Shown in pieces: positions 1-64,000 of a stretch of DNA of 64,000 nucleotides. How positions within the stretch are numbered: position 1 is the first letter of the stretch; the number at the start of each line of letters is the position of its first letter. Made by a program: the position numbers and the translations under genes. Source of the DNA: Providencia hangzhouensis (GTDB taxonomy: Bacteria > Pseudomonadota > Gammaproteobacteria > Enterobacterales > Enterobacteriaceae); the NCBI RefSeq assembly GCF_029193595.2, contig NZ_CP135052.1:2232001-2296000 (forward strand). The letters are read 5' to 3'. The notes beneath the pieces were generated by a model. That model was given only the letters and a program-made list of their open reading frames with translations, was not told the DNA's origin and did no database searches.

Positions 1-1
1 T

Positions 2-493
2 AGCTGGCGTTATCTCTACGGTGTTAAAGAGGGCGCTAAACGCGTTGACTTAAATGGTGAAGATTGTGGTGAATTAGATGCAGAACATATTGCTCATGCG
101 CGCCAACAATTAGCCGAGGCTAAAGCTCGCGTTCAAGCACAACGTGCTGAACAAAAAGCACAAAAACGTCCAGCAGCGAAAAAAGCGAGTGAGAAAACCC
201 CTCGTAATCAAGATGCAGCTAAAGAAAAAACGCCTCGTCGCCGTCCGTCAGATAATAAAGAACGCTCGCAAAATACATCTGCTAAAGCCCCTCGTCGTAA
301 TACACCTGCGCCAGAGCAAAATCTGAAATCAGTCACTGATATCAATACCCTTCAAATTGGTCAAACTTTGAAAGTGAAAGTCGGTACCAGTGTGATGGAC
401 GCCTCTGTGCTGGAAATTGCGAAAGATGGTGTTAGGGTTCAATTGCCAACAGGGCTGGCAATGATTGTACGCGCGGAACATTTAAAGTTCTGA
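2..493 (+). CDS. proQ: RNA chaperone ProQ, C-terminal part (5'-truncated by window edge)
   Basis: The reading frame is open from the left edge and ends at TGA 491-493, giving 163 visible residues. It starts inside the end of the FinO-like RNA-binding domain ([17 protein letters not shown]), runs through a long Lys/Arg/Ala/Pro-rich linker, and finishes with the Tudor-like C-terminal domain ([16 protein letters not shown]...[10 protein letters not shown]). ProQ is a global sRNA/mRNA-binding chaperone known from enterobacteria. The next gene, prc, begins 19 bp after the stop, matching the proQ-prc order of E. coli and suggesting co-transcription. The N-terminus and promoter lie outside the window. 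Confidence 0.95.
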
Positions 494-512
494 TACGGAG
501 GTCAATCAGGTC

Positions 513-2555
513 ATGAACAAACTTCTTAAAATTGCATTGGTGGTAAGTCTAGCGACTTTTGGCAGTGCAATAGCTAATACTCAAGCAGTGGCTCCGGTCA
601 CTGCGGCTCAGTTACCTGTCTTAAAACAGAGTGCACAGCACGGTACTGTGAGTGAAAGGGTCACCTCTCGGTTTACTCGCTCACATTATCGCCAATTCGA
701 TTTAGACAATGCGTTTTCTGGGAAGATATTTGATCGTTATCTCAATATGTTAGATTTCGGTCATAATGTTTTACTTCAATCCGATATTGACCAATACGCC
801 AAAGATAAAGGCAAAGTGGGTCAGTGGCTTGAGGATGGCAAATTAGATACGTTCTATGACCTGTATAACCTGTCTCAGGAAAGACGTTTCGAGCGCTTTA
901 AATATGCATTGGCTCGTTTAGAGCAACCCATCGATTTAAATGCGACTGATTCTATTGAAGTTGACCGTTCAAAATCACCATGGCCTAAAGATAAGCAAGA
1001 GCTTGATCGTCTATGGGACCAAAAAGTGCGTTATGATTGGTTGAATTTAAAACTATCAGGTAAAGATGATAAAGAAATCAAAGAGAAACTGACAAAACGC
1101 TATAATTTTGCGTTGCGGCGTTTAACGCAAGCGCAAAGTGAAGACGTTTTTCAATTGATAGTTAACTCTTTCGCTCGTGAAATTGATCCACACACAAGTT
1201 ATCTGTCGCCTCGTAATACTGAACAATTTAATTCAGAAATGAGCTTATCATTAGAAGGAATTGGTGCGGTATTACAGCAAGATGACGAAAATACGGTTAT
1301 TAACTCATTAGTTGCTGGGGGGCCAGCTGCTAAAAGTAAAGAGCTAAAAGTCGGCGATAAAATTATCGGTGTTGGCCAAACGGGTAAACCTATTGTTGAT
1401 GTGGTTGGCTGGCGCCTTGATGATGTGGTTGCTTTAATTAAAGGCCCGAAAGGAAGTAAAGTTCGGTTAGAAGTCGTTTCTGATACTAAAGGGGCGAAAC
1501 CTCATATTGTCACCATAGTTCGGGAGCAGATCCGACTGGAAGACCGAGCAGTCAAACTGACGATTAAACAGCAAGGTAAAGATAAAGTTGCTGTTTTAGA
1601 TATTCCTGGTTTTTATGTTGGTTTAACCAATGATGTTAAAACTCAATTGCAAAACTTGGCTAAAGATAATGTTTCCGCATTGGTTATTGATTTACGCGGT
1701 AATGGTGGTGGAGCATTAACCGAAGCGGTCTCTTTATCAGGTTTGTTTATTCCGAAAGGGCCAATTGTTCAAGTTCGTGATAATAACGGTCAAGTTCGCC
1801 AAGATATTGATGATGACGATGTTATTTATTATAAGGGGCCTCTTGTTGTTTTAGTCGACCGCTTTAGTGCATCCGCATCTGAGATTTTTGCTGCAGCAAT
1901 GCAAGATTATGGCAGAGCGATGATTGTTGGGGAACCGACCTTTGGTAAAGGAACTGTTCAGCAGCACCGTAGTTTGAGCCGTGTTTACGATCAAATGCTA
2001 AAACCAGAATGGCCTTCATTAGGTTCTGTCCAATATACCATTCAGAAGTTTTACCGAGTTAATGGTGGTAGCACACAACGTGAAGGTGTAACCCCTGATG
2101 TGATAATGCCTACAGGCCAAGACCCAGCTGAAACTGGAGAAAGCTTTGAGGACAATGCATTACCATGGGATAGTATTCCACCGGCAAAATATACACCTGT
2201 TGGTAATGTGTCTTCTGATTTATCACCAATAAAAACTCAGCATTTGGCACGTATTAGCAAAGACCCTGAATTCAACTATATTGATGAAGATATTGCTCGC
2301 TATAAAGTAAACAAAGAGAGTAAGAATCTTATTTCGCTCAACTATGCAGAGCGCCAAAAAGAAGATTCAGAACTTGAAGCGACAAAATTGAAACGTATAA
2401 ATGAACGTAATACTCGGGAAGGTAAACCACTATTGAAATCAATTGATGATTTGCCTAAAGATTACGAGGGGCCAGACCCATACCTCGATGAAACGGTGAA
2501 AATGGCGATCGACTTAGCTAATCAACATACTAAGCTATTATCAAATAATAAATAA
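513..2555 (+). CDS. prc: Tail-specific periplasmic protease Prc (Tsp)
   Basis: 680 residues, essentially the E. coli Prc length (682). An N-terminal signal peptide covers about residues 1-22. A PDZ domain lies at about 245-330 and the S41-type protease core follows. The catalytic Ser/Lys dyad is readable as S454 in FSASASEIF and K479 in PTFGKGTVQQ, 25 residues apart as in the family. Prc degrades periplasmic proteins with nonpolar C-termini, processes penicillin-binding protein 3, and with NlpI controls peptidoglycan hydrolases. The RBS is GGAGGTC-like (cggaggtcaatcaggtc) before ATG 513. It sits 19 bp behind proQ, and a strong hairpin terminator follows the stop. Confidence 0.97.
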   Translation: MNKLLKIALVVSLATFGSAIANTQAVAPVTAAQLPVLKQSAQHGTVSERVTSRFTRSHYRQFDLDNAFSGKIFDRYLNMLDFGHNVLLQSDIDQYAKDKGKVGQWLEDGKLDTFYDLYNLSQERRFERFKYALARLEQPIDLNATDSIEVDRSKSPWPKDKQELDRLWDQKVRYDWLNLKLSGKDDKEIKEKLTKRYNFALRRLTQAQSEDVFQLIVNSFAREIDPHTSYLSPRNTEQFNSEMSLSLEGIGAVLQQDDENTVINSLVAGGPAAKSKELKVGDKIIGVGQTGKPIVDVVGWRLDDVVALIKGPKGSKVRLEVVSDTKGAKPHIVTIVREQIRLEDRAVKLTIKQQGKDKVAVLDIPGFYVGLTNDVKTQLQNLAKDNVSALVIDLRGNGGGALTEAVSLSGLFIPKGPIVQVRDNNGQVRQDIDDDDVIYYKGPLVVLVDRFSASASEIFAAAMQDYGRAMIVGEPTFGKGTVQQHRSLSRVYDQMLKPEWPSLGSVQYTIQKFYRVNGGSTQREGVTPDVIMPTGQDPAETGESFEDNALPWDSIPPAKYTPVGNVSSDLSPIKTQHLARISKDPEFNYIDEDIARYKVNKESKNLISLNYAERQKEDSELEATKLKRINERNTREGKPLLKSIDDLPKDYEGPDPYLDETVKMAIDLANQHTKLLSNNK

Positions 2556-2580
2556 TATTCTCTTAGTGTTTAACGGAATT

Positions 2581-2608
2581 AAGCCAGCGAAAGCTGGCTT
2601 AATTTTTT
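2581..2608 (+). terminator. Rho-independent terminator of proQ-prc
   Basis: Perfect 8-bp stem AAGCCAGC/GCTGGCTT with a GAAA tetraloop, followed by a T-rich run (aattttttga). It lies 25 bp after the prc stop. Confidence 0.9.
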
Positions 2609-2841
2609 GAGTTTCTTTAACGCTATCTTAATCCGCTTAGAAAATAGAAAATCAAATGTTAATTTATTGTTAATTTTGGTGTTTTTAGTCAGTAGCTATT
2701 AAATTAGTGCAGTTTTATTCTTTATTTATTTTATTTTCCAAAACGACTGACTGAAATTGATGATTAATTATAGGTTTCTTTACCTTTACTTAATTTATCC
2801 TAAACTTTTGGTATAGCTTTCCTTAACAACGAGACAATACC

Positions 2842-3573
2842 ATGCGTAAATTATTTGTAGGATTAATGGCAGTTAGTGTAATGATGATTGCATCTATTAA
2901 TACAGCGAATGCAAGAAATTACCCATGTTCTGGAAGTAAAGGGGGAATAGATCGCTGTGAAGATGGTAAATTTATTTGTAATGATGGTTCAACAAGTCGC
3001 TCAGAGCAAGTGTGTACCATAGAATTAAAAAATGATATTAACAGCAAAGCGAAAGCGGCTGGTGCTTCGATTGGTGCAGGTGTTGCTAAACAATCAAGTA
3101 AACCATCGGTTTCTGACTCAATAAAGAGCACGAGTGATAAAGCCAGTAAAACAGCCTCTGATAAAGCAAGCAAAGCCAGTAAAACAGCCTCTGATAAAGC
3201 AAGCAAAGCCAGTGATAAAGCATCAGATACAGCTAAGATAGTAAAAGAAAAAGCCGCTAAAACGACAGATAAAGAATCAGCAAAAGCGGTGAAAGAAAAA
3301 GCTAGCAAAGCGACAGATAAAGAATCAGTAAAAGCGGTGAAAGAAAAAGCTAGCAAAACGGCAGATAAAGAGCCAGCAAAAGCAGTGAAAGAGAAAGCTA
3401 GCAAAACGACAGATAAAGAGCCAGCAAAAGCAGTGAAAGAGAAAGCTAGCAAAGCGGCAGATAAAGAATCAGCAAAAGCGGTAAAAGAAAAAGCGTCTAA
3501 AGCCAAAGATAAAGAAACAGCTAAGACAGCAAAAGAGAAATCAACAAAATCGACTAAAGAGAAAACTAATTAG
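2842..3573 (+). CDS. Secreted YdcA-like protein with a Lys/Ala-rich tandem-repeat tail
   Basis: 243 residues with no assigned function. A clear signal peptide ends near ANA-24. Residues 25-60 form a small four-cysteine domain (C29, C39, C46, C58; YPCSGSKGGI...FICNDGS) that I recognise as resembling E. coli YdcA, a protein of about 57 residues that ends there. The rest is a highly basic, low-complexity tail: an 11-residue unit (SKTASDKASKA) twice, then seven 16-residue units of the type AKAVKEKASKATDKES at residues 131-242. The tail composition recalls histone-H1-like bacterial proteins such as AlgP or Hc2, but the signal peptide puts this one in the periplasm or outside the cell. The repeats make the opposite strand open for 195 codons by chance. 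It has its own terminator and appears monocistronic. Confidence 0.85.
   Translation: MRKLFVGLMAVSVMMIASINTANARNYPCSGSKGGIDRCEDGKFICNDGSTSRSEQVCTIELKNDINSKAKAAGASIGAGVAKQSSKPSVSDSIKSTSDKASKTASDKASKASKTASDKASKASDKASDTAKIVKEKAAKTTDKESAKAVKEKASKATDKESVKAVKEKASKTADKEPAKAVKEKASKTTDKEPAKAVKEKASKAADKESAKAVKEKASKAKDKETAKTAKEKSTKSTKEKTN
3142..3207 (+). repeat. Perfect 33-bp tandem duplication
   Basis: Two identical adjacent 33-bp copies (3142-3174 and 3175-3207), each encoding 11 residues, lie inside the repeat-protein gene. A partial third copy (gccagt) follows. Complete identity suggests recent slippage duplication. Confidence 0.92.
3232..3567 (+). repeat. Seven 48-bp in-frame tandem repeats
   Basis: Seven consecutive 48-bp units each encode 16 residues (consensus AKAVKEKASKATDKES). 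The central five are almost identical at DNA level, while the outer two have diverged. The array fills residues 131-242 of the secreted Lys-rich protein. Confidence 0.9.
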
Positions 3574-3610
3574 CGCGAGAACTAAACAACAGACAGCGAT
3601 AGAACAGAAT

Positions 3611-3639
3611 AGTGCCACTTAATGTGGCATTATTTTTTA
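3611..3639 (+). terminator. Rho-independent terminator of the repeat-protein gene
   Basis: Stem TGCCAC/GTGGCA, extended by A-T and G-T pairs, with loop TTAAT, followed by tattttttaa. Confidence 0.85.
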
Positions 3640-3990
3640 ATAGAGTGGAAGTAAAAGTAAATATTCATTCATTTGGCAAACAATGTGAGTGATAATATAG
3701 ATAAATACACTAAATTTTTTTTGGTGATTGGCTAACTAGCTTTATCGTTTCAATTACAAATAGCTTTGAATTTAAATGGTTACAAAATGAGCCTTTAAAA
3801 ACAAATGGTTAAATTCTTACTAAAGAAGTTATCATTTATTTAGAGCATAATGATGAGTTTTGAACGCAGCTATGTAAAGTTATGTTATTTTTTAGGGTTT
3901 TCGCGTTAATGCACTTGAAAAAGTGTGAAAAAACCTTATTTATAAAGTAAATTCTACGTATATTTGTTTTTACCAAGGAATACATAAAAA
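3640..3990. other. AT-rich intergenic region upstream of htpX
   Basis: No open frame with a plausible RBS. The region must hold the htpX promoter. A GTAAA followed by a degraded second half near 3873 hints at a CpxR-type site (htpX is Cpx-controlled in E. coli), but the match is too weak to call. Confidence 0.5.
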
Positions 3991-4872
3991 ATGATGAGAA
4001 TTGCTTTATTCTTACTCACAAACTTAGCGGTTATGTTTGTGTTTGGGATAATCCTAAGCTTAACTGGGATCAGAGGTAGTAGTGTCCAAGGCCTCATGAT
4101 CATGGCTGGCCTATTTGGTTTTGGTGGTGCTTTCATATCACTACTGATGTCCAAATGGATGGCTCTAAAATCAGTGGGTGGTGAGGTTATTGAAACTCCA
4201 CGTAACCAAACAGAACAGTGGTTAGTATCAACTGTTGAGCGTCAAGCAAAACAAGTTGGAATTCAGATGCCACAAGTGGCTATTTATCATGCTCCAGATA
4301 TTAACGCGTTTGCAACAGGGGCTCGCCGTGATGCTTCGCTTGTTGCAGTAAGTACTGGGCTATTAGAGAATATGAGCCGTGATGAGGCTGAAGCTGTTAT
4401 CGCTCATGAAATTAGCCACATCGCGAATGGTGACATGGTGACGATGACCTTATTACAAGGTGTGGTGAACACGTTCGTCATCTTTATTTCACGTATTATC
4501 GCACAGGTTGCGGCAGGCTTTATGTCCAACAGTGATAACGAAAGTGAAAGTAGTAATGGTAACCCAATGGTTTATTTTGCGGTTTCCATGGTACTTGAAA
4601 TCGTCTTCGGTATTTTGGCAAGCATCATTACTATGTGGTTCTCTCGTTATCGTGAGTTCCATGCGGACGCGGGTTCTGCAAAATTAGTCGGCCGTGAAAA
4701 GATGATAGCTGCATTGCAACGGTTGAAAACGAGCTATGAGCCACAAGAAGAAGGCCGTTTGATGGCGTTTTGCATCAATGGTCGTGGTAAAGCATTCAGT
4801 GAATTATTTTTATCACACCCACCATTAGACAAACGTATTGAAGCATTGCGCTCAGGTGAATATTTAAAATAG
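3991..4872 (+). CDS. htpX: Membrane zinc metalloprotease HtpX
   Basis: 293 residues, the same length as E. coli HtpX and near-identical over the N-terminal half by eye. Two N-terminal membrane segments (about residues 4-24 and 34-55) precede the M48 protease domain. The zinc motif HEISH is at H139-E140-H143, with the downstream glutamate in REFHAD. Two more hydrophobic segments lie at about 155-215. HtpX works alongside FtsH in removing damaged inner-membrane proteins under envelope stress. Start ATG 3991 has aaggaa upstream; a second ATG three bases later is less likely. It follows prc as in E. coli, except for the inserted repeat-protein gene. Confidence 0.97.
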
Positions 4873-4922
4873 CCTAAATAATAGTCTAAAGTTAGCTTTA
4901 AATAGACAACGATTTTAGTATC

Positions 4923-4957
4923 TGCCCAGTAATAATTTAATTACTGGGCATTTTTTA
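4923..4957 (+). terminator. Rho-independent terminator of htpX
   Basis: Perfect 11-bp stem TGCCCAGTAAT/ATTACTGGGCA with a 6-nt loop, followed by ttttttat. Confidence 0.92.
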
Positions 4958-5217
4958 TCTATACAATATGGTAAATATGCTCCCTCAAAATACCCATTCA
5001 TAGCTACAAACTCAATTCTAATTCTGACTCGCAATAAATTGTATTAATAACTGTAATCGATAAATCACAAGTGAGCTTACTCACAATCTTCTATTTTAAA
5101 TGATGAATTACTGAAAATTTGTTCGCTTTTATTTTACTTTTAATCTTTATTAGATTGATAAGGAATTGTTATGAATTCGATTGTTTTGTTAATTAATATG
5201 AATTAATTGGGGGTGGG
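4958..5217. other. Intergenic leader of the AGCS symporter gene
   Basis: AT-rich, with no ORF or RNA seen. It ends in a strong purine-rich RBS (gggggtggg) directly before ATG 5218. Confidence 0.5.
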
Positions 5218-6600
5218 ATGGATTTGATAACTACGTGGTTAAGTGAACTAAATGGAGTGGTTTGGGGAGTACCAATGCTGGTTGGGATCTTAGGCGTTGG
5301 TATTTATATGCAAATCCGGCTTGCATTTTTACCGATAAGAAAAATTGGGACAGGTTTTAAGTTATTGTTTCAAAAGAATGAATCACGGGGTGAGGGACAA
5401 ATATCGCCTTTTAATGCATTAATGACAGCGTTATCGGCAACGATTGGTACAGGGAATATTGCCGGAGTTGCAACCGCAGTGGTCATGGGAGGGCCGGGAG
5501 CGTTATTCTGGATGTGGATGACGGCATTGGTAGGAATGGCAACAAAATATTCTGAGGCGGTGTTAGCTGTTCGTTTTCGTGAAGTCGATAAATATGGCCA
5601 ATATATTGGTGGCCCAATGTACTACATTAAAAATGGATTAGGCCCTAAATGGATTTGGCTGGGAACACTGTTTGCCTTTTTCGGTGCATGTGCCAGTTTT
5701 GGTATCGGCAATACGGTACAAGCGAACTCAGTGGCAGATGTGCTAGAAAGTAACTTTGGCGTGCATAAATGGTTGACCGCAGGGGCTTTAGTTTTATTAG
5801 TTGGTGCGGTATTGATTGGTGGGCTGCGACGTATTTCTGATGTTGCAGGAAAACTTGTCCCATTTATGACTGTTGCCTATTTTGGCGCGGGGGTCATTGT
5901 GCTTGGTATTTATTTTACTGAGATCCCTGCGGCACTTTCTCTGGTTGTTACCTCGGCTTTTAACCCTGTTGCTGCTCAAGGTGGGTTTGCGGGGGCTGCT
6001 GTATGGGCTGCAATACGCTTTGGGGTTGCACGAGGCGTATTTTCCAATGAAGCAGGTTTGGGGAGTGCGCCTATCGCTCATGCCGCTGCAAAAACACAAA
6101 ACCCTATTCGCCAAGGACTCATTGCGATGTTAGGGACATTTATTGACACTATCATTGTGTGCTCTGTCACAGGGTTAACTATCATTATTACTGGTGGTTG
6201 GCTGACCAGTGAAACAGGCGCGACATTAACCGCATCATCATTCCAAACGGCAATTCCCGGTGGAAATTATATTGTTGCTATCGCATTAGCCGTGTTTGCA
6301 TTTACCACTATTCTGGGTTGGAGCTTTTATGGCGAAAAATGTGTGCAATATTTATTTGGGTTGCGAGCAATAAAGCCGTACAGAGTTTTATGGCTGATTG
6401 CTTTACCTATCGGCGCAACACAATCACTTGATTTTGTTTGGTTGTTGGCAGATACACTAAATGCCATGATGGCGATCCCTAATTTGATTGCCTTGTTACT
6501 TTTAAGCCCTGTTGTTTATCGGTTAACACGTGACCATATAAAAGATGTGAACGCAGACAGCATTGATATGGCAAAACAGTTGTACGACAATAAATCATAA
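5218..6600 (+). CDS. Sodium:alanine/glycine symporter, AGCS family
   Basis: 460 residues with about ten hydrophobic segments. The family signature is clear: IGTGNIAG at about residues 76-83, then GGPGALFWMWM and MATKYSEA. The later GVFSNEAGLGSAPIAHA and GWSFYGEKC motifs are also typical of AGCS carriers (E. coli YaaJ, Bacillus AlsT). It imports small neutral amino acids, probably alanine and/or glycine, with sodium across the inner membrane; the exact substrate cannot be read from the sequence. It stands alone between two terminators. A role next to the dadAX alanine pathway is conceivable but not supported by position. Confidence 0.9.
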   Translation: MDLITTWLSELNGVVWGVPMLVGILGVGIYMQIRLAFLPIRKIGTGFKLLFQKNESRGEGQISPFNALMTALSATIGTGNIAGVATAVVMGGPGALFWMWMTALVGMATKYSEAVLAVRFREVDKYGQYIGGPMYYIKNGLGPKWIWLGTLFAFFGACASFGIGNTVQANSVADVLESNFGVHKWLTAGALVLLVGAVLIGGLRRISDVAGKLVPFMTVAYFGAGVIVLGIYFTEIPAALSLVVTSAFNPVAAQGGFAGAAVWAAIRFGVARGVFSNEAGLGSAPIAHAAAKTQNPIRQGLIAMLGTFIDTIIVCSVTGLTIIITGGWLTSETGATLTASSFQTAIPGGNYIVAIALAVFAFTTILGWSFYGEKCVQYLFGLRAIKPYRVLWLIALPIGATQSLDFVWLLADTLNAMMAIPNLIALLLLSPVVYRLTRDHIKDVNADSIDMAKQLYDNKS

Positions 6601-6609
6601 TCTATTGAT

Positions 6610-6646
6610 AATAAGCTTCATTTTAATAGTGAAGCTTATTATTTCA
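6610..6646 (+). terminator. Terminator of the AGCS symporter gene
   Basis: Perfect 11-bp stem AATAAGCTTCA/TGAAGCTTATT with a 9-nt loop, followed by the T-rich atttcatt. AT-rich and so somewhat weak. Confidence 0.75.
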
Positions 6647-6800
6647 TTAATATCTCTCCTCTCATTCATCAAGCCTATCGATAGGTAATATATAAATCAT
6701 CTATTTTTATAGGTAAAATTACGGGATGGCGTTAAATGCGCTATGCTTAGAAGAGAAGTTGTAAACCATGCGTATTTTATAAATTAAACAAGGGGATAGA

Positions 6801-7079
6801 ATGGATATTCTGGAGAAAACGTTATTGTTTGGTAATGATTTTTTGACAACGACAAATCCCGCTAGGTTAGTTCCGTTTAAATTTGAGATCTACCGTTCTG
6901 AGCAAGGTTTTTACCATCGGATTTATAAGCAAGTTGGTATGTCAGGCGCTAACTTTGGGCAAACGTTTGAAGTGTGGGCTTTTGAAGAACAGAAAAGTTG
7001 GGATAAGCAAACCGACGATACAACAGTCGATGAATATATTCAGCATTGCCAAGATATTTATAAACGGAATAATACATAA
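6801..7079 (+). CDS. Small conserved-looking protein of unknown function
   Basis: 92 residues, not recognised. Acidic/aromatic composition (FKFEIYRSEQGFYHRIYKQ, FEVWAFEEQKSWD), no signal peptide or membrane segment, so probably a small soluble cytoplasmic protein. A good RBS (aaggggatagaATG) and an ordinary amino-acid composition support it as real. An out-of-frame alternative at 6883-7086 is less convincing. It is monocistronic, between the AGCS symporter and convergent yecF. Confidence 0.65.
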   Translation: MDILEKTLLFGNDFLTTTNPARLVPFKFEIYRSEQGFYHRIYKQVGMSGANFGQTFEVWAFEEQKSWDKQTDDTTVDEYIQHCQDIYKRNNT

Positions 7080-7082
7080 GTT

Positions 7083-7124
7083 TTAGAAAAAAAAGCCCCC
7101 TTCATAGGGTTCTGAAGGGGGAGC
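7083..7124 (-). terminator. Rho-independent terminator facing yecF
   Basis: Stem CCCCCTTCA/TGAAGGGGG flanked on its left by an A-run, so the U-tract (gctttttttt) is on the minus strand. It terminates leftward transcription from yecF and has no T-run for the rightward gene. Confidence 0.82.
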
Positions 7125-7255
7125 TAAATGAATAAAGAATGGTTTAATTCATGAACAAAGATAGATGATTTTCATGATTAAAACTTAGTTATTTGTGCAG
7201 TTTAAACCACTTTATAGCATGTATATCCTTAAAATAGCATTTATCGCTAAATAAT

Positions 7256-7477
7256 CTATTGGCGATACGCTGTTTTTATCTGTTCTAACGTATTTTTATA
7301 GGTTTCTGCCTGTTTTTCGTCTTCCATTTGTGCAACTTCACGTTGCATCTTGACCAAAATCTTACCTGCATCAGCTTGGCCGATAGCTTTTAGCATATGC
7401 GTTAATAAGTTTTTTAGGCAAGTAACTTCATCTGCTAAGGTATTAACGTTAGGTTCAGTAGGAAAATGGTTTTTCAT
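7256..7477 (-). CDS. yecF: DUF2594 family protein YecF
   Basis: 73 residues, matching the DUF2594 family by the internal blocks LADEVTCLKNLLTHMLKAIG, GQADAGKILVKM and the C-terminal QIKTAYRQ, shared with E. coli YecF (74 residues). It is a predicted soluble helical protein whose function is not known to me; E. coli yecF lies beside the uvrY-uvrC region. It is transcribed alone, leftward, and ends in the strong minus-strand terminator at 7083-7124. Confidence 0.88.
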   Translation of the reverse strand: MKNHFPTEPNVNTLADEVTCLKNLLTHMLKAIGQADAGKILVKMQREVAQMEDEKQAETYKNTLEQIKTAYRQ

Positions 7478-7848
7478 TAAAGCGGTCCTTTAAGCATAAA
7501 AAATAATAGTGAGATTGTAGCATAGAAAGTAATGCGATGTATTTTCAGATAACTGAATGTAATAAATATTCAGATAAATGACTTAAATTTGAACGAATAA
7601 TGAAACAGAATAGTCGAGAGAATAAAAATAAGCAGACATGATATTGTTCTTGCCAATTAGGCAAAGAGGAGCCTTTATGAGTAATGAAAAAATGTGATAC
7701 AATTCACATAAAAAGAGTTATTAGCAACCTAGCTTGCTTAGTGACAACTCAATCCTGTATGAAATACCAATATCCTTTCGCAGCAATTTTTACGCACAAT
7801 TAAACCGTTGTGTATGTTATTTGTGGGAAAGTAAAGGCTAAGAGAAAT
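7478..7848. other. Divergent promoter region between yecF and sotB
   Basis: 371 bp without ORFs, carrying both promoters of the divergent pair. Its notable content is the symmetric CRP-type site at 7691-7710. No RNA gene was recognised. Confidence 0.6.
7691..7710 (+). promoter_or_regulatory. Predicted CRP-cAMP binding site upstream of sotB
   Basis: TGTGA-TACAAT-TCACA at 7693-7708 matches both CRP half-sites perfectly with the correct 6-bp spacer, and A/T flanks it on both sides. It is centred about 148 bp upstream of the sotB ATG. Prediction by eye. Confidence 0.7.
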
Positions 7849-9048
7849 ATGACGCAAGTTTCTAGAAAAACAGCTTGGATCCGTGTAATAGCATTAGCGG
7901 TCGCTGCATTTGTTTTTAACACAACAGAGTTTGTGCCTGTAGCATTACTCAGTGATATTGCAAAAAGCTTTGATATGACGGTCGCACATACTGGATTGAT
8001 GATAACAATCTACGCGTGGGTTGTGGCTTTGATGTCGTTACCTTTAATGCTATTAACCAGTAAAATAGAGCGTCGCAAATTATTAGCTTTTTTATTCGTT
8101 ATTTTTGTTATTAGCCACATTATTTCAGGGTTTGCGTGGAGTTTTGATATTCTAATAGCAGGGCGTATTGGCGTTGCATTATCCCATGCGGTATTTTGGT
8201 CAATTACTGCATCTTTAGCTATTCGGGTTGCTCCTGCAGGTAAAAAAGCCCAAGCTCTTGGGTTATTAGCAACGGGGACCGCTTTAGCGACAGTATTAGG
8301 GCTTCCCCTTGGTCGAGTGGTTGGGCAGTTTTTAGGCTGGCGGGCGACGTTTTTAGGTATTGGTATCATTGCATTATTTACTATGGTTGTGTTGATCCGT
8401 TTTTTACCTCGTTTACCAAGTGAACATTCTGGTTCGTTAAAAAGTGTTCCTATGCTATTCCAACGGCCTGCACTCGTAGGAATGTTCGCATTAACTGTTT
8501 TAGCTGTTACCGCACATTTTACAGCTTACAGCTATATTGAACCTTTTGTTCGAGAGGTTGCATTGCAAAGCCAAAATTTTGCTACTTTACTACTACTGAT
8601 TTTTGGTGGTGCCGGTATTTTCGGAAGCGTAATATTTAGTCGTTACAGCAGCAAGTTTTCATTATCATTTTTACCTGCAGCAATCGCATTTATGACGATT
8701 TGTTTATTATTGCTGATGCCATTAGGTAGAGATGTTTGGTCTTTGGTTATGTTATCAGTGTTCTGGGGAATGGCGATGATGTGCATTGGCTTAGGGATGC
8801 AAGTTAAGGTGATTGATTTATCTCCAGATGCTACTGACTTGGCAATGTCAATTTTCTCTGGAATTTTTAATATTGGTATTGGCGCTGGTGCGCTGTTAGG
8901 TAACCAAGTTATTGTTCATTTGGGGATGACTCAAATTGGTTATATTGGTGGTGCGATCGGTCTGATAGCCTTTGCTTTATGTGTTTATCTATTCAAGCGC
9001 TATAGAGAATCTCTTACTGATAGAATAGACGTAGCTTCAAATCATTAA
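7849..9048 (+). CDS. sotB: MFS sugar/arabinose efflux transporter SotB (YdeA)
   Basis: 399 residues from ATG 7849. An in-frame GTG at 7810 would add 13 residues, but the E. coli protein begins like [10 protein letters not shown]. Twelve hydrophobic segments are present, with DHA1-family motifs such as [21 protein letters not shown] and [11 protein letters not shown]. The C-terminal [12 protein letters not shown] block is also shared with E. coli SotB, which exports arabinose and other sugars and confers IPTG efflux. It is followed by a terminator and the drug exporter emrE. The CRP-type site upstream would fit catabolite control of a sugar exporter, which is inference. Confidence 0.92.
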
Positions 9049-9076
9049 CTCGTCTTAGCACCATGAAGAAGATATA

Positions 9077-9116
9077 AAAGCTCTGGGTTATTTTCAGGAT
9101 AGACAGAGCTTTTTTG
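9077..9116 (+). terminator. Terminator of sotB
   Basis: Stem AAAGCTCTG/CAGAGCTTT with an 18-nt loop, followed by ttttgttg. Confidence 0.85.
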
Positions 9117-9174
9117 TTGTATATAGGAAAATAATAAGTTTCATTATTACTAATTCTAATAATAAGGAAAGGCG

Positions 9175-9507
9175 ATGAAGGGTTTGGGTTTTTTGTTGAT
9201 GTCTATTATTGCAGAAGTCATTGCGACGACAACATTGAAAGCATCTGATGGTTTTAGTCGTTTTTGGCCGTCTTTGATTGTTATTGTTGGCTATGCTGTC
9301 TCTTTTTGGGGGCTTTCGCAGGTAGTAAAAACAATGCCATTGGGTATTGCTTATGCAATTTGGTCAGGTTTAGGGATCGTGTTGGTTTCCGTCGCTGCAA
9401 TTTATATTTACAACCAAAAACTCGATTTACCTGCAATTATTGGTATGCTATTAATTATTATTGGTGTTTTAGTCATCAATTTATTTTCAAAAAGCGGCGG
9501 GCACTAA
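9175..9507 (+). CDS. emrE: Small multidrug resistance transporter, EmrE-like
   Basis: 110 residues, the exact length of E. coli EmrE, with four transmembrane helices. The membrane-embedded glutamate that binds protons and cationic drugs is E14 (SIIAEVIATT). Other SMR hallmarks are present: SFWGLSQ, GIAYAIWSGLGIVLVS and LDLPAIIGMLLI. It should export quaternary ammonium compounds and similar cations by proton antiport across the inner membrane as a dual-topology dimer. RBS aaggaaaggcgATG. The symbol is by resemblance; SMR paralogues are hard to separate by eye. Confidence 0.88.
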   Translation: MKGLGFLLMSIIAEVIATTTLKASDGFSRFWPSLIVIVGYAVSFWGLSQVVKTMPLGIAYAIWSGLGIVLVSVAAIYIYNQKLDLPAIIGMLLIIIGVLVINLFSKSGGH

Positions 9508-9553
9508 ACAGTTGGTGCAAAATGTTCAGGTAGCATGATAGGAGAAGCAGGGA

Positions 9554-9853
9554 ATGAGGCATAGGGTTAATCATTTTTTTCAGCCAATAATAGCAATGTC
9601 ACTTATTGGCGTTATATCTGTTATGTTATCTGCGTGTGGTAGTTCAAATGTGGATAAATCGGTGGAACATTCTGCGAGTCAGTATGCTCAACAAGTGGTC
9701 AATTTAGGCCCCGGTGCACAAGAAGCTTGTATGTCAGCGGGTGGGTTGCCCGCACTCACATTAGAATTAAATGGGTCACAAACTGCAGTATGCCAATTTG
9801 CGAATGGTAAACGTTGTGCTGTTGACATTATACAATCTGGCTCTTGTATATAA
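9554..9853 (+). CDS. DUF333-type lipoprotein
   Basis: 99 residues. A type II signal peptide ends in the lipobox LSAC, giving lipidated C28. The C-terminal half has the DUF333 pattern: C followed by GG, then CQFANGKRC and a final GSC, with four conserved cysteines. E. coli YoaF and other small lipoproteins once labelled hemolysin HlyX-like share this domain; function is not established. Residue +2 is Gly, so outer-membrane sorting is expected. It lies 46 bp after emrE and may share its transcript. Confidence 0.8.
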   Translation: MRHRVNHFFQPIIAMSLIGVISVMLSACGSSNVDKSVEHSASQYAQQVVNLGPGAQEACMSAGGLPALTLELNGSQTAVCQFANGKRCAVDIIQSGSCI

Positions 9854-9864
9854 CTCTTCTTTTT

Positions 9865-9912
9865 ATGAAGTTAATTAATTTTCTTTTAATGGAAAGTTAA
9901 TTAACTTCATGC
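9865..9912 (+). terminator. AT-rich hairpin after the DUF333 lipoprotein gene, possible terminator
   Basis: Perfect 14-bp inverted repeat ATGAAGTTAATTAA/TTAATTAACTTCAT with an 18-nt loop, 11 bp after the stop. No clean T-run follows, so termination is uncertain. Confidence 0.55.
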
Positions 9913-10134
9913 ATTTATTATAACTGAATGTTAAATTAATATTCATCATTTCTTTTTTTAATTATATTCTAATTGCTCATTTATAAATCATCTAATTATG
10001 AACATCTATTTAAGTGTTTATTTTAATTATTGATATTTAACGGCGAAGTTACTAATATTAAATAATAAAGAAAAGTTTAAATAATTATAAAAGCATATAT
10101 AAAGACATTTCCATTTATTAAAGAGTAATGCCTA

Positions 10135-12417
10135 ATGAAAAAGAAAATTGAAGAGTATGATGGCCCCGCTGCGGGTTGGGGGGCTGTAAAAGCAGTTGCA
10201 GAAGCTTTACGTGGCCAAATGAAAGTAGGACACGATATCATTGCAATGTTTGAAATGAATAAGGTGGATGGCTTTGATTGCCCTGGCTGTGCGTGGCCTG
10301 ACCCTGTCCATACAGCATCATTTGATATTTGTGAAAATGGCGCAAAAGCAATTGCTTGGGAAGCAACATCTAAAAAAACAACCCCGGAATTTTTTTCTAA
10401 ATATACTGTAACAGAATTACTCGAATGGGATGACTTTCATTTAGAAGATGAAGGGCGTTTAACTCACCCCATGAAATATAATTCACAAACAGATAAATAT
10501 GAACCTATCGAATGGGAAGAAGCCTTTCAACAAATAGGTACGCGTTTACAAAGTTATTCAGACCCAAATACCGTTGAATTTTATACCTCCGGCCGGACTT
10601 CAAATGAAGCCGCATTTTTATATCAATTACTGGCTCGTGAATATGGAACAAATAATTTTCCAGACTGTTCAAATATGTGCCATGAGCCAACGAGTGTTGG
10701 TCTTGCTAACTCTATTGGTGTCGGTAAGGCGACGGTATTATTAGACGACTTTGATAAAGCAGATTTAGTGATTTGTATAGGTCATAACCCTGGGACTAAC
10801 CACCCGAGGATGTTGAGCTCATTGCGTGAAGTTTCTAAACGCGGCGCAAAGATCATTGCAATAAACCCTTTAAGAGAGCGTGGTCTTGAGCGCTTTACCT
10901 ATCCACAAGACGTGTTAGAAATGCTAACGCTAGAATCTACACCTTTAGCGGGGCACTATTATAAAGTTCGTGTTGGTGGAGACACTGCGTTACTTAAAGG
11001 GGTTATGAAGTTATTGATTGAAAAGCACCAAGCCGCAGTAGATGAAGGAAAAGAGCCTATTCTCGATACTGAATTCATATCAACTCATACACAGGGTTAT
11101 GAAGCTTTAAAAAATGACTTACTGACAACAAGTTGGAAGGATATTTTAAGGGTTTCTGGCTTGCCACGCGAGTCTATCGAAGAGATTGCAGACCTTTATA
11201 TTGAAGCAAAAAGCACCATTATTTGTTATGGCATGGGGATCACTCAGCACGAACATGGTACGCAGAATGTTCAGCAATTAGTCAATTTGCTGCTACTTAA
11301 GGGCAATATTGGTCGGGAAGGTGCGGGTATCTGCCCATTGCGTGGCCACTCGAATGTGCAAGGTGATAGAACCGTTGGCATTACAGAAAAACCGTCAAAA
11401 AGCTTTTTAGACAAAATTGAACAACGATTTGGTTTTAAGCCACCAAGCGAATTCGGTCATGCTGCAGTCGCGAGCATGCAAGCCATTTCTGAAGGAAAAG
11501 CGAATGCTTTAATTTGCATGGGAGGAAATTTAGCGGTTGCAATGCCTGATAAAGACGCTTGTTTTGCTGGTATGAAAAAGCTTGATTTAGCGGTTCATAC
11601 TGCAACTAAACTAAATCGCTCCCATTTATTAACAGCTAAGCAAACATTCTTATTACCCGTATTGGGTCGCAGTGAAATAGACAGACAAAGCAGTGGTGTG
11701 CAATGTGTTACTGTAGAAGACTCAATGTCGATGGTTCACGCATCAAAAGGTTTACTTAAACCATGTAGCCCTTACCTTAAATCTGAGTGTGCGATAATAG
11801 CAGGAATAGCTAAAGCGGCAATACCTCAGAGTAAAGTCGAATGGGATGATTTTATCGGTAACTATGACTTGATCCGTGATGCAATGGAGGCGGTATTACC
11901 TGGCTTTGATGATTACAATGCACGTATTAAAATACCGGGAGGATTTCACCTGACAAACGCTGCTTCTGAGCGTCGTTGGTTAACTCAATCAGGTAAAGCT
12001 AATTTTGTACCGACAGAAGGCGTTATTGAAGACCCAAATTCAGCAGTAAACAGTGAATTGATTTTGGCAACATTACGCAGCCATGACCAGTATAATACTA
12101 CAATTTATGGGCTAAATGACCGATACCGTGGTGTGTTTGGGCAACGAGATGTTGTTTTCATCAGTGGTGCAGAAGCCCAAAAACAGAAGTTACAGGCGGG
12201 AGATAAAGTGAATCTCATCGCATTAGACCGTGAACAAAAACCGACAAAACGCCGTTTAGATAACCTCACTGTGGTGATCTATGATATGGCAGACCGAAGT
12301 ATTGCCACTTATTTCCCTGAAGCCAATAATTTAATTTCATTAGATAATTTCGACCCGCAATGTGGTATTCCTGCGTATAAAAATATCCCTGTGAAATTAG
12401 AGAGAGTCATTCAATAG
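10135..12417 (+). CDS. ydeP: FdhF/YdeP-type molybdopterin oxidoreductase
   Basis: 760 residues, against 759 for E. coli YdeP, and collinear with it from MKKKIE to the C-terminus. It is a formate-dehydrogenase-like bis-MGD oxidoreductase: CPGCAWPDP at about 48-56, then [19 protein letters not shown] and [14 protein letters not shown] cofactor-binding stretch ([16 protein letters not shown]) and a C-terminal domain containing [11 protein letters not shown] follow. No in-frame selenocysteine codon is present. YdeP is part of the EvgA acid-resistance regulon in E. coli; its substrate is unknown. The 281-bp upstream region is very AT-rich and I see no defined operator. Monocistronic, ending in a bidirectional terminator. 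Confidence 0.93.
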
Positions 12418-12434
12418 ATAGATGTTATTGTTTA

Positions 12435-12472
12435 GGAACCCCAAATGTTGAATTTAACATTTGGGGTTTTAA
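12435..12472. terminator. Bidirectional terminator between ydeP and dsbB
   Basis: Perfect 13-bp stem AACCCCAAATGTT/AACATTTGGGGTT with a 6-nt loop, serving the convergent ydeP and dsbB genes. Confidence 0.88.
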
Positions 12473-12475
12473 AGA

Positions 12476-12991
12476 TTATTTTTTGGCTGGGAAGAATTGG
12501 CTGATGATAACAATGATTGCAACTAAGAGATAAGCCGCGAAGATACCAATTAACCATTGTGGCATATCAAGCCCTAAGAATGCCCATTGCCTAACGGCAC
12601 AGTCACCTGTTGCTTCAAACACTGCAGGGACCCACTCTTGTAATGGTAACCAATCAGGGAAATTAACGAAAAAATCGCAAGAAGCAAATGGAGAAGGATA
12701 AAGTTGTAGCATGGTATGTTCCCATGCAAGGTCTAAGCCACGCCAAGCAGAGTAAACCCAAATAAGAATTGCTACCCAGCGTATTACCATATTCCGTGGT
12801 GCTATTGCCCCAATTAAGCCAGCAACCATAATGCCAAGTAATGCAACACGTTCATAGACACACATAACACAGGGTTGTAGCTTCATCACATGTTGAAAAT
12901 ATAAGGCCGCACACTCGAGCATAAAGGCAATAAAGGCCATGAGTAGCCAGGCGCCTCTTCCTTGCGAGCAGTAGTTAAAAAATCTGAACAT
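12476..12991 (-). CDS. dsbB: Disulfide bond formation protein B
   Basis: 171 residues from ATG 12991, chosen because [20 protein letters not shown] matches the E. coli N-terminus and AGGA lies nine bases upstream; a longer frame to 13072 is unlikely. Four membrane helices. The first periplasmic loop has the redox pair C41-V-M-C44 and the second loop has C105 and C131. DsbB reoxidises DsbA and passes electrons to ubiquinone or menaquinone in the inner membrane. It lies downstream of nhaB in the same orientation, as in E. coli, separated by an inverted repeat. Confidence 0.95.
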
Positions 12992-13100
12992 ACTTAGTAT
13001 CCTAATTGAGTAATGCGCACATTTTGCCTCTATCAGCTCGATAAAAAAAGCAATTAAAGTGAAATAATGCAATTTCAGATAAGGCTTTACCTAACATTAC

Positions 13101-13128
13101 AATTAGCCATATTGGTATATGGCTAATT
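13101..13128 (-). terminator. Inverted repeat between nhaB and dsbB, possible terminator
   Basis: Perfect 12-bp stem AATTAGCCATAT/ATATGGCTAATT with a 4-nt loop, 15 bp beyond the nhaB stop. The leftward flank has only a weak U-tract, so partial termination or mRNA stabilisation is equally possible. Confidence 0.55.
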
Positions 13129-13142
13129 GTTTTAAAGTATAG

Positions 13143-14693
13143 TTACTGGGCGAATGTAATCAAACCGATACTTTCCATCCAATGAGTGATTGGTACTAGC
13201 CAGAGCTCTACCCCTAATAACCCGACAATAGTCATTACGATGGTATATGGAAGAGCCATCCAAACCATACGACCGTAGGATAAACGGATTAGTGGAGATA
13301 ACGCTGAGGTTAATAAGAATAAGAAAGCAGCTTGCCCATTAGGTGTTGCAACAGAAGGCAGGTTAGTACCTGTATTAATTGCTACGGCTAAGAATTGGTA
13401 TTGTTCCATTGATACCAAACCTTCATTCGCTGCTTTTAAGGCTTCAGTAATGTAAACAGTCCCTACGAATACGTTATCTGATACGGCAGAGAGTAGGCCA
13501 TTAAATAGATAGAATAATGATAATTGTGACGACTCAGAGGATTGCAGCACAAACTGAATAAATGGGGTGAATAGTTGTTGGTCAATGATTACGGCTACAA
13601 TACTAAAGAAGACAGTTAATAATGCGGTAAAGGGTAACGCTTCCTCGAAGGCTTTCCCCAACGCATGTTCTTCTGTGATACCACAAAATGCGGTCGTTAG
13701 CACGATAACAGAAAGACCAATAAGGCCAACTTCCGCTAAATGGAAAGCAAGAGCAACGATTAGCCACACGCCAATTAAGCCCTGAACAACTAACTGTGCA
13801 AGATCTCTTTTGGTACGTTTAGCCGTCAGTTTTTTATCGTGCTCAGTCAAAATTTGACGTACAGAGTCAGGAAGTTCAGCACCGTAACCAAATAGCTTGA
13901 ACTTTTCAACAACAAAACAGACAACCAAACCACAAATAAAAACAGGTATGGTCACAGGAGCCATACGAATATAAAAAGTAATGAAGTCCCAATTAACATG
14001 CTTTGCAATGATAAGGTTTTGTGGTTCACCAACCATGGTCATGACACCACCAAGCGCGGTACCAATACCGGCATGCATCATTAAGCTACGTAAAAATGCC
14101 CTAAATTGCTCAAGGGTTTGCTTTTGTTCCGCACTATTAATGAAACCATCATTTTGTAGGTCAGTGTTACTGGGCTGGTTAGAGGCATATTGGTGATAGA
14201 TAGAATAAAAGCCAATTGAGACGCTAATGACGACGGCAATAACGGTTAATGCGTCTAAAAATGCGGATAAAAATGCACTTGCCATACAAAAAGCAAGGGA
14301 AAGAATGCGTTTAGACCGCACGTTTATCAACAGTTTGGTGAAAACAAATAACAGTAATTGCTTCATGAAGTAGATACCAGCTACCATAAAAATCAGTAAC
14401 AGGATAACTTCAAGGTTATTGCTAATTTCATGTGAAATTTGGGCAGGGGTGGTCATACCAATAATAACGGCTTCTATGGCTAAAAGACCACCTGGCTGCA
14501 ATGGGTAACATTTAAGAGCCATTGCTAATGTGAATATGAATTCAACAACTAATAGCCAGCCTGCGACGAAGGGGCTGATGAAGTAAAAGATAATAGGGTT
14601 AACTATTAAAAATACAATAATTGCTAATTTGTACCAATCAGGCGAATTTCCCAGGAAATTTTTCAAAAAAGCAGTTTTTAAACTAAAATCCAT
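13143..14693 (-). CDS. nhaB: Na+/H+ antiporter NhaB
   Basis: 516 residues (E. coli 513), collinear throughout. Many hydrophobic segments; diagnostic stretches are [41 protein letters not shown] and the C-terminal [19 protein letters not shown]. NhaB exchanges two sodium for three protons at the inner membrane, contributing to sodium tolerance at neutral pH. It is divergent from fadR, with 221 bp between the two start codons, as in E. coli. Confidence 0.95.
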
Positions 14694-14863
14694 TATGATT
14701 CGTTATCCTCTTTTATGCGGATGTCGTGTATTGTGCTATACATACTACTCTTATCTTTTGCGGATTTTAAGCTTATTTGCTAATTGAGAGCTTATGAATT
14801 ATATGGAAATTCTATGATTTGCCTCACTCTTTATTTTTAGTCTAACTATATCAGACGATGACA

Positions 14864-14880
14864 ATCTGGTATGATTTGCC
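14864..14880 (+). promoter_or_regulatory. fadR promoter with overlapping FadR-like operator
   Basis: An extended -10 (TGG-TATGAT, 14867-14875) lies inside ATCTGGTATGATTTGCC. That sequence matches the remembered FadR consensus AGCTGGTCCGAYNTGTT at 12 of 17 positions, including the CTGGT half and GA centre. It lies about 35 bp upstream of the fadR ATG. The arrangement would allow autorepression; prediction only. Confidence 0.5.
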
Positions 14881-14914
14881 CAATATCCGTCTAAATGTTT
14901 GGAATAATAAAAAT

Positions 14915-15631
14915 ATGGTTATTAAAGCTCAAAGTCCGGCTGGTTTCGCGGAAGAGTATATTATTGAGAGCATATGGAACAACCGCTTTCCACCAGGTTC
15001 AATTTTACCCGCAGAGCGTGAGCTTTCGGAATTAATTGGTGTGACACGAACAACCTTACGTGAGGTGTTACAGCGCTTGGCTCGGGACGGTTGGCTAACC
15101 ATTCAGCATGGTAAACCAACTAAAGTGAATAACTATTGGGAAACGTCTGGTCTAAATATTTTGGAGACATTGGCTAGGCTAGATCACGATAGGGTGCCCC
15201 AGCTAATCGATAATTTATTGGCAGTACGTACCAATATCGCTGCTATTTTTATCCGTACAGCCTTTCGAAATAACCCCGAGAAATCAATAGAAGTATTAGC
15301 TGAGCGGGAAAAAGTTGAAGATAATTCAGATGCATTTAGTGATTTGGATTATAACATTTTCCGTGGTCTTGCATTTGCATCCGGTAACCCGATCTATGGC
15401 TTGATTATTAACGGCTTAAAAGGGCTTTATACCCGTGTTGGTCGCTATTATTTTTCGAACCCAGAAGCTAGGCGTTTAGCGTTAAATTTCTATCAACAAT
15501 TAAGCCATCTTTGTCGTGAACAAGCCTATGACCGTATTATGGATTGTGTGCGTAATTATGGAAAAGAAAGTGGAATAATTTGGCATAGTATGCAAAGCAA
15601 TATGCCTTCAGATTTAGCTCAAAGTCGCTAA
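14915..15631 (+). CDS. fadR: Fatty-acid metabolism regulator FadR
   Basis: 238 residues from ATG 14915 (E. coli 239), where [20 protein letters not shown] is the expected N-terminus; an upstream ATG at 14858 would add 19 unrelated residues. A GntR-type winged helix occupies about residues 1-70 ([20 protein letters not shown]). The helical acyl-CoA-binding domain follows ([20 protein letters not shown]). FadR represses beta-oxidation genes and activates fabA/fabB, releasing DNA when it binds long-chain acyl-CoA. It is divergent from nhaB and ends in a terminator. In E. coli ycgB sits on the dadAX side of fadR; it is absent here. Confidence 0.96.
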
Positions 15632-15656
15632 TTAATTAGCGGTGATACACTTAAGG

Positions 15657-15693
15657 CCAGCATGTTGCATTGAATCTGCATGCTGGTTTTTTT
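15657..15693 (+). terminator. Terminator of fadR
   Basis: 8-bp stem CCAGCATG/CATGCTGG followed by tttttttatc. Confidence 0.9.
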
Positions 15694-16094
15694 ATCGTTA
15701 ATGATTGACAGTTTTTAGTCACATAGCCACCGAATACGAAAATGAAGCGAAAAAACCAATTTTTGTTGGTTTTTTTGAAATTTAATGCTGACAAAACCCC
15801 TCGAATTGGTTTAATAAAATAAACATATTTTATTGGGCGCATCACTTGAATCGATAGAAAACTCTGAATTAACAAAATAGATAAATTGCCATTATTTTAT
15901 CCAATTGAATTATAAGAATTTAAATTTATGCTTAAATTTTAGTCTAGTATTTAATATCGACATGTAAAACAAATGTGATGAAATTTAAATTTTTTAACTT
16001 TATTGTTAAAAGTGTTAATCCACCACATTGGCAAATAATTTCTAGAATATTATCCTAAAATAAATGATGCATATTTTTATTTTGCGGGGAAGCT
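15694..16094. other. dadAX upstream region
   Basis: About 400 bp without a credible gene. It contains a CRP-like sequence at 15971-15992 and AT-rich DNA. TATTAT at 16046-16051 could be a -10 element, but no well-spaced -35 is obvious. Confidence 0.5.
15971..15992 (+). promoter_or_regulatory. Candidate CRP site upstream of dadA
   Basis: AAATGTGATG followed by AAATTTAAATTT matches the 22-bp CRP consensus at 16 positions: the left half is perfect and the right half degenerate. It lies 103-124 bp before dadA. E. coli dadAX is CRP- and Lrp-controlled. Confidence 0.45.
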
Positions 16095-17396
16095 ATGAAA
16101 ATTCTAGTGTTAGGTGCGGGAGTGATCGGTGTAACAACAGCATGGTATTTAGCACAAGAAGGGCACGAAGTGCTGGTGGTGGATAGACAACATGATGTAG
16201 CAGAGGAAACAAGCGCAGCAAATGCAGGGCAAGTATCCCCTGGCTATGCAACCCCATGGGGGGCTCCTGGTATCCCCCTTAAAGCCGTGAAATGGATGTT
16301 TGAAAAACATGCGCCCTTGGCAATACGTCCAGATGGTACGTTATTTCAACTGCGTTGGATGTGGCAGATGCTAAAAAACTGCGATATCCAACATTATGCG
16401 ATGAATAAAAGCCGTATGGTGCGCATTGCAGAATACAGCCGTGATTGTATTCGCCAATTAAGAGTGGATACAGGCATTGAATATGAAGCTCGTCAAGGTG
16501 GCACCTTACAGCTTTTTCGTACGGCAGAGCAGTTTGATAATGCAGCGAATGATATTGCGGTCTTACGGCAAGAAGGTGTTCCATACGAATTATTGACGTC
16601 TAATGAATTAGTTAAAGCGGAACCTGCGTTAGAGTTTGTCAAGCACAAGCTTACAGGGGGGTTGCGATTACCCAATGATGAAACAGGGGATTGCCAGCAG
16701 TTCACCAAAAAACTGGCTAAAATGGCGCAAAATGCGGGAGTCCAATTCAAATTTGGTAGCCGGATTGAACAGATTTTAACCGAAGGTAACAAAGTTAGCG
16801 GCGTTAAAATAGATGGTGAAATTTTGCAAGCGGACCGATATGTAGTAGCGATGGGCTCTTATTCCACCTCAATGCTACAACGTCTGGTTCAAATTCCGGT
16901 TTACCCACTCAAAGGCTATTCATTGACGATGCCAATTATTGATGAACAGCGTGCCCCAATGTCTACTATCTTGGATGAAACATACAAAATTGCAGTAACG
17001 CGGTTTGACAAGCGTATTCGTGTCGGTGGAATGGCTGAAGTCGTTGGGTTTAATTTGAATATCCTGAAAAAACGCTGCGAAACATTAAAAATGGTGGTAC
17101 AAGATTTATATCAAGGCGGTGGTGATATTGCACAAGCGCAATTTTGGACGGGGCTGCGCCCAATGACACCGGATGGTACCCCAATAGTTGGGCCGACTGC
17201 ATACAGTAATTTATATTTAAATACAGGGCATGGGACGCTGGGCTGGACAATGGCTTGTGGTGCAGGAAAACTGCTAGCAGATTTAATTTCAGGGAACACA
17301 CCAGAGATAGCGTCTGATGATTTATCGGTATTTAGGTACCTTGATGGCTTTAATACCAAACTGGTTACTCATGGTGATTTAACTCCAGCACGTTAA
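16095..17396 (+). CDS. dadA: D-amino acid dehydrogenase, small subunit
   Basis: 433 residues (E. coli 432). The N-terminal FAD-binding motif is [18 protein letters not shown], followed by VVDRQ. The substrate domain carries [17 protein letters not shown] and the C-terminal block [16 protein letters not shown]...[13 protein letters not shown]. It oxidises D-alanine and other D-amino acids to 2-oxo acids and ammonia at the inner membrane, feeding electrons to quinone. RBS gcggggaagct before ATG. It forms an operon with dadX, 61 bp downstream. Confidence 0.96.
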
Positions 17397-17457
17397 GCGT
17401 TTGATGTTTTGGCATCATTGTAATTTTAGAATTAATTAAATGTACTAAGGAATTAAA

Positions 17458-18537
17458 ATGCCGCGCCCTATAAGTGCTGTTATTCATCTACAAAATTTAC
17501 AACATAATTTGGCTATTGTACGGCAACATGTTGGAAACTCGAAAATTTGGTCAGTCATGAAAGCAGACGGTTATGGTCACGGTATCAAGCAGATTTGGCC
17601 TGCATTAAAAGAAACGGATGGTTTTGGGGTATTGGATTTTGATGAGGCCATTTTATTGCGAAAAGAAGGGTGGAAAGGGCCAATTCTGTTGTTAGAAGGT
17701 TTCTTCCAGCCACAAGACTTACAATTGATTGACCAGTATAATTTAACAACCAGCGTTCATAGTGAGTGGCAATTGTTTGCTATTGAAAATGCACAATTAT
17801 CATCACCTATTTCAGTCTATATAAAACTAAATAGCGGCATGAATCGATTAGGTTTTTCACCGAGCGAATACGAAAGTGTGGTACAACGGTTATCTAAAAT
17901 GCCGAATGTACGCAGTTTAACGTTAATGAGTCACTTTGCTAATTCAGATACCAAAACGGGCATTACTGAACCTTTTCAACAAATCCAGCAATTTGAACAC
18001 TTATCTTTAGAAACCTGCATCGCAAATTCAGGGGCAACACTGTGGCATAAACACACACAATATGATTGGATTCGTACAGGTATTTTGCTGTATGGCGCTT
18101 CTCCAAGTGGAAAGTCTACTGATATATCTGGGTTGGGCTTGAAGGCGGCGATGACCTTACAGTCAGAAGTGATCGCTATCCATGAAATTCCAGCAGGTCA
18201 ATCAATTGGTTATGGTAGCCGGTTTACATCGACTAAACCTATGCGTATTGCGACAGTAGCGTGTGGTTATGCAGATGGCTACCCTAGACATGCTGCCAAT
18301 GGAACGCCTGTATGGTGCAAAGGAAAGCGTTGTGCGCTACTGGGGGCTGTTTCAATGGATATGCTGACAATTGATATCAGTGACTGTGGCGATGTTAAGC
18401 TTGGTGAGCGAGTGGAGTTATGGGGGCAAAACTTACCGGTTGATGAGGTTGCACAAGCTGCGGGGACAATTGGTTATGAGCTACTTTGTGCGCTAGCAAA
18501 AAGAGTTCCTGTTTCTTATGAAAATAAAGTAGAATAA
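17458..18537 (+). CDS. dadX: Catabolic alanine racemase DadX
   Basis: 359 residues (E. coli 356). The PLP lysine is K35 in VMKADGYGHG and the second catalytic base is Y252 in SIGYGSRF. A fold-type III barrel precedes a C-terminal beta domain (LLGAVSMDMLTIDI, GYELLCAL). It converts L-alanine to D-alanine, which DadA then oxidises. The dadA-dadX pairing identifies it as the catabolic rather than biosynthetic (Alr) enzyme. RBS aaggaattaaaATG. Confidence 0.94.
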   Translation: MPRPISAVIHLQNLQHNLAIVRQHVGNSKIWSVMKADGYGHGIKQIWPALKETDGFGVLDFDEAILLRKEGWKGPILLLEGFFQPQDLQLIDQYNLTTSVHSEWQLFAIENAQLSSPISVYIKLNSGMNRLGFSPSEYESVVQRLSKMPNVRSLTLMSHFANSDTKTGITEPFQQIQQFEHLSLETCIANSGATLWHKHTQYDWIRTGILLYGASPSGKSTDISGLGLKAAMTLQSEVIAIHEIPAGQSIGYGSRFTSTKPMRIATVACGYADGYPRHAANGTPVWCKGKRCALLGAVSMDMLTIDISDCGDVKLGERVELWGQNLPVDEVAQAAGTIGYELLCALAKRVPVSYENKVE

Positions 18538-18632
18538 ATATTAATCAGTCACGCTAAAAACAGTTAAAATTTAGCTTTAAATGTGATTTCGATTAAGCAT
18601 ATTGGGATTATAGCTATATTGTTATAACATAT

Positions 18633-18654
18633 AGCTGTGATCTATTTCTCATTA
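18633..18654 (+). promoter_or_regulatory. Candidate CRP site just upstream of the mipA-like gene
   Basis: TGTGA-TCTATT-TCTCA at 18636-18651 has one perfect half and one with a single mismatch. It ends about 20 bp before the start codon, a position that would suit repression better than activation. Confidence 0.35.
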
Positions 18655-18670
18655 TTTTTAGGTTGAATAT

Positions 18671-19423
18671 ATGTCAAAAGCAATTAAATTAACGACACTT
18701 GCGGTGGCTTTGAGTGTGTTATCTGGGGCCGCCTTTGCAGGAACTTGGTCAGTTGGTGGTTCAGTATTAGCTCAGTCAACACCTTATAAAGGGATTAAGA
18801 GCCGTGACTATGTCACGCCAGTGCCTATTGTTAATTATGATAGTGAGAATTTCTATTTTCATACATTAGCAGCTGGTTATTATTTATGGAATGATACACA
18901 AGACCAGTTATCATTGGATGCTTATTATTACCCACAATTTTTTAAACCTAAAGACAATGATGATAAAGCAATGCGTGAATTAGACCGTCGCCGTGATACG
19001 GTGATGACTGGTCTGACTTATCGTCATAAAGCTGATTGGGGTACACTAAGAACGAATATTTCTGGTGATATCTTAGGTATCAGTAATGGTATTCGTGGTG
19101 AGTTTGCCTACCTGTATGGTTTTGAAGGTGATAAATGGTCAATCACTCCAGGCCTTGGTATTAAATGGGATAGTAAGAACCAAAACCGTTATGAATATGG
19201 CGTGTCTTCAAAAGAATCACGTAATAGCGGTTTAAAACGTTATAATCCAGGTTCAAGTTGGACACCATACATTGAAGTGACAGGAAATTACCGCTTTGAT
19301 GAAAATTGGACTGTATTCGCAATGGGCCGTGTTGACCGCCTACCAAGTGAAGTGAAAGATAGCCCAATGGTAAATAAAGATGTTTCCGCCATTATGTGGA
19401 CAGGTGTCACTTACACATTCTAA
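18671..19423 (+). CDS. mipA: MipA/OmpV family outer-membrane protein
   Basis: 250 residues with a signal peptide cleaved near AFA-GTW, then a beta-barrel ending in the aromatic VTYTF typical of outer-membrane proteins. The MipA/OmpV pattern includes GGSVLAQSTPYKGI, VPIVNYDSENFYFH and the closing MWTGVTYTF. E. coli MipA is a scaffold linking MltA with PBP1B; other members are porin-like, so the exact role is inferred. The order mipA-(yeaE)-yeaD-gapA in E. coli supports the assignment, although yeaE is missing here. It has a shared terminator with convergent yeaD. Confidence 0.85.
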   Translation: MSKAIKLTTLAVALSVLSGAAFAGTWSVGGSVLAQSTPYKGIKSRDYVTPVPIVNYDSENFYFHTLAAGYYLWNDTQDQLSLDAYYYPQFFKPKDNDDKAMRELDRRRDTVMTGLTYRHKADWGTLRTNISGDILGISNGIRGEFAYLYGFEGDKWSITPGLGIKWDSKNQNRYEYGVSSKESRNSGLKRYNPGSSWTPYIEVTGNYRFDENWTVFAMGRVDRLPSEVKDSPMVNKDVSAIMWTGVTYTF

Positions 19424-19445
19424 GTTTGTGATAGAAAATTAAATT

Positions 19446-19489
19446 AATTAGCCCCTGATATTCTTACAATTATCAGGGGCTAATTTTAT
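19446..19489. terminator. Bidirectional terminator between mipA and yeaD
   Basis: Perfect 15-bp stem AATTAGCCCCTGATA/TATCAGGGGCTAATT with a 10-nt loop, with T-runs on both strands. Confidence 0.92.
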
Positions 19490-19535
19490 CTATCTAGTTA
19501 TCTATCTAGAAAATTTATATTCTTAGAATGGATAA

Positions 19536-20417
19536 TTAATCTTGCGGCTTATTATCGCGACTGACCATCACTAAAGAAAGACGAGCAGGGTGTTGTGCTT
19601 CACTTTTCATCGGGACGTTGATCCTTGCCGTTTCTACACAAACCATTTGTTTGTACCCATTATTTGGCATGTCATCCATGCTACATGATAATTCTGCCCA
19701 AGGGTTCCAACAGACAACATCACTATTATGGTAATGGTGAATTTCTATTGTACGTGCCCAGCCATCATCACGTAATAAGCTGTATTCTTCCGGTTCTGAA
19801 TAAATACGATCGGTGTGCTTATTAAATTTGAGTGGCTCATTCACATAAGCTTCTTTATCTGCGACTTTATCGAAGTAGTGGCCGCCTAACCCATAGACGG
19901 TGGCTTTTTGGATATCACTGATATTGAAATAACTATGCAATGCGGCAGTCGTTTCGAAATCTCCATAACTTTCTAATTCAAGTTCACATGTTTCCCCAAG
20001 TTTCATACGTAAGATCAGGGTGAACTCATGGGGCCATAATTTACGGGTATAGTCGGTATCCGTTAACGTGAAGGTTAAAATAACACCATCTTCATGTTCA
20101 TTATGTGCGGTGAATTGCCAAGGTAAAATTCGTGCAAAACCATGACTAGGACTGGCAACAGGACCGAACCAAGGCCAACAAATAGGAATACCACCGCGAA
20201 TAGCAACGCCTTCTTTAAAGGCACTTTCTGAACTTAGCCATAAGCAAGGTTTTTGCCCCGCGGGTTGCCAATCAATAAGTTGAGCGCCTTGTAAACTGAC
20301 AGCACCACGTACTTTGGGATGTGAAATAACAATAAGTGGGAGCTCATCGAGTTGGCGTTGAGTAATGTAAGCAGAGACTTGTTTAATGACTGGTAGTGCA
20401 AAAAGTTTGTCGTGCAT
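19536..20417 (-). CDS. yeaD: D-hexose-6-phosphate mutarotase YeaD
   Basis: 293 residues from ATG 20417, chosen because MHDKLFALPVI aligns with the E. coli N-terminus and AGG lies nine bases upstream; the frame also extends to ATG 20441. Aldose-1-epimerase fold: GVAIRGGIPICWPWFG, SHGFARILPW, LHSYFNI and WNPWAELSCSM carry the family's catalytic His/Glu surroundings. It interconverts alpha and beta anomers of glucose-6-phosphate and related sugars in the cytoplasm. It lies downstream of gapA in the same orientation, separated by the gapA terminator, as in E. coli. Confidence 0.93.
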   Translation of the reverse strand: MHDKLFALPVIKQVSAYITQRQLDELPLIVISHPKVRGAVSLQGAQLIDWQPAGQKPCLWLSSESAFKEGVAIRGGIPICWPWFGPVASPSHGFARILPWQFTAHNEHEDGVILTFTLTDTDYTRKLWPHEFTLILRMKLGETCELELESYGDFETTAALHSYFNISDIQKATVYGLGGHYFDKVADKEAYVNEPLKFNKHTDRIYSEPEEYSLLRDDGWARTIEIHHYHNSDVVCWNPWAELSCSMDDMPNNGYKQMVCVETARINVPMKSEAQHPARLSLVMVSRDNKPQD

Positions 20418-20595
20418 GGTATTAGGCCTGTGTTCATTCACTTAAATTATTTAGAAGTTCCTGTGTGGCATACTTAAAGCCGCAGTGAATCGTATTCGTT
20501 CTAAAATAAGTCATGTTTATAGCGTATCCAATAGAAGATCAACCATAAGCGATATTGTAGAAAATATGAAGTGTTAATTTGTTATTGGATACGAT

Positions 20596-20622
20596 ACAAA
20601 AGAGCCGCCAAATTGGCGGCTC
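20596..20622 (-). terminator. Terminator of gapA
   Basis: Perfect 9-bp GC-rich stem GAGCCGCCA/TGGCGGCTC with an AAT loop, followed leftward by TTTTGT on the minus strand. Confidence 0.9.
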
Positions 20623-20647
20623 AGTTAGACAGATTACATTACAGCTC

Positions 20648-21661
<1,014 letters not shown>

Positions 21662-21828
21662 TTATTCGTGAATTAAGTTGTAGTTAAAGTTACCAAAACC
21701 TTGCCAGCCGTCAAGCGGAATCGTGTCAATTATTGAAAAAAATCAATTCTGATACCACCAATTGCTTATTTGTCAGCCACTTCAGCGGCAAATACAGCCG
21801 CACGTATTATCGGGATTGTACGGCATAA

Positions 21829-21840
21829 TGAAACCATCTA
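21829..21840 (+). promoter_or_regulatory. Candidate Cra (FruR) site upstream of gapA
   Basis: TGAAACCATCTA satisfies the remembered 12-bp Cra consensus TGAAWCSNTYHW at every position. It lies about 190 bp upstream of the gapA start. Cra controls gapA in E. coli. Confidence 0.45.
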
Positions 21841-21849
21841 TCAGTGATA

Positions 21850-21869
21850 TATGTGATACGGTTCACAAA
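21850..21869 (-). promoter_or_regulatory. Predicted CRP site upstream of gapA
   Basis: TGTGA-TACGGT-TCACA (21852-21867): both half-sites are perfect. It is about 210 bp from gapA and 130 bp from msrB; gapA is the more likely target because E. coli gapA is CRP-dependent. Confidence 0.7.
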
Positions 21870-21998
21870 TCAAAACGGAAAGTAAGATGCTTCTTAGTTT
21901 AGAATAGTTTTACAGAAAATGTTGTTAATTTTTTGTTGATTGAAATTGATGTATGATAACCATCAACCACTTTAGTTATTTAAATATTTAGGTATGAC

Positions 21999-22412
21999 AT
22001 GTCAAGTAAAGATAAACAACCTATTGATATTTCAGAATTAAATGAGATGCAGCGTTACGTTACACAGCAAGCGGGTACCGAGCCGCCATTTAGTGGCCAA
22101 TTATTGCATAACCGTAAAGAAGGTGTGTACGAGTGCTTATGCTGTGGTTCACCTTTATTTATGTCTGAGACCAAATTTGATGCAGGTTGTGGGTGGCCAA
22201 GTTTTTACCAACCCGTCAATGAAGAGGCAATCAAATACATTGAGGATTTCTCTCATGGGATGCACCGCATTGAAGTTCGCTGTCAACACTGTAATGCGCA
22301 TTTAGGGCATGTGTTTCCAGATGGTCCTCAGCCTACTGGTCAGCGTTACTGCATTAATTCAGCATCATTAAGCTTTATTGATGACGATAGCGGTGAAAAG
22401 ACGCGTGGATAA
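21999..22412 (+). CDS. msrB: Peptide methionine-(R)-S-oxide reductase MsrB
   Basis: 137 residues (E. coli 137). Structural zinc cysteines are C46/C49 (ECLCCG) and C95/C98 (CQHC). The catalytic cysteine is C118 in [11 protein letters not shown], and C64 in AGCGWPSFY is the usual recycling position. It reduces R-methionine sulfoxide in proteins using thioredoxin. Divergent from gapA, and followed 115 bp later by yeaC, as in E. coli. Confidence 0.96.
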
Positions 22413-22527
22413 ATAGCTGAAGCGTGCTGAAGCCATTTTTTTTAGAATGACAAAAACGATTCAGCTATTGGCTGAAATCAAGAATAATAAAATAATGAGT
22501 GAATTATGTATTTGAAGGAGCTTTACC

Positions 22528-22833
22528 GTGAGCGTTGAAGTCAGTCCTGAGCAACTTGAACAATTATTAGCAGTGATGACCCCTGAAATTTATGAACGCC
22601 TTGTGACCGCTGTTGAGCTCGGTAAATGGCCAGATGGTGTGATGTTAACGCCAGAACAAAAAGAACATAGCTTACAAATGGTATTATTGTGGCAGTCACG
22701 GCATAACCATGACCCTGAGCATATGACGGTAGGGACTAATGGTGAAATTACGATGAAGAGCAAGCAAGAGCTAAAAACGTTGTTTCAAGGTGAGATGTTA
22801 GCAACATTAAAACCGCAAAATAATGATGAATAG
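22528..22833 (+). CDS. yeaC: DUF1315 family protein YeaC
   Basis: 101 residues (E. coli 90). The conserved core is MTPEIYERLVTAVELGKWPDG, then LTPEQKEHSLQMVLLWQSRHN and MTVGTNGEI. It is probably a soluble cytoplasmic protein of unknown function. RBS aaggagctttaccGTG supports the GTG start at 22528. It sits between msrB and convergent pncA, as in E. coli. Confidence 0.9.
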   Translation: MSVEVSPEQLEQLLAVMTPEIYERLVTAVELGKWPDGVMLTPEQKEHSLQMVLLWQSRHNHDPEHMTVGTNGEITMKSKQELKTLFQGEMLATLKPQNNDE

Positions 22834-22941
22834 CTTGTTTATTCAATATGATGCTGCATAGTGACAGTGTCACTAAAACAAGTTTTCTCAATTACTAGAT
22901 TTTCAATTATTACATGAGAAAACTTGTCCATAAAACATGTC

Positions 22942-23568
22942 CTAATGCAGGTCGGTTAATGTAATTAACCTCGCACCTTGATTTTGCATTTCGACTAAAG
23001 CTTCTTGGCTGTCATTGGCCCCGAGATTGACGCCTCTACACCCATCGACTAAAACATCTACGGTATAACCTAATTTTAACGCATCTAACACAGTAAATTT
23101 GACACAGTAATCCGTCGCAATTCCCATAATAATTAAATGCGAAATATGGTGTTCTTGTAGCCACGTATGTAGGCGCGTTTGGCTAATTTTATCATTATCA
23201 AAAAAGGCACTATAGCTATCAACCTGGGGGTTTTCCCCTTTGGTAAAAATTGCACTAATAAGCGATTGATTTAAATTTTTGTGTAATTCAGCGCCATGTT
23301 CACCTTGTACGCAATGAATAGGCCACCAAACTTGTGTAATACCATTTAGCTCACCGACTTCGCCAATTTGAGTATTTGAATTGGCCGCGAAACTAAGGTG
23401 TGTCGCAGGGTGCCAATCTTGGCTTGCAATGATGTCTATTTGTTTTTGTTGGCAAATATCCATCGCTTTATTAGCAACATCAATAACATGTTCGCTTTCA
23501 TTTACTGCTAATGTGCCACCCGTGCAGAAATCGTTTTGTAAATCGACTAACAGTAATGCTGCTTTCAT
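22942..23568 (-). CDS. pncA: Nicotinamidase/pyrazinamidase PncA
   Basis: 208 residues. The isochorismatase-fold catalytic triad is D9 (LLLVDLQNDF), K110 (FTKGENP) and C155 (GIATDYCVKFT). The metal site is D51, H53 and H57 in SQDWHPATH, with HCVQG nearby. It hydrolyses nicotinamide to nicotinic acid for NAD salvage. It starts 22 bp after the ansA stop, indicating an ansA-pncA operon as in E. coli. Confidence 0.95.
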   Translation of the reverse strand: MKAALLLVDLQNDFCTGGTLAVNESEHVIDVANKAMDICQQKQIDIIASQDWHPATHLSFAANSNTQIGEVGELNGITQVWWPIHCVQGEHGAELHKNLNQSLISAIFTKGENPQVDSYSAFFDNDKISQTRLHTWLQEHHISHLIIMGIATDYCVKFTVLDALKLGYTVDVLVDGCRGVNLGANDSQEALVEMQNQGARLITLTDLH

Positions 23569-23590
23569 TATGTCCTCAGTATGTTATCTG

Positions 23591-24610
23591 TTATTCATCA
23601 GCATAGCTCAACTCGCCGCGTAAATTATTCTGCATTAACTCACGGATTAAAGCAGGGGTATAATTTTGACTCAGTAAGTAGTGCAATTTACTTAAGGCGG
23701 CTTCAAAAGTCATGTCATATCCACTTATCACACCCGCTTCTGCAAGTGCGTGTCCTGTGGCGTAGCCTTCCATATTAACACGGCCAGAAATACATTGTGT
23801 CAGGTTCACCACAATAATCCCTCGGTTCGTTGCTTCACGGAGTATGCGCAGTAATTCAGGCTGCTGAGGGGCATTACCGACACCGTAAGAGCGCAATATC
23901 AGCGCTTTAACGGGTTGTTGGAGAATGTTGCGTACAATTTCAATTGATAGCCCTGGATAAAGTGTCACAACGCCGATAGGTTGAGGTGTAATTCGGTGAC
24001 TTTTAAATTCACCTATACCAATAGGCGCAGGGCACGTATTAAATGAGCGAATATGAATGCCAGCTTCCATTAATGGCGAACAGTTAGGTGAACTGAAAGC
24101 ATCAAAGCCATCTGCATGGGCCTTAACAGTGCGGTTACCGCGATATAATTTATTATTGAAAAATAATCCCACTTCATTAATGGGGTAGTTTGCTGCTAAA
24201 TATAATGCATTTAGTAGATTAGTTTGCCCATCAGAACGTAATGCTTCTAAAGGGATTTGTGACCCTGTCACTATTACGGGTTTTTTCAAGTTTTCAAACA
24301 TGAAAGATAACGCTGAGGCAGTGAAAGCCATCGTGTCAGTGCCATGTAATATGACAAACCCATCATAAAGTGGATAGTTCTCACGTATATCATCAGCGAT
24401 AAGTTGCCAGTCTTCAGGAGTGATATCAGATGAATCAATTAAAGGCTGATGTTCACGGATCGTAAACTCAGGCATTTCAGGGCGGTGAAACTCGGGCATC
24501 TGAGCTAACTGAGCTTGCAAATGACCGGAAACAGGAATATATCCCTGTGGTGAATGGCGCATGCCAATTGTTCCACCAGTGTAAACAACATAAATTGATT
24601 TCTTCTGCAT
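23591..24610 (-). CDS. ansA: Cytoplasmic L-asparaginase I
   Basis: 339 residues from ATG 24610 (E. coli 338), chosen because MQKKSIYVVYTGGTIG matches the E. coli start and AGGT precedes it; a longer in-frame start at 24631 is less likely. Catalytic threonine motifs are YTGGTIG near the N-terminus and HGTDTMAFTASALS. Asparaginase I is the low-affinity constitutive cytoplasmic enzyme converting asparagine to aspartate and ammonia; no signal peptide is present. It lies between sppA upstream and pncA downstream. Confidence 0.95.
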   Translation of the reverse strand: MQKKSIYVVYTGGTIGMRHSPQGYIPVSGHLQAQLAQMPEFHRPEMPEFTIREHQPLIDSSDITPEDWQLIADDIRENYPLYDGFVILHGTDTMAFTASALSFMFENLKKPVIVTGSQIPLEALRSDGQTNLLNALYLAANYPINEVGLFFNNKLYRGNRTVKAHADGFDAFSSPNCSPLMEAGIHIRSFNTCPAPIGIGEFKSHRITPQPIGVVTLYPGLSIEIVRNILQQPVKALILRSYGVGNAPQQPELLRILREATNRGIIVVNLTQCISGRVNMEGYATGHALAEAGVISGYDMTFEAALSKLHYLLSQNYTPALIRELMQNNLRGELSYADE

Positions 24611-24735
24611 CTTATTACCTAATTTATCCAACTTATCGAAGGAGAGTGATTATCAGGATTTTGACGTATTTGTTAGCGTATTACTATCGTTAACTTGCGA
24701 ATAGTTAGATTGATATGAGGTTATTGATGGGTTTG

Positions 24736-24774
24736 TGAGAGAAATCCCCTTCATTGAATCTGAAGGGGATTTAG
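24736..24774 (-). terminator. Terminator or attenuator between sppA and ansA
   Basis: Perfect 12-bp stem AAATCCCCTTCA/TGAAGGGGATTT with a 7-nt loop, just after the sppA stop. The minus-strand tail is ctctcac, a weak U-tract. Confidence 0.65.
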
Positions 24775-24777
24775 CGA

Positions 24778-26634
24778 TTAGTTAATTTCCGCGCAATTTA
24801 AACAAAAAGCATAGCGGTTTTGTGGGTCATTCATTTTTAAGAAAAATTGCGCTTGTTGGCGGATATCCGTCGCGACTGCTGGTGGTAAAAATACGTGTAG
24901 CACATCCGGCATGGCGGCTTGAACGTTTGTCGTTAATTCAAGTAACAATTGATCCATAAAGGTCAACTCAGGCTTCATCCAATCTAACTTAACGTCAGTG
25001 AGTTTAGCGAGCTCAGCAGCTTTATCTACGGCATTATCAAAATCACCTAGTTGGTCTACAAGACCATTTTTAAGCGCGTCTTGCCCAATCCATACACGGC
25101 CTTGAGCGATTTGGTCTATCTCTGCCGGTGTTTTATGGCGAGATTTAGCCACTAAGCCAATAAATGTCTCATAGCCATTCTCAATGGTAATTTGCATCAT
25201 GTCAGCAAATTGTGGGCTGATCCCTTTAGTCAAAGAAATATCGGCTAATGGCGACGTTGATACGCCATCAGTATATACCCCTATAGAATCTAAAGATTTT
25301 TCAAAGGTATTAATTACGCCAAATATACCAATCGAACCAGTCAGCGTGTTTGGACTGGCAATGATATAGTCCGCTGGAGTTGAGACCCAATACCCCCCAG
25401 ATGCAGCCATTCCCCCCATAGATACAACAACAGGTTTACCTGCAGCATGAGCAGAAGCCAGTTCACTGCGGATCAAATCAGAAGCGCTTACGCTACCACC
25501 TGGGCTGTTAACGCGCAAAACTATCGCTTTAATATTATCATCAAGGCGAGCGTCACGAATTTGTGCTGCGATGGTATCGCCTCCTGCAATCCCAGCCGTT
25601 TGTGGGCCATCCATGATAGCACCTTGAACGACAATCACGGCGATATTGCCACTTTGATTAGCATTGGTATCTGCTATTTTAGTGGAATAATCATAGATAC
25701 TAATATTATTGAATTGTTTATCTTCTTTATTCCAGCCAAAGTGTTTACTGAGTAAATCTTCAACTTGTTCGTTAGTATAAAGTTTATCAACCAATTTTTG
25801 TTTTAACGCGTATTGTGCGCTATCGCCTTTGACTGAGCGTAATTTCTCTAAAATAGCATCAGCCCCAGGAAAAATTTGTGTGCTGGTCGTATTACGGTTT
25901 TTGGCGATTTCTGTGAGGTAATTGTTCCAAAGAGCATCCAGCCACTGTTTATTGGCTAAACGTGCTTCAGGGGACATCTCATCACGCATTAATGGCTCAA
26001 CCGCTGATTTATAGGTACCAACACGGAAAATATGGCTACTAACTTTAAGTTTTTCTAACAGTGACTTGTAGTAGAGTCCATTCGTTGCAAAACCATATAC
26101 CCCAACCGCACCTTGCGGTGTGAGGTAAATTTCATCAGCGTAACTGGCGAGGTAGTATTGCGACTGATTATAACTGTTACCAATGGCGTAAACCTGTTTC
26201 CCTGAACTTTTAAATTCATTGATTGCTTTACCGATATAAGCTAGAGAGGGCTGATCGGCTCCAGCTAAATCATCTAGGCGTAATACCATCCCTGTAATGC
26301 GATCATCATTTGCAGCGGTACGGATGGTATCAACGATGTCGAATAGTGAATTTTCTTGCATTCGGCTGTTTGAGGTACCAAGTAATTCACGGCTCATACG
26401 ACCAAATGGGTCTGGAGTAGAGACTTGGTCTACGATAACCCCCTGTAAATCCACATACAAAGCACCAAAATAATTTTTTTCGGGTTGAGTCTCTGTCTGA
26501 TAAAGAGCAATCGACCCAATAACAACAAAAAATAATACTAAGAAAATGGCGTTGAAAACGAATTCCCTAATAAAGTTCAGTGCTCGCCAGCTAATTCTAA
26601 AAATGGTAGCGATGATGTCCCATAGTTGACGCAT
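24778..26634 (-). CDS. sppA: Signal peptide peptidase SppA (protease IV)
   Basis: 618 residues from ATG 26634 (E. coli 618), preceded by ggataggagaaaac; the frame extends 16 codons further but lacks homology there. One N-terminal membrane anchor (about residues 24-45), then two tandem S49 domains. The general-base lysine is in FRVGTYKSAVEP of the first domain and the nucleophilic serine in MGGMAASGGYW of the second. It cleaves remnant signal peptides in the inner membrane, acting on the periplasmic side as a tetramer. It lies beside ansA and is divergent from ydjA, as in E. coli. Confidence 0.96.
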   Translation of the reverse strand: MRQLWDIIATIFRISWRALNFIREFVFNAIFLVLFFVVIGSIALYQTETQPEKNYFGALYVDLQGVIVDQVSTPDPFGRMSRELLGTSNSRMQENSLFDIVDTIRTAANDDRITGMVLRLDDLAGADQPSLAYIGKAINEFKSSGKQVYAIGNSYNQSQYYLASYADEIYLTPQGAVGVYGFATNGLYYKSLLEKLKVSSHIFRVGTYKSAVEPLMRDEMSPEARLANKQWLDALWNNYLTEIAKNRNTTSTQIFPGADAILEKLRSVKGDSAQYALKQKLVDKLYTNEQVEDLLSKHFGWNKEDKQFNNISIYDYSTKIADTNANQSGNIAVIVVQGAIMDGPQTAGIAGGDTIAAQIRDARLDDNIKAIVLRVNSPGGSVSASDLIRSELASAHAAGKPVVVSMGGMAASGGYWVSTPADYIIASPNTLTGSIGIFGVINTFEKSLDSIGVYTDGVSTSPLADISLTKGISPQFADMMQITIENGYETFIGLVAKSRHKTPAEIDQIAQGRVWIGQDALKNGLVDQLGDFDNAVDKAAELAKLTDVKLDWMKPELTFMDQLLLELTTNVQAAMPDVLHVFLPPAVATDIRQQAQFFLKMNDPQNRYAFCLNCAEIN

Positions 26635-27105
26635 GTTTTCTCCTATCCTGCATATTCTGCACCACAAGGGTGTTGGCTTCATTTGTTTGCCGTTGACTTA
26701 TGGCACAAACTATTTTTGGATATTACATAAATAGTTCTTTCTACAGTTGGGTTACTTCAGCCTGTAGCACGAATTAACAACAATATACTCAAAAGCAAAT
26801 CTGTTACCCGATCACCACATCGAACACTTGATATCTTAGTTGTATCAATACAATTAGTTGCAATAGCGGGCTATTTTTATGCATAACAAAATTATGATAC
26901 GCAAGGTACAATGCTTCAATGATATTTTTCACATGTGACAAATGATACAATTCAATGAATTTATAACGTAATTTTACCTAACGAATAACTGTTATTGTTG
27001 TATTAGTGTAAGCGATTTTCCTTTAAGCTTAAACAATAGATAGCGTGGGTATAATTATCTAATTGAATGATTATCATATCAGTTTACTCTTAAACGGAGA
27101 CAAAT
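26635..27105. other. Divergent sppA/ydjA intergenic region
   Basis: 471 bp, AT-rich, without a credible ORF or RNA gene. The only symmetric motif near a start codon is ATGATTATCAT at 27067-27077, upstream of ydjA. Confidence 0.5.
27063..27081 (+). promoter_or_regulatory. Fur-box-like palindrome upstream of ydjA
   Basis: A 19-bp stretch centred on ATGATTATCAT matches the Fur consensus at about 12 of 19 positions, almost entirely in the core. It ends 24 bp before the ydjA start. Weak prediction. Confidence 0.3.
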
Positions 27106-27657
27106 ATGGATGCTTTGACCCTTTTGTTGAACCGCCGTTCAGCTTCAAGACTTACAACACCAGCACCGCAAGGCGAAGAACTCGACAATATACTTGCTGC
27201 GGGGATGAGAGCACCTGATCACGGTGCTTTGAAGCCGTGGCATTTTGTTGTTATGCAAAATGAGGGGATTAAACGCTTCAGTGAGCTATTGGAAAAAGCA
27301 GCAATTGAAGGGCAATTAGGCGCAGAGGTACAAGAAAAAGCTCGTAATGCCCCTTTTCGCGCCCCATTAATTATTACTGTGATCGCTAAATTAAAAGATC
27401 ATCCGAAAATACCACAATGGGAACAATTAGTTGCTGCGAGCTGTACGGTTCAAGCAATGCAGATGGCAGCAGTAGCTCAAGGTTTTGGCGGTATATGGCG
27501 CTCAGGTTCATGGACAGAAGATGCTGTGGTTCGTGCCGGATTAGGTTGTGGAGATAACGACCGCATTGTTGGGTTCCTTTATTTAGGAACTCCAGAGCTT
27601 AAAGCGCCAGTAAAAGTACAAGCTCCTGATATGACAGGCTATGTATCTCACTTCTAA
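27106..27657 (+). CDS. ydjA: Nitroreductase family protein YdjA
   Basis: 183 residues (E. coli 183). FMN-binding minimal nitroreductase fold: the N-terminal [12 protein letters not shown], then [13 protein letters not shown] and the C-terminal GIWRSGSW...GFLYLGTPE. It is one of the smallest flavin nitroreductases; the physiological substrate is unknown. RBS acggagacaaatATG. selD follows 11 bp later and topB 3 bp after selD, so ydjA-selD-topB form an operon as in E. coli. Confidence 0.94.
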
Positions 27658-27668
27658 AGAGAATAATA

Positions 27669-28712
27669 ATGACTGAAAAAATTAGATTAACTCAATATAG
27701 TCATGGTGCTGGTTGCGGTTGTAAAATTGCACCGAAAGTATTAGAGCAAATTCTGCACACAGAGCAAGCAAAATTTCATGATCCACATTTGTTAGTTGGT
27801 AATGAAACTAAAGATGATGCGGCCGTTTATGATTTAGGTAATGGAATAGGCATCATCAGCACAACAGACTTTTTCATGCCGATCGTTGACTCCCCATTTG
27901 AATTTGGTCGGATTGCAGCAACCAACGCGATTAGCGATATTTTTGCAATGGGTGGTAAGCCAATTATGGCCATTGCTATTTTAGGCTGGCCAATTGCGAA
28001 GTTACCACCGGAAGTGGCTCGTGAGGTGATTGAAGGTGGACGAGCAGCTTGTGCTGATGCTGGTATCTCGTTAGCTGGTGGCCATTCTATTGATGCACCT
28101 GAGCCTATTTTTGGTTTGGCGGTTACGGGTGTTGTGAATACGGAGTATGTGAAGAAAAATAGTGCCGCAACAGCGGGGTGCGAATTGTTCTTGACGAAAC
28201 CGCTTGGAATTGGTGTTTTGACAACAGCAGAGAAAAAAGGGGTGCTTGCGCCGGAACATCAACACTTAGCGGCAGAAACCATGTGCCAAATGAATAAGCT
28301 AGGTGCGGTGGTTGCGCCTTTAGATGGTGTGACGGCAATGACTGACGTGACTGGTTTCGGTTTATTAGGTCATTTAAGTGAGATTTGCGAAGGGTCTAAA
28401 GTTCGTGCTGAAATCTCCTTTAGTAAAGTTCCTAAATTAGCCAATGTCGAAAAATATATTGAAGCAGGTTGTGTTCCTGGGGGAACCACTCGTAACTTTG
28501 ACAGTTATGGGCACCTTATTGGCCCTATGAGTGATATGCAGCGTCAACTACTGTGTGATCCTCAAACTTCTGGCGGCTTACTTATTGCAGTAAAACCTTC
28601 CGAAGTCTCTAAAATTAAAGAGATTGCACAGCAGCAAGGTGTTTTGTTACAGTCTATCGGTAAATTATTACCCCATCAGGATAATGTTCCTTTAGTTGAA
28701 GTGATAGATTAA
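27669..28712 (+). CDS. selD: Selenide, water dikinase (selenophosphate synthetase)
   Basis: 347 residues (E. coli 347). The catalytic pair in the N-terminal glycine-rich loop is C16 and K19 (GAGCGCK); position 16 is cysteine, not selenocysteine. Other conserved segments are [38 protein letters not shown] and [10 protein letters not shown]. It makes selenophosphate from selenide and ATP for selenocysteine synthesis and 2-selenouridine in tRNA. Its presence implies the host makes selenoproteins, probably a formate dehydrogenase encoded elsewhere. Middle gene of ydjA-selD-topB. Confidence 0.97.
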
Positions 28713-28715
28713 TTT

Positions 28716-30641
28716 ATGCGTTTGTTTATTGCGGAAAAACCGAGCCTTGCAAGGGCCATTGCAGATGTATTACCAAAGCCCCACAAACGAGGTGATGGTT
28801 TTATTCAATGTGGTGATGGCCAAACTGTAACATGGTGTATTGGCCATCTTTTAGAGCAGGCGGAACCCGATGCTTATGAACCTCGGTATGCACGATGGAA
28901 TCTTCAGGATTTGCCAATTATCCCTGATAAGTGGCAATTGAAGCCCCGTCCCGCAGTAACTAAACAATTAAAAACTATTGAAACATTGCTGAAGCAAGCC
29001 TCAATAGTTGTCCATGCAGGGGACCCCGATAGAGAAGGTCAATTGCTGGTGGACGAAGTGCTTGACTTTTTGAAGCTCGACCCTGAAAAACGCAAAGAAG
29101 TAAAACGTTGTTTAATCAATGACCTTAACCCACAAGCCGTTGAGCGGGCAATTGAGCGTTTGAGAGAAAATCGTGAGTTTATTCCTCTTTGTGTCTCTGC
29201 TTTAGCAAGAGCACGGGCAGATTGGTTGTATGGCATCAATATGACCCGTGCTTATACGTTATTAGGGCAACGAGGAGGCTATCAAGGCGTTCTTTCTGTA
29301 GGGCGGGTACAAACTCCGGTATTGGGGTTAGTTGTTAGGCGCGACGAAGAAATAGAAAACTTTGTACCTAAAGACTATTTTGAGGTTAAAGCTCATATTG
29401 TTACGCCAAAGGATGAGCGCTTTGTAGCGATATGGCAGCCAAGCGACTCCTGTATTGACTATCAGGATGAAGAAGGGCGTTTATTCCATCGGCCGCTTGC
29501 AGAGCATGTGGTATCGCGTATTGAGGGCAAACCTGCCATAGTGACGCAATATCAGGACAAGCGCGAATCAGAAATTGCACCGTTGCCTTTCTCTTTATCT
29601 TCTTTGCAGATTGAAGCTGCCAAAAAATATGCGTTGAGCGCTCAAGAAGTATTGGACATTTGCCAACGTTTATATGAAACACATAAGTTGATTACTTATC
29701 CACGTTCAGATAGCCGTTATTTACCGGATGAACATTTTGCAGGGAGACACAGTGTCTTGAATGCAATTGCGGTGCATCAACCAGACCTCACTGAATTTGA
29801 ATTGCCTGAGCTGGATAAAAAGAACCGGTGTTGGGATGATAAAAAAGTCGATGCTCACCATGCCATTATCCCAACAGCAAAAACGGCAGCAGTAAAGTTA
29901 ACTGAGAATGAAAGTAAAATTTACCAATTGATTGCGCGTCAATATATTATTCAGTTTATGCCCGATGCGGTTTACCGTAAGTGTACAATTGATCTAGAAA
30001 TTGAAAAGGGTAAATTTATTGCAAAAGCTCGATTTCTTGCTGAAGCAGGTTGGCGAGTCGTATTGGGCAATAAAGAGCGCGATGCTGAAAACGATGGTAT
30101 GCCACTGCCAGTTGTGAGTAAGAATGATGAGTTGTTATGTGAAAAAGGGGAAGTGGTTGAACGGCAAACGCAGCCTCCACGTCCTTTTACGGATGCAACG
30201 TTATTATCAGCAATGACTGGGATCGCTCGTTTTGTACAAGATAAAGCATTAAAAAAAGTATTGCGAGAAACGGATGGGCTTGGTACAGAAGCGACTAGAG
30301 CCGGTATCATTGACTTACTATTCAAACGCCAATTTCTCTACAAAAAAGGGCGTTATATTCATTCCTCGCCTGCGGGAAGGGCTCTAATTCATGTTTTACC
30401 CGATATGGCAACATTACCAGATATGACAGCCCATTGGGAGTCAGTATTAACCCAAATTAGTGAAAAACAATCACGTTATGATGATTTTATGCATCCACTA
30501 AGCCAAACGCTAATGCAATTAATTCACCATGCACGTCAGTTTACAAATTTGAGGGCATTTCGAGAACTCCCCGCTCCATCAGTAAAAACGGGAAAAAAAC
30601 CAGTAAAAGCGGGTAAGAAAACAAAAAAGAAACAGGATTAG
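28716..30641 (+). CDS. topB: DNA topoisomerase III
   Basis: 641 residues (E. coli 653). An N-terminal Toprim domain ([34 protein letters not shown]) is followed by a type IA core. The active-site tyrosine lies in [13 protein letters not shown], and other core motifs include [23 protein letters not shown] and [12 protein letters not shown]. It decatenates replicating DNA by single-strand passage. The C-terminus ends in a Lys-rich tail ([15 protein letters not shown]) instead of zinc ribbons. It begins three bases after the selD stop and shares a bidirectional terminator with xthA. Confidence 0.96.
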
Positions 30642-30658
30642 TTGAGTCTGGTAAACCA

Positions 30659-30687
30659 ATAAAAGGCGCTTAAGGCGCCTTTTTGCA
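30659..30687. terminator. Bidirectional terminator between topB and xthA
   Basis: 9-bp stem AAAAGGCGC/GCGCCTTTT with a 5-nt loop; T-runs exist on both strands. Confidence 0.9.
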
Positions 30688-30706
30688 TTATGACAAGTAA
30701 GAAAGT

Positions 30707-31519
30707 TTACTTTGAGAGGTCAAATTCAGACCATACAGGTGCGTGGTCTGATGGCTTTTCCATCCCGCGGATTTCGTAATCAATACCCGTTGCAATACAA
30801 CGCTCAGCGAGTTTATTGGAGGCCAGTAATAAATCGATACGTAGGCCACGGTTATCATCGAAGCCTTTCGAACGGTAGTCAAACCATGAGTAGCAGTCAG
30901 AAATATCAGGGTTTTTTGCACGATATGTATCGACTAAACCCCAGCCTAATAATTTAGCTAACCACTCACGCTCTTCGGGTAAAAAAGAGCATTTTCCGGT
31001 TTTTAACCAACGTTTACGGTTTGCATCACCGATACCAATATCAAGATCGGTTGGGCTGATATTCATGTCACCCATAATGAGCAACTGTGACTCTGCCGTT
31101 TGTGTTGATGTGATGTAATTTTGTAAATCTTGATAAAATTTTTCTTTTGCCGGAAATTTTGTTGGGTGGTCACGGCTTTCTCCTTGAGGAAAATAACCAT
31201 TTACAACCGTCAATGGGCCGCGATCTGTTTGGATATCAGCCATGATAATGCGACGCTGTGCATCGTCATCGTCAGTTGGAAAACCTTTACGGACAGCAAG
31301 AGGCTCATTTTTAGTTAATAGAGCCACGCCATAATGCGCTTTTTGACCGTGATAAAAAACATGATAGCCGAGCTGACTAACTTCTTCATAAGGAAACATA
31401 TCATCATGGACTTTGGTTTCTTGTAAGCCAATAACCTCAGGTTGATGTTTTTCGATGATTGCAGCGAGTTGGTGAGGGCGAGCTCGAAGGCCATTAATAT
31501 TGAACGATATGAATTTCAT
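30707..31519 (-). CDS. xthA: Exodeoxyribonuclease III
   Basis: 270 residues (E. coli 268). Endonuclease/exonuclease/phosphatase fold: [10 protein letters not shown], the metal ligand in [44 protein letters not shown] and the terminal SDHAPVW with the catalytic histidine. It is the main AP endonuclease and 3' repair diesterase of base-excision repair. Monocistronic, convergent with topB. Confidence 0.97.
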
Positions 31520-32084
31520 GGTTTTTTATCACCTAGTTTTATGATTATTATGCTTATTCTACCAGATGGTAGCAATACTGTAACCCCACGGAGTATGTTT
31601 CAACGGTTAGATTGTTTTAAAGACGATAATGGCTATGATAAAAATGCTCATGGCTTAACTTATTCTTGGTATAGTATCAAAATTCAGTGGTTAATATAAA
31701 AATAATAATAAATTTAATTAATCAAAAAATATTATGGCCAATTAAATTTATTATGGGTGCTAGAGTTTAGTTTTCTATTAAAGCTAAATTAATAATATCA
31801 TTATTAACTAGTTTTAATTTCATTTAAAGTCAATTGGTTATTTATATTTTAATGTGATTTAATAGTGGGGGAATAAAAAATAATCAATCGAAACAATATA
31901 ATATATTGCTTTGTAATGATGGAAATTATAAAAATACTTTTATGAAATATTGTTAATCATTCAATAAAAAATCAAGTTTGATTTTTTATTTTGTGAATTA
32001 ATTTCTGGGTTAATCAATATAATTATTAATGAGAAAGTTAAGTATGTTGATTAATATTTTAATAAACTGAATGGGGTCATAGAT
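31520..32084. other. Long AT-rich intergenic region upstream of the LysR-type gene
   Basis: 565 bp with very low GC and no plausible gene. It has a short A/T palindrome (AAAAAATCAA/TTGATTTTTT, 31966-31987). It may hold a regulator promoter or be remnant acquired DNA; no tRNA-derived direct repeat was noticed. Confidence 0.5.
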
Positions 32085-32960
32085 ATGTTCTTTTCAAGAA
32101 AATTAGAGGCGTTTATGGCGGTTGTTGAGAATGGCTCGTTAAGCAAGGCTGCAAGAGTGATGAACCGTACGACACCTCCCATCGCGAAGTCAATCAAAGA
32201 CTTTGAGACAAGCCTAGGAAAACGGCTTTTTAAACGAGAAAAATTTGGAATGACATTAACTAAGGATGGCCAAGAACTTTATAACGATCTAAGAGATCTT
32301 TATTTACAGGAGAAAGAAATAACAAAAAAACATTTTTCTGGTTATATAATAAATGAGGCTAATATTTATTATGATTGGGGTAAGGAAAGCCATTTAATTA
32401 ATTTATATCAATCAGCACATCAAAATAATGTGCAAGTAAATATATTAAGGTTTAATTATGATGAAGTAGATGAAATTGTCGATTATGATGGTAATACACT
32501 TATTCTTAGCTCTGAACAAGTTGTCAGTGAGCGATTTTCATTACAAAAAATAATAGAAAACTCACCATTAGGTATCTATTGTAGGAAAGAACTTTATGAA
32601 AAATTCCATTATGATCTTGTTACACTATTACAAAAAAGTACATGGCTATGTGATCCCGCATTTTATAAAAGTTCATTAATGAGCGATTTATTAGCAAAAA
32701 TTGAAACGGTTGATAATAAAACGAGTGTGAGACAAATGGATAATATTGGTTGTTGCCAAAGTTTCATTCAAGATGGTGATTTTATAGGCATAATAGACCA
32801 TTATCCAGAAGAAGAATTGATTGATAAATCATTGATTTATATACCATTGAATAAAATTTTGGGGAAAAGTGTGTGTTATATCTATAAATCAAAATCACAC
32901 TCAAGTGTGTTAAATCGTTTTATGGGAGTTGTTGATAAACTAGGAGGTGAAATCAATTAA
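32085..32960 (+). CDS. LysR-type transcriptional regulator of unknown target
   Basis: 291 residues. The N-terminal winged helix-turn-helix is clear (LEAFMAVVENGSLSKAARVMNR, then PIAKSIKDFETSLGKRLFKR). The effector domain is divergent and not recognised; it has an unusual number of Tyr, Lys and Asn residues and two adjacent cysteines (GCCQSF). Codon use is strikingly AT-rich even for this genome. The stop codon ends one base before the 3' CCA end of the convergent tRNA-Tyr gene. In E. coli no such gene lies next to tyrT, so this looks acquired. No adjacent target operon is visible. Confidence 0.85.
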   Translation: MFFSRKLEAFMAVVENGSLSKAARVMNRTTPPIAKSIKDFETSLGKRLFKREKFGMTLTKDGQELYNDLRDLYLQEKEITKKHFSGYIINEANIYYDWGKESHLINLYQSAHQNNVQVNILRFNYDEVDEIVDYDGNTLILSSEQVVSERFSLQKIIENSPLGIYCRKELYEKFHYDLVTLLQKSTWLCDPAFYKSSLMSDLLAKIETVDNKTSVRQMDNIGCCQSFIQDGDFIGIIDHYPEEELIDKSLIYIPLNKILGKSVCYIYKSKSHSSVLNRFMGVVDKLGGEIN

Positions 32961-32961
32961 A

Positions 32962-33046
<85 letters not shown>

Positions 33047-33076
33047 AGATTTTGAGTTGCTGTAATCATTGACAGC

Positions 33077-33111
33077 GGGCGGCATCATATCAAATGACGC
33101 GCCGCTGTAAA
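33077..33111 (-). promoter_or_regulatory. Promoter of tRNA-Tyr with GC-rich discriminator
   Basis: On the minus strand: TTTACA, a 16-bp spacer, TATGAT, then the GC-rich discriminator GCCGCCCGCT. As I remember the E. coli tyrT promoter, the -35, spacer and -10 are virtually identical. The discriminator is the hallmark of stringent (ppGpp) control. Confidence 0.9.
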
Positions 33112-33208
33112 GCATTAATTTTCAATAAAATGGTTGTTTGCTGTTTTTTTATTCTTAATGCGTGTTAAATCAACAAAGTGTTGTTAAATAAGCCGCTATA
33201 TTATTGGC

Positions 33209-34057
33209 TTATAAAATAATGGTGCGATTACCATATACAAATACACGTTGAGCTAAGACCCAATAGAGAGCATGGCTTAGTACATTTTTTTCAACATCAC
33301 GCCCTGCACGCATCATATCATCGGCTGTGAATGTATGGTCTACATTAATCACATTCTGTGTAATGATTGGTCCTTCATCAAGGTTATCATTAACAAAGTG
33401 CGCAGTAGCCCCAATAATTTTTACGCCACGCTCATAAGCTTGGTGATAAGGGCGGGCACCAATAAATGCAGGTAAAAACGAGTGGTGAATATTGATAATT
33501 TGGTTTGGATAATGCTGCACAAATGCAGGCGTTAATACACGCATATATTTAGCTAAGACAACATAATCAGGCTGATATTGGTCTATCTGCGCTGTCATTT
33601 TTTCGTCATGTTGTTCGCGTGTTAGGCCTTCATGGCTAATATGGTGGAATGGAATGCCAAATTGTTCGACTAAGTTTTTTAGCGTGTCGTGGTTTCCAAT
33701 AACCGCTGCAATTTCAACATCTAAGCCATCATAAGCACTCTTCATGAGCAGGTCGCCCAAACAATGTGCTTCTTTTGTAACCATAACGACAATACGACGA
33801 CGACCCGCTGTGTTTAATTCACGTTGAGATCCAACTGGTAATGCATCATCGAGGTCAGCTAATAATGTTTCATCGTTGAAAATTCCCTCTAACTCAGTTC
33901 TCATAAAGAAACGGCCAGTGTGATGATCAACAAACTCATTATTTTGTACAATGTTGAGTTGGTGCTTATAGCAAATATTGGTGATTTTCGCGATTAATCC
34001 TTTCGCGTCAGGGCAAATTGTCCTGAGAATTTTTTTCTGTACAATTTTGTGTTGCAT
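33209..34057 (-). CDS. purU: Formyltetrahydrofolate deformylase
   Basis: 282 residues (E. coli 280). An N-terminal ACT domain (RTICPDAKGLIAKITNICY) is followed by a formyltransferase-like domain with NIHHSFLPAFIGA, YHQAYERGVKIIGATAHFV and DEGPIITQ. It releases formate from 10-formyl-THF, supplying formate for PurT and balancing one-carbon pools. It is on the same strand as, and upstream of, tRNA-Tyr as in E. coli, and follows ychJ by 95 bp. Confidence 0.96.
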   Translation of the reverse strand: MQHKIVQKKILRTICPDAKGLIAKITNICYKHQLNIVQNNEFVDHHTGRFFMRTELEGIFNDETLLADLDDALPVGSQRELNTAGRRRIVVMVTKEAHCLGDLLMKSAYDGLDVEIAAVIGNHDTLKNLVEQFGIPFHHISHEGLTREQHDEKMTAQIDQYQPDYVVLAKYMRVLTPAFVQHYPNQIINIHHSFLPAFIGARPYHQAYERGVKIIGATAHFVNDNLDEGPIITQNVINVDHTFTADDMMRAGRDVEKNVLSHALYWVLAQRVFVYGNRTIIL

Positions 34058-34152
34058 GAAACAGCCTAATCCTTAACTAACAAAGCGATATGAAAAAATG
34101 ACGGATTGAGTATCAAATGTGTCTCATTAGACAGGCATTAAATAAAGGGTAA

Positions 34153-34632
34153 TTAGTCTGGATGACCACACTTTTTATATTTTTGACCAGAGCCACAGGG
34201 GCATAAATCATTACGACCGACTTTGGGGGTAATGCCGTCTATATAATACCAACACGAATCCATCTTAATAAAACGCGAACGTTCATGAATAAGCTGCTTA
34301 TGATCAGCTTTTTCATCAATAAAGCAAGCCGAAAATTCGACATAAGCTTCATTGGGATTTTTAGCATAAGAAGAACTAATAACACGAAGACCAAACCAGT
34401 GTGTTTTCGGAAAACTATTGACTATTTCTTGATGCCATTCTTGAGCATGGCAATCTGGGTGCCATGTTTTAATAAGATAATCGACGTCTTGGTGTACATA
34501 AGCACTATACCTTGAACGCATAAGTTGCTCTGGTGTCTGTGGAATAGCTTTCCCTTGTAAAAAAGGAGCGCAGCATTGCTCAAATTGTGCTTCGTTGCCA
34601 CAGTAACACCTATCTTCTACTTGTGATTTCAT
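34153..34632 (-). CDS. ychJ: SEC-C motif protein YchJ (UPF0225)
   Basis: 159 residues. There are two SEC-C-type zinc-binding motifs: an N-terminal CYCGNEAQFEQCC and a C-terminal CPCGSGQKYKKCG. The UPF0225 core lies between them (MRSRYSAYVHQDVDYLIKTWHP). Function unknown, probably a zinc-binding cytoplasmic protein. Next to purU, as in E. coli. The start ATG 34632 has an agagtgtt context upstream with a weak RBS. Confidence 0.92.
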   Translation of the reverse strand: MKSQVEDRCYCGNEAQFEQCCAPFLQGKAIPQTPEQLMRSRYSAYVHQDVDYLIKTWHPDCHAQEWHQEIVNSFPKTHWFGLRVISSSYAKNPNEAYVEFSACFIDEKADHKQLIHERSRFIKMDSCWYYIDGITPKVGRNDLCPCGSGQKYKKCGHPD

Positions 34633-34757
34633 AACACTCTCTATAAAAATAAGTATAAGATTGAAAAGTCACTATACTTAAATGATGGCGAATAAATGAT
34701 TTTATCGTATGAATAATTGTATTGTTAATTAAACCAGGCTTTTGCAGTAGGTATCTT

Positions 34758-35768
34758 ATGAAAAATAGAAAAATACTCATAATAGAAGACGAAATCACCT
34801 TCTGTACAATTTTAAAAAACTACCTAGAAACGCTGGGTATTGAGATCTATACCGCAGATAATGGTCAATTAGCAATAGAGATGTTAACAATAGACCGTAT
34901 CAAACCTGATATCATTCTATGTGACTTAAATATGCCTGTCATGAATGGTGAAGCGTTTATGAAAGCGTTAGTTGCGCGTAATATTGATATTCCTGTCATT
35001 GTGATTACAGCAACAACAGATTTCACTCAGTTAGATAGAATGTTTCGCTTAGGTGCAAAGGATGCTTTGTTAAAGCCAATAAAAAATTTAGATGAAGTTA
35101 AAGTGACAATCCTTTCTGCGTTGTATCCTGAGCAAAATAGCCTAACAGAGCTGTTAGGAGAGGAAATCCCTCAGATTTCGACACTAATGCAAAACGATAC
35201 TCAAGAACTGTTAGCGGTATTGAAACAGTTACAACCACCAGTACATCAAATTATAAATAATTACCGAATTAACTATCGCCAACTTAATGAGGCTAACCGT
35301 TTTGGATTATTATTAGACCTAGCGCCCATTTCAGACAGCCAAATAGGTTTTTACTGTATTGATACTGAGCGCTCTCCTCAAGAAGGCATTATGGCTGCTT
35401 TTTTGATTAGAGTCGTGTTCAATGATCTCTTGAAAAGTGCGGTAAGCCACCCAGAAAAAAAATTACCCAATATTGATAGAATTATTAACCAAATAAATTA
35501 TTTACTGGAGGATTCGGGGTTTAGTGGCCAGTTTCCGCTATTATTGGGGTATTTTAATACACGGAATAAAGCGATTATTATGGCGAGTGCAGGTTTAGAA
35601 GCGGATATAACGACAGAAAATACGCATGTTAAGTTATCTAGAAGCCTTCCTTTAGGAGCGTTGAAATTTTACCAATCTAATCATTTAGAGGTAAAAGGAA
35701 ATGCTTGGCAGTGTTTAATTCGCAATAATAGCCAGAAAATAAAACTAATGTTTAACCCCGAAACATAG
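34758..35768 (+). CDS. rssB: RpoS-degradation adaptor/response regulator RssB
   Basis: 336 residues from ATG 34758 (E. coli 337); a longer in-frame start at 34722 has no homology. An N-terminal receiver domain carries acidic E10/D11 and the phosphorylation site D56 in DIILCDLNMPVMNGE, plus K in LLKPIKN. A C-terminal degenerate PP2C-like domain begins at about residue 145. RssB delivers sigma-S to ClpXP. In E. coli rssA precedes it; here rssB directly follows divergent ychJ. galU follows on the same strand. Confidence 0.9.
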   Translation: MKNRKILIIEDEITFCTILKNYLETLGIEIYTADNGQLAIEMLTIDRIKPDIILCDLNMPVMNGEAFMKALVARNIDIPVIVITATTDFTQLDRMFRLGAKDALLKPIKNLDEVKVTILSALYPEQNSLTELLGEEIPQISTLMQNDTQELLAVLKQLQPPVHQIINNYRINYRQLNEANRFGLLLDLAPISDSQIGFYCIDTERSPQEGIMAAFLIRVVFNDLLKSAVSHPEKKLPNIDRIINQINYLLEDSGFSGQFPLLLGYFNTRNKAIIMASAGLEADITTENTHVKLSRSLPLGALKFYQSNHLEVKGNAWQCLIRNNSQKIKLMFNPET

Positions 35769-35927
35769 TTATTACCTAAAATGTATACTCTTTTAATCTG
35801 AATAACTCTATTCGGACTCGTCGCTATTTATTCATGAACATTTCCTGATATACTTCTGCGCACTTAAAATGCCTCTTGTTACTTTAGTAAAATTCGAGAG
35901 GCTAAGATGATATCTGGAGTGATAAAA

Positions 35928-36848
35928 ATGACACAGCGCAAGGTGCGTAAAGCGGTAATCCCAGTTGCGGGCTTAGGGACTCGTATGCTTCCTGCAACAA
36001 AGGCAATCCCAAAAGAAATGTTACCAATAGTTGATAAGCCACTTATTCAATATGTTGTTAATGAGTGTATCGCTGCTGGGATCAATGAAATTGTTTTAGT
36101 GACACATTCATCAAAAAATTCCATTGAAAACCACTTTGACACAAGCTTTGAGTTAGAGGCTATCTTGGAAGCGCGTGTTAAGCGCCAGTTATTGGATGAG
36201 GTTCAATCTATTTGCCCAAGCCACGTAACGATTATGCAAACACGACAAGGAATAGCAAAAGGATTAGGTCATGCAATTTTGTGTGCTAAACCTTTAGTCG
36301 GTGAAGAGCCTTTTGCGGTTATTTTACCCGATGTCATTTTAGACCGTTACAGTACAGATTTAACCAAATTTAACTTGCGTGAAATGCTAGAACAATATGA
36401 GTCAACAGGCGCAAGTCAAATTTTAGTTGAACCAGTCCCTGAAGAAGATGTATCTAACTATGGTATTGTGGATTGTAATGGAGAAATGTTAGAACCTGGA
36501 GATAGTAAAAGAATTATTCGTATGGTTGAAAAACCAAAACGTGAAGAAGCTCCATCTAATTTATCTATTGTTGGCCGTTATGTTTTATCTGAAAAGATTT
36601 GGGATGCATTAGCCAAAACAGCGCCAGGTGCTGGGGATGAAATACAATTAACCGATGCTATTGCATTAATGATGGAAAATAATGAGCCAGTAGAGGCCTA
36701 CCACTTATGTGGTAAAAGTCATGACTGTGGAAATAAATTAGGTTATATGAAAGCGTTCGTTGAATATGGAATGCAGCATGATGCACTGGGAGATGAGTTT
36801 ACCCAGTGGCTGAAGAAATTATCAGTATCATTGAATTCAGCAAAATAA
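35928..36848 (+). CDS. galU: UTP-glucose-1-phosphate uridylyltransferase
   Basis: 306 residues from ATG 35928 with GGAG upstream. An in-frame ATG at 35907 with its own agagg RBS is also possible and would give 313. Nucleotidyltransferase signature [18 protein letters not shown], then [35 protein letters not shown] and [12 protein letters not shown]. It makes UDP-glucose for LPS core, trehalose, galactose use and capsule. The C-terminus is extended by a few residues relative to E. coli. It ends in a strong terminator. Confidence 0.95.
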
Positions 36849-36869
36849 AATTCCGCAATAAATTTTATT

Positions 36870-36901
36870 AAAGGCTAACTTAATTTGTTAGCCTTTTTTT
36901 A
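36870..36901 (+). terminator. Terminator of galU
   Basis: 10-bp stem AAAGGCTAAC/GTTAGCCTTT with a 7-nt loop, followed by ttttat. Confidence 0.92.
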
Positions 36902-37264
36902 TACGTAGATAAATAAATCATTAACAAAAATACCAAGTATAAAGAGGAACACTCTGACTTGAGCTGTTCAGTCTGTACACGTTATAAGTGGTGAGAGTAC
37001 AAAAATTAGCATACAACTTCATTACATAAATAGAATCACTGAAAAATATTTAAGTTTATCTAATTAAGCTTACATATCTTTACTGCTATGCTTTTATTTA
37101 TCATGATTATTTGGTAGATGGCGTAATACGTCGTAACAGCTTAAAACAGAACAGTTAATTGAAGTAGGGAGCGGCAGTTATGCGGTTTTAGTGCTAAAGA
37201 CTGTAGCTATAATAGATAAGGGCTTTTTCTTAGTGCAGGTTAATATAAATAATATATAAAGGAT
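36902..37264. other. Intergenic region between the galU and hns terminators
   Basis: About 360 bp between convergent genes, lying outside both terminators. No ORF with an RBS, tRNA or recognised sRNA. Its length is unusual for a convergent gap, so an uncharacterised small RNA is possible but not shown. Confidence 0.45.
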
Positions 37265-37295
37265 TAAATAAAAACACCCTTATAAAAGGGTGTTT
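37263..37295 (-). terminator. Terminator of hns
   Basis: 10-bp stem AAACACCCTT/AAGGGTGTTT with a 4-nt loop, followed on the minus strand by ttttattta. Confidence 0.9.
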
Positions 37296-37314
37296 AAAAT
37301 ACATGTTGAGGCTA

Positions 37315-37725
37315 TTAGATTAAGAAATCATCCAAAGATTTGCCTTGTTCTTCAATGGCAACCTTGATTACTGCTGGAGTACGGCCTTGGCCTGTCCAAG
37401 TTTTGGTTTCGCCATTTTCATCAACATATTTATATTTAGCTGGACGTGCAGCGCGTTTAGCACGAGTGCTAGTGCTTTTACCTGAATCCATTGTTTGCAG
37501 AAGGTCATTTAAATCTACGCCTTGCTCAAGGATCATTTCACGAACTTTTTCCAATTTACGGTTACGTTCTTCTAATTCCGCGCGAGCTTGGCTTTCTTCA
37601 TCACGACGTTCTTCAACAACGACGGTTAATTTTTCCAGCATTTCTTCTAAAGATTCTAAAGTTACTTCGCGAGCTTGAGCACGAAGAGTACGGATGTTAT
37701 TTAACGCTTTTAATGATTCGCTCAT
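37315..37725 (-). CDS. hns: Histone-like nucleoid-structuring protein H-NS
   Basis: 136 residues (E. coli 137). An N-terminal coiled-coil oligomerisation region (residues 1-80) precedes a basic linker ([14 protein letters not shown]). The C-terminal DNA-binding domain has [12 protein letters not shown]; the QGR AT-hook-like loop is at 113-115. H-NS silences AT-rich and horizontally acquired DNA and is probably the relevant silencer of the low-GC islands in this window (inference). It lies between galU and tdk, as in E. coli, and is transcribed leftward. Confidence 0.97.
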
Positions 37726-38267
37726 TTTCCTGGTCTCAAATTATTTGTTGGCATGTGTACAGTAATAATAGAATGCTATTTTAAATTCTGCAATAGCTAA
37801 ATTACATCCTTAGTTTAAAAGTAATCTTTAACGAATGCAATTTTTTTACAAAAGAAAAATAAACTTTTCGTAGATATATATATAGCTATTATCAATAACT
37901 GAACTAAACGAAAAATAGGAATAAGCTAAAATCTTAGTGATTAAATAATTCAAAAAAGAAGAGGAGGGTCTCATTTTACTTTTACTCGGAATGAATTGAA
38001 GGGATAGACTCGCTTAAATTTTCTTTTTTTGATGATGTTTTTTAGCGGAATGTGCTTTAGTTGAAACTGTTTATAGTTAATATCAAATTGGTTTTTTTGC
38101 CCGCAAGCTAAGCAATATTTGCAATAAGGTATAAGCAATAAGGTATAAACTGAACTGGGAAAAGTTCAATTTTCAATAAGTAAACAGCATCTACACCATT
38201 ATTGTTAATCCTAAAGCTAGTTTTATGGTAAAATTATTACGTATATTAATTTTGAGGGAACAGCCAA
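37726..38267. other. Divergent hns/tdk intergenic region
   Basis: 542 bp, AT-rich, containing the hns promoter and long leader. A perfect 14-bp tandem repeat is at 38121-38148. No ORF seen. AT-tracts around 37840-37960 would suit H-NS autorepression (inference). Confidence 0.55.
38121..38148 (+). repeat. Perfect 14-bp tandem direct repeat
   Basis: GCAATAAGGTATAA occurs twice in immediate succession (38121-38134, 38135-38148), about 120 bp upstream of tdk. Confidence 0.9.
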
Positions 38268-38897
38268 ATGGCTCAGCTTTACTTTTATTATTCAGCTATG
38301 AATGCGGGAAAATCAACGTCATTATTGCAATCATCGTATAACTATAATGAAAGAGGGATGCGTACGGTTATTTTTACAGCAGAGATAGATAACCGTTTTG
38401 AACAAGGAAAAGTCTCATCGCGCATAGGCTTATCAGCGGAAGCGTTATTATACTCAACAACAACAAATATGGCTGAACTGATAAAAAAAGAAAATAGTGA
38501 ACAAAAAGTCCATTGTGTTCTTATTGATGAATGCCAATTCCTAACAAAAAAACAAGTTGAAGAATTATGTGACATAGTTGATAACGAGGATATTCCAGTT
38601 TTATGCTATGGGTTGCGTACCGATTTTGCAGGGCAATTATTTGAGGGCAGTCAATACTTGCTTGCTTGGGCTGATAAATTAGTTGAGCTAAAAACAGTTT
38701 GTTATTGCGGACGTAAGGCGAGTAAGGTATTGCGTATAGGAAGTGATGGGGTGCCTGTATATGAAGGCCTACAAGTCGATATAGGCGGTAATGAAAAGTA
38801 TATCTCTGTTTGTCGTAAACACTATTCAGAAGCAATAAAACAGGCTCAGTTGATGAATGAAGGCGTTATACCTAAGAAACCACTCCATTTTAGGTAA
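38268..38897 (+). CDS. tdk: Thymidine kinase
   Basis: 209 residues (E. coli 205). P-loop [15 protein letters not shown] at about residues 7-21, the Walker-B-like VLIDECQFL, and the lasso-domain zinc cysteines in [10 protein letters not shown] and SVCRKHY. It phosphorylates thymidine and deoxyuridine for salvage. RBS gagggaacagccaaATG. It lies between divergent hns and convergent adhE, as in E. coli. Confidence 0.96.
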
Positions 38898-39039
38898 ACA
38901 GAAATAATCTAGTGTAGAGAATAAACAGGATTCAGTTATCGGATATTATGGCTATTAATGATATAACTCAGTGAGTTAAATCATTTTATATGATATTGAT
39001 TTCTACATTTTTATAGCAATTGATTTTAAATAACGAAAC

Positions 39040-39078
39040 AAAAGGCACTGCAATTATTGCAGTGCCTTTATTTTTAAA
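39040..39078. terminator. Bidirectional terminator between tdk and adhE
   Basis: Perfect 13-bp stem AAAGGCACTGCAA/TTGCAGTGCCTTT with a TTA loop; T-rich flanks on both strands. Confidence 0.92.
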
Positions 39079-39092
39079 TTATGTGCTTAACA

Positions 39093-41798
39093 TTATTTCT
39101 TAGTGCTTTTCTTTTCTGCTTCTTTTTTTACGGTTGATTTTTTCTGAGGGGCTTTTTTTTCCTCTTTTTCAATCACAAGTGCGTCTTGGTGCTCAACAAA
39201 CTCGCGACCATAATAAGAATCCAGTAATAGCTGTTTAATTTCAGAAATTAAAGGATAACGAGGGTTAGCTCCTGTACATTGGTCATCAAACGCATCTTCA
39301 GAAAGTTTATCTACGCGAGCTAAGAAGTCAGCTTCAGTAACACCAGTCTCACGAATAGATTTAGGAATACCTAAATCGGCTTTCATTTCCTCCAACCATG
39401 TGAGTAATTTTTCAATTTTCGCAGCAGTACGATCTCCGACGTTAGTGAGTCCCAAATGATCCGCAATTTCTGCATATTGGCGGCGCGCATGAGGGCGGTC
39501 GTACTGGCTAAATGCAGTTTGTTTTGTTGGGTTATCATTAGCATTGAAACGGATAACGTTACAAATTAATAGAGCATTAGCGAGACCATGAGGAATATGG
39601 AATTCTGAGCCAAGTTTGTGTGCCATTGAATGACATACACCTAGGAATGCGTTTGCAAATGCAATACCGGCAAGTGTCGCACCGTTGTGTACGCGTTCTC
39701 TGGCTACAGGATTTTTAGCACCTTCATGGTAACTTGCTGGTAAATAATCTTTTAATAAGCTTAGTGCTTTAAGTGCTTGACCATCAGTAAACTCGTTAGC
39801 TAAAACAGAAACATAAGCTTCTAACGCATGGGTGACAGCATCTAAACCACCGAAAGCAGTTAAAGATTTAGGCATATTCATGACTAAGTTGGCATCAACA
39901 ATGGCCATATTTGGCGTTAATGCATAATCTGCTAATGGATATTTTTGGCCCGTTTTATCATCAGTCACTACAGCAAATGGGGTGACCTCAGAACCTGTAC
40001 CTGAAGTTGTTGTGATAGCAACTAATTTAGCCTTAACGCCCATTTTAGGGAAGCGGTGGATACGTTTACGTATATCCATGAAACGTAATGCTAATTCCTC
40101 AAAATGAGTCTCTGGGTGTTCATACATGACCCACATGATTTTAGCCGCATCCATTGGTGAACCACCACCTAATGCAATGATCACATCAGGTTGGAATGCT
40201 TGCATTTGTGCTGCACCTTTACGGACAACAGTTAATGTTGGGTCTGCCTCAACTTCAAAGAAAACGTCTGTTTCAATGTGGTGTTTTTTGAGAACGTTAA
40301 CCACTTCATCAACATAACCATTATTGAACAGATAGCCATCGGTTACGATAAAGGCGCGTTTTGCACCATCAGTTGCAATCTCTTCAAGGGCGATAGGTAG
40401 ACAACCACGGCGGAAGTAGATTGAGTTCGGAAGTTTATGCCACAACATATTTTCAGCTCTCTTCGCCACAGTTTTGGTATTGATTAGGTGTTTTGGACCC
40501 ACGTTTTCAGAGATGGAGTTACCACCCCAAGAACCACAACCTAGAGTAAGAGAAGGGGCTAATTTAAAGTTATAAAGGTCTCCGATACCACCTTGAGATG
40601 CTGGCGTATTGATTAAAATACGCGCTGTTTTCATTTTTTGGCCAAAATAGTTAACGCGTTCGTGTTGGTTATCTTGGTCAGTGTATAAACAAGAGGTATG
40701 GCCGATCCCGCCCATTTCGACAAGTTGTTCTGCTTTGGCAACCGCGTCTTCAAAGTTTTTACCACGGTACATCGCTAATAATGGTGAAAGTTTTTCATGT
40801 GCGAACGGTTCTGACTCATCGATGCTTTTTACTTCACCAATTAATATTTTAGTGGTTTTTGGCACAGTAATACCGGCCATTTCAGCAATTTTATAAGCAG
40901 GTTGGCCAACAATAGCGGCATTTAAGTTACCATTTTTTAAAATGATATCTTGAACCGCTTTAAGCTCTTTTCCTTGTAGCAGGTAACCACCATGACTTGA
41001 AAAACGCTCGCGAACTTGATTGTAGATTTCATCAACGACTACAACGGATTGTTCAGATGCACAAATAACTCCGTTATCGAATGTTTTTGACATCAAGATA
41101 GACGCGACAGCACGCTTAATATCTGCGGTTTCATCAATAACGACAGGGGTGTTACCAGCACCAACACCAATTGCAGGTTTTCCAGAACTATAAGCAGCTT
41201 TGACCATGCCTGGTCCACCGGTCGCTAAAATCAGGTTAATATCAGGGTGGTGCATTAAAGCGTTGGATAGCTCAACAGAAGGGGAATCAATCCAACCAAT
41301 AATATCTTTCGGTGCACCAGCGGCAATTGCAGCATCAAGCACAATTTGTGCCGCGCGGTTGGTAGCAATTTTAGCGCGAGGATGAGGGGAGAATATAATA
41401 GCATTGCGCGTTTTTAAGCTAATAAGTGATTTAAAAATCGCGGTTGAAGTTGGGTTAGTTGTTGGCACAATACCACAGATAATACCAATCGGCTCAGCAA
41501 TGGTGATTGTCCCAAATGTTGGGTCTTCAGATAGCGTGCCGCAGGTCTTTTCGTCTTTATAAGCATTGTAGATGTACTCTGAAGCGAAGTGGTTTTTAAT
41601 CACTTTATCTTCAACAATACCCATTCCAGATTCTTCGACAGCAAGTTTTGCTAGAGGGATACGTGCATCAGCAGCAGCGAGAGCCGCGGCTCTAAAGATT
41701 TCATCAACTTTTTCTTGGGAAAAAGTAGCGAATTCACGTTGAGCTTTTTTGACACGAGCAACGAGTTCATTGAGTTCGGTAACGTTAGTTACGGACAT
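39093..41798 (-). CDS. adhE: Bifunctional acetaldehyde-CoA/alcohol dehydrogenase AdhE
   Basis: 901 residues (E. coli 891). The N-terminal aldehyde dehydrogenase domain (about 1-440) has the catalytic cysteine in NGVICASEQS. The C-terminal iron alcohol dehydrogenase domain (about 450-870) has metal ligands in GGLDAVTHALEAYVS and VCHSMAHKLGSEFHIPHG. It converts acetyl-CoA to ethanol with two NADH in mixed-acid fermentation, assembling as spirosomes. The last 25 residues are a Lys-rich tail (KKAPQKKSTVKKEAEKKSTKK lies within it) longer than in E. coli. RBS aggagtaatct before ATG. The leader can form a long-range hairpin. Confidence 0.97.
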   Translation of the reverse strand: MSVTNVTELNELVARVKKAQREFATFSQEKVDEIFRAAALAAADARIPLAKLAVEESGMGIVEDKVIKNHFASEYIYNAYKDEKTCGTLSEDPTFGTITIAEPIGIICGIVPTTNPTSTAIFKSLISLKTRNAIIFSPHPRAKIATNRAAQIVLDAAIAAGAPKDIIGWIDSPSVELSNALMHHPDINLILATGGPGMVKAAYSSGKPAIGVGAGNTPVVIDETADIKRAVASILMSKTFDNGVICASEQSVVVVDEIYNQVRERFSSHGGYLLQGKELKAVQDIILKNGNLNAAIVGQPAYKIAEMAGITVPKTTKILIGEVKSIDESEPFAHEKLSPLLAMYRGKNFEDAVAKAEQLVEMGGIGHTSCLYTDQDNQHERVNYFGQKMKTARILINTPASQGGIGDLYNFKLAPSLTLGCGSWGGNSISENVGPKHLINTKTVAKRAENMLWHKLPNSIYFRRGCLPIALEEIATDGAKRAFIVTDGYLFNNGYVDEVVNVLKKHHIETDVFFEVEADPTLTVVRKGAAQMQAFQPDVIIALGGGSPMDAAKIMWVMYEHPETHFEELALRFMDIRKRIHRFPKMGVKAKLVAITTTSGTGSEVTPFAVVTDDKTGQKYPLADYALTPNMAIVDANLVMNMPKSLTAFGGLDAVTHALEAYVSVLANEFTDGQALKALSLLKDYLPASYHEGAKNPVARERVHNGATLAGIAFANAFLGVCHSMAHKLGSEFHIPHGLANALLICNVIRFNANDNPTKQTAFSQYDRPHARRQYAEIADHLGLTNVGDRTAAKIEKLLTWLEEMKADLGIPKSIRETGVTEADFLARVDKLSEDAFDDQCTGANPRYPLISEIKQLLLDSYYGREFVEHQDALVIEKEEKKAPQKKSTVKKEAEKKSTKK

Positions 41799-41830
41799 AT
41801 AGATTACTCCTGATAAATGTTAAACTTTTT

Positions 41831-41928
41831 AAGCCAATGAGCAATGCATCGATAGAACAAGGAAATGCTTAAAGATAAAAGTATAGATGTTATCTATAAT
41901 AACGCTGCTCATGATCGCCTATTGGCTT
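41831..41928 (-). promoter_or_regulatory. Long-range hairpin in the adhE mRNA leader
   Basis: AAGCCAATGAGCA (41831-41843) can pair with TGCTCA (41906-41911) and ATTGGCTT (41921-41928), with a 9-nt bulge. The structure lies entirely in the adhE leader, about 30-130 nt upstream of the start codon. E. coli adhE mRNA is known to need RNase III processing of a leader structure for translation. Confidence 0.5.
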
Positions 41929-42013
41929 AAAAACCTTATTCCGTACTGAGTTAATATCCTAATTAGCTCTGTCTATCAGTTAAGAGTAGATTAACAAAAC
42001 GGTAATTAAATAA

Positions 42014-42029
42014 AGTGATCCAGGTCACG
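42014..42029 (-). promoter_or_regulatory. CRP-like palindrome in the adhE promoter region
   Basis: AGTGA-TCCAGG-TCACG: inner GTGA/TCAC symmetric, outermost bases off consensus. About 220 bp upstream of adhE and 255 bp upstream of ychE. Confidence 0.35.
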
Positions 42030-42280
42030 AAAATGTCAGGCTGACTCCTTTCAGCACGTGTATTTATGCACAAGTTGAATAAATGTTGTTCATCTATTAC
42101 TTAATTTAATATTATCAAAACAACTTGTGCAGATAATTTATGTATATCTAACTAAATACTAAGCAAATTTAGCAAGTTAAAGAAAATATTGTTTTGCTCA
42201 AGGAAATTAATGACATCGGTGGTAAAATTATAAAAGATATCAATAAATCTCTAAAGAGAACTGCTTAAGGAAATGAATGG

Positions 42281-42925
42281 GTGAGTAGCGCATTACTTGA
42301 TTTATCGGGATATATTAAATTTTTTATTGGTTTGTTTGCACTCGTAAACCCAGTTGGCATATTGCCTGTGTTTATTAGTATGACAAACTATCAAAGTAAT
42401 GCGGGGAGAAATAAAACCAATACTATTGCAAATACATCAGTTGCTATCATTTTATGTACATCATTATTAATTGGTGACTCAATATTGCAATTGTTTGGTA
42501 TCTCAATTGATTCTTTCCGTATTGCTGGTGGGATCTTGATCGTCACAATAGCGATGTCAATGATCAGCGGTAAAATTGGGGAAGACAAACAAAATAAACA
42601 AGAAAAAACAGAAACTGCGGTTAGAGATAGCATTGGTGTTGTGCCTTTGGCTTTACCCCTAATGGCAGGGCCTGGTGCAATAAGTTCTTGTATTGTTTGG
42701 TCATCTCGCTGGCATGGGTGGCAAAACTTTTTAGGCTTAGCGTTGACGAGTATCGCATTTGCCTTTTGTTGTTGGTTATTATTCCGCTCAGCGTCTTTAT
42801 TGGTTCGTTACTTAGGTCAAACAGGGATCAACGTAGTAACGCGTATCATGGGTCTATTACTGATGTCATTGGGTATAGAGTTTATTGTGACAGGTGTTAA
42901 GGCCATATTCCCGGGCTTATTGTAA
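42281..42925 (+). CDS. ychE: MarC/YchE family inner-membrane protein
   Basis: 214 residues (E. coli 215), with about six hydrophobic helices. Conserved segments are FIGLFALVNPVGILPVFI, LFGISIDSFRIAGGILI, PLALPLMAGPGAIS and the terminal RIMGLLLMSLGIEFIVTG. Function is unknown (UPF0056/MarC family; MarC itself is not a drug pump). The start is GTG 42281 with aaggaaatgaatgg upstream; the ATG just before it is out of frame. It lies between adhE and opp, as in E. coli. Confidence 0.93.
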   Translation: MSSALLDLSGYIKFFIGLFALVNPVGILPVFISMTNYQSNAGRNKTNTIANTSVAIILCTSLLIGDSILQLFGISIDSFRIAGGILIVTIAMSMISGKIGEDKQNKQEKTETAVRDSIGVVPLALPLMAGPGAISSCIVWSSRWHGWQNFLGLALTSIAFAFCCWLLFRSASLLVRYLGQTGINVVTRIMGLLLMSLGIEFIVTGVKAIFPGLL

Positions 42926-43468
42926 TCTAATCTCTTTTCTTTTAATGGCTGCAAACTATATCTATTTGCAGCCATACCTGCCGCTAATTACCTCATATTA
43001 CACACATCAATTTTGCTATACAGATAGCACATTTCTCTTTCTTAAATGGCTTAATAAAACTTTAGCTATTAATAATCACACATAAAAAAAATGATACCTG
43101 TAATTATATGTGGCATTTTTTGCTAAAACAGGGATAAAAAGTAAGGAATTGTGAGCTACGTAAATTTATTCACTATTCTAATTGGTGTTTGTTAATGATA
43201 TGTTTGGAAATGAGCTTGGGGGTTATTTTATGGTGGATAGCCAAATTGATTCTAGCGTATTGAAATATAAGAAAAATTAAAATTTCACGTCGATTTTTTT
43301 AAAATTTACTTAAAATTTTTAACTGATCAATGTTAATTAATTGTTTTAATTGTTTGAGTTCATGAAGTGGATTGCCCATAAGGAAATAGCGGTACCAGGG
43401 CTTAAATATCAGCGTAAAGATGGCTGCAAATGAGGTTATAGCGCTATTGATGAATCATGAGGGATAGA
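42926..43468. other. Long leader region upstream of the first oppA
   Basis: 543 bp without a gene. A perfect 11-bp hairpin at 42945-42975 (ATGGCTGCAAA/TTTGCAGCCAT) follows ychE but lacks a T-run. The rest is AT-rich and presumably holds the opp promoter and a long untranslated leader. E. coli oppA is a GcvB sRNA target; I could not define a pairing site. Confidence 0.55.
42945..42975 (+). terminator. Hairpin downstream of ychE, possible terminator
   Basis: Perfect 11-bp stem with a 9-nt loop, 20 bp after the ychE stop. The T-rich tract is before rather than after the stem, so intrinsic termination is doubtful. Confidence 0.45.
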
Positions 43469-45070
43469 ATGTTCAAATCAACACTTGGTTTTGGTGTACT
43501 TTCTTTATTAGTTGTTACATTACAGGCTAGTGCCACGGAAAAAGTAAAACAGGTTATTACAATTAACAATGGCTCAGAAGTGACATCACTAGACCCCCAC
43601 AAAGTGGAAGGGGTTCCAGAAGGCAATGTGATATTAAATTTATTAGAAGGTTTAGTGTATACCGATATAGACGGTAAAGCAGTTCCTGGGGTTGCTAAAA
43701 GTTGGAGTAATGAAAATTTCACTACGTGGACTTTTACTTTGCGGGAAGATGCAAAGTGGAGTGATGGCACACCTGTAACCGCTGAAGATTTTGTGTATAG
43801 CTGGCAACGTTTATCTGACCCAAATACTGGCTCCCCATACTCCAGTTATTTACAAAATGCGTATATTTTAAATGCAGATGCGATTTTAGCGGGAAAAATG
43901 CCGGCAACAGCGCTGGGTGTGAAAGCACTTGACCCGCAACATTTACAAGTTACGTTGAGCCACCCAGTGCCTTATTTCGTTGATATGCTTTCTCATACGT
44001 CTATGAAGCCCGTGAATAAGTCAGCAATTCAACGACATGGTGATAAATGGACCCAACCCAAGAATTTTATTGGAAATGGGGCATACGTATTGGATAACTG
44101 GGTAGTAAATGAACGTATTGTTATCAAACGAAATCCATTTTATTGGGATAACCAAAATAGCCGTATTGAGCAAGCGACCTTTTTAGCGATTAGCTCCGAA
44201 GTGAGTGATATTAACCGTTACCGTAGTGGTGAAATTGATATTTCTAACTCTGCAATCCCACCTGTTTTATATAAAAAAATGCAGCAAGAGAGGCCGAATG
44301 AATTGTATGTTCGGCCTTATTTGTGCACGTTCTATTATGAGATAAATAATCAAAAAGCCCCGTTTAATGATCCAAGAGTGCGGGAAGCAATAAAGTTAGG
44401 ATTAGATAGAGAAACAATAACCAATAAAATTATCGCTCAAGGGCAAAAAGTCGCTTATGGCTTTACGCCAAGTTTTATTAATAATGGTAATTTTACCTTA
44501 CCGGAATGGGCAAATTTATCAGCAGAACAACGTTATCAACGTGCTAAAGATTTGCTTGCTGAGGCCGGATATACTAAAGAAAACCCATTGAAATTTGCTT
44601 TACTGTACAACACATCAGATCAAAATAAGCAGCAAGCTATTGTTGCGGCGTCCATGTGGCAGAAAAATATTGGTGCGCAAGTGACGCTGCAAAACCAAGA
44701 ATGGAAAACATCATTACAAAGCCGCCATGAAGGAAATTATGATGTTGCCAGAGCAACGTGGTGTGCCGATTACAACGAGCCAACCGCATTTTTGAACATG
44801 ATGCTGTCTCAAAATAGTAATAATACCACTTTTTATAATAATCCAGCGTTTGATGCCTTGCTTGAGCAAGCGCTAACAGCACCGGACTCTTCATCTCGCC
44901 ATACAATTTACCAGCAAGCGGAAGCCTTGCTAGACAATGATTCGGCTATTGTTCCTGTTTATTATCGCGTCAGTGCTCGAATGATAAAACCGAGTGTTCG
45001 TGGATTTAAAGGTAATGACCCTCTTGATTATACGGATATTAAACGGTTATATATAAGTGAACCTAATTAA
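43469..45070 (+). CDS. oppA: Periplasmic oligopeptide-binding protein, OppA paralogue 1
   Basis: 533 residues from ATG 43469 (RBS gagggataga); an ATG four codons upstream overlaps that RBS and is less likely. The signal peptide ends near ASA-22. SBP family 5 fold with NNGSEVTSLDPHKVEG, TAEDFVYSWQRL, GNGAYVLDNW, DINRYRSGEIDI and ARATWCADYNEPTAFLNM, the last motif lining the OppA peptide pocket. It captures short peptides for OppBCDF. It is followed by a second full-length oppA. It has diverged from copy 2 mainly in surface regions, so different peptide preference is likely but inferred. Confidence 0.93.
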   Translation: MFKSTLGFGVLSLLVVTLQASATEKVKQVITINNGSEVTSLDPHKVEGVPEGNVILNLLEGLVYTDIDGKAVPGVAKSWSNENFTTWTFTLREDAKWSDGTPVTAEDFVYSWQRLSDPNTGSPYSSYLQNAYILNADAILAGKMPATALGVKALDPQHLQVTLSHPVPYFVDMLSHTSMKPVNKSAIQRHGDKWTQPKNFIGNGAYVLDNWVVNERIVIKRNPFYWDNQNSRIEQATFLAISSEVSDINRYRSGEIDISNSAIPPVLYKKMQQERPNELYVRPYLCTFYYEINNQKAPFNDPRVREAIKLGLDRETITNKIIAQGQKVAYGFTPSFINNGNFTLPEWANLSAEQRYQRAKDLLAEAGYTKENPLKFALLYNTSDQNKQQAIVAASMWQKNIGAQVTLQNQEWKTSLQSRHEGNYDVARATWCADYNEPTAFLNMMLSQNSNNTTFYNNPAFDALLEQALTAPDSSSRHTIYQQAEALLDNDSAIVPVYYRVSARMIKPSVRGFKGNDPLDYTDIKRLYISEPN

Positions 45071-45093
45071 TAATATCTAAATAATTATAAAAA

Positions 45094-45116
45094 GTGTTCA
45101 TCTACTGGGTGAACAT
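45094..45116 (+). other. Hairpin between the two oppA genes
   Basis: TGTTCATC/GGTGAACA with a 5-nt loop (one G-U pair), 24 bp after the first oppA stop and without a T-run. It probably acts as an mRNA 3'-end stabiliser or processing site rather than a terminator. Confidence 0.5.
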
Positions 45117-45163
45117 GTATCAACACACAATCATAATAATTATGTATGGGAGTAACCGATAAG

Positions 45164-46804
45164 ATGAGTAAGTTAATCAATAAATCGATTATTGCGCTTA
45201 GTGTAACGGCTGGGCTGGCAATGGGCTCTATAGCAACAAGTTTTGCAGCAACGGTTCCTGCGGGCGTTGAACTGGCTGAAAAGCAAGTGATGGTTCGCAA
45301 CAACGGTTCTGAGCCGCAATCGTTAGACCCTCATAAAATAGAAGGGGTACCGGAATCTGCTTTAGCAAGAGACCTTTTCGAAGGGATCACAATAGTGGGG
45401 CCTGATGGCGAAATTTTACCTGGCTCGGCAACAAGCTGGGAAAATAAAGATTTTACAGAATGGACATTTAAAATTCGCGATGGCGCGAAATGGTCTAATG
45501 GTGACCCTGTCACGGCAGAAGATTTTGTGTATAGTTGGCGACGATTGGCTGACCCTGATACTGCATCGCCTTATGCAAGCTATTTACAATATGCCCATAT
45601 TAGTAATATTGACGATGTTATCGCTGGGAAGAAAAAACCTGAAGAACTTGGTATTAAAGCTCTTGATGACAAAACTTTAGTTATTACACTGAGTGAAGCC
45701 GTTCCTTATATTCCTAAATTATTAGCTCACTCATCCATGTCGCCAGTCAATAAAAAAGTCATTGAGCAACATGGTGCTAAGTGGACGCAACCACAGAACT
45801 TTGTAGGTAATGGAGCATATAAATTAAAGGATTGGACGGTAAACGAACGTATTGTATTAGAGCGTAGCCCAAGCTATTGGGATAATGCGAATACCATTAT
45901 TGACCAAGTGACTTTTTTACCGATTTCTTCAGAAGTCACTGATGTAAACCGCTACCGCAGTGGCGAAATTGATATGACATACAGTAACTTACCTATTGAG
46001 CAGTTCAAAAGTTTACAACAAAACATGCCGAATGAGTTACGTGTGAACCCATATCTATGTATTTATTATTATGAAATTAATAATGAAAAACCGCCGTTTA
46101 ATGACCCTCGTGTTCGTGAAGCATTAAAACTATCTATGGATAGAGATACGATTACGTATAAAGTCAAAGCCCAAGGGGATATTCCTGCGTATGGATTCAC
46201 TCCACCATTTACCAGTGGAATGAAAACAGAAAAACCGGATTGGTATGCGAATATGACCCAAGAGCAGCGTAATGAAAAAGCGAAACAGCTGCTAGAAGAG
46301 GCGGGATATAACAAAGCCAACCCTCTAAAATTCAATTTATTGTATAATACTTCAGACTTACATAAGCGTATTGCCATCGCCGCTTCTTCTATGTGGAAGA
46401 AAAATATTGGCGCAGAAGTGAAACTAGAAAATCAAGAATGGAAAACATTCTTAGATAGCCGACATCAAGGTAACTATGATGTGGCCCGCGCAGGCTGGTG
46501 TGCGGATTATAACGAACCTTCATCTTTCCTCAATATGTTACTTTCCTACAGCAGTAATAATACTGTTCATTATAAAAATACAGATTTTGATGCAGTGATG
46601 AAAAAAACATTGCAAGTCAAAACGGATGATGAACGTGCTGAACTCTATCAACAAGCCGAAAAATTACTCGATAAAGACTCAGGTATTGTTCCTCTTTACT
46701 ACTATGTTAATACGCGTTTAGTGAAACCTTATGTGGGGGGGTATAGTGGCAAAGATCCATTAGATAACCTGCATACTAAAGATCTGTACATTATTAAACA
46801 CTAA
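45164..46804 (+). CDS. oppA: Periplasmic oligopeptide-binding protein, OppA paralogue 2
   Basis: 546 residues from ATG 45164; an ATG at 45146 lacks an RBS and would extend beyond the signal peptide. The signal peptide ends near SFA-A. The same SBP 5 fold: NNGSEPQSLDPHKIEG, GNGAYKLKDWTVNERIVLE, VNRYRSGEIDM and ARAGWCADYNEPSSFLNM. This copy is directly upstream of oppB and closer to the E. coli OppA wording (for example GWCADYNEP). It delivers peptides to OppBCDF. Intergenic hairpins flank it on both sides, a common way of giving binding proteins higher expression than permeases. Confidence 0.95.
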   Translation: MSKLINKSIIALSVTAGLAMGSIATSFAATVPAGVELAEKQVMVRNNGSEPQSLDPHKIEGVPESALARDLFEGITIVGPDGEILPGSATSWENKDFTEWTFKIRDGAKWSNGDPVTAEDFVYSWRRLADPDTASPYASYLQYAHISNIDDVIAGKKKPEELGIKALDDKTLVITLSEAVPYIPKLLAHSSMSPVNKKVIEQHGAKWTQPQNFVGNGAYKLKDWTVNERIVLERSPSYWDNANTIIDQVTFLPISSEVTDVNRYRSGEIDMTYSNLPIEQFKSLQQNMPNELRVNPYLCIYYYEINNEKPPFNDPRVREALKLSMDRDTITYKVKAQGDIPAYGFTPPFTSGMKTEKPDWYANMTQEQRNEKAKQLLEEAGYNKANPLKFNLLYNTSDLHKRIAIAASSMWKKNIGAEVKLENQEWKTFLDSRHQGNYDVARAGWCADYNEPSSFLNMLLSYSSNNTVHYKNTDFDAVMKKTLQVKTDDERAELYQQAEKLLDKDSGIVPLYYYVNTRLVKPYVGGYSGKDPLDNLHTKDLYIIKH

Positions 46805-46813
46805 TATAGTTGT

Positions 46814-46838
46814 TCTGGCTCCATTTATTGGAGCCAGA
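46814..46838 (+). other. Stable hairpin between oppA and oppB
   Basis: Perfect 9-bp stem TCTGGCTCC/GGAGCCAGA with a 7-nt loop and no T-run, 10 bp after the oppA stop. It probably limits readthrough into, or protects upstream mRNA from, the oppBCDF part, giving excess OppA. Confidence 0.65.
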
Positions 46839-46875
46839 TGTTCGCCTATTTAGGCAATAGAAGTAGGAAAGAGCG

Positions 46876-47796
46876 ATGTTGAAATTTATTATTCGTCGGT
46901 TGTTAGAAGCCATTCCGACTCTTTTGGTTCTGATTACCATTTCATTTTTTATGATGCGATTAGCCCCAGGGAGCCCGTTTACGGGTGAACGGAAATTGCC
47001 ACCGGAAGTGATGGCAAATATTGAAGCTAAATATCATTTAAATGATCCCATGTATAAGCAGTATTTTAATTATTTAATTCAGCTTTCCAAAGGTGACTTT
47101 GGCCCATCATTTAAATACAAGGACTACAGTGTTAATGATTTAGTGGCTAAAGCATTTCCTGTTTCTGCAAAATTAGGGGCAACGGCATTCATTGTTGCTG
47201 TTCTATTTGGGGTCTCTGCAGGGGTGATAGCCGCACTCAACCAAAATACCAAATGGGACTTTACAGTCATGGGGTTTGCCATGACGGGGGTTGTTATCCC
47301 AAGCTTTGTTGTGGCACCTTTATTGGTGCTGATTTTTGCCATTCATTTGAAATGGTTCCCTGGTGGTGGGTGGGATGGTGGAAACCTAAAACACATGGTG
47401 CTACCAATGGTTGCACTTTCACTTGCTTATATTGCAAGTATTTCCCGTATTACACGCGGTTCGATGATCGAAATTATGCATTCTAATTTTATTCGTACTG
47501 CACGTGCTAAAGGGTTACCACTAAGAACTATCATTTTACGCCATGCGCTTAAACCAGCGTTGCTTCCTGTGCTTTCCTATATGGGTCCCGCTTTTGTGGG
47601 GATTATTACTGGCTCGATGGTAATTGAAACTATTTTTGGGTTACCGGGGATCGGTCAGCTCTTTGTTAACGGCGCACTTAATCGTGATTACTCACTGGTA
47701 TTGAGTTTAACAATTTTAGTTGGGGTACTGACAATTACGTTTAATGCGATTGTCGATGTTTTGTACGCAGTTATTGACCCTAAAATTCGTTATTAA
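46876..47796 (+). CDS. oppB: Oligopeptide ABC transporter permease OppB
   Basis: 306 residues, identical in length to E. coli. Six transmembrane segments. The N-terminal MLKFIIRRLLEAIPTLLVLI is typical. The EAA-loop region reads ARAKGLPLRTIILRHALKPALLP, which docks on the ATPases. It forms the inner-membrane channel with OppC. RBS ggaaagagcg before ATG. oppC starts 14 bp after its stop. Confidence 0.97.
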   Translation: MLKFIIRRLLEAIPTLLVLITISFFMMRLAPGSPFTGERKLPPEVMANIEAKYHLNDPMYKQYFNYLIQLSKGDFGPSFKYKDYSVNDLVAKAFPVSAKLGATAFIVAVLFGVSAGVIAALNQNTKWDFTVMGFAMTGVVIPSFVVAPLLVLIFAIHLKWFPGGGWDGGNLKHMVLPMVALSLAYIASISRITRGSMIEIMHSNFIRTARAKGLPLRTIILRHALKPALLPVLSYMGPAFVGIITGSMVIETIFGLPGIGQLFVNGALNRDYSLVLSLTILVGVLTITFNAIVDVLYAVIDPKIRY

Positions 47797-47810
47797 GTCG
47801 GAGAAACACG

Positions 47811-48719
47811 ATGCTATCGAACCAAAAAAATAGTGAAGCTCTGGCAAACTTTTCAGAGCAGCTAGATATTGAAGGGCGCAGTTTATGGCAAGATGCAAGG
47901 CGCCGTTTTATGCACAACCGTGCGGCAATATTTAGCTTATGCGTATTGTTGTTAATTACTCTATTTGTGATTTTTGCTCCTATGATGTCGCCTTTTTTGT
48001 ACGACGACACCGATTGGGAAATGATGTCAATGCCACCGGATATGGCAACCGGGCATTATTTTGGTACGGATGCTTCAGGCCGAGACCTATTAGTGCGTGT
48101 CGCGATAGGTGGGCGAATTTCCTTAATGGTGGGAGTTGCCGCAGCCTTAGTCGCAGTCGTGGTAGGCACTTTATACGGTTCATTAGCGGGTTATGTGGGT
48201 GGAAAAGTGGATTCCATCATGATGCGTATATTAGAAATTTTAAATTCCTTCCCATTTATGTTTTTTGTGATCCTCCTTGTCACGTTGTTTGGGACCAATA
48301 TTTTACTGATATTTGTGGCGATAGGAATGGTGTCTTGGTTGGATATGGCGCGTATTGTTCGCGGACAAACACTCGGATTAAAGCGTAAGGAATTTATTGA
48401 GGCAGCGCTTGTTTGTGGTGTTAGTACGCGGCAGATTATTCTACGTCATATTGTACCTAACGTTTTAGGTGTAGTAGTCGTTTACGCGTCATTATTAGTT
48501 CCAAGTATGATTTTGTTTGAATCATTCTTAAGCTTTTTAGGTTTAGGCACACAAGAGCCGTTAAGTAGTTGGGGGGCGTTATTAAGTGATGGGGCGAACT
48601 CAATGGAAGTGACGCCATGGTTGCTACTGATACCAGCCGGTTTCTTAGTCATTACGCTATTTTGTTTTAACTTCATCGGTGACGGGCTACGAGATGCGCT
48701 CGACCCGAAAGATCGCTAG
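47811..48719 (+). CDS. oppC: Oligopeptide ABC transporter permease OppC
   Basis: 302 residues (E. coli 302). A cytoplasmic N-terminal stretch (ANFSEQLDIEGRSLWQDARR) and first helix are followed by the BPD domain with FGTDASGRDLLVRVAIGGR. The EAA loop is EAALVCGVSTRQIILRHIVPN. It is the partner permease of OppB. oppD begins 10 bp after its stop. Confidence 0.97.
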   Translation: MLSNQKNSEALANFSEQLDIEGRSLWQDARRRFMHNRAAIFSLCVLLLITLFVIFAPMMSPFLYDDTDWEMMSMPPDMATGHYFGTDASGRDLLVRVAIGGRISLMVGVAAALVAVVVGTLYGSLAGYVGGKVDSIMMRILEILNSFPFMFFVILLVTLFGTNILLIFVAIGMVSWLDMARIVRGQTLGLKRKEFIEAALVCGVSTRQIILRHIVPNVLGVVVVYASLLVPSMILFESFLSFLGLGTQEPLSSWGALLSDGANSMEVTPWLLLIPAGFLVITLFCFNFIGDGLRDALDPKDR

Positions 48720-48729
48720 AGGGAATAAT

Positions 48730-49719
48730 ATGTTAAATAACTCAATGAAAAGCCCTCTGTTATCCGTGAAAGATCTCAGTGTGACATTTGCAACTCAAGA
48801 TGGTGAGGTTACCGCCGTAAACAAATTGAACTTTGAATTAAGTGCGGGGGAAACGCTTGGCATAGTTGGTGAATCAGGCTCAGGAAAATCACAAACTGCT
48901 TTCGCACTCATGGGCTTACTCGCCAAAAATGGCAGAATTAATGGCTCTGCCATGTTTAATGGCCGTGAGATTTTGAATTTAAGAGAAAAAGAATTAAACC
49001 GTATGCGAGCGGAAGAGATTTCAATGATTTTTCAAGACCCAATGACATCATTGAACCCTTATTTGAAAATTGGTACACAGCTGTCGGAAGTTCTCATGTT
49101 ACATAAAGGCATGAGTAAAAGAGAAGCTTTCGAAGAATCAGTTCGTATGTTAGATGCCGTTAAAATGCCTGAAGCACGTAAGCGTATGAATATGTATCCA
49201 CATGAGTTTTCAGGAGGAATGAGACAACGCGTCATGATTGCAATGGCCCTGTTATGCCAACCAAAGCTGTTAATTGCTGACGAACCCACGACAGCACTTG
49301 ATGTGACTGTACAAGCGCAAATCATGACGTTGCTCAATGAGTTAAAACAAGAGTTTGATACTGCAATTATTTTGATCACCCACGACCTTGGGGTCGTCGC
49401 AGGGGTATGTGATAAAGTCCTAGTGATGTATGCAGGACGCACGATGGAGTACGGTACTGCGAAGGATATCTTTTATCATCCATCTCATCCATATTCACTT
49501 GGCTTGTTAGCTGCTGTTCCGCGCCTCGATGGTGATGACGAAAGTTTAGCTACCATTCCCGGCAATCCGCCTAATTTATTACGTTTACCCAAAGGCTGCC
49601 CATTTTCACCTCGTTGCCAATATGCAGTTCAGCAATGTGTTGACCAAGAACCTGCATTAACCACATTTGGTCAAACGCGGTTACGTGCCTGCTTTAAGCC
49701 ACTGGAGGAATTGGTATGA
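48730..49719 (+). CDS. oppD: Oligopeptide ABC transporter ATPase OppD
   Basis: 329 residues from ATG 48730 with gaggg RBS; a longer frame overlaps oppC and lacks homology. Walker A GESGSGKSQ, signature SGGMRQRVMIAMALL, Walker B LLIADEPTTALD and H-loop ITHDLG. The C-terminal oligopeptide-transporter extension includes CPFSPRCQYAVQQC, a cysteine cluster that can bind iron-sulfur in relatives. It energises OppBC together with OppF. Its TGA overlaps the oppF ATG. Confidence 0.96.
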   Translation: MLNNSMKSPLLSVKDLSVTFATQDGEVTAVNKLNFELSAGETLGIVGESGSGKSQTAFALMGLLAKNGRINGSAMFNGREILNLREKELNRMRAEEISMIFQDPMTSLNPYLKIGTQLSEVLMLHKGMSKREAFEESVRMLDAVKMPEARKRMNMYPHEFSGGMRQRVMIAMALLCQPKLLIADEPTTALDVTVQAQIMTLLNELKQEFDTAIILITHDLGVVAGVCDKVLVMYAGRTMEYGTAKDIFYHPSHPYSLGLLAAVPRLDGDDESLATIPGNPPNLLRLPKGCPFSPRCQYAVQQCVDQEPALTTFGQTRLRACFKPLEELV

Positions 49720-50717
49720 GTACCCATGAAAATAGGCCAGTTTTACTCGAAGTGAATGACCTTAAAGTCCATTTTGAGATTCGAGATAAAAAACAGTGGT
49801 TTTGGCAACCAAACAAAAGCCTTAAAGCGGTAGATGGCGTAACACTTCGTTTATATGAAGGTGAAACATTAGGTGTAGTCGGGGAATCAGGGTGCGGTAA
49901 ATCCACTTTTGCTCGAGCACTTATTGGGTTAGTTAAAGCAACGGATGGTACGGTAAGTTGGCTGGGGCAGAATTTATTAGGTAAAACTGATAAAGAGTGG
50001 CGCAGTGTTCGCAGTGATATTCAAATGATTTTCCAAGATCCACTGGCTTCGCTTAATCCGCGAATGACCATCGGTGACATTATCGCTGAGCCATTAAAAA
50101 CCTATCATCCTAAAATGCCACCATCACAAATCACAGAAAAAGTGAAAAAAATGATGATGCGGGTTGGCTTATTACCAAATTTGATTAACCGCTACCCCCA
50201 TGAGTTTTCGGGAGGGCAATGCCAGCGTATTGGTATCGCAAGAGCATTGATTTTAGAACCTAAACTCGTGATTTGCGATGAGCCAGTTTCTGCATTAGAC
50301 GTGTCAATTCAAGCACAAGTTGTTAATTTATTGCAAGAGTTACAACGCGAAATGAAATTATCGCTAATCTTTATCGCGCACGATTTGGCGGTTGTTAAGC
50401 ATATTTCTGACCGTGTCTTAGTGATGTACTTGGGGCATGCCGTAGAGCTTGGTACCTATGATGAGGTATACAATAATCCCTTACATCCTTATACACGCGC
50501 ATTGATGTCAGCAGTGCCTGTTCCTGATCCCGATAAAGAAAAAAATAAGGTAATAGAGCTTCTAGAGGGTGAATTGCCATCACCCATTAACCCACCTTCA
50601 GGTTGCGTATTTAGAACCCGTTGCCCATTAGCGGATGAAGAGTGTGCAAAAACAAGGCCATTATTAGAAGGGAGTTTCAAACATGCGGTGTCTTGTTTGA
50701 AAATTGACCCATTGTGA
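49716..50717 (+). CDS. oppF: Oligopeptide ABC transporter ATPase OppF
   Basis: 333 residues (E. coli 334). Walker A GESGCGKSTFARALIG, signature SGGQCQRIGIARALIL, Walker B LVICDEPVSALD, H-loop IAHDLAVV, and the C-terminal cysteine extension CVFRTRCPLADEEC. It starts at ATG 49716 overlapping the oppD stop (ATGA), so the two ATPases are translationally coupled. It is the last gene of the oppA-oppA-BCDF operon. Confidence 0.97.
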   Translation: MSTHENRPVLLEVNDLKVHFEIRDKKQWFWQPNKSLKAVDGVTLRLYEGETLGVVGESGCGKSTFARALIGLVKATDGTVSWLGQNLLGKTDKEWRSVRSDIQMIFQDPLASLNPRMTIGDIIAEPLKTYHPKMPPSQITEKVKKMMMRVGLLPNLINRYPHEFSGGQCQRIGIARALILEPKLVICDEPVSALDVSIQAQVVNLLQELQREMKLSLIFIAHDLAVVKHISDRVLVMYLGHAVELGTYDEVYNNPLHPYTRALMSAVPVPDPDKEKNKVIELLEGELPSPINPPSGCVFRTRCPLADEECAKTRPLLEGSFKHAVSCLKIDPL

Positions 50718-50788
50718 TTGTTTTCTCATGATGGGCGAAAGGGAATGGTGTCTAGGGGGCTTCTACTTTAATTAATCCAAAAGGGACG

Positions 50789-50816
50789 AAAAAGGGACGA
50801 AATGTCCCTTTTAATC
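50789..50816. terminator. Bidirectional terminator between opp and yciU
   Basis: Stem AAAAGGGAC/GTCCCTTTT with a 5-nt loop. The left arm lies in a direct repeat (aaaagggacgaa twice, from 50779), so an alternative partner for the right arm is available. Confidence 0.85.
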
Positions 50817-50818
50817 AA

Positions 50819-51151
50819 CTATTTCTTCCAAAAAATATGGTGAAACGGTTTAGAAGGGTGGCGGCTAATTAATACGCGAGCAAAAATATCGTCTAATTCG
50901 GCATCCGGGCTTTGAGCTAATCCAATAACCACTTCACTTAATTGGTTTAAATTAAGCTCTTCAGTAATCATCTCTTGCCAATTAAGGGTAACAGGAACAA
51001 TTTCTGCGGCACCTAACTCTTCAAACTGCAAAGCAAAAATTAATTGGTCAGCGGGCTCTAAATTATCCATTGCCCCTTCAAGAAAAAGGTCATAAGCCAT
51101 TTCAATGATGTCATCTTCATCGATTAAAGGTGTATTTTGTATTTCAGTCAT
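50819..51151 (-). CDS. yciU: DUF440 acidic protein YciU (putative dsDNA mimic)
   Basis: 110 residues (E. coli 109), strongly acidic: DEDDIIEMAYDLFLEGAMDNLEPAD and SEVVIGLAQSPDAELDDIFARVLI. The Haemophilus homologue HI1450 has a charge pattern resembling double-stranded DNA; the biological role is unsettled. It begins 22 bp after the cls stop and is co-transcribed with it, as in E. coli. Confidence 0.93.
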   Translation of the reverse strand: MTEIQNTPLIDEDDIIEMAYDLFLEGAMDNLEPADQLIFALQFEELGAAEIVPVTLNWQEMITEELNLNQLSEVVIGLAQSPDAELDDIFARVLISRHPSKPFHHIFWKK

Positions 51152-51173
51152 GACCTTTCCTAATTAACTTAAT

Positions 51174-52634
51174 TTATAACAATGGGCTAAAGAAGTAGCA
51201 AATGCGTTCAACGACACGGTTCCAGAACGGACGTTGTTCCCATTCTTCAATTTCTAAACGAGTTGAACGCGCAATATAATCATACTGAACTAGCGTGAGA
51301 TCGCTACCAAAACTTTTATCATCAATGACCACTGTTATTTCAAAATTGAGCCATAAACTGCGCATATCAAGATTTACTGAACCAACAAGGCTAAGCTCGC
51401 CATCAACCAAAACACTCTTCGTGTGTAATAAACCATCTTCAAATTGATAAATCTTAACACCAGCAGCTAATAATTCACTGTAAAATGAGCGGCTTGCCCA
51501 GCGAACAAGGAATGAGTCATTCTGCCTTGGCATAATAATACTGACGTCGACACCTCGCATTGCTGCTGTACAAATTGCATGCAAAAGGTCATCACTAGGC
51601 ACAAAATAAGGGGTGGTCATGATCAGTTGTTTGCGCGCAGAGAACATCGCGGTCATCAGTGACTGTTGAATCAACTCATCAGGGAAGCCCGGTCCTGAGG
51701 CGATAATTTGTGTTGTATGCCCATTCGCTTGTTCAAAAGGCATAATATTACTGTCAGGCGGTGGTGGGAGTACGCGTTGGCCGGTTTCCATTTCCCAGTC
51801 AAAAGCATACACAATACCTAATGTGGTACTCACAGGGCCTTCCATACGTACTAAAATGTCAACCCATTCACCAACCCCTGAATCTTGTTTAAAATAACGA
51901 GGGTCAACCATATTCATACTGCCTGTATATGAAATATAGTTATCGATAACCACTATTTTACGATGTTGACGTAAATCCATTCGACGCAAGAAGAAACGCA
52001 TCAAATTAACTTTTAATGATTCTACAAACTCAATACCTGCAGCACGCATTTTTTCGGGGTAATCGCTACGGAAAAAATGCCAACTTCCCGCGGAGTCCAC
52101 CATAATCCGGCACTTAACACCGCGTTTAGCGGCATTAAGTAAGGCTTCGGTAACACCGTCGACTAAACCACCCGGTTGCCAAATATAGAAGACCATTTCA
52201 ATCGAGTGCTGGGCATTGTTGATGTCATTGACTATCGCTTTTAATGAGTCTTCACAGGTAGTTAAAAGTTGAATTCTATTACCTTTAACACCAGCAATAC
52301 CCTGGCGCTTTTCAACTAACTGAAATAATGGTTCAGCGACGGGGCTATTATCAGTGGCGAAGATATGTTTTGAAGTTCGTAAGTTTTCTAACCATGTCGC
52401 GACGGAAGGCCACATATCATGAGCTTTATCGACTCGACGTTTACCGAGGTGAAGTTCACCGAAGGCGACATAGGCAATAATCCCGACTAATGGCAGAATA
52501 TAAATGATCAGGAGCCATGTCATGGCTGAGGTGACCGGCCTTCTTTTGACTAAAATGCGGACTGTAATTGCTGCAATAATTAGCCAATATAGGAAGAACA
52601 GAAGCCAACTCATAAGTGTATAGACGGTTGCCAT
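51174..52634 (-). CDS. clsA: Cardiolipin synthase A
   Basis: 486 residues (E. coli 486). Two N-terminal membrane helices (about 8-28 and 40-58) precede two phospholipase-D domains. The HKD motifs read [18 protein letters not shown] and [18 protein letters not shown]. It condenses two phosphatidylglycerol molecules to cardiolipin in the inner membrane. The operon with yciU is conserved. The 287-bp upstream region toward yciY is AT-rich. Confidence 0.97.
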
Positions 52635-52921
52635 AACGGGTCAGATGCCTCACTGATAAGAAAAAGGTTCAAAAAAAGATAGTTTAGCTAAAAAAACTGT
52701 TAGTAAAATATCAACTTAATAGAATTTAGCAAAATTCTGCAGTAAAAGCTTCGTGAAATAGAGTAATTTGTTAGGAAAAATAGTTTTGTTAATTGATTTT
52801 ATCATCATGAAATTAAAAGCAGTGCACCGAAATGACATAAAAAGTTCCTCTTGGTTCTTTTTTTCAAAGGAATATAATATTTTTTTCTAATAGTTTTTAG
52901 ACGATAAAAGGACACAATTAA

Positions 52922-53095
52922 ATGAGACGTAGTAGGCATGAAGTAGGGCGTTGGCGTATGTTAAGACAATCCCTACGTCGCCGTAGACGCTGGCTAGAAG
53001 GGCATTCAAGGCGAAACATGCGCATCTATGCAATGCGTAAAATTGACATTTACCATCGTCGGCATTCCCTGCTTTTTACCCAATGGATTGAGTAA
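52922..53095 (+). CDS. yciY: Small Arg-rich protein YciY
   Basis: 57 residues, beginning MRRSRHEVGRWRML and ending SLLFTQWIE. It has about 20 arginines, including five in a row. It matches what I remember of E. coli YciY (57 residues; RSRTEVGRWRM..., WLEGQSRRNMRI) in length, order and position between cls and tonB. RBS aaaggacacaatta precedes the ATG. Function unknown; a nucleic-acid or ribosome contact would suit the charge, but that is speculation. It is divergent from cls. Confidence 0.88.
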   Translation: MRRSRHEVGRWRMLRQSLRRRRRWLEGHSRRNMRIYAMRKIDIYHRRHSLLFTQWIE

Positions 53096-53145
53096 GGTTA
53101 TTACAGCGTACACTCACATTTTTCACTTTGTATGACAAACCTTAT

Positions 53146-53168
53146 TGAATATGATTGCTATTTGCATT
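53146..53168 (+). promoter_or_regulatory. Fur-box-like sequence in the tonB promoter
   Basis: TGATTGCTATTTGCA (53152-53166) shares the outer TGAT...CA halves and central ATT with the 7-1-7 Fur consensus (9 of 14). The wider stretch around TTGAATATGATTGCTATTTGC closely resembles the E. coli tonB promoter as I recall it, which Fur represses. Confidence 0.55.
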
Positions 53169-53222
53169 TAAACTATCAGTCATATTCTTTTTTGGTAGAC
53201 AGGTGTAGGGTAGAAATTGCAT

Positions 53223-53942
53223 ATGCGTTGGATGCGTTGGACTTTAATTATCGTCGTTTCATTATCTATTCATGCGGGTCTTGCAATGGCATGGATTTTT
53301 AATCAACCTAACTTGGTCAGAGACCCTGAACCATTGACGATTTCTATGATTGCTTTTGCCGCCCCTGAGCCTGCTTCTGAGCCCGTTGAGCAGGTTGAAA
53401 CACTGGTAGAGCCAGAACCAGAGCCCGTTATAGAACCTGAACCCGAACCGGTAGTTGAACCTGTTATTGCATTACCCAAGAAGAAACCTGAGGTAAAGAA
53501 AAAGCCTAAGCCAAAACAGGAAGAAAAGAAAAAAATTAAAGAAGATGTTAAGCCAGTTGAAAAGCAATTGGCGATGAATAATCTTAAATCAGACGTTACT
53601 GCGCCGAAAACGAATAACAGTCCAATTAAAACTGCAAACAATACAGGGGCAAGTAATAGTCAATCGACTAAGAAAGGCGGCCCGAGGGCTCTGCATAAAC
53701 AAGCTCCTTCCTATCCTGAACGCGCGCGTCGCTTAGGTAAAGAAGGATATGTGAAAGTTCGTTATGATATTGATGATGGTGGACGAGTGACAAATATTGA
53801 ATTTGTCGAAGCCTCACCTAAAGGTTTATTCGAGCGGGATGTTAAACGTGCAATGAACCGTTGGACTTTTGAAAAGCAACCTGCAAAAGGCTACGTGACT
53901 GAAATTTATTTCAAATTAGATGGCACTGTTAGCCAAGTCTAA
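53223..53942 (+). CDS. tonB: Energy-transducing protein TonB
   Basis: 239 residues from ATG 53223. An in-frame TTG at 53217 has better spacing to AGGG and would add two residues. The N-terminal membrane anchor contains the S13-x3-H17 pair equivalent to S16/H20 of E. coli, which couples to ExbBD. A long Pro-rich periplasmic spacer of Glu-Pro then Lys-Pro repeats spans about 46-105. The C-terminal domain carries SYPERARRLGKEGYVKVRYDI and the final VTEIYFKLDGTVSQV. It energises outer-membrane siderophore and B12 receptors. Monocistronic with a strong shared terminator. Confidence 0.96.
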   Translation: MRWMRWTLIIVVSLSIHAGLAMAWIFNQPNLVRDPEPLTISMIAFAAPEPASEPVEQVETLVEPEPEPVIEPEPEPVVEPVIALPKKKPEVKKKPKPKQEEKKKIKEDVKPVEKQLAMNNLKSDVTAPKTNNSPIKTANNTGASNSQSTKKGGPRALHKQAPSYPERARRLGKEGYVKVRYDIDDGGRVTNIEFVEASPKGLFERDVKRAMNRWTFEKQPAKGYVTEIYFKLDGTVSQV

Positions 53943-53962
53943 TGGTTAACATTAGGTTGTAT

Positions 53963-53996
53963 AAAAAAGCACCACAGCAATGATGGTGCTTTTTAG
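53963..53996. terminator. Bidirectional terminator between tonB and yciA
   Basis: 11-bp stem AAAAAGCACCA/TGGTGCTTTTT with a 9-nt loop. Confidence 0.92.
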
Positions 53997-54024
53997 TTTT
54001 TACATAATGAGTGGAGCTAAAAAC

Positions 54025-54459
54025 TTATGCTTTGTTAGTTTTTTGATCTGAACTCGCTAACTGAAAATGTTGTTTTTCTTTGGGTAATGAACGTGAGGTA
54101 CTATCATCATTAACTGCGACATAAGTAAATACCGCATCAGTAGCACGGTAACGTTGCCCAACAGGCTCCGTTGCGACTTTTTTTACCCAAACTTCAATAT
54201 TAATGGTAATTGAGCTTTTTCCTGTTTTTAAGCAACGTGCATAGCAGCAAACAACATCACCAACTGCAACGGGCTTTTGAAACTTAATGCCATTAACTGC
54301 CACAGTAACAACTCGTCCGAGCGCTATTTCTTTTGCTAAGATAGCCCCACCAATGTCCATTTGTGACATTAACCAGCCACCAAAAATATCACCATTCGCA
54401 TTAGTATCTGCGGGCATGGCTAATGTACGTAAAACCAACTCACCGTTCGGCAATTGCAT
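54025..54459 (-). CDS. yciA: Acyl-CoA thioesterase YciA
   Basis: 144 residues (E. coli 132; the C-terminus is longer here). Hotdog fold with TLAMPADTNANGDIFGGWLMSQMDIGG, whose Asn-Asp pair is catalytic, and GDVVCCYARCLKTG. It hydrolyses acyl-CoA thioesters of broad chain length in the cytoplasm, possibly buffering CoA pools. It is convergent with tonB, as in E. coli. Confidence 0.95.
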   Translation of the reverse strand: MQLPNGELVLRTLAMPADTNANGDIFGGWLMSQMDIGGAILAKEIALGRVVTVAVNGIKFQKPVAVGDVVCCYARCLKTGKSSITINIEVWVKKVATEPVGQRYRATDAVFTYVAVNDDSTSRSLPKEKQHFQLASSDQKTNKA

Positions 54460-54749
54460 ATCTGACTCTTATTAAAAGGGTTATTACTTTTGATTTTGCA
54501 TTTATAACAAATTACATATGCAATAGTAAACCTGAACCATACAGTTATTGATTGATAATAGCTATTTGATTGAATTGCTGCAAAAATAAGACAAATATGG
54601 TACCCATTATTAATAAACGGCGTCTAATTCTTGGTAAAAAGATCAACTTTTGCAAAGAAAAAGCAAGAAGTGTTTTTTATATTTAGTCAATTGATTGAAT
54701 TGGCTATACTCAATAATATAAATTTTATTGATTAATTTAGAGGTATGAA

Positions 54750-54947
54750 ATGAGATTGTTACTGGCAATATTATTACCTTGGTTGCAATTTTTTACGATA
54801 GGGCGCCCCTTTGCTGGGGTCATTTGCTTAATTCTACAGATCACGTTAATTGGTTGGCTACCCGCTGCCATATGGTCGGTATACGCATTATCACAGTACA
54901 ATACAGATAAAAAAATTGAAAAAGCATTTGGTGACAAGCGCTATTAA
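54750..54947 (+). CDS. Pmp3/YqaE-like small membrane protein
   Basis: 65 residues with two predicted membrane helices (about 3-18 and 22-48) and a charged C-terminus (KKIEKAFGDKRY). The pattern LAILLPWLQFFTIGRPFAGVICL, then GWLPAAIWSVYAL, resembles the YqaE/Pmp3 (UPF0057) proteolipid family, linked in other organisms to membrane potential and salt stress. RBS tagaggtatgaa before ATG. It is an insertion relative to the E. coli order yciA-yciB. Family assignment is moderate. Confidence 0.75.
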   Translation: MRLLLAILLPWLQFFTIGRPFAGVICLILQITLIGWLPAAIWSVYALSQYNTDKKIEKAFGDKRY

Positions 54948-54953
54948 TAAGAA

Positions 54954-54993
54954 AAAAAACCTGCTAATCGATAGACAATTAGCAGGTTTTTAA
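54954..54993. terminator. Bidirectional terminator between the Pmp3-like gene and yciB
   Basis: 13-bp stem AAAACCTGCTAAT/ATTAGCAGGTTTT with a 9-nt loop and T-runs on both strands. Confidence 0.92.
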
Positions 54994-55006
54994 CTCTAAT
55001 TTTTAA

Positions 55007-55564
55007 TTATTCTTCGTGTTTTTCTGCAGGCTCTTTAACCATATTTTTAAAAATATAGACCACACTCAGTACTGTAAATATTAATGTTCCCGCTGTCAGA
55101 CCAAAGACTTTGAAATTCACCCAAATATCTTGCGCCATCCAGAAAGCAACATAAATATTCAGTAATGCGCAGAAAATAAAGAATATTGCCCATGCACTAT
55201 TGAGTTTGTTCCAATAACTATCTGCTAATTTTATTTCTTGATTACTGCCTAACATGCGCTGAATTAGGGGCTTTTCAGTAAACCATTGGCTAAAGAGTAA
55301 TGCGCCAGCAAACGCAGCATAGATGATAGTGACTTTCCATTTAATAAATGCATCACTGTGGAAAATAAGGGTTAACGCAGCAAAACTCATCACAATTGCA
55401 CAGGTGATTTTTGCAACTTTCTCAACTTTTTTATAAATAAGGTAGGTTGCTAATAACGCTAAGGGAGTGGTAACCATTAGTGCGCCACTCGCATAGAAAA
55501 TATCGTATCTTTTATAGACTATAAAAAAGATTACCAAAGGAATAAAATCAATAAGTTGTTTCAT
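55007..55564 (-). CDS. yciB: Inner-membrane septation-related protein YciB
   Basis: 185 residues (E. coli 179) with five or six membrane helices. Conserved blocks are [49 protein letters not shown] and [18 protein letters not shown]. YciB (IspA/IspZ homologue) affects cell-envelope synthesis and interacts with elongation and division proteins; its biochemical role is unclear. In E. coli it is adjacent to yciC; here a SulP gene lies between them. Confidence 0.95.
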
Positions 55565-55789
55565 AACAGTGAATACAGCGCCTCAACGTAAAGATAATGG
55601 AGTAGTTTAACCGATTTTGGCTTTAATTGTTAAAAGTTTGCACCTTTTTACCAATAAACATGTTTTGTTACCAATCATATTTGCACTATTTTACGATTAT
55701 TTGACTTACTTCTAGATAAACTTTATTAGTTCGGATATAAGTAATACATAAAATAATTTAACTTGCTAATTTATAGGTACTTTTCTCCC

Positions 55790-57592
55790 ATGATAAAGGC
55801 AAAGCTATTTGTCTGGATGCCAGGTTTAAAAACGCTATTTAACTATCAACGTACAGACTTAGGTCCTGATGTTAAAGCGGGTTTGTCTGTCGCTGCAGTT
55901 GCTTTGCCAGTGGCTATTGCCTATGCCGAATTAATGGGGGTGAATGCCATTGTCGGATTATACTCATGTATTTTACCGATGTTTTTCTATGCGTTATTTG
56001 GTACGTCGAAACAATTGATTATCGGGCCTGATGCCGCAACATGTGCTGTAATTGCAGCCGCAGTCGCACCACTCGCAATGGGGGATGAAACCGTTCGTTG
56101 GCAACTGATTATTGTCATGAGTTTTATGACTGGGGTTTGGTGTTTGATTGCAGCAAGGTTTCGTTTAGGTACCTTTGCTGATTTTTTATCGAGACCGATA
56201 TTGCAAGGTTTATTAAATGGGGTAGCTCTTACGATTATAGTCAGCCAAATCAGTAAAATATTTGGTATTACGACTTTACCTTCAGGGTTTATTGAACGCT
56301 TAATAGCGTTTCCATTAGCGCTAATGGAAACACATATTCCGACATTATTAGTAGCTATTGCAACATTGGTAATCACCTTAGTGATTAAACGAGTAAGGAG
56401 TAAGTGGCCGTCCCTATTAATTGCAATGGTTTTGGCTACAGCAGCCAGTATTCTATTTAATCTTGAGCAATATGGCATTAGCACGGTTGGGGATTTAGGT
56501 GAAGGACTTCCTTATATACCTATGCCTGATTTTCCGCCAGGGTTACTCAGAGATCTTGTCATTCCATCATTAAACTTAGCAGTGATTAGCTTTGTAAGCT
56601 TTATGATGACAGCGCGAAGTTTTGCAAGCAAAAATGGCTATACCGTGGATGCAGACCAAGAATTAAGAGCATTAGGAATGGCAAATATTGCTTCTGCTTT
56701 TGGTCAAGGTTTTGCAGTGAGTGCTGCGAGCAGCCGTACAGCAGTTAATGATATGATGGGAGGGAAAACACAGTTGGTTTCCCTCGTTGCCGCGGTGACC
56801 ATCTTAGCTGTTTTACTTTTTTCTATGAATTTATTGGAATATATCCCTATGCCTGCTTTAGGGATGGTTTTAATTATTTCAACTTATTCCTTGCTCAGTT
56901 TCCGCAGTATTTTATCAATGCGTAAACGCAATAGAGAAGCTTTTTTCTTATGTGTTTTTACTTTATGCGCAGTGTTGGTAGTTGGTTTGATTAGTGGTGT
57001 AGGCTTAGCCGTTTTATTAGGTTTATTACAGTTTATCCGAATTATATTTAGGCCAACAGATCAACTATTAGGCGTTGATGAGCATGGTATGTTGCACTCG
57101 ATGACATCAGAAAATGATATTCAAGAAGTTGATGGTGTCCTAATTTATCGTTTCAATTCTCCGCTTACCTATTTTAATGTGAATTACTTTAAAGAGCGGC
57201 TAAATAAACATTTAGATAATCAACGTAAAAGACCCGCTTGGGTGATTGTTGATGCTGCTGTCAGCTTTACGCATAATGATGTGAGCGTATTTTCCACATT
57301 GAATGATATTGTGACATCTTTGAAGGCGAAAGGAGTGACTTTGGTATTAGCTGGGCGTAGAACTTCTCTTAATCGTTGGTTAGAACAAAATAAAATCAAC
57401 CGTTCAGATGATGATTTATTAGTGGTACCGGATATTTATTTTGCGATCCGTTTAATTCAAAGTAAGCAGCAAATTCAAATGAAATGTGTGGAAGAAAGAA
57501 AGACACAAGAGAGCGGGAAGGACCCAGGCTCATTAGAATATGATTGCGAAAATCGAATTAGACCAACGAATATTAACTCAGATAAAGTTTAA
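55790..57592 (+). CDS. SulP-family anion transporter with STAS domain
   Basis: 600 residues from ATG 55790; a TTG nine codons upstream is possible. The membrane domain (about residues 15-410) starts with WMPGLKTLFNYQRTDLGPDVKAGL in the usual SulP style, followed by VAALPVAIAYAE-type helices and GFAVSAASSRTAVNDMMGGKTQ. A C-terminal STAS domain spans about 430-550 (VDGVLIYRFNSPLTYFNVNYF). It transports sulfate, bicarbonate or a dicarboxylate; the substrate cannot be read. It sits between yciB and yciC, where E. coli has no gene. The last 40 residues are a hydrophilic tail. Confidence 0.88.
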   Translation: MIKAKLFVWMPGLKTLFNYQRTDLGPDVKAGLSVAAVALPVAIAYAELMGVNAIVGLYSCILPMFFYALFGTSKQLIIGPDAATCAVIAAAVAPLAMGDETVRWQLIIVMSFMTGVWCLIAARFRLGTFADFLSRPILQGLLNGVALTIIVSQISKIFGITTLPSGFIERLIAFPLALMETHIPTLLVAIATLVITLVIKRVRSKWPSLLIAMVLATAASILFNLEQYGISTVGDLGEGLPYIPMPDFPPGLLRDLVIPSLNLAVISFVSFMMTARSFASKNGYTVDADQELRALGMANIASAFGQGFAVSAASSRTAVNDMMGGKTQLVSLVAAVTILAVLLFSMNLLEYIPMPALGMVLIISTYSLLSFRSILSMRKRNREAFFLCVFTLCAVLVVGLISGVGLAVLLGLLQFIRIIFRPTDQLLGVDEHGMLHSMTSENDIQEVDGVLIYRFNSPLTYFNVNYFKERLNKHLDNQRKRPAWVIVDAAVSFTHNDVSVFSTLNDIVTSLKAKGVTLVLAGRRTSLNRWLEQNKINRSDDDLLVVPDIYFAIRLIQSKQQIQMKCVEERKTQESGKDPGSLEYDCENRIRPTNINSDKV

Positions 57593-57605
57593 AAATAACG
57601 TAAAT

Positions 57606-57633
57606 AAAAAGGTATCAAATGATACCTTTTTAT
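57606..57633. terminator. Bidirectional terminator between the SulP gene and yciC
   Basis: 11-bp stem AAAAAGGTATC/GATACCTTTTT with an AAAT loop. Confidence 0.92.
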
Positions 57634-57641
57634 CAGCGAGA

Positions 57642-58394
57642 TCAATTTTTTGTGATTAGCATATATAAACGATAAAAGTAAATTAAAGCAAATGCGGCTA
57701 CAACATTATTGAGTAAAAAGGAGATACCATTAATCGCAATATGATTCATATTAAGGTTACCCAATAGAACACTGATAAGCATTTGAACGGCCATCCAAAT
57801 TAAAATCATCGGTAAAGCGACACGCCAATTTGCATAAGCCAATTTCCAGCTTTTTCCCATCGCACTAAATGGGTTGGTATTTTCTGTCATTAAAATTGCT
57901 GGCGCTAAGGAAAAACCAATGGCTAGCACGATACCAGGTAGAACCATAATTGTGATGCCTAATTGGATAAGCAGCGAGCAAACGACCAACAGAAGAAACA
58001 TAGAAGGCGCTTTGTTCAGTGATGATGTTATCGCTTGAAGTCCTGTCATATCTTCGCCACGAGACATCCCTGAGATATAGGATAATGTGCCACAAATAAG
58101 GAACAAACTGCCAAGAGTGACGGAGAGAATCAATCCAAAAGAAACACGCAAAATACTACTTTTATCTTCTTCAGATAGATTTAGAATCCAGTCTTGTAAC
58201 CCCGAATTACCAGATTCAATCATTTTACTTTGTGCTTGAGCAAGAACACCTATCATCTGTTCACTAGGGATCATCATCGCATAGATGACAAGGCTTACCA
58301 CGGTGGCTAAGAGCACAATGGTGAGGAGGCCACTCAATTGGTTTTTAAAGAAATTGATACTATCACTGATGAGTGAGTTGGCCGAAATGGACAT
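57642..58394 (-). CDS. yciC: UPF0259 membrane protein YciC
   Basis: 250 residues from ATG 58394 with GGAG seven bases upstream (E. coli 247); a longer in-frame start at 58424 is unlikely. Six hydrophobic segments. Recognisable features are SINFFKNQLSG near the N-terminus, PGIVLAIGFSLAPAILMTE and the C-terminal IYFYRLYMLI. Function unknown. In E. coli the order is yciA-yciB-yciC-ompW, and here yciC remains next to, and divergent from, ompW. Confidence 0.9.
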   Translation of the reverse strand: MSISANSLISDSINFFKNQLSGLLTIVLLATVVSLVIYAMMIPSEQMIGVLAQAQSKMIESGNSGLQDWILNLSEEDKSSILRVSFGLILSVTLGSLFLICGTLSYISGMSRGEDMTGLQAITSSLNKAPSMFLLLVVCSLLIQLGITIMVLPGIVLAIGFSLAPAILMTENTNPFSAMGKSWKLAYANWRVALPMILIWMAVQMLISVLLGNLNMNHIAINGISFLLNNVVAAFALIYFYRLYMLITKN

Positions 58395-58798
58395 GACACT
58401 GCTCCTATCTACAAACGGGATCAAAATTTTAATCTAATTGTAACCGAGTATCACGCCTAGAGGTAGAGAAAGATAAGAAAATTCGGGAGGTTAAGAAAAA
58501 TATATTGCTCATGATGATCGAATGTAATTAACCCAAGAAATGAATTTATATAAATTGTATTTTTTATGCATGTTTAAGTTTTGAAATAAATATCTATATT
58601 TAGAAATCAAATTTTTATTTTGTTAGTTACTTTATAAAAATTGATTTAAATCAAAAATAAAAAAACAATAAATGAAATAATAAATCCATATTTATTGGTT
58701 TACCTATAAATTAGTAAAAGATGTGATCTTGATTTGAACATCAATTTAAATAATACGGTATATTTTCCTAAAATAAAAACATAGGAATGGGATTGATA
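58395..58798. other. Divergent yciC/ompW regulatory region
   Basis: 404 bp, very AT-rich. It contains a perfect FNR box (58641-58654) and a second pair of TTGAT/ATCAA half-sites with a 6-bp gap at 58729-58744. No ORF. Confidence 0.65.
58641..58654 (+). promoter_or_regulatory. Perfect FNR box upstream of ompW
   Basis: TTGAT-TTAA-ATCAA is an exact match to the FNR consensus TTGATNNNNATCAA. It is centred about 151 bp before the ompW start. E. coli ompW is FNR-regulated. Confidence 0.82.
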
Positions 58799-59449
58799 AT
58801 GAAAAAACTCACTGCGCTTGTATTAGCTGCTGCAACTTTAGCTCCAGCAGTTTCTATTGCTCATGAAGCTGGCGATTTTCTTTTTCGCGCGGGTACTGCA
58901 ACAGTCAGACCTAATGTCGGAGGAGATGATGTTAAAATTAATGGATTAGGTAATTTAGGTACCTTTGATGCGAATAATAATACTCAATTAGGTTTAACTT
59001 TTGGGTATATGATCACTGATAATATCGGTGTGGAATTATTAGCAGCAACTCCGTTTGAACATAAAGTTGGTACAGGCCCTACAGGTAATATTGCAACGGT
59101 AAAACATTTACCACCAACATTAATGGCGCAGTATTATTTTGGTAGTAAAGAAGATAAATTACGTCCTTATTTAGGTGCCGGTGTTAACTATACTTTCTTC
59201 TTTGATGAGAAATTTAACTCTACCGGAAAAACTGCAGGCTTATCTGATCTAGATCTATCAAGCTCGTGGGGCTTCGCGGCACAAGCAGGTATGGATTACA
59301 TGCTGACTGATAACTGGATGTTAAACGCTTCTCTTTGGTGGATGAATATTGAGAGTGATGTGAAATTTAAAGCGGGTGGTGAACAGTATAAAGTTAATAC
59401 TCGTTTAGACCCATTTGTATTTATGTTCGGTGCGGGTTACCGTTTCTAA
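58799..59449 (+). CDS. ompW: Outer-membrane protein OmpW
   Basis: 216 residues from ATG 58799 (E. coli 212). An ATG four codons upstream is also in frame, but MKKLTALVLAAATLAPAVS is the normal signal-peptide start. Cleavage falls near SIA-HEAGDF. The eight-stranded barrel ends with the aromatic MFGAGYRF. Conserved blocks are GLTFGYMITDNIGVELLAATPF and YFGSKEDKLRPYLGAGVNYT. OmpW forms a small hydrophobic channel in the outer membrane and is the colicin S4 receptor in E. coli. Confidence 0.96.
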   Translation: MKKLTALVLAAATLAPAVSIAHEAGDFLFRAGTATVRPNVGGDDVKINGLGNLGTFDANNNTQLGLTFGYMITDNIGVELLAATPFEHKVGTGPTGNIATVKHLPPTLMAQYYFGSKEDKLRPYLGAGVNYTFFFDEKFNSTGKTAGLSDLDLSSSWGFAAQAGMDYMLTDNWMLNASLWWMNIESDVKFKAGGEQYKVNTRLDPFVFMFGAGYRF

Positions 59450-59509
59450 GAATTTGATAGGATGCAATACAGGTAATACCTGAATTCTGAAGGACTAGAG
59501 AGAAGTAGG

Positions 59510-59544
59510 AAATCCGAGAATATTCGTATTCTCGGATTTTTCAA
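59510..59544 (+). terminator. Terminator of ompW with a UUCG tetraloop
   Basis: Perfect 13-bp stem AAATCCGAGAATA/TATTCTCGGATTT closed by a TTCG tetraloop, followed by ttcaatt. Confidence 0.92.
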
Positions 59545-59781
59545 TTACCATTAAGCTTAAACATATATTTAACAAATGGTCATCATAAAAAACAAATTAT
59601 GATAATGATATTTATAATATATTAATTAGTGTTATAGAGTGATAATAAAGTAAAGGTACTTATTGATTATCTTTATTTAGGGTAATTAATAAAAATATTG
59701 AGACTAATTACCTTGAAATAAAAAAGCCGAATACAGGGGCGTATTCAGCTTTAAGATATTATTCAAATTTACAATATTAAA
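59545..59781. other. Convergent gap between ompW and tpsB
   Basis: Non-coding and AT-rich. It includes the tpsB terminator; nothing else recognised. Confidence 0.55.
59714..59752 (-). terminator. Terminator of tpsB
   Basis: On the minus strand AAAGCTGAATAC pairs with GTATTCGGCTTT (one mismatch) around a 6-nt loop, followed by TTTATTTC. Confidence 0.88.
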
Positions 59782-61464
59782 TTACCAAAACCATTGCACG
59801 TTTAACCCAGCATTGACGCTACTGGTTTCATATTCATCCGGCTTATAAAGTGGGGCACCTAAGAATAAGTCATAACTAAATATATTAACATTACCTCTCA
59901 TGCCTATAGCCATTCCTAATAATTGGTCATCAGAATAGAGACCTAACGGATAAACACCGCCGAATACACGTCCATAGTCAAGAGCATAGTATGGATAGAT
60001 GGAGAAGCCAGGAATATAAAAGTTAAACTCATTGCGTAAGTAAAAACCCTTATCACCTATTAGGGAAAATTCTTCGTCAAAACCACGAACCGTCCAACGG
60101 TTACCTAACGAAAATTGATCTTGAATGGTTAAGCGGTCTCGTGAGTATTGTATAAACAGTTGTGGATTATAACTCATAATAAAATTATCAAAGGCGAAGG
60201 GGAACATTCCTGAAATATCGGCAGTATAAACACGGCTCATTTTGCTGACATCACCATATTTCATATCCCAGCTTTCTTCGGCACCAAACCAAGGTACATT
60301 ACGTTGATAATATATTGAAGCATCGATAGTTGAATTATTGATGTTTTGACGGTGGCTAACACCGAGCTTAAGGCTGGTAAGGTCACGTTGTTGGGAAAGT
60401 AGGGCGACATCCTCTAATTTATATTTTGATTTTCTTTTAATTAGTTGAATTGATGCAGTGTCTTTGAACGTTTGCCCACGCAAGAAAACATTACTCGCCG
60501 TAGCATTATAATATTTACTATCACCATAATACTTATAGCTAAATACGGAGTCATTAATAGTTTGTTTATAGTCGCTTTTGCTTGCATACAATGAAAAAAG
60601 CCAGTAGTTGTAAGGTACGGCATAATAAATTGCAGTATTACTGGTGCTGTAGCGGGCTTGGTTTTTTAAATTTTTTCCTGCTGAAACATATATTGTGTCA
60701 TTTAAACTCGTTAAATTGTTAGCATACAAAGTCACTCCGACTTGATCTTTGCCCGTTTGGCGGCTTCCTGAGTTATTGTAATATCCACCTACGTTAAAGT
60801 GAGATGATTTTTCTCTTTGTATGGAAATATCAGATGTGGAAAACTCTTTACCCGGTGCTAGCTCTATATTCACTTTAGCACCCGGTATCCGCTCAAGGTT
60901 CTCTAAGCCTTGTTCGATGTCACGAATATTCAGAATATCCCCTTCTTTAGCAGGCATAATCGCACCTAATGTAATATAAGTGTCGCTACCTTCTGCAAGT
61001 TTTACATTCGCAACTTTACCTGGAATAATCTGGAGCGTTAAAATACCCTCACTGATGTTTTGTTCTGGAATATTAACTCGTGTTGTGACATAGCCTGATT
61101 TAATTATTTTATCTTGTAAGCCCTTTGCTAAAGTTTCAACGCCATTAATACCAATGCATACACCAACAACTTGGTTTGCATAAGCTTCTAGAGGTCGCAT
61201 AGAAGGGAGTTTAGGCTCAGAGAGTAAGATAACCTGTTTCATTTGAAAACAATCTTTCTCATCATCAAAAACTAAAATATTATTTGAACGCTCTCTAGTT
61301 TTACCTAAGGCATCTTTAGCTTCTAATTGAGTCTGTTGTTGGCGAGAACGATCTTGGCTAGCTTGGTTATTAATTTGTTGGTCAATAATTTGTGCGGTAT
61401 TAGCTGATGCAGCTAAAGGCAAAGAAGTTAAAGTTGATAATAAAAAAATAAATCGAAAATTCAT
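59782..61464 (-). CDS. Two-partner secretion outer-membrane transporter (TpsB; ShlB/FhaC family)
   Basis: 560 residues from ATG 61464; a GTG three codons upstream is possible. The signal peptide ends near ASA-N. A Gln-rich periplasmic linker precedes two POTRA domains: the first starts at CFQMKQVILLSE, and the second covers KVNIELAPGKEFSTSDI. A 16-strand barrel follows. The conserved loop-6 motif is VRGFDEE in NRWTVRGFDEE, and the protein ends with the aromatic VQWFW. It secretes the TpsA exoprotein encoded upstream. The family includes ShlB, HpmB, FhaC and CdiB, and I cannot assign a subfamily. It has its own terminator and a 534-bp gap separates it from tpsA. Confidence 0.92.
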   Translation of the reverse strand: MNFRFIFLLSTLTSLPLAASANTAQIIDQQINNQASQDRSRQQQTQLEAKDALGKTRERSNNILVFDDEKDCFQMKQVILLSEPKLPSMRPLEAYANQVVGVCIGINGVETLAKGLQDKIIKSGYVTTRVNIPEQNISEGILTLQIIPGKVANVKLAEGSDTYITLGAIMPAKEGDILNIRDIEQGLENLERIPGAKVNIELAPGKEFSTSDISIQREKSSHFNVGGYYNNSGSRQTGKDQVGVTLYANNLTSLNDTIYVSAGKNLKNQARYSTSNTAIYYAVPYNYWLFSLYASKSDYKQTINDSVFSYKYYGDSKYYNATASNVFLRGQTFKDTASIQLIKRKSKYKLEDVALLSQQRDLTSLKLGVSHRQNINNSTIDASIYYQRNVPWFGAEESWDMKYGDVSKMSRVYTADISGMFPFAFDNFIMSYNPQLFIQYSRDRLTIQDQFSLGNRWTVRGFDEEFSLIGDKGFYLRNEFNFYIPGFSIYPYYALDYGRVFGGVYPLGLYSDDQLLGMAIGMRGNVNIFSYDLFLGAPLYKPDEYETSSVNAGLNVQWFW

Positions 61465-61907
61465 GTGCACCACATTAATTTTAATAAAGATTAAAGTTAT
61501 TTTTATGATATAAAGACTAATAAATTGCCGATGTGATTATTTATTAATTAAATACATCAGAATTTTCTTGTTTAATCTCCATCAGTCTTTTGTTTTGAAA
61601 TGAGTACATGTATATCCCTATAATAAACCTATTGCTAATTTTCTTATTTTACATAATTTAATTATGCGTTAAATTTATAATAAATAAAAATTAATTAAAT
61701 TGATTGAGTTAGTGTAAATGCTTTTGGGGATTACTACTGAAAATATAACTAATATAATTTAATCTTTGGTGGTTTGATTAATTCTTAATGAAATCAATGC
61801 CTAGTAAATACGCTAAATTAGATTAAATAAGTTTTTTTACTTAGAGTTAAACTATTTTGTCTTGCTTTAAAAATAAGTAAACATTAGAAAGATTTAAGGT
61901 TTGTCAA

Positions 61908-61944
61908 TGATATTAAAATAATGGTGTATACTATTTTAATATCA
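61908..61944. repeat. Perfect 13-bp inverted repeat downstream of tpsA
   Basis: TGATATTAAAATA (61908-61920) and TATTTTAATATCA (61932-61944) flank an 11-nt loop that itself contains GTATAC. AT-only arms. Confidence 0.85.
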
Positions 61945-61952
61945 CTCCGTAT

Positions 61953-61990
61953 TGGCGTAATAAAATAAGGAGGCTAGTAGCCTCCTTATT
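61953..61990 (-). terminator. Terminator of tpsA
   Basis: Perfect 12-bp stem AATAAGGAGGCT/AGCCTCCTTATT with a 3-nt loop. On the minus strand it is followed by ttattacgcc. It starts 9 bp after the tpsA stop. Confidence 0.88.
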
Positions 61991-61998
61991 TGACCTAA

Positions 61999-64000
61999 TT
62001 AATAATAATAAGGTGTATTTAAAACAATCATTGAACCTAGGATTTGTCCAGTAGGGCTATTGTAAATTATAGGACTTGTAATCGTAGTTTTGTTCATTGA
62101 ACTTAAGCGTCCAGTGTTATTATCTACGCGAGTAAAGGCATCAATGTTTAAATCTTTGCCAGCATGAATTGAACCTGATTTGGTATTATCTAGCTTATTA
62201 AGATCTAAATTGACATCATTAGCACCTTGAATTTTTCCACTACGGTTATCAAGGTCATTTCTTAGTGTAATATTAATATCGCCTTTATTTCCAGCCTTTT
62301 CCTGTGCATCTGAAACAATCACACCAGAGTTGTTATTTATGCCATTTGCTTTGATAGTAATAGAACCATCTTTGGTATAAATACCACCCGTTTGGCCGGA
62401 AACACCGTATTTGCTAGCATAAGCATTAAAACCGCTAGCATAGCTGTTATCTACAGTTGTTGCATTAACTACGACATTAGAATCAGCAGTAATTAAACCT
62501 CTGAGGTTGTTTAAGTAAGTTGCTTTAATGTCTATATTATTTCCTTTGATAAAACCATATTGGTTGTTAAGGGAATACACATCAAACTTGGACTTACCTG
62601 CACCAGAAATTAGTGAACCTTGGTTATTAACAACATGAGCATTAATATTTAAGGCTTTTCCACTATCAATTGAAGAATAACCATTATTTACTAGGTTACT
62701 TCCCAAGGTGATATTGATTGGGCCATTGTTAGATTTAATCAATGAGTTACTATTTTGTAACGTAATAGTATCTATATCGATTCTTCTTTTTGCTGAAATT
62801 TGAGAGTTATTATTATTAGTGATAGTATTACGAGCATTTATTGTAATATCACGACCTAATAATGTTGAGTTATCGTTTGCTAGGGTGGTTGTTTCTATAG
62901 TTAAACTACCATTACCACCTGCTCGAATTCCTCGTTCGTCTGCATTAACAACATTACTACGTAAGGTATAGTTGTTATCAATCTTCCCTGTTGCACGAAT
63001 TGCAATATCGCCACTATTAGTTTTGATTGAACCATTAGTATTAACAACATTTGCAGTTGAGATATTCATGTCTTTTTGAGCATGGACAATACCATTTCGG
63101 TTATCAATACTCGAAGCTGAAGTGAGTTTGAGATTACCGCCATTAGACTTAATCTGTCCATTCACATTACTTAGAACTAATCTTTGAGAATCAATATCAA
63201 CATCGCCATTAGCTATAATAGTGGAATTATTATATAAACCATTGGCTTTTATATTGATGTTGCCATTGGCATTTACTTTTCCGCGTTGGTTATACACTAA
63301 GCCAGTTGAATCAATATTAACTCCACCGATTCCGGCAGCTAGGTTTCCGTTATTGGAAACACCAGTTCCACTTTCAGTTGAAATTAAGGTAATTTTGTCA
63401 GCATACATACCACCCATGGCGGCTACATCGACACCAATTCGAGTTGCATTTCCAACGCCTTGAACTTTAGTCACGAAATTACCTTTGGCATCGACAAAGT
63501 TATTACCTGCGACGACATTAATTTCTTTAGCGTGGATATCACCTTGGATCACCGCAGAACGAGCGATGATATCCGTTGGGGAGTCTGATTTTAAGCGGCT
63601 ATTAATAATAATTTGGCCTTTTTCAACGTTATAGCCAAGAACTTCACCGCCAGCAACAATTGGTTTACCCGTTGTTAGAGTTACTCGGTCTGTGTTGATA
63701 AAACCACAATTATTACATGTGATACCAGATGCGTTAGCAACGATAACTTGTGCTTTATCACCTGCAACTTCAATCATTCCGCCTAGGGTACTTGCCTTAT
63801 ATGAATTAACTTCATTCAAAATGACTTTTGCAGGGCCATTACCATTATTTAAATTTAGGTTTCCATTGATTTGTCCGCCTAAACTGGTATTCGTATTTGT
63901 TGCGCTATTATTTAAAATAACCCCTTTTTGGTCAACATCAAATTGGCTATAAATGTTATGTGAGACACCTTTGTCACTAGCTCCTTTAATATGAACGATA
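61999..64000 (-). CDS. Two-partner secretion exoprotein (TpsA; filamentous-haemagglutinin-like), 5' end outside the window
   Basis: The frame is open from the right edge to TAA at 61999, giving 666 visible residues. It starts inside the TPS secretion domain (GVSHNIYSQFDVDQKGVILN, GPAKVILNEVNS, then ANASGITCNNCGFINTDRV, where NPNGI-type motifs usually sit). The rest is degenerate beta-helix repeats of the type GNINIKANGLYNN, rich in Asn, Ile and Gly. It ends in ILGSMIVLNTPYYY with no toxin, VENN motif or immunity gene. Only a signal peptide and perhaps 50-70 residues should be missing, so the full protein would be about 720-740 residues, short for this family. It is secreted by the downstream TpsB. 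Confidence 0.9.
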   Translation of the reverse strand, partial: IVHIKGASDKGVSHNIYSQFDVDQKGVILNNSATNTNTSLGGQINGNLNLNNGNGPAKVILNEVNSYKASTLGGMIEVAGDKAQVIVANASGITCNNCGFINTDRVTLTTGKPIVAGGEVLGYNVEKGQIIINSRLKSDSPTDIIARSAVIQGDIHAKEINVVAGNNFVDAKGNFVTKVQGVGNATRIGVDVAAMGGMYADKITLISTESGTGVSNNGNLAAGIGGVNIDSTGLVYNQRGKVNANGNINIKANGLYNNSTIIANGDVDIDSQRLVLSNVNGQIKSNGGNLKLTSASSIDNRNGIVHAQKDMNISTANVVNTNGSIKTNSGDIAIRATGKIDNNYTLRSNVVNADERGIRAGGNGSLTIETTTLANDNSTLLGRDITINARNTITNNNNSQISAKRRIDIDTITLQNSNSLIKSNNGPINITLGSNLVNNGYSSIDSGKALNINAHVVNNQGSLISGAGKSKFDVYSLNNQYGFIKGNNIDIKATYLNNLRGLITADSNVVVNATTVDNSYASGFNAYASKYGVSGQTGGIYTKDGSITIKANGINNNSGVIVSDAQEKAGNKGDINITLRNDLDNRSGKIQGANDVNLDLNKLDNTKSGSIHAGKDLNIDAFTRVDNNTGRLSSMNKTTITSPIIYNSPTGQILGSMIVLNTPYYY

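Follow-up and report, generated by a model that had tools for sequence, protein, structure and literature searches.

A YdcA-family protein with a variable Lys/Ala repeat tail, predicted to be exported, in Providencia

A gene of Providencia hangzhouensis encodes a tailed form of the known, uncharacterized YdcA family. It occupies 2842..3573 (plus strand, ATG start) of the 64,000-nucleotide stretch that we analysed (the window), part of a 4.6 Mb genome, and its 243-residue product joins a predicted signal peptide and a YdcA-type four-cysteine head to a long tail of Lys/Ala repeats, with head and tail both kept by selection. In the literature searched, nothing was found on this Providencia protein or on the function of the YdcA domain, in agreement with the original prediction that something undescribed lies here. 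Our preferred reading, to which we assign a probability of roughly 0.4, is that of a stationary-phase envelope protein: the signal peptide would send the protein to the periplasm; its own promoter, probably of the sigma-S type, would drive expression in stationary phase or under stress; the head would dock on an envelope partner; and the flexible tail, as a cationic brush, would bind anionic polymers (LPS, peptidoglycan or DNA that enters the periplasm) and so stabilize the envelope under stress.

The protein is laid out in consecutive parts, all on the plus strand. Residues 1-24 (2842..2913) have the features of a signal peptide by motif, namely MRK, a hydrophobic core and A-x-A at residues 22-24, with predicted cleavage after ANA. 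The A-x-A is present in 18/18 Providencia orthologues as ANA, ASA or ATA, so that the signal peptide proposed earlier holds at the level of the motif, and export to the periplasm is likely. The four-cysteine head follows (residues 25-64, 2914..3033; Cys 29, 39, 46 and 58), then a linker containing a short helix predicted by AlphaFold2 (residues 60-74) and a Ser/Lys-rich stretch (3034..3138), 11-residue repeats (3139..3237) and about seven 16-residue repeats of the type KESAKAVKEKASKATD (3225..3570), the outer ones degenerate. About 180 residues of repeats had been expected; the long Lys/Ala tail is real, and strict repeats cover only about residues 98-243. No Pfam model was found for the protein or for the tail alone (E up to 1), in scans where the bias filters of HMMER may hide repeats. 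An antisense open reading frame over head and repeats (2919-3506, minus strand, 195 codons) was rejected because the selection signal sits in the plus-strand frame; it is a stop-free shadow of the repeat composition.

The flanking genes are those originally named: upstream prc, for a tail-specific protease (513..2555, plus strand; NF008388, 1082.5 bits), and downstream htpX, for a membrane zinc metalloprotease (3991..4872, plus strand; NF003965, 476.1 bits), both over the NCBIfam cut-offs. The link drawn from this placement is weakened, as a shared operon is unlikely: an intrinsic terminator with a 14-pair stem and a T tract stands after prc (2575..2606, plus strand, terminator scan), and a conserved promoter-like block stands before the gene. 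Over the 70 nt upstream of the ATG, identity between clades (7 versus 6 of the 18 loci) is 0.73 against 0.60 when shuffled, and the two next 70-nt stretches upstream are at the shuffled level (0.63/0.63 and 0.59/0.60). A sigma-S-like extended -10 element, CCTAAACTT (2799..2807, plus strand; also given as CTAAACTT), was recognized by conservation at a fixed place, CTA(A/C)ACTT beginning 40-43 nt upstream of the ATG in 18/18 orthologous loci. For comparison, the sigma-38 consensus is reported as CTACACTT (PMC2759082) and the RpoS -10 as CTAcacT (PMC3533512). It is important to note that the match is short and CTAMACTT is not enriched in the 64-kb window (2 observed versus 5.3 expected), so the weight rests on conservation at a fixed place, in genomes that are related. 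A sigma-70 scan gave 4 promoter-like sites versus 5.7 expected, none convincingly placed, and rpoS is present in the same genome, over cut-off. Together, the terminator after prc and the conserved -10 element suggest that the gene has its own transcript, probably under sigma-S control in stationary phase or stress. Behind the gene, a stem-loop read by eye (TGCCAC-TTAAT-GTGGCA, then a T tract; 3613..3638, plus strand) may be its terminator; the terminator scan gave a minus-strand match only at this stem. A PhoP-type regulation was also considered, because a TGTTAA-N5-TGTTAA direct repeat some 185 nt upstream of the ATG looked like a PhoP box; it was dropped, as the 18 upstream regions do not have the repeat at a constant position.

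The head places the protein in its family. Residues 1-64 share 52% identity with E. coli YdcA, and the head matches the YdcA-type models of NCBIfam (PRK10040) at E values of 1.3e-16 (NF007463), 4e-13 (NF007462) and 3.3e-11 (NF007464), in line with the YdcA-like domain that had been read from the letters. Because the scores lie below the curated equivalog cut-offs of NF007462-NF007464 (60.1 bits versus 93, 49.3 versus 118, 43.9 versus 168), the protein is a YdcA relative and not an equivalog. Two further weak NCBIfam matches (E 0.0041 and 0.25) are in the tail and seem to reflect its composition. The phage family phrog_6000 was matched by 16/16 heads scanned, residues 1-64 of our protein included (E up to 0.01). 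By these matches the head is a diverged member of the YdcA/phrog_6000 family. In an alignment of 46 family members, its four cysteines belong to 13 invariant columns, the invariant residues being C, KGG, F, DG and SxS. In the AlphaFold2 model the head is small and two-stranded (block pLDDT 88-90 at residues 31-50, mean 77, pTM 0.48), and its roughly 35 residues probably fold round two disulfides.

The head has two remote matches. The PDB chain 7muc_AN, which carries the deposited name 'Neurogenic locus notch (protein homolog)' in an entry for a Legionella Dot/Icm secretion complex, matches the 46-head profile at E 6.4e-4, the other 7 matches being at E 0.25 or worse, and by this profile a shared fold is possible. 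The metal-binding TerY_C was matched by P0012 (E 0.0052) and by 3/16 heads (best 0.0031); it was set aside because the matches are under the Pfam cut-off where shown, and because equally many heads match an unrelated family.

The charge of the head sets the Providencia form apart. Between the first and fourth Cys, non-Providencia heads carry +1 to +7, with a mean of +3.3 (88 distinct heads drawn from 158 pattern-matched ones, loci L061-L223, the Providencia locus L130 excluded), versus -1 to 0 in the 9 distinct Providencia heads, and the common SxSKK of family heads is replaced by SRSEQ in Providencia. Compared in this way, the positive charge has moved from head to tail.

In the window, the tail comprises six in-register 144-nt copies at 48-nt (16-residue) spacing and the 33-nt (11-residue) repeats, two of them identical and one at 73%. 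It contains 30% Lys, 16% Asp+Glu, 9% Glu and 25% Ser+Thr, with a net charge of +0.13 per residue; in short, it is a weakly cationic polyampholyte. The tails of the 18 orthologues, counted from residue 85, contain 28-34% Lys, 11-25% Ala and 16-22% Asp+Glu, with a net charge of +11 to +27, that is, a modest +0.10 to +0.17 per residue, and aromatic residues, Cys and His are absent from all 18. Every tail has at least 99 residues, and lengths are roughly 100-180. The repeat unit is 16 residues in some species, about 18 in another group and 5 in G004; because it differs between clades, a fixed binding motif has not been conserved. Within a single species, two genomes are set apart by one 11-mer and one 16-mer (243 versus 216 residues). 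As judged from these alignments, composition is kept while repeat units turn over, and length shifts by gain or loss of whole repeats.

The same composition speaks against the histone-H1-like character first given to the tail. Histone-H1-like bacterial proteins, such as AlgP and Hc2, are cytoplasmic, with basic tails that contain hardly any acidic residues. The Lys/Ala repeats would suit a cytoplasmic DNA-binding protein of this type, in which the N-terminus is no working signal; however, the tail is 16% acidic, the signal motif and the four-Cys head are conserved, and no histone-like Pfam or NCBIfam model matches, so we hold this explanation to be highly improbable. In none of the homologues did the tail turn out to be a cytoplasmic DNA-binding domain of a known kind.

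The long helix that had also been suggested for the tail is not what AlphaFold2 gives: residues 75-243 are coil, with block pLDDT of 39-49 from residue 71 on, in a method that is weak on low-complexity sequence and gives no proof here. The tail is probably flexible or disordered by this model. A claim of an amphipathic helix was dropped. The helix-band peak was above all 300 shuffles in two orthologues (L010 and L016) and above all but 4 in a third (L012), and it was matched by 29/300 shuffles for the window's tail and by 66/300 for TolA; the repeats by themselves produce harmonics (16/4, 18/5) and are lost on shuffling, which makes the test unfair.

A hydrophilic, probably disordered tail could also serve in another way, with its charge incidental, in a periplasmic protectant of the LEA or hydrophilin kind that binds water and hinders aggregation in drying or osmotic stress. 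The mature protein is very hydrophilic (Kyte-Doolittle mean -1.14), 11-residue repeats occur among the tail units, the promoter element is sigma-S-like, the tail is modelled as low-confidence coil, and there is a precedent in Zmo0994, an LEA-like protein reported to carry a periplasmic signal sequence (PMC7448490). Hydrophilins are defined, as quoted in the same source, by Gly above 6% and a hydrophilicity index above 1. The Providencia protein is as hydrophilic as this definition asks, but its mature form contains 3.7% Gly, with none in residues 85-243; one of four orthologues measured (L010, mature 6.3% Gly) exceeds the Gly limit, and no LEA Pfam model matches the full protein or the tail (E up to 1). 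We regard this alternative as possible, if on the whole rather unlikely.

That the tail has been selected is indicated by substitution patterns. Pooled over all pairs of the 18 orthologues, pN/pS is 0.11 for the head, 0.33 for the tail and 0.54 for the signal peptide. Among units 2-6 of the window's array it is 0.26, and in eight chosen orthologue pairs the tail value is 0.04-0.36; the repeat alignment is uncertain, so that tail values are rough. If the tail were mostly a product of slippage tolerated by selection, a spacer without particular function on a protein whose head alone matters, repeat number and unit might vary between species, as they do, and even within one species, as in the pair of 243 and 216 residues. 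Against this stand the length of at least 99 residues in 18/18, the composition held while units change and the pN/pS of the eight chosen pairs, and we consider the spacer explanation quite unlikely.

With residues 1-64 as the query, 18/24 Providencia genomes match, all 18 with a tail; because the gene is present in this many genomes of the genus and substitutions are mostly synonymous, the observation goes beyond chance. In the local DNA around the locus, prc and htpX lie on opposite sides of the gene in 17/18, and one locus (L008, from G020) shows htpX only. The gene is dispensable, since 6/24 genomes (G001, G002, G009, G013, G019 and G021) are without it and have 180-446 nt from the last aligned Prc codon to HtpX. 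In an htpX tree (733-750 nt), the six gene-less genomes stand on one side of a weak branch (64/86; 60% of 200 bootstraps), and a single loss or a single gain within Providencia is possible on this topology. Separately, htpX of G009 (L057/L058) is in two overlapping pieces, either a broken gene or an assembly error.

Other searches extended this picture. Another search matched 18/60 genomes, where the tail-only match of G001 was left out of the orthologues and G060 counts only in the 18/24 of the head query; in a wider family sample, the head was matched in 12/99 genomes, two of these Providencia. The 110-residue repeat part alone matched 14/24 genomes of the genus, always at the prc-htpX locus, and failed in G003, G004, G008 and G016, which have the gene, because their repeats have diverged. 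The G001 match (E 6e-4, 35%, residues 61-188) is found outside the prc-htpX locus, and on its account such repeats may be shared more distantly. With the full protein as the query, 11 plasmid records were matched, each covering no more than 24% of the query, at its head end. A protein search, which scored the 7991 candidates sharing most words, gave 14 matches, 12 of them orthologue-like and two with other extensions. Six of these 14 homologues (P0001, P0003, P0004, P0007, P0008 and P0009) bear the name 'cell envelope biogenesis protein TolA', which looks wrong because the protein encoded in the window lacks the TolA domain, and which was probably drawn from the Lys/Ala repeats.

Scans with the head matched 256 genome-contig and 451 viral-contig stretches, and the best 80 of each were taken as loci, a sample in which rarer architectures may be missed. 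Parsing succeeded for 76/79 non-Providencia genome loci: in 37 the protein stops after the head, in 19 a second Cys domain follows, in 14 the head is followed by a Lys-rich linker and a Cys motif, in 2 by an Endonuclease_NS domain, and 4 are others. Two of the second-Cys-domain loci (L112 and L096) were compared with Pfam, where L112 passes the cut-off of PBCV_basic_adap. Among the viral loci, 79/80 were parsed and 68 have no extension (L111, L131, L132 and L174 were unparsed, and L130, from Providencia, was left out of the counts). No long Lys/Ala repeat tail was found in the 155 parsed non-Providencia loci from the best 80 of 256 and the best 80 of 451, and among the loci parsed a Lys-rich repeat tail on a YdcA head is thus seen in Providencia only. 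The head is otherwise combined with various partners, for example a 44-residue Lys/Gln/Thr-rich extension in Moraxella (L089), Endonuclease_NS (L125:1732-2652 and L139:2995-3930) and SNase (P0014). A YdcA-type gene (L154:2084-2761) also lies directly downstream of an SNase gene, and an SNase gene is near the head gene in 7/163 loci, a rate that has no control. In five Acinetobacter loci (L078, L079, L080, L111 and L119), a DUF4236-like gene comes immediately after the YdcA-like gene; such a gene is near the head gene in 26/163 loci and is Pfam-confirmed in L155:3187-3510.

The phage context of the family may be a more valuable lead than the tailed protein. Matches to the head include 25 phage records, and the order CI - YdcA-like - integrase on one strand occurs in 18/80 viral loci (best 80 of 451) versus 3/80 genome loci (best 80 of 256; L091, L093 and L107). 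Fourteen of the 18 are of the L181 type (L181, L199, L201, L203-L206, L208-L212, L214 and L216), with both neighbours, CI and integrase, Pfam-confirmed in L181, and four are of the HP2 type (L195, L200, L202 and L213). Relatives of CI and integrase are both present in 19/80 viral and 3/80 genome loci, and in the viral locus L207 both lie on one side. In Haemophilus phage HP2 (AY027935.1, 2486-2668; L221:2601-2783), an unannotated YdcA-like reading frame starts at the last base of cI, on the same strand, ahead of orf1(S) and int. The promoter before cI is annotated as driving genes for lysogeny maintenance, and by position the YdcA-like copy would be on the cI transcript. In Moraxella phage Mcat15, the YdcA-like copy is among coat and tail genes.

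It has therefore to be weighed whether the Providencia gene is a captured prophage accessory gene, with a head from temperate phages that alters the lysogen envelope, for example by hindering entry of phage or DNA, and a tail that holds incoming DNA. The 451 viral-contig relatives, the gene order in 18/80 viral loci and the HP2 copy speak for it, and the nuclease fusions and SNase neighbours tie the head to secreted nucleases. But the other 62/80 viral loci are without this order, the Mcat15 copy sits elsewhere, the SNase rate has no control, the place on the cI transcript in HP2 is read from position, no PADLOC anti-phage model was matched by 16 heads (E up to 0.1), and in Providencia the gene is directly flanked by prc and htpX. 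We consider this origin and function unlikely. A combined form, a phage-derived exported exclusion module in which the captured YdcA head and the cationic disordered tail hold incoming phage or transforming DNA in the periplasm under stationary-phase control, is in our view very unlikely; if it were true, lysogens would express a so far overlooked class of envelope proteins, the YdcA family.

Returning to the stationary-phase envelope protein that we prefer, a close analogue of its tail is found in TolA, which, as reported in PMC3477136, has exported Lys/Ala-rich tandem repeats of variable copy number. Domain II of TolA and the Providencia tail are alike in this, and TolA, together with the signal-bearing, LEA-like Zmo0994 (PMC7448490), provides precedents that make export less unexpected than originally thought. 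TolA is membrane-anchored, with an uncleaved N-terminus from which the Providencia protein, with its conserved A-x-A cleavage motif, would differ. The C-terminal PF06519 domain of TolA is absent from the Providencia protein, and the TolA match of the same genome, over cut-off, is at another locus. In that TolA, domain II (182 residues, limits hand-chosen) contains 24% Glu and 12% Gln with a net charge of +0.02 per residue, whereas the Providencia tail has its 9% Glu, 25% Ser+Thr and +0.13. In E. coli, the TolA repeat number is reported to alter tolerance to deoxycholate, SDS and osmolarity (PMC3477136); such tuning of envelope stress tolerance makes the brush reading testable, without proving it. 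With Zmo0994 and the hydrophilins, the Providencia protein shares hydrophilicity and a link to stress or stationary phase, and with Zmo0994 also a signal sequence (PMC7448490), but it differs from hydrophilins and LEA proteins in its lower Gly content, the lack of an LEA model match and its cysteine head.

The head itself is best compared with E. coli YdcA, described as a 57-residue, predicted periplasmic protein that has a signal sequence and no known function (PMC11340327). In E. coli W, ydcA deletion severely reduces growth with 300 mM 3-hydroxypropionate, a defect that deletion of yieP overrides (PMC7642389), which counts against the view that the family has no phenotype, and up-regulation of ydcA at pH 5 under YdcI is cited in the same paper. 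Both proteins have a signal peptide and a four-Cys domain with the same invariant residues, but E. coli YdcA ends at the domain, whereas the Providencia protein adds the repeat tail to a head without basic charge; and ydcA flanks rydC in E. coli (PMC11340327), whereas the Providencia gene sits between prc and htpX. The enterobacterial 132-residue YdcA variants (L065, L070 and L072) likewise join a YdcA head to a Lys-rich linker, but this linker is short, has no repeats and is followed by a second Cys-containing motif at the end. Set beside these relatives, the Providencia form is a natural experiment, in which a repeat-variable Lys-rich tail has been placed on a YdcA domain and selected across most of a genus; if the tail binds envelope polymers or DNA, it would give a handle on the role of the domain and on its place beside phage repressors.
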